Source: a virus. From it: a DNA stretch of 32,949 nucleotides. The position numbers and the translations under genes are program-made. Below the pieces are notes generated by a model, which saw nothing but the letters and a program-made list of their open reading frames with translations, was not told the origin of the DNA and ran no database searches. The stretch covers positions 1 through 32,949 of the IMG/VR virus record IMGVR_UViG_3300033893_000019. The stretch is one strand, 5' to 3'. Below, piece by piece: positions 1-32,949 of this stretch (position 1 is its first letter; every line of letters starts with the position of its first letter).

Positions 1-57
1 CTAGGACACCGCTCTTTCAAGGCGGCAACGCGGGTTCGAATCCCGCTGGGGACACCA
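1..57 (+). tRNA. tRNA-Glu (UUC), 3' portion; attachment-site half
   Basis: The first 57 bases are the 3' part of a tRNA-Glu. They include the end of the D arm, an anticodon stem-loop with loop CTTTCAA (anticodon TTC), a T arm with stem GCGGG/CCCGC around TTCGAAT, the acceptor strand and an encoded CCA. The layout matches the bacterial tRNA-Glu pattern. The 5' part is outside the window. The integrase stops inside this sequence, so it is very probably the core of the phage attachment site, where phage DNA restores the tRNA 3' end on integration. The other att copy is not in the window. Confidence 0.9.
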
Positions 58-1260
58 GGTATCCCCTTTTGTTTCCTTGGGTTTAACTGTCATTGCCCCC
101 TCGCTGTTGTGCCATGTTGTGCCAAAACGCAAGTCTCCCGCAAGAAATCGGTCCCACAGCGAAGCTACGGTCGCATCCGTATCGGGCAAGGCATGCGCGT
201 AGATCTTTGCAGTGGTGTGGGTGTCCCTGTGCCCGAGACGACGGGCAACGTTGGCGATGGGCACGCCTGCAGCAAGCAAGGCCGAGGCGTGAGTGTGGCG
301 CAAGGTGTGCAGCCCGACCCCTTTCGGCAGGCCAGCCCGCCGGGCCAGGTTGCAAACCGCCCATGATACGCTATCGGGTTTCAAAAAATCGCCCGCCGGC
401 GTGGCGAAGATCAAGTCAAGGTCCGTCCGATAGTCTGGACCGAAAAGCTGGCGGTCCTGCTCCTGCCGCTCACGGTGAAACTGGAGGGATTCGAGCACCG
501 AGGGCGGCAAAGTCACCACGCGAGTCTGGCGCGTCTTGGTGTGCTTGACGCCGATCTCAGCCGCCGTTTGGTAAAGCGCCCTCTCCACGCGCAGGCGCCC
601 GGTGGCCCAATCCAGGTCGCGCCATCGTAAGGCCAACGCCTCCCCGCGCCGCAGCCCTGTGGCTGCCACAAGCCGGATCAAAGGATCAAGCCATGTCCCC
701 GCCGCGGCCGCTTGGAGCCGGGCTAGTTGTTCGGCGCTGAGCGCCAGCGGCTCGCGCTGATCGAGGCGAGGCAGGTCAACGTTGTCGGCTGGATTCTTCG
801 CAATCAACCCCACCTTGACTGCGCGGCGCAAGGCCACATGCAGGACGTTGTGGACTTCGCGGATCGTTTTCGCGCTGTATCGCTCGCGCAAGCTGGCATA
901 GAAGGTGTCCAGATGGTATGTGGTCAAATCCCTCAACCGAAAGTGGCCGAGCGCCTGTTTCGCCATGGCGGCCAGAGAAGCGTAACGCTCCAGCGTGGTG
1001 GCTTCAAGGGGCTTGGTGGCTGCATATCGCGGAAGCCATTCATCAAGAAACTGGGCGAGTCTGACCGGCAGGGGAGCCACGCCAGGCGATGACAATTCCC
1101 GCAGGGCAGCTTGCATAGCGGCCACGGCATCGCGTTCCCTGCTGAAACCGCCGCGCGAAATGCGGATGCGGCGGCCATCCGGCGCGCGCCCGGCATCAAT
1201 CTGGTACCGCCAGAGAGTGCGACCGCCGCGCAGCCGGTATTTGAAAACAGAACCCTTCAC
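1..1260 (-). CDS. int: Tyrosine-family site-specific integrase
   Basis: Catalyses integration and excision of the prophage at the adjacent tRNA-Glu. Numbering from the upstream ATG at 1275, an arm-binding/SAM-like N-terminal half (about 1-170) precedes the catalytic domain. Visible catalytic residues are R209 (TGLRRGE), K247 in the beta-hairpin, H323 and R326 (HTLRH), H349 (RLGHR) and the nucleophile Y359. I prefer the GTG at 1260. It overlaps the stop of the upstream XRE gene as GTGA and has GGAGGGGG about six bases before it, while the ATG at 1275 has no clear ribosome site. The last 18 residues are encoded by the antisense of the tRNA, and the TAG stop is bases 1-3. Co-transcribed with the XRE gene. 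Confidence 0.95.
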   Translation of the reverse strand: MKGSVFKYRLRGGRTLWRYQIDAGRAPDGRRIRISRGGFSRERDAVAAMQAALRELSSPGVAPLPVRLAQFLDEWLPRYAATKPLEATTLERYASLAAMAKQALGHFRLRDLTTYHLDTFYASLRERYSAKTIREVHNVLHVALRRAVKVGLIAKNPADNVDLPRLDQREPLALSAEQLARLQAAAAGTWLDPLIRLVAATGLRRGEALALRWRDLDWATGRLRVERALYQTAAEIGVKHTKTRQTRVVTLPPSVLESLQFHRERQEQDRQLFGPDYRTDLDLIFATPAGDFLKPDSVSWAVCNLARRAGLPKGVGLHTLRHTHASALLAAGVPIANVARRLGHRDTHTTAKIYAHALPDTDATVASLWDRFLAGDLRFGTTWHNSEGAMTVKPKETKGDTWCPQRDSNPRCRLERAVS

Positions 1261-1718
1261 TTTCGCCCCCTCCATTCTTTCAGCGCCGCATCGTGAAAGC
1301 GGGCCAAGAGCTGCCGCGCCCGCTTCTGCTCTTCATGGGTACCGAGCAGGAGGCGCCCGAACGTCTCGAAAAACGCGCGGGCGTAATTTTGCGCCTCCCG
1401 CCCGCGAAAAGTAATCACCATAACACCTGGCGAGTCTTCTCTGGGCGAAGCCGGTGCGGAGAAGATCCCCAGCTGGAGACGTTCGAGGCGGAGTTCTCTG
1501 ACGAGAGCGCGCCCGAACAGATAGGCAAGATCGTGCCGGCCCGCTTCCGCCGCCGCGTGGGCAAGCTGGGCAAGTGCTCTGCCGGTGGGCTCGCGACCGG
1601 CTTCGTATTTGACGATCGTGGCCATGCTGAGTCCAAGACGATTCGAAAAGGCTTGCTGGCTCTCGCCCAGATGTGCCCGGAGTTCACGGACCGCGCGCGA
1701 CAGCTCCGACTCCGACAT
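1257..1718 (-). CDS. XRE-type helix-turn-helix regulator
   Basis: About 153 residues. The N-terminal region (about 1-60) is a lambda-repressor/XRE helix-turn-helix of the form ELRAHLGESQQAFSNRLG...IVKYEAGREP. The C-terminal half is predicted helical and contains no RecA-type S24 peptidase motif that I can see. Start: the ATG at 1718 has GGGAGG a few bases upstream, so an in-frame extension to 1796 is probably not translated. It ends four bases into the integrase gene as GTGA, so the two are translationally coupled. It is divergent from the excisionase-like gene, with one shared 114-bp control region. It may be the lysogeny repressor or a local integrase/excisionase switch; its short length and missing peptidase leave this open. 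Confidence 0.8.
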   Translation of the reverse strand: MSESELSRAVRELRAHLGESQQAFSNRLGLSMATIVKYEAGREPTGRALAQLAHAAAEAGRHDLAYLFGRALVRELRLERLQLGIFSAPASPREDSPGVMVITFRGREAQNYARAFFETFGRLLLGTHEEQKRARQLLARFHDAALKEWRGRK

Positions 1719-1740
1719 ATTGCCTCCCGAGAAATCACTC

Positions 1741-1770
1741 TTGACACGGCGTATTGATACGATGTACAAT
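1741..1770 (+). promoter_or_regulatory. Strong sigma70-type promoter for the excisionase-like gene
   Basis: TTGACA at 1741-1746 and TACAAT at 1765-1770 are separated by 18 bases. Transcription would start near 1777 and read rightward into the gene starting at 1833. It lies in the gap between divergent regulatory genes. Confidence 0.7.
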
Positions 1771-1781
1771 CGAACCGTACA
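1763..1781. promoter_or_regulatory. Candidate operator (inverted repeat TGTAC-N9-GTACA)
   Basis: TGTAC at 1763-1767 and GTACA at 1777-1781 form a 5-bp inverted repeat with centres about 14 bp apart. It overlaps the -10 box and start point of the rightward promoter, where a repressor would block RNA polymerase. The neighbouring XRE protein is the obvious candidate ligand, by inference only. Confidence 0.45.
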
Positions 1782-1832
1782 GCTCCAGCGTAACACAGAC
1801 TGGGCTGCATGTCAATACGGGAGGTAACGGGA

Positions 1833-2042
1833 ATGCACGAGCTGGCACAGGAACAACCGGCAGTTCTGAGCGTAGCCGAGGCCCTTCAGCTTGTGGGCAG
1901 TGCGCTGAGCCGGGCAAGCTTCTATAGCGCGCTCAGCCGTGGCGAAATTCCGCACAGGCGTGTCGGGCGGCGGATCTTGATTCCGCGGGTGAGGTTCTTG
2001 CAGTGGCTCGAGGCCTCGGATTCTTCGCCGGTGCAAAAGTGA
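1833..2042 (+). CDS. Excisionase-like / AlpA-type helix-turn-helix protein
   Basis: A 69-residue protein with the pattern of the winged-helix DNA-binding domain shared by excisionases and AlpA regulators. A helix-turn-helix (SVAEALQLVGSALSRASFYSALSRG) is followed by a wing ending in IPHRRVGRRILIPRVRFLQWLE, where a basic hairpin precedes the conserved W-L. The ATG at 1833 is chosen over 1809 because GGGAGG lies eight bases before it. It is transcribed away from the integrase from its own strong promoter. Role inferred: directionality factor for excision and/or regulator of int. A DNA-binding role is secure from the fold signature; the excisionase label is less certain. Confidence 0.75.
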   Translation: MHELAQEQPAVLSVAEALQLVGSALSRASFYSALSRGEIPHRRVGRRILIPRVRFLQWLEASDSSPVQK

Positions 2043-2510
2043 AGCCCCCAGCGCGGACTGCGCGCGGGCGGCGGGCTGAGGCAGGCGTTATGGGATGCTC
2101 AGTCGAATCCCGCCAGGAATCACCGCGAGCCGTAAAAGCCTCGAATTGGGTCATTCAAAATGTCGCCGAAGGCGGGATCGCTGGCTCAGGAAAAAGTAAC
2201 CGTAGCAGACCCTTGCCTACCGAAGCCGCTTGCGAGGTACGGGAATTAACGTCACCGAAGCGGGTGCCGCCAGAGGCGATCAAGAGTGTCGTGCCGCTAC
2301 CGAGGTAGCGTTCCGTCCTGGAATTGATCCCTTATCTGCGTCCCGATGGCAGCCTCGGCGGTAGCGGCAAGCCAGACCCGAAGCTCCTCATCGCCGATGG
2401 CAAACGGTCCCTCCTGTCGTGAGCGGACAGCAAGCGAGCATTCGCTGGGGACGCAATTAGGCTGTGTCGAGGGTGCCTGTGCTCATGGGGCGGTCCACGA
2501 ACCTACGCAC
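2043..2510. other. Intergenic region without a supported gene
   Basis: About 470 bases between the excisionase-like gene and the end of the fibre-like gene. Open frames here have no ribosome site or recognisable domain. One stretch (about 2309-2422, plus) reads without stops and looks protein-like (YLRPDGSLGG...DPKLLIADGK) before a TGA, but it has no start codon. It could be the tail end of a decayed gene. No convincing terminator was seen. Confidence 0.4.
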
Positions 2511-5500
2511 TCACCGATGTGTTCGCGTGTCGCTCGGCATCGGCAGCCGGCGGGCGAACAGGCAGAGGTGGTCGTAGGCCCAGATCTTGATCAGGCGTAC
2601 GCGGGTGCGGCGGGCGTTGAGGTAATCGCGTTCGAAGGGCCAGCCGGCATTGAAGTTGCCCATCAGGTACCGGCAGGCGGAGCTGGGCCACGAGAGAACC
2701 TGGAAGGGATAGCCAGCCATCCAGCGCACCTTGTCCAGGTTGCGGTCCAGGCCAGCGAACTGGTGGCCCTCGATCGCGAAGGTGTCCAAGCCTGAGGCGT
2801 CCTTGGTTTCCCACTCTGGTGGTAAGTTCACGTAGCGGTTCAAGCGCCGCGTCATCGGGTCATTCACATCGAGCGGCCACAGCAGCTCGAAGCGGGCATT
2901 GGGGTGTGAGGTCAGTACGTGCGCCCGGATCGCGTCCACGTGATCCTTGACGGCCTGGCGAAGGAAATTGGCGTCCACGTAGCCGTTCACCGAGGGGTCG
3001 TCGTTGGGAGTTTGGAAGACGTGCAGCGCTCGGCCGTTCTGCTGATAGAACCGGGCCGTCGTGTAAGCATCGTAGTAGGCTATGCCCGAGGAGTTGGCGA
3101 AGTACCACCAGAGCACCTCACCGAATTGGAGGCGCGCGGTGAGGCCCGCCGCCTCCATCACGGCGGCCATCTCCTGGTGGGCTCGCTTGATGTAATCCCG
3201 GAAGGGCGGCGCGAACGTGCAGTGGGCCGAATACAGGCTCCCGAAACCCGTGGCCGTGAGCACCGGCTCGCCATCGGGGTAGCGCGCGATCCAGACCGCA
3301 TCCGGTGGATCATCGGGCGGCAGCACCAGCTCCTGGCTGAACGCCGCCACACAGCTCATTCCATAGCCGGCCAACTCCGCGAAGTAATCGGCGTGCCAGT
3401 CGCGCGCAGCGCGGTTCAGTACGGGGCTGGCCGAATCGTCAATCACCCAGTCGCCCATCACGCCGCCCGAAAGCGATCCCTCCACAGTCACCGTGCCTTG
3501 GGCCGAGTTATGGCTCTCGGAGAAGCTGAACGAGTAAGCGGGTGAGCGGACGGTAATGGTGAGCACGGCGTGCGAGGCCTCGGCCCAGACGCCCACGAAG
3601 ACGGCGTTGATGTAGTAGGCGAAGTGCTCGGCGATGGTCTCGGGCGTGTCCGCCGGGAAGACGCTTTTGCCGATGGTCGTGCCGCCGATCGTAAGAAAGG
3701 CCTCGTCGCCGCCCTGCCAGGTGCCGCCGTAGGTGACCGTGACACTCGGAAAGAATCCGCCGACGCGCTTCCGCTGGTTCCACCAGAAGACCGAAACGTA
3801 GTGATTGATCTCGCCGATCAAGCCCAGTTTGCGGATGGCCCAGACGAGACGCTGCGGCGGCAGCTTCCAGGTATGATCGGTACCGTAGTCGCACGCCACG
3901 GCCACGTCGGTGCGCAGCTCGGGCGCATCGGGCACGTCCGAGGGAACAGCGCACTCCAGGAAATCGAAGTAAAAGTACCAGCCCTGGCTGTCGGGGTTCT
4001 TGCTTCCGGTCAGCCGGATTTTGACGGTATGTTGACCGGCACTGACGTTACCGAAGAGCTTCCGGCGGACCTGCCGAGCCCGGGCAGCAATCTCATAGCA
4101 GTCGAGCTGGATCCAACCGCCACCATCCAGGCGCGCCTCCATGATGCCGCAATCGAAATCGAGCCGCGTGCCCAAGTAGATGTCATGGACCGCCGAGCAG
4201 TGCGTTTCCACGGTCGCCGTGGCGCCCTGCTGCGCGGCCCGCTTGGCGCGTCCGCGGCTCCACCAGTTGGCCGGCGCCCACTCCCAATAGCCCGAGTAGT
4301 TCACCCAGGCGTCGTCTTCCTCGATGCGCACGGACCCGGGGCCCGCGACCTTGAGCGCCCGCTTGCCCAGCGTGTCGCTGACGGTCCAGTTCGAGAAAGT
4401 GGCTTCCCATTCCTGCGGCTCGTAGGCTGCGGAATTGGCGAGCTTCGGCGCGAACGTCAGCCAGATCTTCTGAAGATCGGTGAGGCCCTCGGCAGAGAAG
4501 TTGATCGTGATGCGCCAGGTGGCGTCGGAGGATCCGCCCTGAAGCTGGAGGACGTGAGGAGTGAAGTACAGGTTCGCGTTTCTGTGCAGCTCATAGAGGC
4601 GGATCATGTTGCCGTCCTCGCCCGGGCGGGCGGCGCGAATCGTCAAGGTCTCTCCGCTGGCCTCGGCCTGGAGCGGGATGAGTACGCCGGCGCCTGGCCA
4701 GTCAAAGCCGTTGATCTGATCTGCGATCGCCTGGCAGATGAGGGAAGCGGTGATGCGCTGGAGCGTGGCCGGCGCAGATCCATCTGAGCTGGACACGTTG
4801 ACTGGTCCGTTCTGGCCGGCCCGCAGCGTGATCGTGATCTCGTTTCCGTACTGGCCGCCTGTGGCGGCCTCGCAGTAAGGGTCGTTCGCGTTGATCTGGG
4901 CCGCGATGGCCTGGGCGATCTGGGCACTGTTGAGTGCGTCCTCGAGCACCGAGTAAGTGGCGTTGCCGATTTGCACCCAGTGCAGGTAATTGCGATTGCC
5001 CTGCCACCACATGGCTTGCACGCCGCTTGTGGTGAACTCGGGCACGATGTAGTCGAAGGCGATGTTCTGATACCACAGGGTGACGCGGTCGTATGGTTGG
5101 AGGCCGTTGTCCACCAGGGTGAACGCGCCTTCTGCCTTCGCGTAAGTTCCACCCACTTGCTCGGCGCGGTCGAACAGGCGCAATGGCACGAGCGTGCCGT
5201 CGGTTTTGAGGCAGTTCAGGAAGGGCCAGTCAATGGTGGGGTACTTGGGAGAATCAATGGGCTGGAGGTTTTCGTAATGCAGGTCGAAGGTGAGGGTGAT
5301 GCCGGAGAAATCGCCGTCAGGCAGGTAGGAGAAGCGCGGGTGGCCGAAGAAATCGTCGCGGTCCCAGAGGACCAGGACGCCGAAATCGGCGGCGTCGCGG
5401 AAGACGCCGGAGACCTTGAATCCGGTCTCGGTGGCCGAGTGCAGGGCTGCGGCGGCGCCGAAACCGGAAGCGCCCTGAAGGTGGAGGGTGCGGGTGGGTT

Positions 5501-5522
5501 GTAGTTTATAGGTGGTCTCCAT
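2511..5522 (-). CDS. Large distal tail/fibre-like protein with possible TIM-barrel glycosidase-like C-terminus
   Basis: A protein of about 1,003 residues, the last gene of the tail operon, where fibres and receptor-binding proteins usually sit. The N-terminal third is beta-rich with repeated QAIAAQINAND-like modules, typical of tail proteins that assign values to a field. The middle contains a carbohydrate-binding-like beta-sandwich (about 390-560). The final 350 residues look like an alpha/beta barrel, with FGEVLWWYFAN carrying a candidate acidic residue, then LLWPLDVNDP. This recalls the glycosidase-like barrels of gene-transfer-agent and siphophage tail tips. The start at ATG 5522 is preferred over a GTG at 5561, with GGGAAG as ribosome site. 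Host recognition or surface-glycan processing is inferred. Confidence 0.6.
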   Translation of the reverse strand: METTYKLQPTRTLHLQGASGFGAAAALHSATETGFKVSGVFRDAADFGVLVLWDRDDFFGHPRFSYLPDGDFSGITLTFDLHYENLQPIDSPKYPTIDWPFLNCLKTDGTLVPLRLFDRAEQVGGTYAKAEGAFTLVDNGLQPYDRVTLWYQNIAFDYIVPEFTTSGVQAMWWQGNRNYLHWVQIGNATYSVLEDALNSAQIAQAIAAQINANDPYCEAATGGQYGNEITITLRAGQNGPVNVSSSDGSAPATLQRITASLICQAIADQINGFDWPGAGVLIPLQAEASGETLTIRAARPGEDGNMIRLYELHRNANLYFTPHVLQLQGGSSDATWRITINFSAEGLTDLQKIWLTFAPKLANSAAYEPQEWEATFSNWTVSDTLGKRALKVAGPGSVRIEEDDAWVNYSGYWEWAPANWWSRGRAKRAAQQGATATVETHCSAVHDIYLGTRLDFDCGIMEARLDGGGWIQLDCYEIAARARQVRRKLFGNVSAGQHTVKIRLTGSKNPDSQGWYFYFDFLECAVPSDVPDAPELRTDVAVACDYGTDHTWKLPPQRLVWAIRKLGLIGEINHYVSVFWWNQRKRVGGFFPSVTVTYGGTWQGGDEAFLTIGGTTIGKSVFPADTPETIAEHFAYYINAVFVGVWAEASHAVLTITVRSPAYSFSFSESHNSAQGTVTVEGSLSGGVMGDWVIDDSASPVLNRAARDWHADYFAELAGYGMSCVAAFSQELVLPPDDPPDAVWIARYPDGEPVLTATGFGSLYSAHCTFAPPFRDYIKRAHQEMAAVMEAAGLTARLQFGEVLWWYFANSSGIAYYDAYTTARFYQQNGRALHVFQTPNDDPSVNGYVDANFLRQAVKDHVDAIRAHVLTSHPNARFELLWPLDVNDPMTRRLNRYVNLPPEWETKDASGLDTFAIEGHQFAGLDRNLDKVRWMAGYPFQVLSWPSSACRYLMGNFNAGWPFERDYLNARRTRVRLIKIWAYDHLCLFARRLPMPSDTRTHR

Positions 5523-5547
5523 ATTGCTTCCCGTCGTCTGCGCGGGC

Positions 5548-5587
5548 TTGACGCGGTGCACGAATGTACATACACTAGGACCAGTGT
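5548..5587 (+). promoter_or_regulatory. brnTA promoter with overlapping operator
   Basis: TTGACG at 5548-5553 and TACACT at 5571-5576 are spaced by 17 bases. An inverted repeat, ACACT (5572-5576) and AGTGT (5583-5587) around AGGACC, covers the -10 box and the expected start point. A second palindrome, ATGTACAT, lies at 5564-5571. The expected transcript start (about 5583) practically coincides with the GTG start codon at 5584, so the mRNA may be leaderless. BrnA antitoxins repress their own operons in known systems, so this is the likely BrnA site. Confidence 0.55.
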
Positions 5588-5814
5588 GCTACGAATGGGA
5601 TCCCGCCAAGGCGAGGCGGAACCTGCGCAAGCACGGCACAGACTTCGCCGATGCTGCGACCGCGCTCGAAGACGAGGCGGCGCTCACCATGCGGGACCCC
5701 TTCAGCGTCAAAGAGGAACGATGGATCACGCTCGGCATAGACGCTTTGGGCCGTCTGCTGGTGGTCGTGTACACCTGGCGCGGCGACCGCATTCGGCTGA
5801 TTTCGGCGCGCTGA
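5584..5814 (+). pseudogene. brnT: BrnT-type ribonuclease toxin, C-terminus cut by an in-frame TGA
   Basis: Member of the BrnT family, RelE-like ribonucleases neutralised by BrnA. The 76 readable residues carry the family landmarks: YEWDPAKARRNLRKHG at the start, the EERWITLG strand, then LLVVVYTWRGDRIRLISAR. Reading stops at TGA 5812-5814. In the same frame the sequence continues for 13 codons as ATPRERRQYEEGR and ends at TGA 5854-5856, which overlaps the brnA start as ATGA. Intact BrnTs commonly end in a similar ISARRATPRERR-like helix, so TGA most likely replaced CGA (one C-to-T change). The GTG at 5584 is the chosen start. The toxin could be dead, weakened or a short active form. Confidence 0.75.
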
Positions 5815-5852
5815 GCCACGCCACGCGAAAGACGGCAATATGAGGAGGGACG

Positions 5853-6107
5853 ATGAGACGGCAGTACGATTTCAGCAAGGCCAAGCGGGGGCCGGTAGTG
5901 CCCGTGCCAAAAGGGAAAACGCGTGTGACGATCCGGCTGGACAATGACGTGCTGGAATGGTTTCGCGAACAGGTCCATCAAGCGGGTGGAGGCAACTATC
6001 AGACCTTGATCAATCAGGCCCTCCGCCGCTACATCGAGCAATCGAAGGAACCCTTGGAGGCGACGTTGCGCCGGGTTCTGCGCGAAGAACTGCGGAAAGC
6101 GGTTTGA
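5853..6107 (+). CDS. brnA: BrnA-type antitoxin
   Basis: An 84-residue protein with the BrnA layout: a basic N-terminus, then a strand (TRVTIRLDNDVLEWFREQ) and helices (GGNYQTLINQALRRYIEQ) forming a ribbon-helix-helix-like dimer that binds the operator and neutralises BrnT. The C-terminal helix ends LRRVLREELRKAV. Its ATG overlaps the ancestral brnT stop codon, and GGAGGG lies three bases upstream, so it stays well translated despite the early toxin stop. It ends six bases before the convergent tail-tip gene. The cassette lies antisense inside the tail operon, between tail tip and fibre-like genes. Confidence 0.85.
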   Translation: MRRQYDFSKAKRGPVVPVPKGKTRVTIRLDNDVLEWFREQVHQAGGGNYQTLINQALRRYIEQSKEPLEATLRRVLREELRKAV

Positions 6108-6113
6108 ACCCAC

Positions 6114-9100
6114 TCATAGCCTGATTCTCACCACGAGCCGCTCACTTGGGAAGGTTGTACCCACGCCGGTGATATCGAGTGTGATCGGCTGGTCGGGCCG
6201 TATGGCTGGCAGGTCCTTGCCGTCAATCACGTTGGCCGGGAACGTCTGGCCATCCTCGATCACCACCGTGCCGATCGGGTTCCCCGCCACTTTCACCACG
6301 GCCTCGATGTCGCCGCCCTGGGGAGCACTGCGGCAGTAAGCGTAAATGTCGCGGATCGAGGCCGCCTGCGGCAGATAAACTGGCGGCACGGCATCGCTTT
6401 CGATGCCCAGGATGCCCTCCACGATCAGATCCACCTGCTCGCCGCTCAAAACGCGCAGCCGGCCATCCATGAAGTTCGAGGTGTAGTTGTTGATCTTGAT
6501 GGGCGAGTTGCCGAACACGTTGGTGACATATAACTCGACCGCACAGACGGCCATCCAGGCGAACGGCTCGCGTGCCTCCCATTTGCCCGACTCCGGCGTG
6601 CCGTAGAAGTCGCGCGGCACGTGGTAGACGAAGACGCGCCTCTCGAGTCGGATCAGCCGGGCGCCGGCAGGGTGAGTGGTCGCAGTCGAACCTTTCTGTG
6701 CGCGCAACACTTCCGCCGACTGGCCGTTGATCGAGACGATCTGGATGATTTCGGTCTCGATATGGGCGTAGTCGCCAGCGGCGAATCCGGCCAGGTCCGC
6801 AGCGTTGATCGTCGTGGCCTGTTCGCCAATCGCCTCGCTCAGGGTGGTCTCGGTAGTGGCCGTCTCATCGAAGCACCAGACCGTGAAGGTGAGCGAGTGG
6901 ATGGTCTTGGTGTTGTCCAGATCGGTGAACGAAACGCCAGTGAAGACGATCTCGCCCGGCTCGGCGCTGATGCCGAAACTCGGTTCGGGCGGTGCGGCCC
7001 AGTCGGTGCCCGGTTCCGCGGCTGGCGGAGCGGGAATGACGTCCGCCGGTTTCGGTCCGATGACCAGGTCGTACATGGAATCGGTCGTGGTGCGGCCCTG
7101 GATGTCAATCGAGTAGTCGCGGTTCAGGCGCCAGCCGGTCACGCGGAACTCGCCCGAGCCGCCCGGCATGTCGGGATGGGTGATTGAGCAGACCATGCCC
7201 GGCTCGACATTGAGCGCAAGCACCGTCGTCTTGAAGGCGATTTGGCGCGCGGCCTTCCATTCGGCCGGCGTGATGCCGCCCAGCTCCTCGCGCAGCCGGG
7301 TCGTGATGATGCGCGCGGCCTGCGATTTGGAGGCGGTTCCGCACAGATTCACGGTGGACTTCAGGTAGAGGGGGCCGGCGCCGCCACCGATAAGGCTGGC
7401 GTGATCCGCATCATAGAGCGTGAGTGAGTTGGCTACGAAGCCGTAATCCTCGTCGGCAAAGTTGGCGGTCAGATGATTGAAGCTGGGCTTGAGCGGCGCA
7501 AGTTGGAGGCTCCCGAACAGGATATTTCCTTCGCCGAAGGCCTCCACGGCTGATGAGTTGCTCCGGATGCCGGGCTTGAACTTGCCGAAGGCGAAGGTGT
7601 AATAGCCCAGGCAGTTCATCAGCACTTCCTGGATCCAGTCCCGCAGCGGCTTCTCTTCCTGGATCACGCCGCGGAACTTGAACTGGGTCTCGGTTCCGCT
7701 GCCAATGAGCTTGTTGACTTGCTCATCGCAGATCTGGGCAGCGGCAATCGCCGCCTGAACGTCGAAGAACTGCTCGCAGGTGGGGGCATCAGCATGGCGC
7801 AAGCCGCGTGCTCGCAGCAGCATATTGACGGCGATCCAGACCGGGTTCGTCAGTGGCGATTGCCAGCTTCGCTGCCCGGGGCCGGTCCAGACCCATCCGC
7901 CCAGCCCTTGCGCGACGATGACTTCCATGTCGTGCTCGCTGGGGCGCGAAAGCTGGATGCCCTTGGCGTCGGCGCGGCGGAGCATCACGAAGGCCGTGCC
8001 CGCAGCGCGCTCGGCGGGGTTGTCGGTGTCGAAGCCGAAGGGCGTGGGATTGGGATCGGGGCCGAGGCTCTGCAGCAGGCCGAGCTGACCCGGATAGCCG
8101 TGGTGGTATTGTCCATCCAGCTTATGCCCAGTGCCGTAAGCGCCCAGCGGCCCTTCGCCCACGATGCCCACGGCGGCGTAGAAATCGCTTTCCTCGCGCC
8201 CCATGGCGATTTTGGCTTTCACGGGCATGGGCGAGTCGGTGTGGATTTCGGGCACCACCTCGTCGTAGATCGAGTCCGCCACCAGGGACACGCTGGTGAT
8301 AGTCGAGCGTCCGAAGCCCCAGACGCCGGTCGAATTGTCCTTGATGCGGACGCCGGCTGGTTTGGCGATGATGCCGCCGAAGTAGTCATCCATGCCATGC
8401 GTGCGGCAGCCGTTGGGGGTATCGAAGCCCTTGTCGCAGAAGGTATGCTCGCCGCTGTAGGGGCAGGCTGGCGATTTGAACTGCTTCCAGCAGGTGCGCG
8501 AGATGCGGCGGGTAGGGTAGGGAAGATTCAGTTCGTAGAGGCCATCGGCGGCGGTGATGTGGAATTCGGGGCCGGCGTCGAAGGACCAGTCCACGATCTC
8601 GCCCTTCCACAGGTCGAGCTTGATGCCGGTGCCCACGTGAAAGAGCGAGAACTCGAGATCGGCGCGGAAGAGGTCCACGTCATTAGCCAGCGCGCGCATG
8701 ACCCGGTCGGCGTTGCCGAAGACGAAGCGGGCTTCGTCCGACTCTCCTCCCAGTGACTGAGCGATGCCCTCGAACTCGAGCAGGCGGGCCTGATAGAGCC
8801 GACCGCCAATCATGCAGCGCCGGTCGGACACGTCGATGGCGGGATAGCCTGGCTCCTTCGGGATGATCCTCACCAAGGGGATGATCTGCTGGACCTGCGC
8901 CAGCAGTGCGGTCTGGAGGGCCTGCGGCGGGAAACGGGTGACGGTCTGGTTCAGCTCGTAGCTGGGCGTGCTCTGGGGGATCTCGATGAGCGTGATGCCC
9001 AACGAGCATACGGCGGCGCCGAGCATCTCCCACGACAGCGGCTCATCGGCGAAGCGGCAGACGTAGCGGGTCGTGCCCTGTCCATCATCGTTCGGGGCGT

Positions 9101-9374
9101 CGTAGTAGAACGCGCCGTAGGGGCCGTAGTGGTCCTCCCAGAATTGGCGCAGCGCGACGCGGTCGGCCTCGCGCAGACGCGCCTTGCGTACGGTGAAGCA
9201 CCTGGCGCCCGTGCCCAGCAAGAAGCGCTGTTCGATCTTGGCATTGCCCGAGCCGAACTGGTGGATGACGACCTCGGGCGCCTGCGCGCGGCCGTGGGGA
9301 TAGTCCGGGACGATGGGAAATACGCCGCTCGGCGTGATCTCCGGAACCGGAATGTTGCCGAGGTAGTCCGGCAT
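6114..9374 (-). CDS. Tail-tip protein: fusion of gpM-like, gpL-like and gpJ-like regions
   Basis: A 1,086-residue protein that appears to join three lambda tail-tip genes. Residues about 40-135 resemble gpM/DUF2460 (RQFWEDHYGPYGAFYYDAP). Residues about 175-350 resemble gpL, ending in a four-cysteine cluster (C295, C304, C313, C323). Its first pair has the same eight-residue gap as the iron-sulfur cysteines of lambda gpL as I recall them, followed by a similar GMDDYFGG motif. Residues about 480-800 resemble the hub part of gpJ-like proteins (NHLTANFADEDYGFVANSLTLYD). The rest is beta-rich. It would form the tail hub joining tube and fibre. No separate K (NlpC/P60) or I homologue lies nearby. 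The ATG at 9374 overlaps the stop of the preceding gene. Confidence 0.75.
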   Translation of the reverse strand: MPDYLGNIPVPEITPSGVFPIVPDYPHGRAQAPEVVIHQFGSGNAKIEQRFLLGTGARCFTVRKARLREADRVALRQFWEDHYGPYGAFYYDAPNDDGQGTTRYVCRFADEPLSWEMLGAAVCSLGITLIEIPQSTPSYELNQTVTRFPPQALQTALLAQVQQIIPLVRIIPKEPGYPAIDVSDRRCMIGGRLYQARLLEFEGIAQSLGGESDEARFVFGNADRVMRALANDVDLFRADLEFSLFHVGTGIKLDLWKGEIVDWSFDAGPEFHITAADGLYELNLPYPTRRISRTCWKQFKSPACPYSGEHTFCDKGFDTPNGCRTHGMDDYFGGIIAKPAGVRIKDNSTGVWGFGRSTITSVSLVADSIYDEVVPEIHTDSPMPVKAKIAMGREESDFYAAVGIVGEGPLGAYGTGHKLDGQYHHGYPGQLGLLQSLGPDPNPTPFGFDTDNPAERAAGTAFVMLRRADAKGIQLSRPSEHDMEVIVAQGLGGWVWTGPGQRSWQSPLTNPVWIAVNMLLRARGLRHADAPTCEQFFDVQAAIAAAQICDEQVNKLIGSGTETQFKFRGVIQEEKPLRDWIQEVLMNCLGYYTFAFGKFKPGIRSNSSAVEAFGEGNILFGSLQLAPLKPSFNHLTANFADEDYGFVANSLTLYDADHASLIGGGAGPLYLKSTVNLCGTASKSQAARIITTRLREELGGITPAEWKAARQIAFKTTVLALNVEPGMVCSITHPDMPGGSGEFRVTGWRLNRDYSIDIQGRTTTDSMYDLVIGPKPADVIPAPPAAEPGTDWAAPPEPSFGISAEPGEIVFTGVSFTDLDNTKTIHSLTFTVWCFDETATTETTLSEAIGEQATTINAADLAGFAAGDYAHIETEIIQIVSINGQSAEVLRAQKGSTATTHPAGARLIRLERRVFVYHVPRDFYGTPESGKWEAREPFAWMAVCAVELYVTNVFGNSPIKINNYTSNFMDGRLRVLSGEQVDLIVEGILGIESDAVPPVYLPQAASIRDIYAYCRSAPQGGDIEAVVKVAGNPIGTVVIEDGQTFPANVIDGKDLPAIRPDQPITLDITGVGTTFPSERLVVRIRL

Positions 9375-9982
9375 CAGTAACGATACCAGGCAAGAAGGAT
9401 GTCGCCCACCTGGGGGGTCTGTTCTTCGATGAACGTAATTGTGTTGCCCACCAGGATGTAATCCAGGCCACGTTTCATGACCAAGCCGTTGCGGGTGAGG
9501 ATCAAGCTGGTGGGCGGGCTGGGGGCATCCGCAAGCTGGAAGACGCGATTCTCGCCATTCACAGGACCGATGGGGACCTCGGCATCCGCGAAGCGGTAGC
9601 TCGGTGCGGGCGGGGGCGAGGGGTAGGAACCGCCGGAGCTGAGGATGCGTAGTTGGTGCACTTTCAGCGGTTCAGAGCTGGTAGGCACGATCCACTGCTC
9701 CGACCAGGACGGCCCACTGCGGGGGAAGTACTGCACGACGTAGTAAGTGTTGGGCGGGTAGGCGGTGTCGTTCGGCTCCAGGTCTATGCTCACCACGCCG
9801 TTCTTGATTTCGAATTCCTGCCGGGAGCGGACAATGGTGCGCCCGCTCTGGGTGCGCATATCCGGGCCGAGCACGACGATCTTGCCCTGGAAGGGCGCCG
9901 TGCCGGCGTAGATGGTATCGCGGATTTGCGTTTGCGCCCATGCGGCGCAGGCCAGCATGAACAGTCCGATCAATCGCCTCAT
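9374..9982 (-). CDS. Secreted beta-rich protein of the tail operon
   Basis: A 202-residue protein that starts with a plausible Sec signal peptide (MRRLIGLFMLACAAWAQ, cleavage near residue 17). The middle has alternating strands including a VVSIDLEPND and YYVVQYFPRS pattern. The C-terminal 75 residues resemble a module frequent in tail fibres: GPVNGENRVFQL, then LILTRNGLVMKRGLDYILVGNTITF, ending in LLAWYRY. It overlaps its neighbours by short ATGA-type overlaps, so it is translationally coupled to the gpM-like and tail-tip genes. A signal peptide on a tail-operon product is unusual. It may be a captured host surface protein, a periplasmic superinfection factor, or a virion protein with a hydrophobic anchor. 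Function unknown. Confidence 0.6.
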   Translation of the reverse strand: MRRLIGLFMLACAAWAQTQIRDTIYAGTAPFQGKIVVLGPDMRTQSGRTIVRSRQEFEIKNGVVSIDLEPNDTAYPPNTYYVVQYFPRSGPSWSEQWIVPTSSEPLKVHQLRILSSGGSYPSPPPAPSYRFADAEVPIGPVNGENRVFQLADAPSPPTSLILTRNGLVMKRGLDYILVGNTITFIEEQTPQVGDILLAWYRY

Positions 9983-10380
9983 GCCACCTCCACCAGCTCG
10001 AGCGAGACCTCGCCCAGGCCGAAGTTCACGTTCTGCTCCCAGCCACCTTCGAAGCGCACGGTGTAGCGGCCTTGGGTGGCCTCGCCCGTCGGGTCGTAAC
10101 TGAACTTCGGACTGGTTTCCCAGACGTCGTAGAAGTAGAACGGCTCGTGGGGGCCGCGGCGCGCCTCATAGAACTCGCGCAAGGCTTGAAGGCGATCGGG
10201 CGTCAATCGCAGCGCGAGCCGCCAGCGTTTGCGGCTGTTGGAGGCGAGGACAGACCGCTGGGACTCGCCGTTGCGGTACTGGTTCTCCAGCACGGGGTAG
10301 TCCTGGCTCCGCACGAATGCCCTCGCCAGGTTCCACGGCATCACCGAGGACGCGACGGCATTCTGGACGGAGCCGGGCAT
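9979..10380 (-). CDS. gpM-like (DUF2460-like) minor tail protein
   Basis: A 133-residue protein located just downstream of the tape measure, the usual place for lambda gpM. The core (RWRLALRLTPDRLQALREFYEARRGPHEPFYFYD...GRYTVRFEGG, ending in SLELVEV) fits the distal-tail family that caps the tape measure and starts tube assembly. It is visibly similar to residues about 60-135 of the downstream tail-tip protein, so this virion carries two copies of the domain. The ATG at 10380 is chosen because GGAGG lies six bases before it. An overlapping TTG at 10383 is possible. Its start overlaps the stop of the preceding small membrane gene. Confidence 0.7.
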   Translation of the reverse strand: MPGSVQNAVASSVMPWNLARAFVRSQDYPVLENQYRNGESQRSVLASNSRKRWRLALRLTPDRLQALREFYEARRGPHEPFYFYDVWETSPKFSYDPTGEATQGRYTVRFEGGWEQNVNFGLGEVSLELVEVA

Positions 10381-10589
10381 CAATGACCTCCAGCCTTGAG
10401 TCTTCGCTCGATCTGCTTGAACAGCAGCTCGGCCTCGCCCCGCGGCATGTAACGACCGTTCAAGGTCTCGAGCAGTTCCGCTTTGAAGTCACTGAGCGCT
10501 GATTTGACGGTCAGGCGGACGTACAGGCCCAGCCCGCCAGCGACAGTACCGAACAACGCGGCCGTCGCCGAAAGCATCTCCCAGTTCAT
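10380..10589 (-). CDS. Small membrane protein with coiled C-terminus
   Basis: A 69-residue protein. Residues about 7-27 (SATAALFGTVAGGLGLYVRLTV) form one membrane span, followed by an amphipathic charged helix (ALSDFKAELLETLNGRYM...EAELLFKQIERRLK). It lies between the tape measure (whose stop is nine bases upstream) and the gpM-like gene, and overlaps the latter's start. The start at ATG 10589 has a weak AGGGAT site. The frame is open much further upstream, but that part is antisense to nothing recognisable and overlaps the tape measure. One span plus a coiled coil fits a haemolysin/holin-like accessory or a DNA-ejection membrane factor. No function can be assigned from sequence alone. Confidence 0.6.
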   Translation of the reverse strand: MNWEMLSATAALFGTVAGGLGLYVRLTVKSALSDFKAELLETLNGRYMPRGEAELLFKQIERRLKAGGH

Positions 10590-10597
10590 TGCGATCC

Positions 10598-13500
10598 CTA
10601 CGTGATGACCAAGCCAGGACTGAATTGCAGAGCGGCCAACTCTCGCCGCCCCGCGTTGGCGCGGGTGGCGCTGAGGGTTGCCGACTGCACCGCGCGCGGG
10701 TTGTCCACCACCACGCGCACGGTCTCCTTTTCGAAGAACTCCTTGGCCCCTGGCACGCTGATGTTGATGACGATGGGGCCGGTGGCAGGCGCGCCCGCGG
10801 CGATGCGATCGAGGGTCGCTGTGGCGCCTGCGGTGAAGGTCTGCTGGTAGAGCATGCCGCCTTGCTGAATGAGCGACACCGGGCGCACCGTGGGCGGCAG
10901 GCCAGCCGTGCTCTGCCCGGTCGTCATGGCGTACAGCTCGATGAGATCGCGGACCTGCTGACTGCGGATGGCGGCATCCAGATTGCCGCCGAAAGCCTGC
11001 TTGGCGGTCTCGACGATCTGGCGCAGAATGCCCTTGTCGCGGACATCGACGCCGTAAGTGGCGCGGATTTTCTCGCGGGCTTTCTCCTCGGCGCTCTTCA
11101 CGAACAGGCGAGCGATGCCGGCGATTGCCCCAATGCCGGCGCCGATCGCCGCGCCCAGCGGCCCGCCGTACTTGAAGCCAACCATCGCGCCGCCGGCCGT
11201 GGTCATCGCGAGGCCGGAAAGCCCGCCGCGCTGGAGGCCGGCCAGGGCCAGCAGACCACCTCCCAGAGCCGCGGCGGGCGAATGGCCGATGGCCGAGAGC
11301 TTCTGGGCCAGCGTAGCCGCTTGCCAGGTCGTGGCCATGCCGGGACCGAGCTGGACGCTGCCGCCAATGCCCCGGAATTCGCGCCACCCGCCAGCAAGTC
11401 CCGCCAGCCAACCGCGCCAGCCGCCGCCTCCCGCGGGCACGAAGGGCGGCGTTCCCCAACCTCCCGCGGCACCGCCAGGAATGGGACCGGCGGCGGCTAG
11501 CGCGGGCCCCAAGACCAAGCCCCCAAGTGAGGCTCGGCCAGCGGCTCCTGCAACCGGTATGCGCACACCAGCGAACAGTTCCATGAGCATTGCCGCCACG
11601 CGCGAGGTCACGATCTCTTTGATGGCCGTCAAGACCGCGGTCTTCAGCGCATTGCCAATGGCCGCAAACACCGACTGGGAGCGGGTCAGCAGTGCGTCGA
11701 AGACACCCTCGGCCTGCCGCTTGAGCGATTCGAAGATCTGCCGGTTGTGATCGCGGATGAGCTCGGCTTGGCGGATGGCGGCATTCTCCCGCGCGGCTTG
11801 GATGGCCGCCTCGGTAGCCTCCTGCTGCTGGCGTCGGATCTCTTCGCGTTGCTGGGTGAGTTCAGCGATGCGCGCTTGGATCTCATCGGCACGGTAACCC
11901 AGCCGGCGCAGATTGGCTTCTTCTTCCAAGACCATGCGCGAGGTCTCCAGATCAAACAGCCGCTGCTTGATCTCGTGGACGCGCTCGAGGTACTCGATCT
12001 CGATCGCGGCCTTGCGCTGCTCGAGGGCCAGCTTCTGATCGAGCGTCTGCGCGTCCGCGGCCTCGGCCTGGCGCAACTGAGCATCGCGCACCCAGCCGGC
12101 GCGCTCAAGTTCGAAGCTATAGACCTGCTCGGTGTGCTCGAGCGCCCGCCGCGCCGCATCTTCCTGATAATCGAGCCGGCGCTGGTAAAGCTCGGTCTCC
12201 CAAGCCAGCCGTTGCTCGTACTCTTCCCGGTAGCGCTTGAGCGTCTCCTCGATGGTTTCCTTCTGTAGACCACGCAGCTTGGCTTGAAGCTCGCGCTCGA
12301 GGTTGTGGCGGGCTTCGGCAAGCAGCGTGAATTGATGCATCGCGCCGTGCTCATCGACAAAGGTGGTCAGCCGCTGGGCCTCGCGCTGGAGCTCGAGCAC
12401 CACGCGCGCCGGTCCTTGGAGCGCTTCCGCTTCCGCGGTCAGGGCGCTTTCGCGCGTTGCGCGCACCGCCTCGATCTGGCGCTTGCGGATCTCGGCGGCC
12501 CGCTCCAGGTTCTCGAGATCCGGCGCGGCTTCAAGCCTGACCTTGGGCCCGGGGACCTCAAAACTTTCCTCGCCGGGCAAGGCCCGCCGGCCGGCGACGA
12601 GCTCGCGCAGTTGCTCGTCCGTCATCCCGCGCCGGCGCAGCTCATCCAGGCTGACCTTGCCGGCCAGCAGCTGCATGCGCAGTGCGCGCCGTTCCATTTC
12701 GCCGAAGCGCGCTTCAACCTCTTCCTGACCACGCTTCCATTGCGCATAGACGGCCATGCCGGCGCCCACGGCGGCGACGCCCAATAAGGCATAGGGGTTC
12801 AGGGTGGCCAGATTGAGCGCCGCGATTGATTTGGCCAGAGCCAGGATCTTTTCTGCGAGCTTGTACGCGGCGAAGGCGGCTCCTACCGCGGCTACCGCTT
12901 GAGCGAGCTTGACCAGACCGTCGGCGTTGTCGTGCAGCCAGCTCACCAGCTCACGCAGGTGGCCAAGCAGCGCCACCAGATCGCTCTGGAAGCGGGCGCC
13001 GATCTGCTCGCGGAGGTTCTGAAACTCACGCCGGAGGGCGCCGAGCTGACCGGCCGCGGTCTGCATGACGGCAGCATGCGCGCCCTGGATCTTGGCGCCC
13101 TCGCGCATGATCACGTTGTAGCGGAGCTGCTTCTCCTCGGCTTCGGTGAGGGCGCGGCCCAACCGGAGCTGCTCGGCCAGCGCCTCGCGCTCGAAGTTGA
13201 CGAACAGCCCCAGGCTGCGCAAGCCGCGCGCATAGCCGGACTCGATCGCCATGATGATGGTCTCGAGCGCCTCGCCGGCGGCCACATTCTGGATGGCGGC
13301 TGCGTCGTTGGCCAGCTTCGCCAACCCCTCCGCCTTGCTCAGATCCAGGTCGGCAATGAGAAAGCGCTTGACCGCCTGGGCGGCTTCGTTGTACTCGAAG
13401 CCGATCTGCTCGATGGCCTCCACATGTCGGGCCGCCGCCGCGGCGCTTACCCCGTGCGCTTGCGCCATGGCGCGCACGCCCGCCTCGGCCTTGGCGTTTT

Positions 13501-13762
13501 GGGCCGCCAGCATCGCCGAGCCGGCGGTAAACTCCTTGACCCAGCCGAGGGCGCGCTCGATCGCACCGGCGAGCAGGTTGCCGGCGGTAGCGCCCTTGAC
13601 GATGGCCGCGGTCATGCCGTCAATGCTGCGGGAGGCGCGGCGCGCTGCGCTGACGGCAGTGGTCTCGATCGAGGACAGGCCGGCGTTGACGCTCTTGATC
13701 GAGGCGTTGGCCTTCTCGGTATCAACGGTGACGATGAGTTCGAGCTTGTTGTCAGCGGGCAT
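10598..13762 (-). CDS. Tape measure protein
   Basis: A 1,054-residue tail-length ruler. It starts with a TMP-family N-terminus (ELIVTVDTEKANASIKSVNAGLSSIE). The region at about 280-345 is hydrophobic (VAAVGAAFAAYKLAEKILALAKSIAALN...GVAAVGAGMAVYAQW). Long charged coiled-coil segments follow through the middle (RYREEYEQRLAWETELYQRRL and similar). A glycine/alanine-rich hydrophobic stretch lies near 820-895 (YGGPLGAAIGAGIGAIAG). This is the standard make-up of siphophage tape measures, which thread the tube and help DNA cross the inner membrane. It lies downstream of the G/GT chaperones as expected, with the DUF6883/DUF4926 cassette in between. It ends at TAG 10598-10600. Confidence 0.93.
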   Translation of the reverse strand: MPADNKLELIVTVDTEKANASIKSVNAGLSSIETTAVSAARRASRSIDGMTAAIVKGATAGNLLAGAIERALGWVKEFTAGSAMLAAQNAKAEAGVRAMAQAHGVSAAAAARHVEAIEQIGFEYNEAAQAVKRFLIADLDLSKAEGLAKLANDAAAIQNVAAGEALETIIMAIESGYARGLRSLGLFVNFEREALAEQLRLGRALTEAEEKQLRYNVIMREGAKIQGAHAAVMQTAAGQLGALRREFQNLREQIGARFQSDLVALLGHLRELVSWLHDNADGLVKLAQAVAAVGAAFAAYKLAEKILALAKSIAALNLATLNPYALLGVAAVGAGMAVYAQWKRGQEEVEARFGEMERRALRMQLLAGKVSLDELRRRGMTDEQLRELVAGRRALPGEESFEVPGPKVRLEAAPDLENLERAAEIRKRQIEAVRATRESALTAEAEALQGPARVVLELQREAQRLTTFVDEHGAMHQFTLLAEARHNLERELQAKLRGLQKETIEETLKRYREEYEQRLAWETELYQRRLDYQEDAARRALEHTEQVYSFELERAGWVRDAQLRQAEAADAQTLDQKLALEQRKAAIEIEYLERVHEIKQRLFDLETSRMVLEEEANLRRLGYRADEIQARIAELTQQREEIRRQQQEATEAAIQAARENAAIRQAELIRDHNRQIFESLKRQAEGVFDALLTRSQSVFAAIGNALKTAVLTAIKEIVTSRVAAMLMELFAGVRIPVAGAAGRASLGGLVLGPALAAAGPIPGGAAGGWGTPPFVPAGGGGWRGWLAGLAGGWREFRGIGGSVQLGPGMATTWQAATLAQKLSAIGHSPAAALGGGLLALAGLQRGGLSGLAMTTAGGAMVGFKYGGPLGAAIGAGIGAIAGIARLFVKSAEEKAREKIRATYGVDVRDKGILRQIVETAKQAFGGNLDAAIRSQQVRDLIELYAMTTGQSTAGLPPTVRPVSLIQQGGMLYQQTFTAGATATLDRIAAGAPATGPIVINISVPGAKEFFEKETVRVVVDNPRAVQSATLSATRANAGRRELAALQFSPGLVIT

Positions 13763-13795
13763 GCGCGGGCAAGAACTTGTTAGGATGAACGATTC

Positions 13796-14131
13796 GTGAA
13801 GCTTCCCAACCCGGAATTAGCCATCGTGGATATCGGCAAGCTGCGCGACTACTGTTTGAATCCCAAGCATCCGCGGGGGCGACACAAGGCCAGGGTGTTC
13901 GCATCGGTAGGGATTCACCAGACGGACGCAGTAAAGCTGCAGTCAGCGCTGCTTTGGGCAGCCCTTCACTGCGAAGCGGAGAGCGCTCCGCCAAGTCCTT
14001 ACGGCGAGCGCTACATCGTGGATTTCGACTACCCCGGGGCAGAGCGCCCGGTGAGGATTCGCAGCAGTTGGATCGTGCGCGCAGGTGAGGGAATCCCACG
14101 CCTGACGAGCTGTTATGTATTATCAAGGTGA
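13796..14131 (+). CDS. DUF6883-family protein
   Basis: A 111-residue protein with the signature I associate with DUF6883: N-terminal KLPNPELAIVDIGKLRDYCLNPKHPRGRHKARVF, a helical middle, a strand YGERYIVDFDYPG, and a C-terminus VRIRSSWIVRAGEGIPRLTSCYVL. The biochemical function is not known to me. The GTG at 13796 has an AGGA site about ten bases upstream. It is transcribed against the late operon from the 33-bp gap between it and the tape-measure start, and overlaps the following gene as GTGA. DUF6883 genes often precede DUF4926 genes in bacterial genomes (from memory), which suggests a two-gene unit, perhaps toxin-antitoxin-like. That role is inference. Confidence 0.7.
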   Translation: MKLPNPELAIVDIGKLRDYCLNPKHPRGRHKARVFASVGIHQTDAVKLQSALLWAALHCEAESAPPSPYGERYIVDFDYPGAERPVRIRSSWIVRAGEGIPRLTSCYVLSR

Positions 14132-14139
14132 GGTTGGTC

Positions 14140-14358
14140 ATGGCGGAAATCGCACTCCATTCGGTGGTGGCGCTGCTTGAAGACCTGCCCGAACAAGGTC
14201 TGGTCCGCGGGCAAGTGGGGACGGTGGTGGAGGTTTGGGCACCTGGGGTTTACGAGGTCGAATTCAGTGACGATGACGGGCGCACGTATGCCCTGGCGTC
14301 GCTCAAAGCCGAGCAACTGATGCGGCTCCATCACGAACCTGTCCACCAAGCCGCTTGA
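14140..14358 (+). CDS. DUF4926-family protein
   Basis: A 72-residue protein matching the small SH3-like DUF4926 pattern: VVALLEDLPEQGLVRGQVGTVVEVWAPGVYEVEFSDDDGRTYALASLKAEQLMRLH. The ATG at 14140 is preferred because AAGGTGAGG lies six bases before it. A GTG at 14128, overlapping the DUF6883 stop, is also possible. It is translationally coupled to the DUF6883 gene and ends 24 bases before the convergent end of the GT gene. The pairing and the mobile-cassette placement suggest that the two proteins act together. No enzymatic residues are evident; a small beta-barrel partner (antitoxin or inhibitor) is a guess. Confidence 0.7.
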   Translation: MAEIALHSVVALLEDLPEQGLVRGQVGTVVEVWAPGVYEVEFSDDDGRTYALASLKAEQLMRLHHEPVHQAA

Positions 14359-14382
14359 AAGAGACGATCCCATCAGTCACGG

Positions 14383-15302
14383 TCAGGCATTGCGCCTCGA
14401 ACGCTCTTCTTCCCAGCGCGCCTGCTCTTCTTCGATGATGAGCAGGGCCTGGAACTCATCCGCGGCGATCTCATCCAGTGAGAGGCTGACGCCCAGTTTC
14501 AAGGCCGTTCGCAGATCGAGCGCCCGGCGCAGGAGTTGGCCCGCCTCGGAGTTTTGCGCGCCATCCAAGCGGTCGAGCGGGCAATGGTCGCAACGGCCGC
14601 CGTCATCCGGTGCGTCCGGGCACAGTCGTGGATCGCAGAGTTGCTCCCGCCGCAGCGACCAGTAGACCAGGTAGCGCAGGGAGGGCCGCTCGGGCCACTC
14701 CCCGCTCAGCAGTTTCCCTCGCGCTCCTCAAAGCCGGCCTCGAGCGCATCGATGGCCGCCTTCACTGCTACCGCTTGGTGGATGATCGGGACGGCGCCGG
14801 CGTAGCCCTCGCTCGTCTGGCAGAGCTTCTGATACAGGGTGCCGGCAGCGGCCAAGTTCACCGTCAGCTCCTGGCGGTTGAAGGGCAGATCCAGAATGCG
14901 GGCAAAACCGCGGCGATACTCGATCACGTCTTTGGCGCTCGGCATGCGTAGCACGTGTTCGGTCATCCCACCGGGCACGCGCAGAACGACGCGGAACCCG
15001 CCCGCCTCCTCGAGCACCTCGTCCACATCTGCCTGGCCCAACTGCTCGATGATCCGGCTGGCTTCATAGGCGTCCAGTTCATCACCATCATCCAAGCGGA
15101 TCTTAGCGAACAAGGCAGCATCCACCTCTTCGGCGTTCGGGATCGTCGTCTCCGAGACGCCGCGCCCCAGATGCTTGATGATGATCTTGCGGCGCCGCTG
15201 GCGCTCGATCCACTCCTCATCGTTCGGGAAGCGGACCCTGACCGTACGCGCGCCCTCGGCGGAGCGAAGCTGCACGTGGATTTCTTTTTGTGAATCGAAC
15301 AT
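14383..15302 (-). CDS. Tail assembly chaperone GT (programmed -1 frameshift product)
   Basis: Predicted 306-residue product. It comprises 197 residues of G read in frame 0, then 109 residues in the -1 frame after slippage at GGGAAAC (14712-14718). The -1 frame is open from the slip site to TGA 14383-14385 and has no convincing start of its own: its only early candidates lie well inside it and would cut the cysteine motif. The extension reads LLSGEWPERPSLRYLVYWSLRREQ, then a C-x4-C ... C-x2-C cluster, then an acidic helical tail. In lambda the G and GT proteins made this way wrap the tape measure and recruit tube subunits. Position just before the tape measure and just after the tube gene fits exactly. 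Confidence 0.85.
14679..14718 (-). promoter_or_regulatory. Programmed -1 ribosomal frameshift signal
   Basis: The slippery heptamer G GGA AAC lies at 14718-14712, phased as X XXY YYZ to the G reading frame. It is followed by a nine-base spacer and a GC-rich stem-loop at 14702-14679: GGGAG, one bulged U, GGCC, loop CGAGC, GGCC, CUCCC (nine base pairs). The frame-0 stop TGA is only one codon after the slip site. Lambda uses the near-identical heptamer GGGAAAG at the same gene junction. Confidence 0.85.
14706..15302 (-). CDS. Tail assembly chaperone G (frame-0 product)
   Basis: A 198-residue protein made by normal termination at TGA 14706. The sequence is acidic and helical, with KEIHVQLRSAEGARTVRVRFPNDEEWIERQRRRKII near the start and a region DVIEYRRGFARILDLPFNRQELTVNLAAAGTLYQKL later. 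It has no catalytic motif, in keeping with a chaperone that is absent from the mature virion. The ATG at 15302 lies three bases after the tube-gene stop. An extended start at 15380 would overlap the tube gene and is unlikely. Most ribosomes should produce this form and a minority the GT form; the ratio matters for tail assembly in characterised phages. Confidence 0.8.
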   Translation of the reverse strand: MFDSQKEIHVQLRSAEGARTVRVRFPNDEEWIERQRRRKIIIKHLGRGVSETTIPNAEEVDAALFAKIRLDDGDELDAYEASRIIEQLGQADVDEVLEEAGGFRVVLRVPGGMTEHVLRMPSAKDVIEYRRGFARILDLPFNRQELTVNLAAAGTLYQKLCQTSEGYAGAVPIIHQAVAVKAAIDALEAGFEEREGNC

Positions 15303-15304
15303 GG

Positions 15305-16336
15305 CTATCCGATGTTGTCCTGAGTGGTTTTGGCCACCGCCGTGAGCAGGCCGTTGGTCGCATCCCACAGCGGCGTGCACTCGACCTCGATGGTCACGAT
15401 GCCGTCGGTATCGCCGACCACCGCGGTCCGGAAGGCAACCTTGTGGAAGCTCACCTCGAGCGAGTGGTAATCGCTACCCGAGATCAGGTCGCCCTGAAGG
15501 CCGACTACGGCCGTGCCGGTGGTCTGGTTGCGGAGCTTGGTCAGTTCAGTTGAGCCGTGCTCAAAGCGCGCCACAAACTTGAGCGAGGCCTCACGGTCAC
15601 CGAACTCCATCCGGCCGCGGATGGCCGCGCCGTCCTGTGTGCCTGAGCCAGGGTAGAAGCCCGAGTCGAGCCTGAGATTATTCTTGAAGCCCAGCTCGAG
15701 CGAGACCAGGTTGCGGCTGGTGACATAGTCCACGCCGTTGATGGTCACCTGAGCGCTGGCGCCGGGCAGCAGATGCTCGGTAGTGCCCGCCGGCAGTGTG
15801 ATTCCGCTCGGCTCCACCAGTTTCCCCGAGCCGGCGAAGTGGATTGCGATACGCGAGTTGGCCCGACCCGGCCCCGAGCCGATCGTGATGGTGAAATCCT
15901 CGATCACGCAGCCCACCGCCATGCGGTCGAGCACCGCGCTCGCGCCCGGCCGGATCTGCTCGACAAAAGAAAACGCCGGCAGCTCAATGCCGCCCGTAAC
16001 CGGATCCTGCGGGGTACAAGTATAGGTGATCGCGGGCGGGGTGCCGCTCTTTGTGCGGCCACCCAAGCCAAAGACGAACGCCCAGGCGGCGATCTCACTG
16101 GTGAGAAACTTCTCGATTGAGCCGCTCACGTCCCAGTGGGATTTGAAGACTTGCGTGGCGAACTCGTGCCCTTTGCCGAGATCGGCGGCATCGTTTTCGG
16201 TGTTCAGCGTCACGGTCGCAAGCGCGGCGTTGGTCTTGGTCAGGCTCCAGAGGTCACCGGAGACGTTGGGCGTTGACAGATCGGTCTGTTTCTTGTAACC
16301 AAAGCCGATCTTGGTTTCGCGAATGTTGGCGGGCAT
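15305..16336 (-). CDS. Major tail tube protein
   Basis: A 343-residue protein of the Phage_tube type. It has an N-terminal arm (ANIRETKIGFGYKKQTDLSTPN), two beta-sandwich halves with repeated VTLNTENDAADLGKG- and EVSFHKVAF-like strands, and an internal loop TSRNLVSLELGFKNNL. Tube subunits stack as hexamers around the tape measure. It sits directly before the G/GT chaperones and after the tail terminator, exactly the lambda order U-V-G-GT. At about 340 residues it is longer than lambda gpV but typical of two-domain tube proteins. The ATG at 16336 follows the terminator gene's stop by one base. Confidence 0.85.
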   Translation of the reverse strand: MPANIRETKIGFGYKKQTDLSTPNVSGDLWSLTKTNAALATVTLNTENDAADLGKGHEFATQVFKSHWDVSGSIEKFLTSEIAAWAFVFGLGGRTKSGTPPAITYTCTPQDPVTGGIELPAFSFVEQIRPGASAVLDRMAVGCVIEDFTITIGSGPGRANSRIAIHFAGSGKLVEPSGITLPAGTTEHLLPGASAQVTINGVDYVTSRNLVSLELGFKNNLRLDSGFYPGSGTQDGAAIRGRMEFGDREASLKFVARFEHGSTELTKLRNQTTGTAVVGLQGDLISGSDYHSLEVSFHKVAFRTAVVGDTDGIVTIEVECTPLWDATNGLLTAVAKTTQDNIG

Positions 16337-16337
16337 C

Positions 16338-16808
16338 TCAATCTCCCATCTCGGTGAAGCTCACCGTAACTTCGAAGTAGTCTGTCCCTTGCTCGTCGCT
16401 CGCGCGCTGGATCGAAGGCAGATCCATCGGGTGGCAGCGGGGGTGGATGGTGGTGTAGAGCATCTTCAGCGCACTCCCGGCGGGCACGCCGTTGACGATC
16501 AGATCAAAGAGGCGGTAGTAAGCCGTGGGCGGGTCACCTTCGAGCGTCTCCCGCGCGCGCAGGTAAAGCGAGAGGTTGTGTTTCCAGGCTTCGCCGGCAC
16601 CGAAGCTGCCCGGTGTGGTTCCCTGCCAAGCGACCAGGATCGAGGGCACTGGCATCTCGTAGATCGCCAGGGGCAGGCTGACGCGCTTGGGATAGAGGTC
16701 GTGGTAGGCGCGGATTCTTTGCGGGTCGCCTTCCATCTCCGCGACTAGCTCCGGGATCGCGCGCAGCTTTTCAACCAGTGCATCCACCAGCTCAGCCGGG
16801 TTGATCAT
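16338..16808 (-). CDS. Tail terminator (gpU-like) protein
   Basis: A 156-residue protein with a short N-terminal helix pair (NPAELVDALVEKLRAIPELVAEM), then mixed strands with LPLAIYEMPVPSILVAWQG and a C-terminal strand DYFEVTVSFTEMGD. This is the alpha/beta shape of gpU/gp-type tail terminators that cap the tube at its final length. It overlaps the upstream Z-like gene by four bases (ATGA) and is followed directly by the tube gene, so context supports the call more strongly than sequence. Gene order rather than motif identifies it, because this family is very divergent. Confidence 0.65.
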   Translation of the reverse strand: MINPAELVDALVEKLRAIPELVAEMEGDPQRIRAYHDLYPKRVSLPLAIYEMPVPSILVAWQGTTPGSFGAGEAWKHNLSLYLRARETLEGDPPTAYYRLFDLIVNGVPAGSALKMLYTTIHPRCHPMDLPSIQRASDEQGTDYFEVTVSFTEMGD

Positions 16809-17263
16809 GACTGTCGGCCTCCGAGCAAGCGCTCGACGATTAGCCGTGGCGTGATCTCGCGCAAGATGCGGCGGGCGGCCTCGAGGACGGCGGCGCGGTT
16901 ACGCGGCGAGAAGACCAGCCACGGTTCACGACGCATGTTGACCAGTCCCTTGATGCGCTCCTTGCGGGAGGTGAGGGCCGCTTTGGCTGCGCGCTCGCTC
17001 ACCGTGCGCACCGACAGGTTGCCGAGCATGCTGCCAGTGAGCGAGAGATCGCGCACGGCACGCCGCCTCAGGCGTTTGCTCTTATAGATCGCGTAGCGCT
17101 TGGTGAGCGGTTTGGCCGGCCCGTCCGTTGGCCCCAGGCCGGCGGCCAGCCGGTTCTTGACCGCCGCCAGCCCCACGGTGCCCAGCTTGAGCATCTCAAG
17201 CTCGTGAAAGTTCAGGTGATCCACCCGGAGTTGCCTGCGGAACCAGATGCGAACGCTCGGCAC
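16805..17263 (-). CDS. Tail completion (gpZ/gp10-like) protein
   Basis: A 152-residue basic protein. The central segment (KPLTKRYAIYKSKRLRRRAVRDLSLTGSMLGNLSVRTVS) followed by a strand and a helix resembles head-tail completion proteins of the gpZ/HK97 gp10/virion-morphogenesis type, in which the RDLxLTGxML motif recurs. It lies between the head-tail joining gene plus hicBA and the terminator gene, matching lambda's Z position. The start is GTG at 17263, without a strong ribosome site. A later start cannot be excluded. Assembly role: connects the finished tail to the head. The assignment is based mainly on position. Confidence 0.6.
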   Translation of the reverse strand: MPSVRIWFRRQLRVDHLNFHELEMLKLGTVGLAAVKNRLAAGLGPTDGPAKPLTKRYAIYKSKRLRRRAVRDLSLTGSMLGNLSVRTVSERAAKAALTSRKERIKGLVNMRREPWLVFSPRNRAAVLEAARRILREITPRLIVERLLGGRQS

Positions 17264-17309
17264 GGATGAGTTTTGAAGGGTCGCGTGACCTTGAGAACTG
17301 ACAACTAAG

Positions 17310-17537
17310 TTACAGATCGTCGGGTTTTAGGCCCGTCTTTTCGGCCAGCAGCTTCAGCGCCACTGGTCCGAGCGTCACTTGGTCATGGTAGGCAAACAGC
17401 ACATCAGGCCAGCCGGGTCTCTCCAAGATTCGGTGCGAGCCTCTCTGCCGCTTGATCCGCCAGCCAATGCGGAGGAGGGCAGCCAGCGCTTTCGAAGCTT
17501 TGACCGATGGCCAGCGGCCCGTAGACTCAGGCGGCAA
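17310..17537 (-). CDS. hicA: HicA-type mRNA interferase toxin
   Basis: A 75-residue protein with the double-stranded-RNA-binding-like HicA fold: VKASKALAALLRIGWRIKRQRGSHRILERPG, then strands and the closing helix LGPVALKLLAEKTGLKPDDL. The histidine of GSH matches the HicA active-site histidine. HicA cuts mRNA and is held by HicB. The gene overlaps the hicB end by eleven bases. The only in-frame starts are TTG at 17537 or inner codons, with AGGTG about eight bases ahead of it. The pair lies between the gpFII-like and Z-like genes on the same strand as the late operon, so late transcription would also read it. Confidence 0.75.
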   Translation of the reverse strand: MPPESTGRWPSVKASKALAALLRIGWRIKRQRGSHRILERPGWPDVLFAYHDQVTLGPVALKLLAEKTGLKPDDL

Positions 17538-17760
17538 CGAAGGACACCTGAAGTTCGCCCGGCACAGCCTCCCCGTGCTCCAACCGGTCGGCGATCAAGC
17601 GTAAGGCCAGCGCCTGCGCCGCTGCGCAAGCCTGTTTCTTCGTGCGCCCATAAGCGGTGACTCCGGGTAGCGCCGGGATGTCCGCCAGCCAGCGCCCATC
17701 CTGCTCACGGTAGAACTTAACTTCCAGGACGAAATCCTGAATCCCGCGAGTCTTGCTCAT
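17527..17760 (-). CDS. hicB: HicB-type antitoxin
   Basis: A 77-residue protein with the degraded RNase-H-like HicB core: FVLEVKFYREQDGRWLADIPALPGVTAYGRTKKQACAAAQALALRLIADRLEHGE. The GRWLADIPALPGV strand-turn is characteristic of the family. No separate DNA-binding domain is attached, as in short HicB variants. The order is antitoxin first, toxin second (hicBA). The ATG at 17760 is preceded by only about 50 bases before the next upstream gene ends, so an own promoter would have to lie within or near the gpFII-like gene's end. Confidence 0.75.
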   Translation of the reverse strand: MSKTRGIQDFVLEVKFYREQDGRWLADIPALPGVTAYGRTKKQACAAAQALALRLIADRLEHGEAVPGELQVSFVAA

Positions 17761-17811
17761 GTACTTATGATGCTACAAGCGGCAGTGGGCGCGGCGCGCT
17801 CGCTCTCGGCG

Positions 17812-18123
17812 TCACCCCGCCCGGTGGAAATGCAGCACCAGGCGGAGGCCGCCCTCGGCGTCGGCTGCAAGATCGACGACCTTGTAGAGCGCGCCGTCCA
17901 GGCTGACCTCATCGCCCCGCGCCGGCGGATCCGGGAAAGCCGCCGCCGGCACGAACAGCAGCGCATACGTGCCCGGCGCGGCGTCCTCCGCCCGAGCCGC
18001 CTGGTCCACAATGCCAGTCAGCGTGAACGATGAGCCCGCCTGCGGGGTGTAGATTACTTGCCGACCGAAGGCCGCCAAGACTTGCTCGTTCAGCTTGTGC
18101 ACCAGCCACGCCCAACCAGCCAT
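17812..18123 (-). CDS. Head-tail joining protein (gpFII-like)
   Basis: A 103-residue protein directly after the capsid gene, the lambda FII position. The N-terminus is helical (GWAWLVHKLNEQVLAAFG) and the rest is beta-rich with FTLTGIVDQ, GTYALLFVPAAAF, DEVSLDGALYKVVDLAADAEGGLRLVLHF, a pattern that fits small neck proteins joining the portal to the tail. The lambda FI counterpart appears to be missing: the capsid gene ends only three bases upstream of this start. Short beta-barrel neck proteins are poorly conserved, so the position is the stronger evidence. Confidence 0.7.
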   Translation of the reverse strand: MAGWAWLVHKLNEQVLAAFGRQVIYTPQAGSSFTLTGIVDQAARAEDAAPGTYALLFVPAAAFPDPPARGDEVSLDGALYKVVDLAADAEGGLRLVLHFHRAG

Positions 18124-18126
18124 CGC

Positions 18127-19131
18127 TCAGGCCTTGGTCGCCCGGACCAGCACTTCGGGCCGGTGGCAGATGGGCAGCGGGTTCGATTGCGTGTGCAAAT
18201 CGGTCCCCCGGCCGAACTTGCGCGGCTCCTGCTTGGCGTAGAGGGGCAGGCCGAGCGTGTTGGCGGTCTCGTTGAAGTCCGCCGGGGCAAAGTAGGTGCG
18301 GAACGTGGTGGCCGTGCCCAGCGGGAAAAAGTGCGCCTCACCGTCGGCGATGAACTTGCGCACGGTGCCGCTGGAGTCGGTCGCCTGGCCGCGGTACTCT
18401 TCAAACGTCACCCCGCCGAAGGTGAACCCGGTGCGGTTGTCCGAGAACAGCACCAGGCCCTCGCGCCAGCGCTGGTAGGCTTCCTTGACCTTGGGGTGCG
18501 TGGTCAGCGCGTCGAAGAAGCTCGGCGAGCACAGGCACATCACGCCGGTCATGAACTCGCCCTTGAGGTTGTCCTCGATGTGCCGGCGGACCTCGAGCAC
18601 CTTGAGCAGCACTTCGGTCGAGGCCGTGGTCAGGGCGAAGTTCACCACCTTGGGCGTGATCTCGAACTCCTGGTAGAGGTCGTAGAGGGTGGAGCCGTCG
18701 GCATCGAGGATCACGCCCTTGAGCGCGCCCATGCGCAGGTGCTCGAGCGTGATGGCGTGCTTGGCGCGCATGGTCTGAAGCTTCTGGGCCATGAGGTTGG
18801 CCAAAGCGTCCATCTCGGTCTCCGAGCCGAAGGCGCGGATGCCTTGGACCTCCTCGGGCAGCACGACATCGTCGTGCGGAATGTGCGGGATGACGAACGA
18901 GCGCACCTTGCGTTTCGCCTGCGTGCCCACCGTACCGGGCGAACCCACCGGACGCGTGGGGAGCAGGTTGAGCACGCCGTTCATCTCCTCGATGATGATG
19001 GTGCGCGTGCGGACACCGACGGGCGGAAACAGGTTCAATTGCTCCAGGCGCCCGTAGGTGTTGGGGATCTTGTTGATGGCGGCCGTGAGGGCCGCCATGT
19101 CGAAAGCGTCGGAAGAAAAAGGATTCAGCAT
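18127..19131 (-). CDS. Major capsid protein, gpE family
   Basis: A 334-residue protein similar to phage lambda gpE (Phage_cap_E, HK97 fold; lambda gpE is 341 residues). The landmarks are the N-terminal segment AFDMAALTAAINKIPNTYGRLEQLNLF, the VRTRTIIIEEMNGVLNLLPT strand, a GSETEMDALANLMAQKLQTMRAKHAITLE helix, and the C-terminal RTYFAPADFNETANTLGLPLYAKQEPRKFGRG segment. It assembles the icosahedral head around the scaffold. The gene follows the decoration protein with only three bases between them, so they are tightly coupled in the late operon. Confidence 0.95.
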   Translation of the reverse strand: MLNPFSSDAFDMAALTAAINKIPNTYGRLEQLNLFPPVGVRTRTIIIEEMNGVLNLLPTRPVGSPGTVGTQAKRKVRSFVIPHIPHDDVVLPEEVQGIRAFGSETEMDALANLMAQKLQTMRAKHAITLEHLRMGALKGVILDADGSTLYDLYQEFEITPKVVNFALTTASTEVLLKVLEVRRHIEDNLKGEFMTGVMCLCSPSFFDALTTHPKVKEAYQRWREGLVLFSDNRTGFTFGGVTFEEYRGQATDSSGTVRKFIADGEAHFFPLGTATTFRTYFAPADFNETANTLGLPLYAKQEPRKFGRGTDLHTQSNPLPICHRPEVLVRATKA

Positions 19132-19134
19132 GGC

Positions 19135-19509
19135 TCACGCTCCTTCGCGGACGAGAATGCCCAGGGCCTTGAGTTGCGCCAGGGCGGTGTTCTTCTGCGG
19201 ACCCGTAATCCCGCTCGGCCACACCAGCCCCTTGTCGGAGCAGACGGCATGGCGCGCGATGATCACACCCGGGGTGTCCGCCGCGCTCGCATCCACGTCA
19301 CCGATGAGCACGCCGGCCGCGTTCTCCGAGCCGTCATTGGCCGAAGGCGCAAGTTGGGTCGCCATCCCGGTGGCAGTGATGATGCCCACCACGGTGCCGG
19401 TCTTGAGGTTCTGGCCGGAAGCCACCGTCACTTGATCGCGACTGTAGAGGTTGTCCTCTTCGAACTTCAGCCAGTCGCCCAGGTAGTTGGGTTCGGTCTT
19501 GGCAGCCAT
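19135..19509 (-). CDS. Head decoration protein, gpD family
   Basis: A 124-residue protein (lambda gpD is 110). It shows the family sequence: an N-terminal disordered arm, then GQNLKTGTVVGIITA, a variable loop, GSENAAGVLIGDVDASAADTPGVIIARHAVCSDKGLVWP, and a helical end. gpD trimers stud the capsid at threefold points and stabilise it after DNA packaging. It lies between the scaffold end and the capsid gene as in lambda (C-Nu3-D-E). The start ATG 19509 is one base before the protease/scaffold stop, so the genes abut. Confidence 0.9.
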   Translation of the reverse strand: MAAKTEPNYLGDWLKFEEDNLYSRDQVTVASGQNLKTGTVVGIITATGMATQLAPSANDGSENAAGVLIGDVDASAADTPGVIIARHAVCSDKGLVWPSGITGPQKNTALAQLKALGILVREGA

Positions 19510-19510
19510 G

Positions 19511-19843
19511 TCAGTTCCCTCCTTTGGCTAGCCGCTCCACCGCCTTGATGACCGGATTCTGCTCGAGCGGCACTTTGGCGCTGGTGGCGGTCTCCGGCAT
19601 CACGTGCGAGCGGATTTCTGGGGCGTCTTCGGCCGCGCGGGCCTCGATGAGATACTGGCGTGCCTCCGCGGCCCTGGCGTGCTTGGCGAGCAGCGCGGCC
19701 GCTCGCGCCGGCAGGCCGGCCAGGGCACACAGCTCGACGATCTCGCGCGCCTCGGCGTAGCCTTCGCGGTGCGCTTCGGCGCGGATCGCCTCCAGGTCGA
19801 TGGTGGGCTCGGGCACTTCCGCCCGAACCGTTTCTTCCTTCAT
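19511..19843 (-). CDS. Internal scaffold protein (Nu3-like), nested in the protease gene
   Basis: In-frame internal gene of 110 residues. It begins at ATG 19843 (MKEETVRAEV) and shares the protease stop. A near-perfect ribosome site, CAAGGAGG at 19851-19858, is positioned seven bases upstream of this ATG and has no role in the long frame. The product is highly charged and helical (EAIRAEAHREGYAEAREIVELC...), typical of a scaffold that is later cleaved or released. The layout mirrors lambda C and Nu3, where the short form is made independently to give the scaffold in excess. Confidence 0.8.
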   Translation of the reverse strand: MKEETVRAEVPEPTIDLEAIRAEAHREGYAEAREIVELCALAGLPARAAALLAKHARAAEARQYLIEARAAEDAPEIRSHVMPETATSAKVPLEQNPVIKAVERLAKGGN

Positions 19844-20644
19844 ACGTCTGCCTCCTTGCGCAATTGAAGTTGGTCTTACGAATGCGGCCAGATCGGCGAG
19901 CGCCGTGCGGAAGGTGCCCGTGCGGTCGGCCAAGCCGGCGGCCACGGCGTCGGGGCCGTACTTGAGGGCAGCGCCCAGTTGGCGCACGGCCTCAGAACTG
20001 AGCGGGCGGCGGCTGGCTACGGCTTCTACGAACAGCCCGTAGAGCCGCCGGACTTCGGCCTCAAGCGCCGCCCGCGCCGCCTCCGACAGCGGCTCGTTGG
20101 GGTTGCCGTCGGTCTTGCCTTCGCCCTCGGCGATGTAGGTGACCTTGACGCCCAGCTTGCGGTTGTACTCGCTCCAATCCACGTGCTCGGCGTAGACCCC
20201 GATCGAGCCGGCGCCACCGGTGAACTCGGGCACATAGATCCGCTCCGCCGCTGTTGCCAGCAAGTACGCTGCGCTGAACATCGAATTATCGGCCACGGCC
20301 CAGATCGGCTTCTGGCGCGCCAGTTCGGCCAGCGCGGCTGCGGTCTCGAAGGCGTTCTCCGAATCGCCGCCCGGCGAATTGACGCGCAGCAGAACGCCGC
20401 GCACCTCGGGATCAGCGATGGCCTGCTCGACCTCCTCAAGGATCTCGCCGTAGGCCGTAGCGCCCAACAGGATCGCATCGAACAGCGATGGCTCGTTGGC
20501 CAGCACGCCGGCCACATCAACCACGGCCACACCGTCCTGAACCGCATATGGCCTGCGCAAGCCGTAAGTGGCTTCCAATTTACCCACCTCAACCAGCAGC
20601 GGCTTGGCGCCCAATAGGCGCAGGACCTGTTCGCGTCTCCTCAT
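19511..20644 (-). CDS. S49-family prohead protease with C-terminal scaffold domain (gpC-like)
   Basis: A 377-residue protein. Residues about 30-265 form an SppA/S49 serine protease. The LRVNSPGG motif lies at 86-93, the candidate nucleophile is Ser124 (SMFSAAYLL), and the partner lysine is Lys177 in the GEGKTDGNP loop. Residues about 268-377 form a helical scaffold domain. As in lambda, the protease matures the prohead and is itself consumed. The gene overlaps the portal end by four bases. An internal start for the scaffold alone lies at 19843. The complete catalytic pair suggests an active enzyme. Confidence 0.9.
   Translation of the reverse strand: MRRREQVLRLLGAKPLLVEVGKLEATYGLRRPYAVQDGVAVVDVAGVLANEPSLFDAILLGATAYGEILEEVEQAIADPEVRGVLLRVNSPGGDSENAFETAAALAELARQKPIWAVADNSMFSAAYLLATAAERIYVPEFTGGAGSIGVYAEHVDWSEYNRKLGVKVTYIAEGEGKTDGNPNEPLSEAARAALEAEVRRLYGLFVEAVASRRPLSSEAVRQLGAALKYGPDAVAAGLADRTGTFRTALADLAAFVRPTSIAQGGRRMKEETVRAEVPEPTIDLEAIRAEAHREGYAEAREIVELCALAGLPARAAALLAKHARAAEARQYLIEARAAEDAPEIRSHVMPETATSAKVPLEQNPVIKAVERLAKGGN
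19851..19858 (-). promoter_or_regulatory. Strong internal ribosome binding site for the scaffold
   Basis: The minus strand reads CAAGGAGG within the protease reading frame, seven bases before ATG 19843. This decides the internal start. Confidence 0.75.
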
Positions 20645-22083
20645 GACTCCTCGCTGTCCTCGCTCGAAGGGTCGGTGTCGTAGCTGAGGCCCAGCTCCCG
20701 GGCCCGTGCGTTGTCGGCCGCGATCTCCCGATCAATCGCCTCGGCATCGTAACCTTGCTCAGAGACCACCTCGGCACGACTCTTGAACCCTGCCCGCACC
20801 GCCATGATCTGCGCTTTGATGTCCTTCAAGGGATCGACCCAGGCAAAGCCCGGCGGAATCCACTTGGCGTCGTAGTAAAGCGCTACGTCGCCTTGCTTGG
20901 GCAGAGCGCCACTCACTAGCGCCGCCTCGATCCAACGCCGCCACACCGGTCGGCAGAACTGGTAGACGAGCACCTGGTGCTGGAACTGCTCGCAGCGGCG
21001 GCGGAACTCGAGCAGCCCGGCACGGATCGAGGAGTAGTTGACGCCGGTCAGATCCCCGGTTAACTGCTCGTAGGTGATCCCCATGCCGGCGGCAATCGAG
21101 CGCAACTGCACGCGCATGAAGGTCTCGTAGCTGGCGCCCACGTCGGCCGGGGTGGAGAACTTGATGTCCTCGCCCGGCAGCAGCACTTGAAGCGTGCCCG
21201 GCTCCAGACCCGCCAGGGCGGCGCCGCTTTGATCCGTCACCGTCTCGCCCAGCATCTGGTCCTCGGGGGCGTTCTTGAGGATGAAGCCGGCAAACATGGC
21301 CGCCGTCTTCTTCCGGACCAGCTCGGCATCGTCGTACTGGTCGAGCTCGTAGAGCTTCACCAAGACCTGGGTAAGCCACGGCTGGCCGCGCAACTGGCCG
21401 GGCCGAATGGGGCGGAACAGGTGCAGCACCGAATCGGCTGGCACGCGCACCAGCTCGGTCGAGGCCACTGGGTTGAGCGTGTCGAAAGGATGTTCGCGGT
21501 AGAGCCAGTAAGCCACGCGCCGCCCGATCTGGTCAAACTCGATGCCCGCGCGAACGTAGTTGCCGTTCTCGAGCTTTCTCGTCTCGCCCGTCGGTAGATG
21601 CTCGGCTTCGAGCAACTGCAGCTGCAAGGGAACCGTCAGGCCGTCCTTGGGCAGGCGCGGCCGCAGCCGGATCAAGCACTCGCCGGCCTCCATCACCGCG
21701 CGGCAGGCCAGCGCCTGAAGGCCGTAGAAATCGGTCAGATTGCTGGCGTCGGCCTCGTCGGTCCAGCGCAGCCACAACTCTTGAATCCGCGCCTTGAGCC
21801 GCGCATCCGGATGGAGCGACTGCGGCTTGATGCCCGTGCCGATGGCGTTGGCCACGAAGGCATCGAGCGCGTTGGCCGCCCAGGGATTGCGCCGCACCAT
21901 GTCGCGCGAGCGCGCGCGCAGCGTGTCCAGATTGCGGAAGACGAGCGTGTTGATGTCGCTGGTCGCCGGCAGCCAGCCGGTGGTGCGGCGCGTGGCCGCC
22001 GCGGCCTCGTAATCAGCCGCTGCCCGCCGCCGGGGCCAGGGGGCGCCCCTCACCGCTGCCTGAAGCTGCTTCCAGAAACCCAC
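20641..22083 (-). CDS. Portal protein, gpB family
   Basis: A 480-residue portal of the lambda gpB/Phage_portal_2 family (lambda gpB is 533). Recognisable segments are the N-terminal TLRARSRDMVRRNPWAANALDAFVANAIGTGIKP, the LQLLEAEHLP strand, HLFRPIRPGQLRGQPWL, and the GMGITYEQLTGDLTGVNYSSIRAGLLEFRR helix region near 340-380. Twelve copies form the vertex through which DNA enters and leaves. The C-terminus is short and acidic (SSEDSEES). It overlaps the downstream protease by four bases and follows gpW by three bases. Confidence 0.95.
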   Translation of the reverse strand: MGFWKQLQAAVRGAPWPRRRAAADYEAAAATRRTTGWLPATSDINTLVFRNLDTLRARSRDMVRRNPWAANALDAFVANAIGTGIKPQSLHPDARLKARIQELWLRWTDEADASNLTDFYGLQALACRAVMEAGECLIRLRPRLPKDGLTVPLQLQLLEAEHLPTGETRKLENGNYVRAGIEFDQIGRRVAYWLYREHPFDTLNPVASTELVRVPADSVLHLFRPIRPGQLRGQPWLTQVLVKLYELDQYDDAELVRKKTAAMFAGFILKNAPEDQMLGETVTDQSGAALAGLEPGTLQVLLPGEDIKFSTPADVGASYETFMRVQLRSIAAGMGITYEQLTGDLTGVNYSSIRAGLLEFRRRCEQFQHQVLVYQFCRPVWRRWIEAALVSGALPKQGDVALYYDAKWIPPGFAWVDPLKDIKAQIMAVRAGFKSRAEVVSEQGYDAEAIDREIAADNARARELGLSYDTDPSSEDSEES

Positions 22084-22086
22084 GCC

Positions 22087-22290
22087 TCAGAACCCCTTCT
22101 CGGTCCAGATCCGGACCTGCCGGATCGCCGGTTTGCCGCTGGCCTTGGCCACGTCGGCCTCGGCGGCGGCGATGGCGGCCTTGAGTTCCTCAATGCTGCG
22201 GTACTCGATCTCGCGATTCTCAAAGCGCACTCGGCGCACGCCGTTGGCCAGGGCATCGCGCAGAGCCTGAAGCTGCTGTTCCGTGTACAT
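22087..22290 (-). CDS. gpW-family head-tail joining protein
   Basis: A 67-residue protein of the lambda gpW family (68 residues in lambda). It shows the full family pattern: MYTEQQLQALRDALANGVRRVRFENREIEYRSIEELKAAIAAAEADVAK, a short hairpin, and the ending RQVRIWTEKGF. It binds under the portal after packaging and stabilises the head for tail attachment. Its position directly before the portal gene matches lambda W-B. The 89 bases upstream separate it from the plus-strand orphan gene at 22380. Confidence 0.9.
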   Translation of the reverse strand: MYTEQQLQALRDALANGVRRVRFENREIEYRSIEELKAAIAAAEADVAKASGKPAIRQVRIWTEKGF

Positions 22291-22379
22291 CCCCGCTAAA
22301 TCATCCGCGCCCGCGTCTGCTTGAAATGGCGCCAGTTCCAGCTGTCGAATTGTGCCTGCCTTTCGGTGCTGGTTGAGCG

Positions 22380-22628
22380 ATGAATGAAAGGGCTATGACA
22401 CGGGAAGAACTCATCGCTTGGGCCACACAGAACGGCTGGACCCTCGACCGCCACGGTCATCTGCACAAGATCGAGCACGATGGCCTGCGCCATTACCGCA
22501 TCAAATTGAGTCGCCTCGCCGCGCGCTTCGAGATCAAAACCGTGCATGGCTGGACGCGCGTGCGCAGCGGGTACCTGAAGGACCTCTACCTTACCGCCGA
22601 CGGCAAGTTGGCCGGTATGAAGTTCTAA
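22380..22628 (+). CDS. Unknown small protein on the opposite strand
   Basis: An 82-residue protein, or 77 if translation starts at the ATG at 22395, which has AAAGGG very close. The sequence (TREELIAWATQNGWTLDRHGHLHKIEHDGLRHYRIKLSRLAARFEIKTV...RVRSGYLKDLYLTADGKLAGMKF) looks like a compact alpha/beta domain. I believe relatives exist as uncharacterised small proteins, but I cannot name a family. It is transcribed against the late operon, between the small membrane protein gene and gpW, like the brnTA and DUF6883 cassettes. A lysogenic-conversion gene is likely from its position. There is no partner gene, and no function can be assigned. Confidence 0.55.
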   Translation: MNERAMTREELIAWATQNGWTLDRHGHLHKIEHDGLRHYRIKLSRLAARFEIKTVHGWTRVRSGYLKDLYLTADGKLAGMKF

Positions 22629-22736
22629 CTCCGTTGGGGCCGAAATTGCCGCCAGGGTGGCGCCATAGGTGCCCAGCTTGCGCCCCCGGCCGCGACCGCA
22701 AGCCACCAGCTGGCAGGCGCACAGCGTCTGCCACCT

Positions 22737-22937
22737 TCACTGCTTGATGTAGGGCGCTGCCGCCGGCGTGCCGTCGGGGTTGGCAAAGTGGGCCAATACG
22801 GCGGTGAGGCCTTGCACCACCGACAGCACCACCATGGCCCAGAACTTGCCGCGCCCGGGCAATAAATCCTGAGTCGCGTTGATGGCTTGCGCTACCAGCG
22901 CCAGCATCTGAATGGCAACGTTTACGGAGAACTTCAT
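22737..22937 (-). CDS. Small holin-like membrane protein
   Basis: A 66-residue protein with two hydrophobic helices: about 5-22 (VNVAIQMLALVAQAINATQ) and about 31-51 (FWAMVVLSVVQGLTAVLAHF), joined by a short basic turn (PGRGK), and a hydrophilic end FANPDGTPAAAPYIKQ. The ATG at 22937 is chosen because AAGGAG lies nine bases upstream; a longer frame to 22982 would begin with an alanine run. It is small, has two spans and a charged tail, as class II holins do. But it lies between terminase and gpW with no endolysin beside it, so the holin role is only a possibility. Confidence 0.55.
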   Translation of the reverse strand: MKFSVNVAIQMLALVAQAINATQDLLPGRGKFWAMVVLSVVQGLTAVLAHFANPDGTPAAAPYIKQ

Positions 22938-23004
22938 CTTGCTAAGCTCCTTGAATTCCCCATGAGCGGCCGCAGCCGCCACCCAATCCGTAGCTCGCGG
23001 ATCA

Positions 23005-23364
23005 TCACGCCCAGTGCGGGACCCAGACCCAGTAGGCCACGATCAGCCCCTCGCCCACCACGTTCGCGTCCACGTAGTAGTCAGCGGGCCGCAGCAAATC
23101 GCCGTTTTGGGATTCGAGGATCAGCTCGTCGGCAATCCCGCCACCTGCGCCCGTGGGCCAGAACTCTTTGATCACGCCGCTGCCGGTGGCCTTGTTCATC
23201 CCCGCCACACCCAGGAAGACCCGCCCGGTCTCCCCGATCACCACGGCAAAGCGCAGCTTGGCCGCGCGCAGGTTGGTGTCCGTGGTGATGGGCACAGGCG
23301 TGCCCGGCGTCGGCACGGCAACCTTGCCGAACGACCGGGCTTGGAGAAACTCGCGGTTTTCCAT
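23005..23364 (-). CDS. Unknown virion-associated protein after the large terminase
   Basis: A 119-residue protein. The start at ATG 23364 (MENREFLQARSFGKVAV) has AGAGG seven bases before it and lies ten bases after the terminase stop, so the two are coupled. The sequence is beta-rich with TNLRAAKLRFAVVIGETGRVFLGVAGMNKATG and ends in DLLRPADYYVDANVVGEGLIVAYWVWVPHWA. I do not recognise a family. Genes between large terminase and portal often encode head completion or small structural proteins, so a head-associated role is a reasonable but unproved guess. The longer open frame to 23613 overlaps the terminase and is not used. Confidence 0.55.
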   Translation of the reverse strand: MENREFLQARSFGKVAVPTPGTPVPITTDTNLRAAKLRFAVVIGETGRVFLGVAGMNKATGSGVIKEFWPTGAGGGIADELILESQNGDLLRPADYYVDANVVGEGLIVAYWVWVPHWA

Positions 23365-23374
23365 GGTGAGCCTC

Positions 23375-25228
23375 TTAAAAGTTGCGCACCCCGGATTCCA
23401 TCCACCGGCTGCGCAGCACTCTGCGTCCGGGCGCCGCGGGGTTGTCCTCGCTCGCGGCCGCCGGCCTGAGCGCGGCGATCCGATCAGCCTCGGCGTCCAG
23501 CCTGAAGCCCATCGAGACCAGCCCGCACAGCGCCGCGTAGGCGTAAGTCCGTGCATCCAGCACTTCACCCCGCACGCCTTTCTTGCGCCGCCACTCCCGC
23601 ACGGGCACCCCACGGGCGTAGCTCGTCACCAGCACCTCCGAGAGCAACTGCTCGAAGAACTCCTCGTTGCGCTCGTGCGGGAAGTGGCAGTAGCCCGGCC
23701 CCGGCTGCTCCACTTTGAGCCGGCTGTAGATGACGCTCTTGGCGCTATCCACACCCACAATCCACAAGGGCGTGCGGCCCAGCGTGCTCCGGCTCGGGCG
23801 CTTCGGCCACACCGGCAGCGGGCCGCCCTTGCCCTTGATCGCAAAGATGCGCCGCCCGTAGCGCGTGCGACAGAACTCATACACCGCCTGGGTGTGGAAG
23901 CCCGAATCAATCGCGCAGGCCGCCACCGGCAGCTTGATGCCGTACTCGTGCAGCCATTCTCGTTTGAGATACTCATCGAGCGCCTGCCAAAGCTGGGGAG
24001 CACTGGGATCACCGGGAAAGACGCGGTACTCCACCGACCACGACTCCTCGCCGCGTCCCCAGCCCACTAGCTCCAGCTCCGCCCGATCCACTTGAAGATC
24101 AATCCCCGCGGTCAACACGCACACGCCGGCCGGTAGCCGCGCACCGAACGCCTCGCGCCGGTTCATGAGCGTGGCCACCTCGACGCTGGTTTCCGCCTCG
24201 TCGTCCCAGGGCTCACCCAGCGCCGTGTTGATGAAGGCGCGCAGCGTCTCCGGCCCGCCGTGCTTGGCCTCCAAAAACTCGGCCGCCGTCTCCGGCCACT
24301 CCTTCCAGGGCGAGTAGAGCTGGGAAATCCAAAAGCCCGCGATCTTGGACTTGGGGTTGGCCGCCCGCCACTCACCGCGTGCCAGCATCCACGGCTTGCG
24401 GTGCGGCGCAATCAGCACGCCGCAGTGCGCGCAGCGGTATTGCGCTTCCTCCGGCCGCCCTTCGGGCCACTCCAGGTTTGGCCAGACCAGCACCTGGTAG
24501 GCGCCACACTCTGGACACGGCACCCAGTAGCTGGACTGATTGCTGCGCAGCCACCAGCTCTCGATGCGGCTGGCGCCCTTGATAGTCGGCGTGGAAACCA
24601 GCAGGATCTTGCGGTTCCACCAGGTGGCCGAGCGCTTGATGGCCAAACTGACCGGATCGCCTTCGGTGCCCGCCGAGGCTGGATAGCGGTCCACCTCATC
24701 GAGCAGCACGTAACGAATGGGCCGCATGGCGAGGCCCGCGGGCGAGTTGGCGCCGGCGATGGTGATGCTGCCCCCTTGAAACTGCTTGTGCAAGATGCGG
24801 TTGTTCGAGTCGCGCGTTCGCACGTCGGCCACCTTGCCCACCAGGCACGGCGTCGTGCGCAGCATGGGCGCCAGCCGGTCCTTGCTCCAGGCCTCGCCGT
24901 CTTCGACCCGCGGCAGCACCACCAGGATCGGCCCGGGATCGCGGTCGATGATGTAGCCGACCAGGCAAAGTAGGCATTCACTTTTTCCTGTCTGTGCCGC
25001 GGCCATCATCACCACGCACTCGTAAGGGCTGTTGGGCGTCAGCGCGTCTAGGATGGCGCGCTGGTAAGGCACCCGATCCGTTCGCCACGGTCCCGGCTCG
25101 GCTGAAGCCTCCGAGGATAGCCACCGATTCTGGTCCGCCCACTCCGACACGGTCTGCCGCGGCGGCGGCTCCAAGCCCGCCGCCAGCTGCTCCAGGCATT
25201 CCTCAAGGCCGGCGATAGCGGATGTCAT
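23375..25228 (-). CDS. terL: Terminase large subunit, gpA family
   Basis: A 617-residue packaging motor and nuclease of the lambda gpA family (641 residues in lambda). ATPase: Walker A AAAQTGKSE at 76-84, Walker B VLLDEVD at 174-180, and a coupling motif LLVSTPT. A zinc-binding insert CPECG...CAHCG follows at about 238-275. The nuclease domain contains GIDLQVDR near 390, and KGKGGPLPVW near 490. It overlaps the small-subunit stop by 26 bases. gpA-type enzymes cut at cos sites, so cohesive-end packaging is likely. The cos site was not located, but it should lie upstream of the small subunit. Confidence 0.95.
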   Translation of the reverse strand: MTSAIAGLEECLEQLAAGLEPPPRQTVSEWADQNRWLSSEASAEPGPWRTDRVPYQRAILDALTPNSPYECVVMMAAAQTGKSECLLCLVGYIIDRDPGPILVVLPRVEDGEAWSKDRLAPMLRTTPCLVGKVADVRTRDSNNRILHKQFQGGSITIAGANSPAGLAMRPIRYVLLDEVDRYPASAGTEGDPVSLAIKRSATWWNRKILLVSTPTIKGASRIESWWLRSNQSSYWVPCPECGAYQVLVWPNLEWPEGRPEEAQYRCAHCGVLIAPHRKPWMLARGEWRAANPKSKIAGFWISQLYSPWKEWPETAAEFLEAKHGGPETLRAFINTALGEPWDDEAETSVEVATLMNRREAFGARLPAGVCVLTAGIDLQVDRAELELVGWGRGEESWSVEYRVFPGDPSAPQLWQALDEYLKREWLHEYGIKLPVAACAIDSGFHTQAVYEFCRTRYGRRIFAIKGKGGPLPVWPKRPSRSTLGRTPLWIVGVDSAKSVIYSRLKVEQPGPGYCHFPHERNEEFFEQLLSEVLVTSYARGVPVREWRRKKGVRGEVLDARTYAYAALCGLVSMGFRLDAEADRIAALRPAAASEDNPAAPGRRVLRSRWMESGVRNF

Positions 25229-25700
25229 CTTGAAGACCCTTTAGGATCCCCTCGATCTCGCTGTCCAGTAACTCCCGCACGGCCCGCACGTCACTGACAG
25301 CCGCCAACTGCGGCGCCAGCTTGGCCGGCAGGGCGAGTAACTTGTCACGAATCTGCCGGGCTTGCTTGAACCACACCGCCTTGACCTCGTCGGTCGGGAT
25401 CAGCTTCGCCGACTTGGTCTCGTACTCGAGCTTGCGCAACCGGGCGCGGAAGAGCATGTCGGCCAGCTTGGCCTGGGCATAGCTGGTCGTCTGCCCACCC
25501 GCCTCTTCGGGAGCGCTGGTGGCGGCTTCGGAAACCTTCTCCGGGCGGTCATCGAGCACGGCATCGGAGGCGGCCACATCCACCTTGCCGCCGCGCACCA
25601 CCAGCACGCCGGCCTTGGCCAGGCGGCTGATGTACTGGCGACTGACGCCCCGATGGCGCGCGTACTCGGCTTGGCTGAGGAGCTCGCGCCCAGCGGCCAA
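25203..25700 (-). CDS. terS: Terminase small subunit, Nu1-like
   Basis: A 165-residue DNA-recognition subunit (lambda Nu1 is 181). The N-terminal winged helix-turn-helix is seen as SQAEYARHRGVSRQYISRLAKAGVLVV at about 9-34. The rest is helical with LFRARLRKLEYETKSAKLIPTDEVKAVWFKQARQIRDKLLALP, the assembly region. The start is TTG at 25700, with GGAG about ten bases upstream. An ATG nearby is followed by a stop. The gene order Nu1-A is kept. The preceding 129 bases (25701-25829) have no gene and contain the directly repeated motif GGTTGACA on the minus strand. Confidence 0.85.
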   Translation of the reverse strand: MAAGRELLSQAEYARHRGVSRQYISRLAKAGVLVVRGGKVDVAASDAVLDDRPEKVSEAATSAPEEAGGQTTSYAQAKLADMLFRARLRKLEYETKSAKLIPTDEVKAVWFKQARQIRDKLLALPAKLAPQLAAVSDVRAVRELLDSEIEGILKGLQDDIRYRRP

Positions 25701-25829
25701 GTCACATCACTCCTGCAGGCATCTGTCAACCTGTCAACCTTCCGCGAGCGCCAGACCCTGGCCACAGCGTGCCAGCCATTCCACCCGCCGTTGCCGGGGC
25801 CGGGAAGGACCCGCAGATGTGCCCAAAAC
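25701..25829. other. Short gene-free stretch upstream of terS
   Basis: No open frame with support. On the minus strand it holds GGTTGACA twice in tandem (about 25727-25742). This could supply a -35 element or a packaging/recognition site, but no good -10 box follows at normal spacing. Because lambda-type terminases recognise cos upstream of the small-subunit gene, this is the first place to look for cos. Confidence 0.3.
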
Positions 25830-26309
25830 TTACCCCCTGCCCCCTTTCGCCCACCGCCGCGAACCGGCAAAGTAATCCGAGAGCGGATAGAGCGGATAGG
25901 GCTCAGTCTCCCGAAGCGCCCGTCCTAACTTGGCCTCGATCCGATAAACCGCGTGAAAGAAATTACCCCGATCTACCCCCAGCTTGCCCGCGCAAGCATA
26001 CCAGGGCTGGCCCTCCAGAAAATACATCTGAAACAATCGCCGCTCCCAGCCATCCAGCTGCCGGCGGCAAAGCAAAAGGAAGTCGGCCAGATAGTCAATG
26101 TTCCGCCACCACCGCCGGCCAAGACGATATTTCCAAGCTTCCCGCCTCAGCTCGTGATACTTTGCCAAGCAAATCCGGAAGATCTTCTTGAGCGCGCACT
26201 TACAAGGCCTCACGCCGCGTGAATGACGCCGGAGACCCAGGCCATGACACCACGGGCATCTGCCAGGGGCCAGCCCAATCACATCCCCGCGCTGCCACCC
26301 GGAGCCCAT
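25830..26309 (-). CDS. Putative zinc-finger/sigma-region-4-like late regulator
   Basis: A 159-residue basic protein. It begins with a possible zinc knuckle (CPWCHG at about 18-23, then CKC near 36-38 and another cysteine 9 residues on). The C-terminal part (DGWERRLFQMYFLEGQPWYACAGKLGVDRGNFFHAVYRIEAKLGRAL) resembles sigma-70 region 4 or an ArpU-like helix-turn-helix. Proteins of this design lie upstream of the terminase in many phages and activate late promoters, so that role is inferred. It reads in the same direction as the late operon. The ATG at 26309 has no good ribosome site; a later GTG near 26282 is possible. Confidence 0.55.
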   Translation of the reverse strand: MGSGWQRGDVIGLAPGRCPWCHGLGLRRHSRGVRPCKCALKKIFRICLAKYHELRREAWKYRLGRRWWRNIDYLADFLLLCRRQLDGWERRLFQMYFLEGQPWYACAGKLGVDRGNFFHAVYRIEAKLGRALRETEPYPLYPLSDYFAGSRRWAKGGRG

Positions 26310-26357
26310 CCCCGAACGCTCAGCTCCCGGCCACCAGCCTGCTCCAGCTGGCTCGGC

Positions 26358-26687
26358 TCACCCGGCTCGCGCTGCATCGCGGCAGCGCTCGAGCACCGTG
26401 GCCAAGAAAAAGGGACGCCAAGCGGTAGGCAGGCGCCGCAACGTCCAGCTCCGATATCCTGCCGGCAGGCGCTCGCGAAAGCTGTAGCGCGTACCCAAGT
26501 ATTGGTGCAACGCAATGGGACGGCCTTCGCTCGACCGGCAAGATAAGTAGGCCCGGCACACATGTCCCTTGGGATGCTTGATCACCCGGCGGATCATGCC
26601 GTCGGCCTCTAAGCGGGCCAACCGCTGGAGACTGATCCACTCAGCCAGTGCGCCATCGGCGGTGTACAGAGGGATTCGAGCATTCAC
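26358..26687 (-). CDS. Conserved small phage protein of unknown function
   Basis: A 109-residue basic protein (NARIPLYTADGALAEWISLQRLARLEADGMIRRVIKHPKGHVCRAYL...LHQYLGTRYSFRERLPAGYRSWTLRRLP). I recall similar small proteins in Acidobacteriota genomes with the same beginning and the RYSFRE...W-L-R core, without known function. GTG at 26687 is preferred because GAGG stands about ten bases before it; an upstream GTG at 26702 has none. It is the first gene after the strong leftward promoter, separated by a 130-base leader. A regulatory role is plausible because it heads the operon, but nothing in the sequence proves it. Confidence 0.55.
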   Translation of the reverse strand: MNARIPLYTADGALAEWISLQRLARLEADGMIRRVIKHPKGHVCRAYLSCRSSEGRPIALHQYLGTRYSFRERLPAGYRSWTLRRLPTAWRPFFLATVLERCRDAARAG

Positions 26688-26730
26688 CCAGACACACCTC
26701 ACGGGGAAAAGTCTGCGGGAAGGAGTTTCA

Positions 26731-26748
26731 CGAGCGTCCCGGCGCTCG
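26731..26748 (-). other. Perfect stem-loop in the leader of the leftward operon
   Basis: CGAGCG (26731-26736) and CGCTCG (26743-26748) surround a six-base loop. It lies in the leader between promoter and first gene. It has no T run, so it is not a simple terminator. It could be an antitermination or processing site. Confidence 0.35.
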
Positions 26749-26824
26749 CTAGGGTGGGCTGCGGGTTTGTTTCGAGAGGGCCCGCCTCCCTCTGGGGGGG
26801 CCGCTCCAAAAGCGACCTACACCA

Positions 26825-26852
26825 ACTATAGCACAGCTTACCCCGCTGTCAA
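26825..26852 (-). promoter_or_regulatory. Strong leftward promoter
   Basis: On the minus strand a consensus -35 box TTGACA (26852-26847) is followed after 16 bases by TATAGT (26830-26825). An A/T-rich stretch immediately upstream could act as an UP element. Transcription would start near 26818 and read through the small conserved gene, the sigma-like gene and possibly terminase and late genes. Confidence 0.8.
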
Positions 26853-26859
26853 GAGAAAA

Positions 26860-26905
26860 TTTTCCTAATCGTTCCCCATAGTTAGGAAAAATCAGTGATT
26901 TTTCC
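26860..26905. promoter_or_regulatory. Double operator of overlapping inverted repeats
   Basis: The first repeat is TTTTCCTAA (26860-26868) and TTAGGAAAA (26882-26890). Its right arm overlaps a perfect palindrome: arms GGAAAAATCA (26885-26894) and TGATTTTTCC (26896-26905) with a single central G. It lies just upstream of the leftward -35 box. Placement suggests control by a dimeric phage regulator; which protein binds is unknown. Confidence 0.65.
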
Positions 26906-27249
26906 GCTTACCGAGGTGTGGCAGCATGCTTCTAGAGCCTCCCGGCAGGCTAACTCTCCGAAATGCCCGCCGGGATGGGTTGGATTGGGAGCGACTCCGC
27001 TCCTCGCGCAAGCTCGAGGAAAGCGAAACAAACGTGACAACTCAATCTCTTGCTGTTTCAAACAGATGCGGGCACATATGATTTGTTGGCGCACGCCGAC
27101 CAGCGAGGCTATCCTGCCCACCCTCGCAGCCGCCGACGGTGAAGGCAAGCTTGCTGCCCCTCGAAGCCCGATCCTGCCTCGCGCAAGATCACAACTCTCG
27201 CACTCATTTGCTCTCGGGAACACCAGCAAGTGGGCCGCAGGGGCGGAGA
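26906..27249. other. Intergenic control region, no supported gene
   Basis: About 340 bases. Open frames exist on both strands but none has a ribosome site or recognised domain. The palindrome CTGTTT-C-AAACAG stands at 27053-27065. A TATGAT hexamer at 27077-27082 lies 17 bases after TGTTTC (27054-27059), a possible weak rightward promoter overlapped by the palindrome. This would serve the plus-strand replication genes. Confidence 0.35.
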
Positions 27250-27687
27250 ATGAGCAGCGGGGCGCGCCACTATTTTTGTTTTCGGCCCGTGACCGTCGAT
27301 CTGCGGGGGTCTGTCACAGCAGTCACGCTCAGGCATCCGGGAACCGGTCTCGTCTTCACGATCCGGGGCGACCGCCCAGGCTGGTGGACGGAGCTGGGCC
27401 AGCACCTCGACCTGACACAATTCGAGATCGTCGAGGTCACTTTACCCGCGCACAGCCTGGACCTCGGGCCTGCTGAGCCTACGCCGTCCCCCACACCCCT
27501 TGCCCTCCGGCCAGGCCTCATCGCCAGCTACCGTGAGCGCCACCTGTGCACCATCCAGGAGATCGCAGCGCGGGCGAACGTGACTCCCAGGGCCCTGCGC
27601 GGCTGGCGCTCAGGAGACTTGCCCGACCGATCCTCCAAGTCCATCCGGATCGAGGCTCTCCTACAGCGCGGCCTGCGCAGCGACTGA
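27250..27687 (+). CDS. HTH protein at the head of the replication operon
   Basis: A 145-residue protein, if it starts at ATG 27250. The upstream in-frame part (to 27139) is not convincing. The first half is beta-rich (HYFCFRPVTVDLRGSVTAVTLRHPGTGLVFTIRGDRPGWWTEL). A proline-rich linker (PAEPTPSPTP) follows. The last 60 residues form a helix-turn-helix: LIASYRERHLCTIQEIAARANVTPRALRGWRSGDLPDRSSKSIRIEALL. It resembles a phage transcription regulator or a DNA-binding adaptor; the beta-rich half is of unknown type. It lies directly after the operator region, so it may bind the nearby palindromes. The start is uncertain because no good ribosome site is present. Confidence 0.6.
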   Translation: MSSGARHYFCFRPVTVDLRGSVTAVTLRHPGTGLVFTIRGDRPGWWTELGQHLDLTQFEIVEVTLPAHSLDLGPAEPTPSPTPLALRPGLIASYRERHLCTIQEIAARANVTPRALRGWRSGDLPDRSSKSIRIEALLQRGLRSD

Positions 27688-27708
27688 CCGCGCCTTCGCC
27701 TTATCTTC

Positions 27709-27752
27709 GGGCCGCTTTTGGGCCGCTTTTGGGCCGCTTTTCGGGCCGCTTT
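27709..27752 (+). repeat. Four tandem copies of an 11-bp motif (GGGCCGCTTTT)
   Basis: Copies at 27709-27719, 27720-27730, 27731-27741 and, after one extra C, 27743-27752. Each is GGGCCGCTTTT or one base away. The tract lies in the short gap between the HTH gene stop and the helicase start. The one-turn spacing (11 bp) would put each copy on the same DNA face, which suits a multi-protein binding site. Confidence 0.8.
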
Positions 27753-27763
27753 CTTTCGCAAAA

Positions 27764-29443
27764 TTGCCCCACCATATAGTCGTGGACCGCGAAAAGGTCA
27801 TCGCGGACTTGGATCAGGGACGCATCCTGCTCCGCGCGCCGTTCTCCTATCTGCTCGTGTGCCAGCGGATTCCGGGCGCCTGTTGGGAAGCCGCGCGTAA
27901 GGCCTGGACCTACCCGGCCACGCGCCTACATGCCGCAACCATCGCTTCCTCGATCCCCCACCTGCAGAGCACAGAGCGATTTGCCGCCCTGCTGGCGCCG
28001 CGCGGCAGGGCGGCGAGCGAGCGAAGGCTCGAGCCCACAGGGGCGCCGAAGCCACCTCTCGCGCTCCCTGCGGGCCTGAAAACGAAGCCCTGGCGGCACC
28101 AGATCGCGGCCTACCACTTTGCCATGGAGCGATTCAGTCAGGGTTCGCCGGGCGTGCTGCTGGCATGCGAAATGGGCACGGGCAAAAGCCTGATGGCCTG
28201 CATGATCTTGCTCGCCCTCCGCGCCATGCGCGTGCTCATTGCCTGTCCCTTGCGCGTCATCCGGGTGTGGGTTGAGCAGCTTGAGCATCACCTCGGTGTG
28301 CCCTTGGTCACCGTAGCGCTGGATGAGGACGTTGGCAGCGTGACCGACAAGCAGCGCCTGGCCGAGGAAAAGTTGCGGCTGGCCGAAACCAAAGCCCTCC
28401 CTTTTGTGGCCGTCATCAACTACGACTCGGCCTGGCGGGAGCCGTTCGCGAGCTGGGCCGAACGGCAAGCCTGGGACTTGGTCGTGGCCGACGAGTCTCA
28501 CAAGCTGAAGCGTCCCGGCGGCAAGGCCTCGCTGTACTTCAAGCGGCTGCGCCACCGGGCGCGCCACCGCCTCGCTCTCACGGGCACGCCCCTGCCGCAC
28601 TCGCCGCTGGATGTCTACGCCCAGTTCCGCTTCCTCGACCCCTCCCTCTTCGGCCCCTCCTTCCACGCCTTCAAGCAGACCTACGCCGTCCTGGGCGGCT
28701 TCCACAACAAGCAGGTCACCGCCTACCAAAACCTCGACCAGCTGGAGAGGCTCATCCGGCGCGTGACCTTCCGCGTCGCCAAAGACGTGCTCGAGCTGCC
28801 GCCCGAGGTGTCCGTGACCTACCATTGCGAGCTTTCCCCAGAAGCACGCCGGGTCTACCGCGACCTGGAAGAAGACCTCATGGCCGAGGTGCGTGAGGGT
28901 CGCGTCACGGCCGCCAACGCCATGGTGAAACTGCTCCGCCTCCAGCAACTCACGGGTGGCTGGGTCAAAACCGACGACGAGCGCTATCGGCGCCTGGATT
29001 GGGCCAAACAGCGGCTCCTCGAAGACACGCTGGAGGACATCGGAACCAAGGAGCCGGCGGTGGTCTTCTGCCGTTTCCACGCTGACCTGGATGCCGTCCA
29101 AGAGGCTTGCGCCTCGCTGGGCTCCACCTGTCGGGAACTCTCCGGCCGCCGGGATGAGCTCGAGTGCTGGCAGGCCGGCGAGGCTCAGGTGCTGGCGGTG
29201 CAGATCTCTAGCGGTGGCGTAGGGGTGGATTTGAGCCGCGCCCGCTACGCTCTCTATTACTCGCTCAGCTTCTCGCTAGGCGAGTACGATCAGGCGCGCT
29301 CGCGCGTGCACCGACCAGGCCAGACACGCCCGGTCGAGCACATCCACTTGGTCGCCAAAGGCACTGTGGACGAGCGCATCATGCGCGCGCTCGAGCGCCG
29401 CGCCGAAGTCATTCAGGCGATCCTCGCCGAAATCAAGGGGTAA
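27764..29443 (+). CDS. SNF2-family DNA helicase/translocase
   Basis: A protein of about 559 residues with the full SNF2 set. An N-terminal region (about 1-70; VDREKVIADLDQGRILLRAPFSYLLVCQRIPG...W...P) resembles the HARP-like domain of phage SMARCAL1-type enzymes. Walker A CEMGTGKS lies at 135-142, DESH at 243-246 and ALTGTPL near 271-277. The second lobe ends with QISSGGVGVDLSRA and the arginine-finger motif QARSRVHRPGQ. ATP-driven DNA remodelling or branch migration during replication is the family role. The start could be TTG 27764 or GTG 27782; neither has a ribosome site. It precedes two conserved phage genes and a VRR-NUC nuclease, a common phage replication cluster. Confidence 0.9.
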   Translation: MPHHIVVDREKVIADLDQGRILLRAPFSYLLVCQRIPGACWEAARKAWTYPATRLHAATIASSIPHLQSTERFAALLAPRGRAASERRLEPTGAPKPPLALPAGLKTKPWRHQIAAYHFAMERFSQGSPGVLLACEMGTGKSLMACMILLALRAMRVLIACPLRVIRVWVEQLEHHLGVPLVTVALDEDVGSVTDKQRLAEEKLRLAETKALPFVAVINYDSAWREPFASWAERQAWDLVVADESHKLKRPGGKASLYFKRLRHRARHRLALTGTPLPHSPLDVYAQFRFLDPSLFGPSFHAFKQTYAVLGGFHNKQVTAYQNLDQLERLIRRVTFRVAKDVLELPPEVSVTYHCELSPEARRVYRDLEEDLMAEVREGRVTAANAMVKLLRLQQLTGGWVKTDDERYRRLDWAKQRLLEDTLEDIGTKEPAVVFCRFHADLDAVQEACASLGSTCRELSGRRDELECWQAGEAQVLAVQISSGGVGVDLSRARYALYYSLSFSLGEYDQARSRVHRPGQTRPVEHIHLVAKGTVDERIMRALERRAEVIQAILAEIKG

Positions 29444-29448
29444 CTGCC

Positions 29449-29892
29449 ATGAACATGGAACAACTCAAAGAATTCGTCGCGCTGGAAAAGCGCAAGCGCG
29501 ATCTGGATGCGGAACTCAAAGCCGTGGCCGCACGGCTCGACGATCTCGAGCAGGCCTTGGTGCCGCAGTTTGTCACCGACGGGGTCGTCTCCATGAAACT
29601 GGGTGGCTACACCGTTTACCTGGCCCAAGACGTCTACGCCAGCCCGCTGAACGGCCGCAGCCAGGTCATCGCGGCCTTGAAGGCCAGCGAGCTGGCCCAG
29701 TACGTCTCGGAAAACTACAACACGCAGTCGCTCAAGGCCTTCGTGCGCGAGCTGGCCGAAGAGGTCCGCTTGCGTTGCCAACAGCAGCAGCGGCTGTTCA
29801 CCGAGGAGGAGGTGCGCGCCGCACTGCCTGCGCCTCTGGGCAACAGCTTGAAGATTTCCTTTGTCCATTCCCTTCGCACCAGAAAGGCATAA
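29449..29892 (+). CDS. Conserved phage protein of the replication cluster
   Basis: A 147-residue acidic, helical protein. The N-terminus is coiled-coil-like (EQLKEFVALEKRKRDLDAELKAVAARLDDLEQAL). A small beta segment follows (VSMKLGGYTVYLAQDVYASPLNG), then a helical end (SQVIAALKASELAQYV...LKAFVRELAEEVR). I recognise it as a type frequent between helicase and other replication genes in phages, possibly DUF7173-like, but the function is unknown to me. The ATG at 29449 stands six bases after the helicase stop and has AAGGGG about eight bases ahead. Translationally coupled in the plus-strand operon. Confidence 0.65.
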   Translation: MNMEQLKEFVALEKRKRDLDAELKAVAARLDDLEQALVPQFVTDGVVSMKLGGYTVYLAQDVYASPLNGRSQVIAALKASELAQYVSENYNTQSLKAFVRELAEEVRLRCQQQQRLFTEEEVRAALPAPLGNSLKISFVHSLRTRKA

Positions 29893-29894
29893 CC

Positions 29895-30635
29895 ATGACG
29901 CAACCACTGGCACAACCCGATTCCCAGGCCGTGATCCTGGCCCTGCACACGGACCTGGACACCATCAACACCGCCCTCAGCACCAACATCGGTGCCGGCG
30001 GGCTGTCGGAGTTCGATCTGCCCCGCATCAAAATGCCGGCCGGGGGCGGACTGCAGTGGGCCGTGCCCGCGCTGGAAGGCGAGAGCATGGAGCCTGTGAT
30101 CGAGGGCGTCATCGTGCTGGCGCGCGACACCCGCGCCTACTACGCCCAGCCTATCTCGGAAAGCGGCGGTGGCCAGCCGCCCGATTGCTGGTCGGGCGAT
30201 GGCAGCAGCGGGCGCGGCCATCCGGGCGGCGCCTGCCTGGCCTGCCCACTGGCCCGCTGGGAGAGCGTGCCCGGCGGACGCGCTCAGGCCTGCAAGCAGA
30301 TCAAGCAGCTTTTTGTTCTGCGCGGCAACCTGCTTTTGCCTGAGGTCATCAGCTTGCCGCCCACCAGCCTGAAGGCCGCCAAACAATACTTGCTCAAGCT
30401 CACCGCACAAGCCGTGCCCTACTACGCGGTCGTCACGCGCTTGGGCCTGGAACGCACCAAGAACGCCCAAGGCATCGCTTACAGCCGCGCCACCTTCGCC
30501 TTCGTGCGTCGGCTCAGCGAAGCGGAACGAGAGCGAGCCCGCCAGTACCACGAGATGCTCAAACCCCTGGTCGAGCGCATGCCAGTCGAGCTGGAAGCCG
30601 ACGCCCAGCGACCCGAGGAAGCGGTTCCCTTTTAG
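29895..30635 (+). CDS. Conserved phage protein with cysteine-rich insert
   Basis: A 246-residue protein. Strands with IKMPAGGGLQWAVPALEG near the start are followed by YYAQPISESGGGQPPDCWSGDG, then a cysteine cluster CLACPLARWES...ACKQIKQLFVLRG and SLPPTSLKAAKQYLLKLTAQAVPYYAVVTRLGLE. I know this pattern from phage replication regions, where the role is not established. It resembles a single-stranded DNA-binding or recombination accessory protein with a zinc site, by inference. ATG 29895 follows the previous stop by two bases. The last residues (EEAVPF) are acidic and hydrophobic, as in SSB-type tails that recruit partners, though this is only a resemblance. Confidence 0.65.
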   Translation: MTQPLAQPDSQAVILALHTDLDTINTALSTNIGAGGLSEFDLPRIKMPAGGGLQWAVPALEGESMEPVIEGVIVLARDTRAYYAQPISESGGGQPPDCWSGDGSSGRGHPGGACLACPLARWESVPGGRAQACKQIKQLFVLRGNLLLPEVISLPPTSLKAAKQYLLKLTAQAVPYYAVVTRLGLERTKNAQGIAYSRATFAFVRRLSEAERERARQYHEMLKPLVERMPVELEADAQRPEEAVPF

Positions 30636-30644
30636 GAGCTCGCC

Positions 30645-30974
30645 ATGAAGGTTCCATCCCGCGAATCTGCCATCCTGCGGGCCATCCTGCAGGCCCTGCG
30701 CCGCCTTCCCGGCTTGGTGGTGCGCAAGCGGCACGGGAGCGCGGCAAGCTACGCCGGCGACGCTGACTTGTACGGCTGCTACCGAGGCCGCCACTTTGAA
30801 ATCGAGATCAAGCGCCCGGGCTGCACCGCCACGCCCCTGCAACAGCACAGGCTCAAGCAGTGGGCGCGCGCTGGCGCCCTGACCGGCCTAGTCCACAGCG
30901 CGCAAGAAGCGCTCCAGCTCCTTGATGAGGACGGGAAGAGCCAGCATGAGCTACCGGTACACGACCGAGCATGA
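30645..30974 (+). CDS. VRR-NUC domain nuclease
   Basis: A 109-residue PD-(D/E)XK nuclease of the VRR-NUC type. The catalytic signature is read as GDADLYGCYRGRHFEIEIK: a conserved aspartate in GDAD, then the E-x-K pair in EIEIK, followed by the helix TPLQQHRLKQWARAGALTGLVHS typical of the family. VRR-NUC enzymes cut branched DNA and in phages are found with SNF2 helicases. AGGAG lies six bases before the ATG at 30645. It overlaps the following small gene by 29 bases. Confidence 0.85.
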   Translation: MKVPSRESAILRAILQALRRLPGLVVRKRHGSAASYAGDADLYGCYRGRHFEIEIKRPGCTATPLQQHRLKQWARAGALTGLVHSAQEALQLLDEDGKSQHELPVHDRA

Positions 30975-31140
30975 GATTGCCTGGATTTGCGAGCTCGCCA
31001 GGCGCGACCCCCAGGGCGCGGCAAGCTATTGCCGCATGATCCTGCGCATGCCCCGGCGATGGGACCAGGGCGTGGAGGTGGAAAGGCTGCAGGAGTTCTG
31101 CCGCCAGTACCTGAAGCGTGCTGGAAAGGAGGAGCCGTGA
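30946..31140 (+). CDS. Small helical protein, unknown
   Basis: A 64-residue protein (MSYRYTTEHEIAWICELARRDPQ...RMILRMPRRWDQGVEVERLQEFCRQYLKRAGKEE). It has helical content, with no recognised family. ATG 30946 has GGGAAGAG about ten bases upstream and overlaps the nuclease end. Its stop overlaps the next gene's GTG start as GTGA. It is part of the tightly packed replication operon. Function cannot be assigned. A regulator or partner of the initiator downstream is possible on position only. Confidence 0.55.
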   Translation: MSYRYTTEHEIAWICELARRDPQGAASYCRMILRMPRRWDQGVEVERLQEFCRQYLKRAGKEEP

Positions 31141-32189
31141 AACGGGGCACCCCGGAGCACCCTAAGACCAAGGCGCTGGCCAGGCGCTTGGGGGTTCCCT
31201 GGCCGATGGCCGTGGGAACCCTGGAGCTGCTCTGGCATTTCACCGCCCGCTATGCGCCAGCGGGCGATATCGGGCGATTCCCGGATGAGGCAATCGCAGC
31301 CGCTGTCGGCTGGCCCGAGAACCGCGATCCAGCCGAGCTGGTGCGCGCCCTGTGCGACTGCGGATGGCTCGATCCCCACCCAGAGCACAGGCTCATGATC
31401 CACGACTGGCCAGATCACTGCGAAGACGCCGTACACGTGTTCCTGGCTCGCAGAGGCCTCACGTTCGCCTGCGGCAAGCCGCCTAAAACCAGCAAGTTGA
31501 GTAAGTCCGAACGGCGCGCGCACAACGTGCCCACTGAATGCGCACCCCGTACGCACCCCGGCTGCACCAGCCATAGCCATAGCCGTAGCCATAGCCGTAG
31601 CCGTAGCCGTAAGCCGGAGCCGATGCCGGCGCCATTGCCAGAGCCAGAGCCACAGCCAAAGCCGGAGCCGGCGCCAGAGCCAGGGCCGGTGCCGCAGCCG
31701 CTGCCCGCGCCGTTGCCAGAGCCGGCGCCGGTGCCGTTGCGACCGCCGCAGCAAACCACACCAGCTACGCGATCCCATGGCTCGGCCGGCTCGGCTTTGT
31801 GTGTGCAGAATCAGCAAAACGGCCCGCCTGCCCGCTGGCTGCAAGCCCTCGAGCAGGCAATCAGCCGGGCTGTGGGACGCCAACCACGGCCAGGCGCTGC
31901 ACTCAAACTGGCCAGGCAGGCCGCCAGCATGGGCGTTCATCCCCGCTACCTTCTGGGCTGGATCCAACACCGGGCTAGAGCCTCGCCCCCGCGCAGCGAC
32001 GGGCTGTTCCTCAAGGCCATTGCCGATCTCCCGGATTGGGTGCGCCGCAATCACGCCTACGACTCAAGCTGGGGCCTGCGCGAATCGGTCGTTTGCCCAA
32101 AATGCGGCGAGGCGATCTACGCGTTCCGGGATGTGATCGTGCCCTGCCCATGCGCCACCGAGAAGGGAGACTCGGATGATTCCAGCTGA
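31137..32189 (+). CDS. Phage replication initiator-like protein with repeat linker and zinc C-terminus
   Basis: A 350-residue protein. Residues about 1-100 (TPEHPKTKALARRLGVPWPMAVGTLELLWHFTARYAPAGDIGRF...VGWPENRDPAELVRALCDCGWLDPHPEHRLMIHDW) form the helix-turn-helix region seen in phage O/DnaD-like replication initiators. Residues 145-158 alternate Ser with His/Arg and residues 160-201 alternate Pro with Glu/Ala/Leu, a rigid linker encoded by GCC hexamers. A helical domain follows and a CPKCG...CPC zinc ribbon lies near 312-338. GTG 31137 has AGGAGG upstream and overlaps the preceding stop. In lambda, O binds origin repeats within its own gene, and the hexamer tract here sits in the matching place. 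Role inferred. Confidence 0.75.
   Translation: MKRGTPEHPKTKALARRLGVPWPMAVGTLELLWHFTARYAPAGDIGRFPDEAIAAAVGWPENRDPAELVRALCDCGWLDPHPEHRLMIHDWPDHCEDAVHVFLARRGLTFACGKPPKTSKLSKSERRAHNVPTECAPRTHPGCTSHSHSRSHSRSRSRKPEPMPAPLPEPEPQPKPEPAPEPGPVPQPLPAPLPEPAPVPLRPPQQTTPATRSHGSAGSALCVQNQQNGPPARWLQALEQAISRAVGRQPRPGAALKLARQAASMGVHPRYLLGWIQHRARASPPRSDGLFLKAIADLPDWVRRNHAYDSSWGLRESVVCPKCGEAIYAFRDVIVPCPCATEKGDSDDSS
31569..31737 (+). repeat. 28-copy hexamer tract (NGCCNN) inside the initiator gene
   Basis: Seven AGCCAT/AGCCGT units at 31569-31610, one inserted A at 31611, then 21 more units at 31612-31737. All 28 carry GCC in positions 2-4. The single A shifts the coding phase, so the first block reads Ser-His/Arg and the second X-Pro. 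It is a candidate replication origin or an expandable linker tract. Confidence 0.85.
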
Positions 32190-32949
32190 GAGCCCACTCA
32201 TGCGCGGGGATTCCCTGGAAGCCCGACGCCCGAATGGGGGACCCGAAATGCTAACCCCGCACCAAGCCGCGCAAGCCGCAATCCGCGCCGTGATGGCGGT
32301 GAACGGACCCGGGAGTCCGCGACCGACGGAGCGCCGCCGCAGCAAGGAGGTGGTCTCCCTCCGCCATGCTGCGATCTGGGTGGCGGCACAGTTGGCGCCC
32401 CACGCCAGCCTGCCCGAGTTGGCCAAGGCCTTCGGCGGCCTGCATCATACCAGCGTGCTCTACGCGCTGCGGCGGATCGGGAGCCGAGCGAACCTGGCTG
32501 CCTCCGCGCTGGCCGCCAGTGCCCTCCAGCTGGCGCGCCATACAGGCGAGCTGGCGCGGGCGGAACAGGGTGTCCCAGAACAGGGGTCGTCCAGCCGCGC
32601 CCTCGAGGCCGCTCTGCGGGCGCTCCTACACGCCTGTAGGCAAGTCGAAATCTGCGCGGCAGAACTGTTGCCGGACTATGATCCGCAACCAGAAGGCACG
32701 CCGACCGCGCCCCGGCAGCCAGAAGCGCCAGGGCATGGCAATCCGTCCGGCTCGCAGCCAGAACCGACTGCGCACGCGCCATGGAAGGCACCCGCCACCA
32801 TCGTCGCGGCAGACGAGCCAATCCGCTGCCGGGAACGCGGCTGCGTGATGCCCGCCGCGCGGCATGGGTACTGCCGGCAGCATTGGGCCATGCGCAAAGA
32901 CCCGACACCCTTCCTGCGCCGCGAACCGCTACCGCCAGCTCGGCGATGA
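32176..32949 (+). CDS. DnaA domain-IV-like protein with zinc-binding C-terminus
   Basis: A 257-residue protein. Residues about 53-103 (RRRSKEVVSLRHAAIWVAAQLAPHASLPELAKAFGGLHHTSVLYALRRI) closely follow the DNA-binding domain IV of DnaA, including the FGG-x-x-H-T pattern. The usual aspartate before the His-Thr pair is a histidine here. There is no ATPase domain. Helical and proline-rich segments follow, then a C-x4-C...C-x2-H cluster near 220-240. ATG 32176 overlaps the initiator gene stop by 14 bases, and GGGAG stands about six bases ahead. It could bind DnaA boxes at the phage origin or antagonise host DnaA. The gene is complete; it ends at the last base of the window. Confidence 0.75.
   Translation: MIPAESPLMRGDSLEARRPNGGPEMLTPHQAAQAAIRAVMAVNGPGSPRPTERRRSKEVVSLRHAAIWVAAQLAPHASLPELAKAFGGLHHTSVLYALRRIGSRANLAASALAASALQLARHTGELARAEQGVPEQGSSSRALEAALRALLHACRQVEICAAELLPDYDPQPEGTPTAPRQPEAPGHGNPSGSQPEPTAHAPWKAPATIVAADEPIRCRERGCVMPAARHGYCRQHWAMRKDPTPFLRREPLPPARR

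Follow-up and report, generated by a model that had tools for sequence, protein, structure and literature searches.

A probable lambda-type G/GT tail assembly chaperone gene with a −1 frameshift signal and a four-cysteine T extension in Acidobacteriota prophages

Introduction

Phage lambda makes two products from its G/T gene: gpG and the rarer fusion gpGT both bind the tape measure protein, the T part binds the tube protein, and the molar ratio of gpG to gpGT is ~30:1 (PMC5009743). The gene lies between those for the major tail protein and the tape measure protein, and T is reached by a −1 slip on GGGAAAG just ahead of the G stop. The G/GT frameshift has been kept across long-tailed phages despite low sequence similarity, and G_GGA_AAC is a reported G-T slip site of the haloarchaeal phage HCTV-1 (PMC5009743). 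HK97 has a −1 frameshift pair, gp13/gp14, 5′ of its tape measure gene, and a same-strand ‘moron’, gp15, between T and that gene. In P2, a contractile-tail phage, the frameshift tail gene E+E′ is found just 5′ of the tape measure gene, and the E′ extension is ~57 aa long.

Here we describe a locus of this layout in a 32,949-nt stretch of DNA, referred to as the window, which is a prophage of a soil Acidobacteriota bacterium. As in lambda, the gene stands between the major tail and tape measure genes and the −1 slip site lies just ahead of the G stop, and as in HK97 and P2 the frameshift pair is 5′ of the tape measure gene. The window T extension is similar in size to that of lambda. Its slip site is GGGAAAC, where lambda has GGGAAAG, and it is followed by a strong hairpin; the heptamer is identical to that reported for HCTV-1, a likeness of heptamers that reaches an archaeal host. 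Unlike the HK97 gp14 and P2 E′ extensions, neither of which has cysteines, window T carries a conserved cluster of four. The initial annotation did not count such a cluster among the known features of lambda gpT, and lambda T in fact contains no cysteine at all. We consider it very likely that the locus is a lambda-type G/GT tail assembly chaperone gene with a programmed −1 frameshift, the T cysteines forming a predicted metal site.

Results

The minus strand of the window is a siphophage-type head and tail operon. It encodes a lambda-family portal (20641-22083), capsid protein E (18127-19131), a tail protein that is probably the major tail (tube) protein (15305-16336), G (14706-15302), the T extension (14383-14712) and a 1054-aa tape measure protein (10598-13762), after which come tail-tip genes. 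G and T are thus located between the major tail and tape measure genes. The protein upstream of G was identified from its PHROG tail family (phrog_290 ‘minor tail protein’, E 1e-10) and its position directly 5′ of G, and the tape measure protein from weak PHROG tape-measure matches, length and position. G itself, tail assembly chaperone-like, has 198 aa followed by a stop, with ~80% mean column identity over 25 relatives.

The G gene ends in GAG GGA AAC TGC TGA, which places the heptamer G_GGA_AAC at 14712-14718 in the G frame and the TGA stop at 14706-14708, one codon past it; both the phase and the position that had been annotated from the outset are correct. A second TGA at 14728-14730 shuts the −1 frame 5′ of the heptamer and confines the shift to 14727-14709, a 19-nt interval in which the heptamer is the only X_XXY_YYZ sequence. 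From there the −1 frame is open for 109 codons, from 14712 to 14386, up to a stop at 14385-14383, so translation bears out the 109-codon frame and the 306-residue fusion (197 + 109) of the initial annotation.

Among relatives drawn from IMG/VR, from GTDB genomes and from the host’s own relatives, a canonical X_XXY_YYZ heptamer is present at the junction in 96 of 104 distinct T-frame sequences: CCCAAAC in 70, AAATTTT in 17, GGGAAAC in 6, AAATTTC in 2 and AAAAAAC in 1. L050 has its AAATTTT shifted to 31 nt before the stop. Six of the 104 have AAGTTTT, CAGTTTT or AAGTTTC in place of a strict heptamer; T_TTT or T_TTC, at or near the stop in these copies, might still let a single tRNA slip. The remaining copy, L045, is a member of a separate clade. 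An in-phase XXXYYYZ occurs within the last four codons of G in 40 of 45 distinct G loci; over the rest of these genes, 10 of 8278 codon positions carry one (~0.1%). AAATTTT sits one codon further on than CCCAAAC or GGGAAAC, which indicates that the slip site was not merely inherited but disappeared and arose anew, with the register of the −1 frame preserved.

The T frame has no internal stops in 32 representatives, the other two frames mostly do, and T is under purifying selection, with a median pN/pS of 0.25 in closer pairs. A GEWPE-PSLR stretch a few codons past the slip is nearly invariant. The initial annotation named relatives lacking both the heptamer and the open −1 frame as evidence against a frameshift, and among clade A relatives, as distinct from the sister clade described below, none of this kind was found. 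The draft state of the genome (392 contigs) and a 1-nt deletion at the junction of one sister-clade locus, L216, might suggest that the frame break reflects decay or an assembly error in a once-continuous gene. We regard this as extremely improbable, since independent assemblies show the same break and frame relation in more than 100 distinct sequences, and the coding sequence on either side of the break is under purifying selection.

We found no conserved start codon near the junction among the relatives, and most of the AAATTTT group has no ATG, GTG or TTG within ~40 nt of it. In the window, the longest −1-frame ORF with a usual start begins at TTG 14568, encodes 61 aa and starts past the cysteines, which agrees with the warning in the initial annotation that gene callers would report only a short fragment; standard callers would miss the N-terminal half of window T. 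Because the −1 frame is open and selected without a conserved start codon, a slippage fusion is, as judged from the sequence, the only simple route to translating it. The competing reading is that T is a separate gene coupled to the end of G, with no fusion, starting at CTG 14712, CTG 14709 or TTG 14568. The two CTG codons are present in the window, CTG 14709 recurs in many CCCAAAC relatives, the overlap of the G stop with the next frame resembles translational coupling, and sister-clade junctions have an ATA or ATG overlapping the stop. However, the AAATTTT group has TTT-TTA at this place and its usual start codons come ~30-80 nt later, inside or beyond GEWPE-PSLR; TTG 14568 would omit the cysteines; and a separate start gives no reason for a heptamer kept through sequence changes. 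An own start for T is very unlikely, and we reject it for clade A in favor of the frameshift.

The nine-pair stem with a bulged U and a nine-base spacer that the initial annotation drew after the slip site can be found, but it is only the core of a putative stimulatory hairpin of 12 pairs (14676-14705), with the bulged U at 14697 and a spacer of 6 nt from the heptamer. The window hairpin does not stand out from dinucleotide shuffles (z −1.2) and is unusual when set against synonymous-codon shuffles (z −2.7, p 0.007). Over the family, the 48 nt after the G stop fold more stably than shuffles that keep protein and codon usage (mean z −1.5), the strongest value being at this offset, and folding z is near zero or positive from ~70 nt onward. 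The covariation score of the hairpin, based on counts of named pairs, is 0.071 compared with 0.037 in shuffles, with none of 500 shuffles as high, and in L012, L040 and L043 a G-C pair between the third bases of a Gly and a Ser codon, both synonymous positions, has become C-G. Some members (e.g. L011, L014) have a weakened hairpin, so the structure appears helpful and not universal; a downstream stimulatory structure, a common but not universal trait of the G/GT class, is present here. The programmed −1 frameshift from G to GT is therefore strongly supported by a slip site conserved through changes of heptamer and by an open, selected −1 frame, and also by the lack of a conserved start, by synonymous constraint on the hairpin together with some covariation there, and by the gene order.

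The cluster of T reads C-x4-C-x9-C-x2-C (residues 26, 31, 41 and 44; 14581-14637, minus strand), as the initial annotation had noted in part. The four cysteines are invariant in 27 aligned representatives and present in 99 of 104 T sequences, the exceptions being four copies truncated at contig ends and the distant L045. Over the family the spacing is C-x4-C-x8 to 11-C-x2-C, with both cysteine pairs retained. The initial label ‘zinc-ribbon-like’ is in keeping with the presence of the cysteines in all complete clade A copies and with a rubredoxin-like expansion in the sister clade; it goes too far in that no zinc-ribbon model matches the window protein, and a search for a Pfam zinc family in window T gave no match. 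An AlphaFold model of T is mostly helical, with a mean pLDDT of 84 that falls to ~63-77 around the cysteines.

We think it probable that a single metal ion, with zinc the likeliest candidate, is bound by the four cysteines in the N-terminal part of T, which would stabilize this part of the protein. We give appreciable weight, well short of an even chance, to the alternative that, with the frameshift real, the cysteines form a disulfide or iron-sulfur site or play a purely structural role without metal. The low model confidence around the cysteines is compatible with this, as is a sub-threshold match to the 2Fe-2S domain FhuF_C in 3 of 27 members (E 0.16), an identity for T that we weighed and did not rely on. 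The cytoplasm is reducing, which makes disulfides unlikely, and C-x2-C pairs together with the rubredoxin-like expansion of the sister clade are typical of zinc or iron sites. In the titles and opening abstract text of the papers listed on tail assembly chaperones and zinc, no such site is described. Conserved cysteines bound to a metal, as we predict for T, would suggest that T domains can be metal proteins, a feature absent from the lambda, HK97 and P2 extensions checked.

The sister clade comprises L045, L047 and 80 IMG/VR loci (L149-L228), and its T is homologous to that of clade A (hhalign probability 98.9%). Here T has an insert of ~26 residues between the third and fourth aligned cysteines, with an extra C-x2-C, that is rubredoxin-like (CRKCGYS...LDGCPACGADW) and matches Zn_ribbon_LapB and RUBY_RBDX weakly, below the curated cut-off. 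The insert supports a metal site at this position of T in both clades. No canonical X_XXY_YYZ heptamer is found at the sister-clade junction. Just before the GDWPE codons, G ends in GAC-CCG-GAA followed by TAR (TAG or TAA) or TGA, and the last G codon is GAA in 67 of 67 cases, compared with 32% of Glu codons in these genes. A GC hairpin ~6 nt past the stop persists in copies that lack 3 nt of its arm and loop; compared with synonymous shuffles, its folding energy does not clearly stand out (mean z −0.65). Sister-clade T may arise through a −1 slip at the stop, or its translation may begin at the overlapping ATA or ATG codon. A bolder proposal is that recruitment of the tail tube depends on T as a zinc or iron module, which the sister clade has built up into a rubredoxin-like ribbon, and that in this clade GAA-TAR just before the hairpin is a non-canonical recoding site, so that a homologous junction has switched recoding mechanism; taken as a whole, we find this rather doubtful.

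Pfam and PHROGs scans of G, T and all aligned relatives gave no significant family, and tblastn and blastn against 50,697 phage records found no relatives of G or T; matches to cyanophage helicases were due to chance (E ~4). A sequence search of solved structures returned chance matches only, and comparison of the AlphaFold T model with the PDB and with viral models gave no fold match, a resemblance to interferon gamma helices (best Z 4.3, VIA) not being meaningful. The model of G is poor (pLDDT 49), too poor for a structure search. Profiles of G and T did not match lambda G and T in hhalign, a homology that membership in the class does not require. As read from these searches and the architecture, the locus is of the known G/GT class and its family is new to the libraries searched.

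Among 396 sampled genomes of the phylum, the T profile was found in only 2 besides the window’s own, so the family looks confined and not widespread. The named matches are Acidobacteriota MAGs (Bryobacterales, Bryobacteraceae, Solibacteraceae). The window genome belongs to the same family as G028, whose T protein is that of JAKOTR010000032, an Acidobacteriota MAG.

Discussion

Established directly here are the signal and its conservation, a −1 frame under selection, the order of the genes and the retention of the cysteines. From the sequence we infer slippage itself and a rate at which most ribosomes would end at the TGA at 14708-14706 to give the 198-aa G. A minority, paused by the hairpin at 14705-14676, would slip one base back at the heptamer G_GGA_AAC and continue in the −1 frame as far as 14386, which would yield a GT fusion of 306 aa. 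On the lambda model, the tape measure protein would be coated by the G moiety, and the tail tube subunit would be recruited through the small number of copies that carry T. Since G and T are not similar in sequence to their lambda counterparts, and no solved structure was matched by sequence or fold, the proposed chaperone role of G and T rests on position and architecture; the gene order and signal are as in lambda, which makes the same role the natural reading.

A probable chaperone family absent from Pfam and PHROGs, mostly from prophages of uncultured Acidobacteriota, thereby joins the frameshift-encoded tail proteins. Its ~100 natural variants of the slip region, with five canonical heptamers, a few near-misses and the hairpin, are a good natural experiment on what bacterial ribosomes tolerate.

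The gap between T and the tape measure gene is a hotspot for cargo insertion. Of the 82 relatives in which the start of the tape measure gene could be placed, 50 have that gene overlapping or directly adjoining T. The other 32 carry 0.27-3.0 kb of inserted DNA between the two genes, often with the cargo on the opposite strand (L002, L003, L012, L020, L058, L085, L088, L106, L113, L116, L132, L134 and others). This place is equivalent to that of HK97 gp15, which differs in being on the same strand as its neighbors. The window insert (13784-14358, plus strand) is a DUF6883 (E 1e-24) and DUF4926 (E 2e-27) pair, a putative toxin-antitoxin-like or moron arrangement. Other cargo includes a PIN toxin with an AF2212-like partner, a UvrD-like helicase and, below the cut-off, NERD/HSDR-like (restriction-like) nucleases. 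Elsewhere in the window, 3′ of the tail genes, a 1016-aa protein (2511-5561, minus strand) matches a non-contractile tail sheath TIM-barrel family (PF23845, E 1e-21), a match that is unexpected for a lambda-like siphophage operon.
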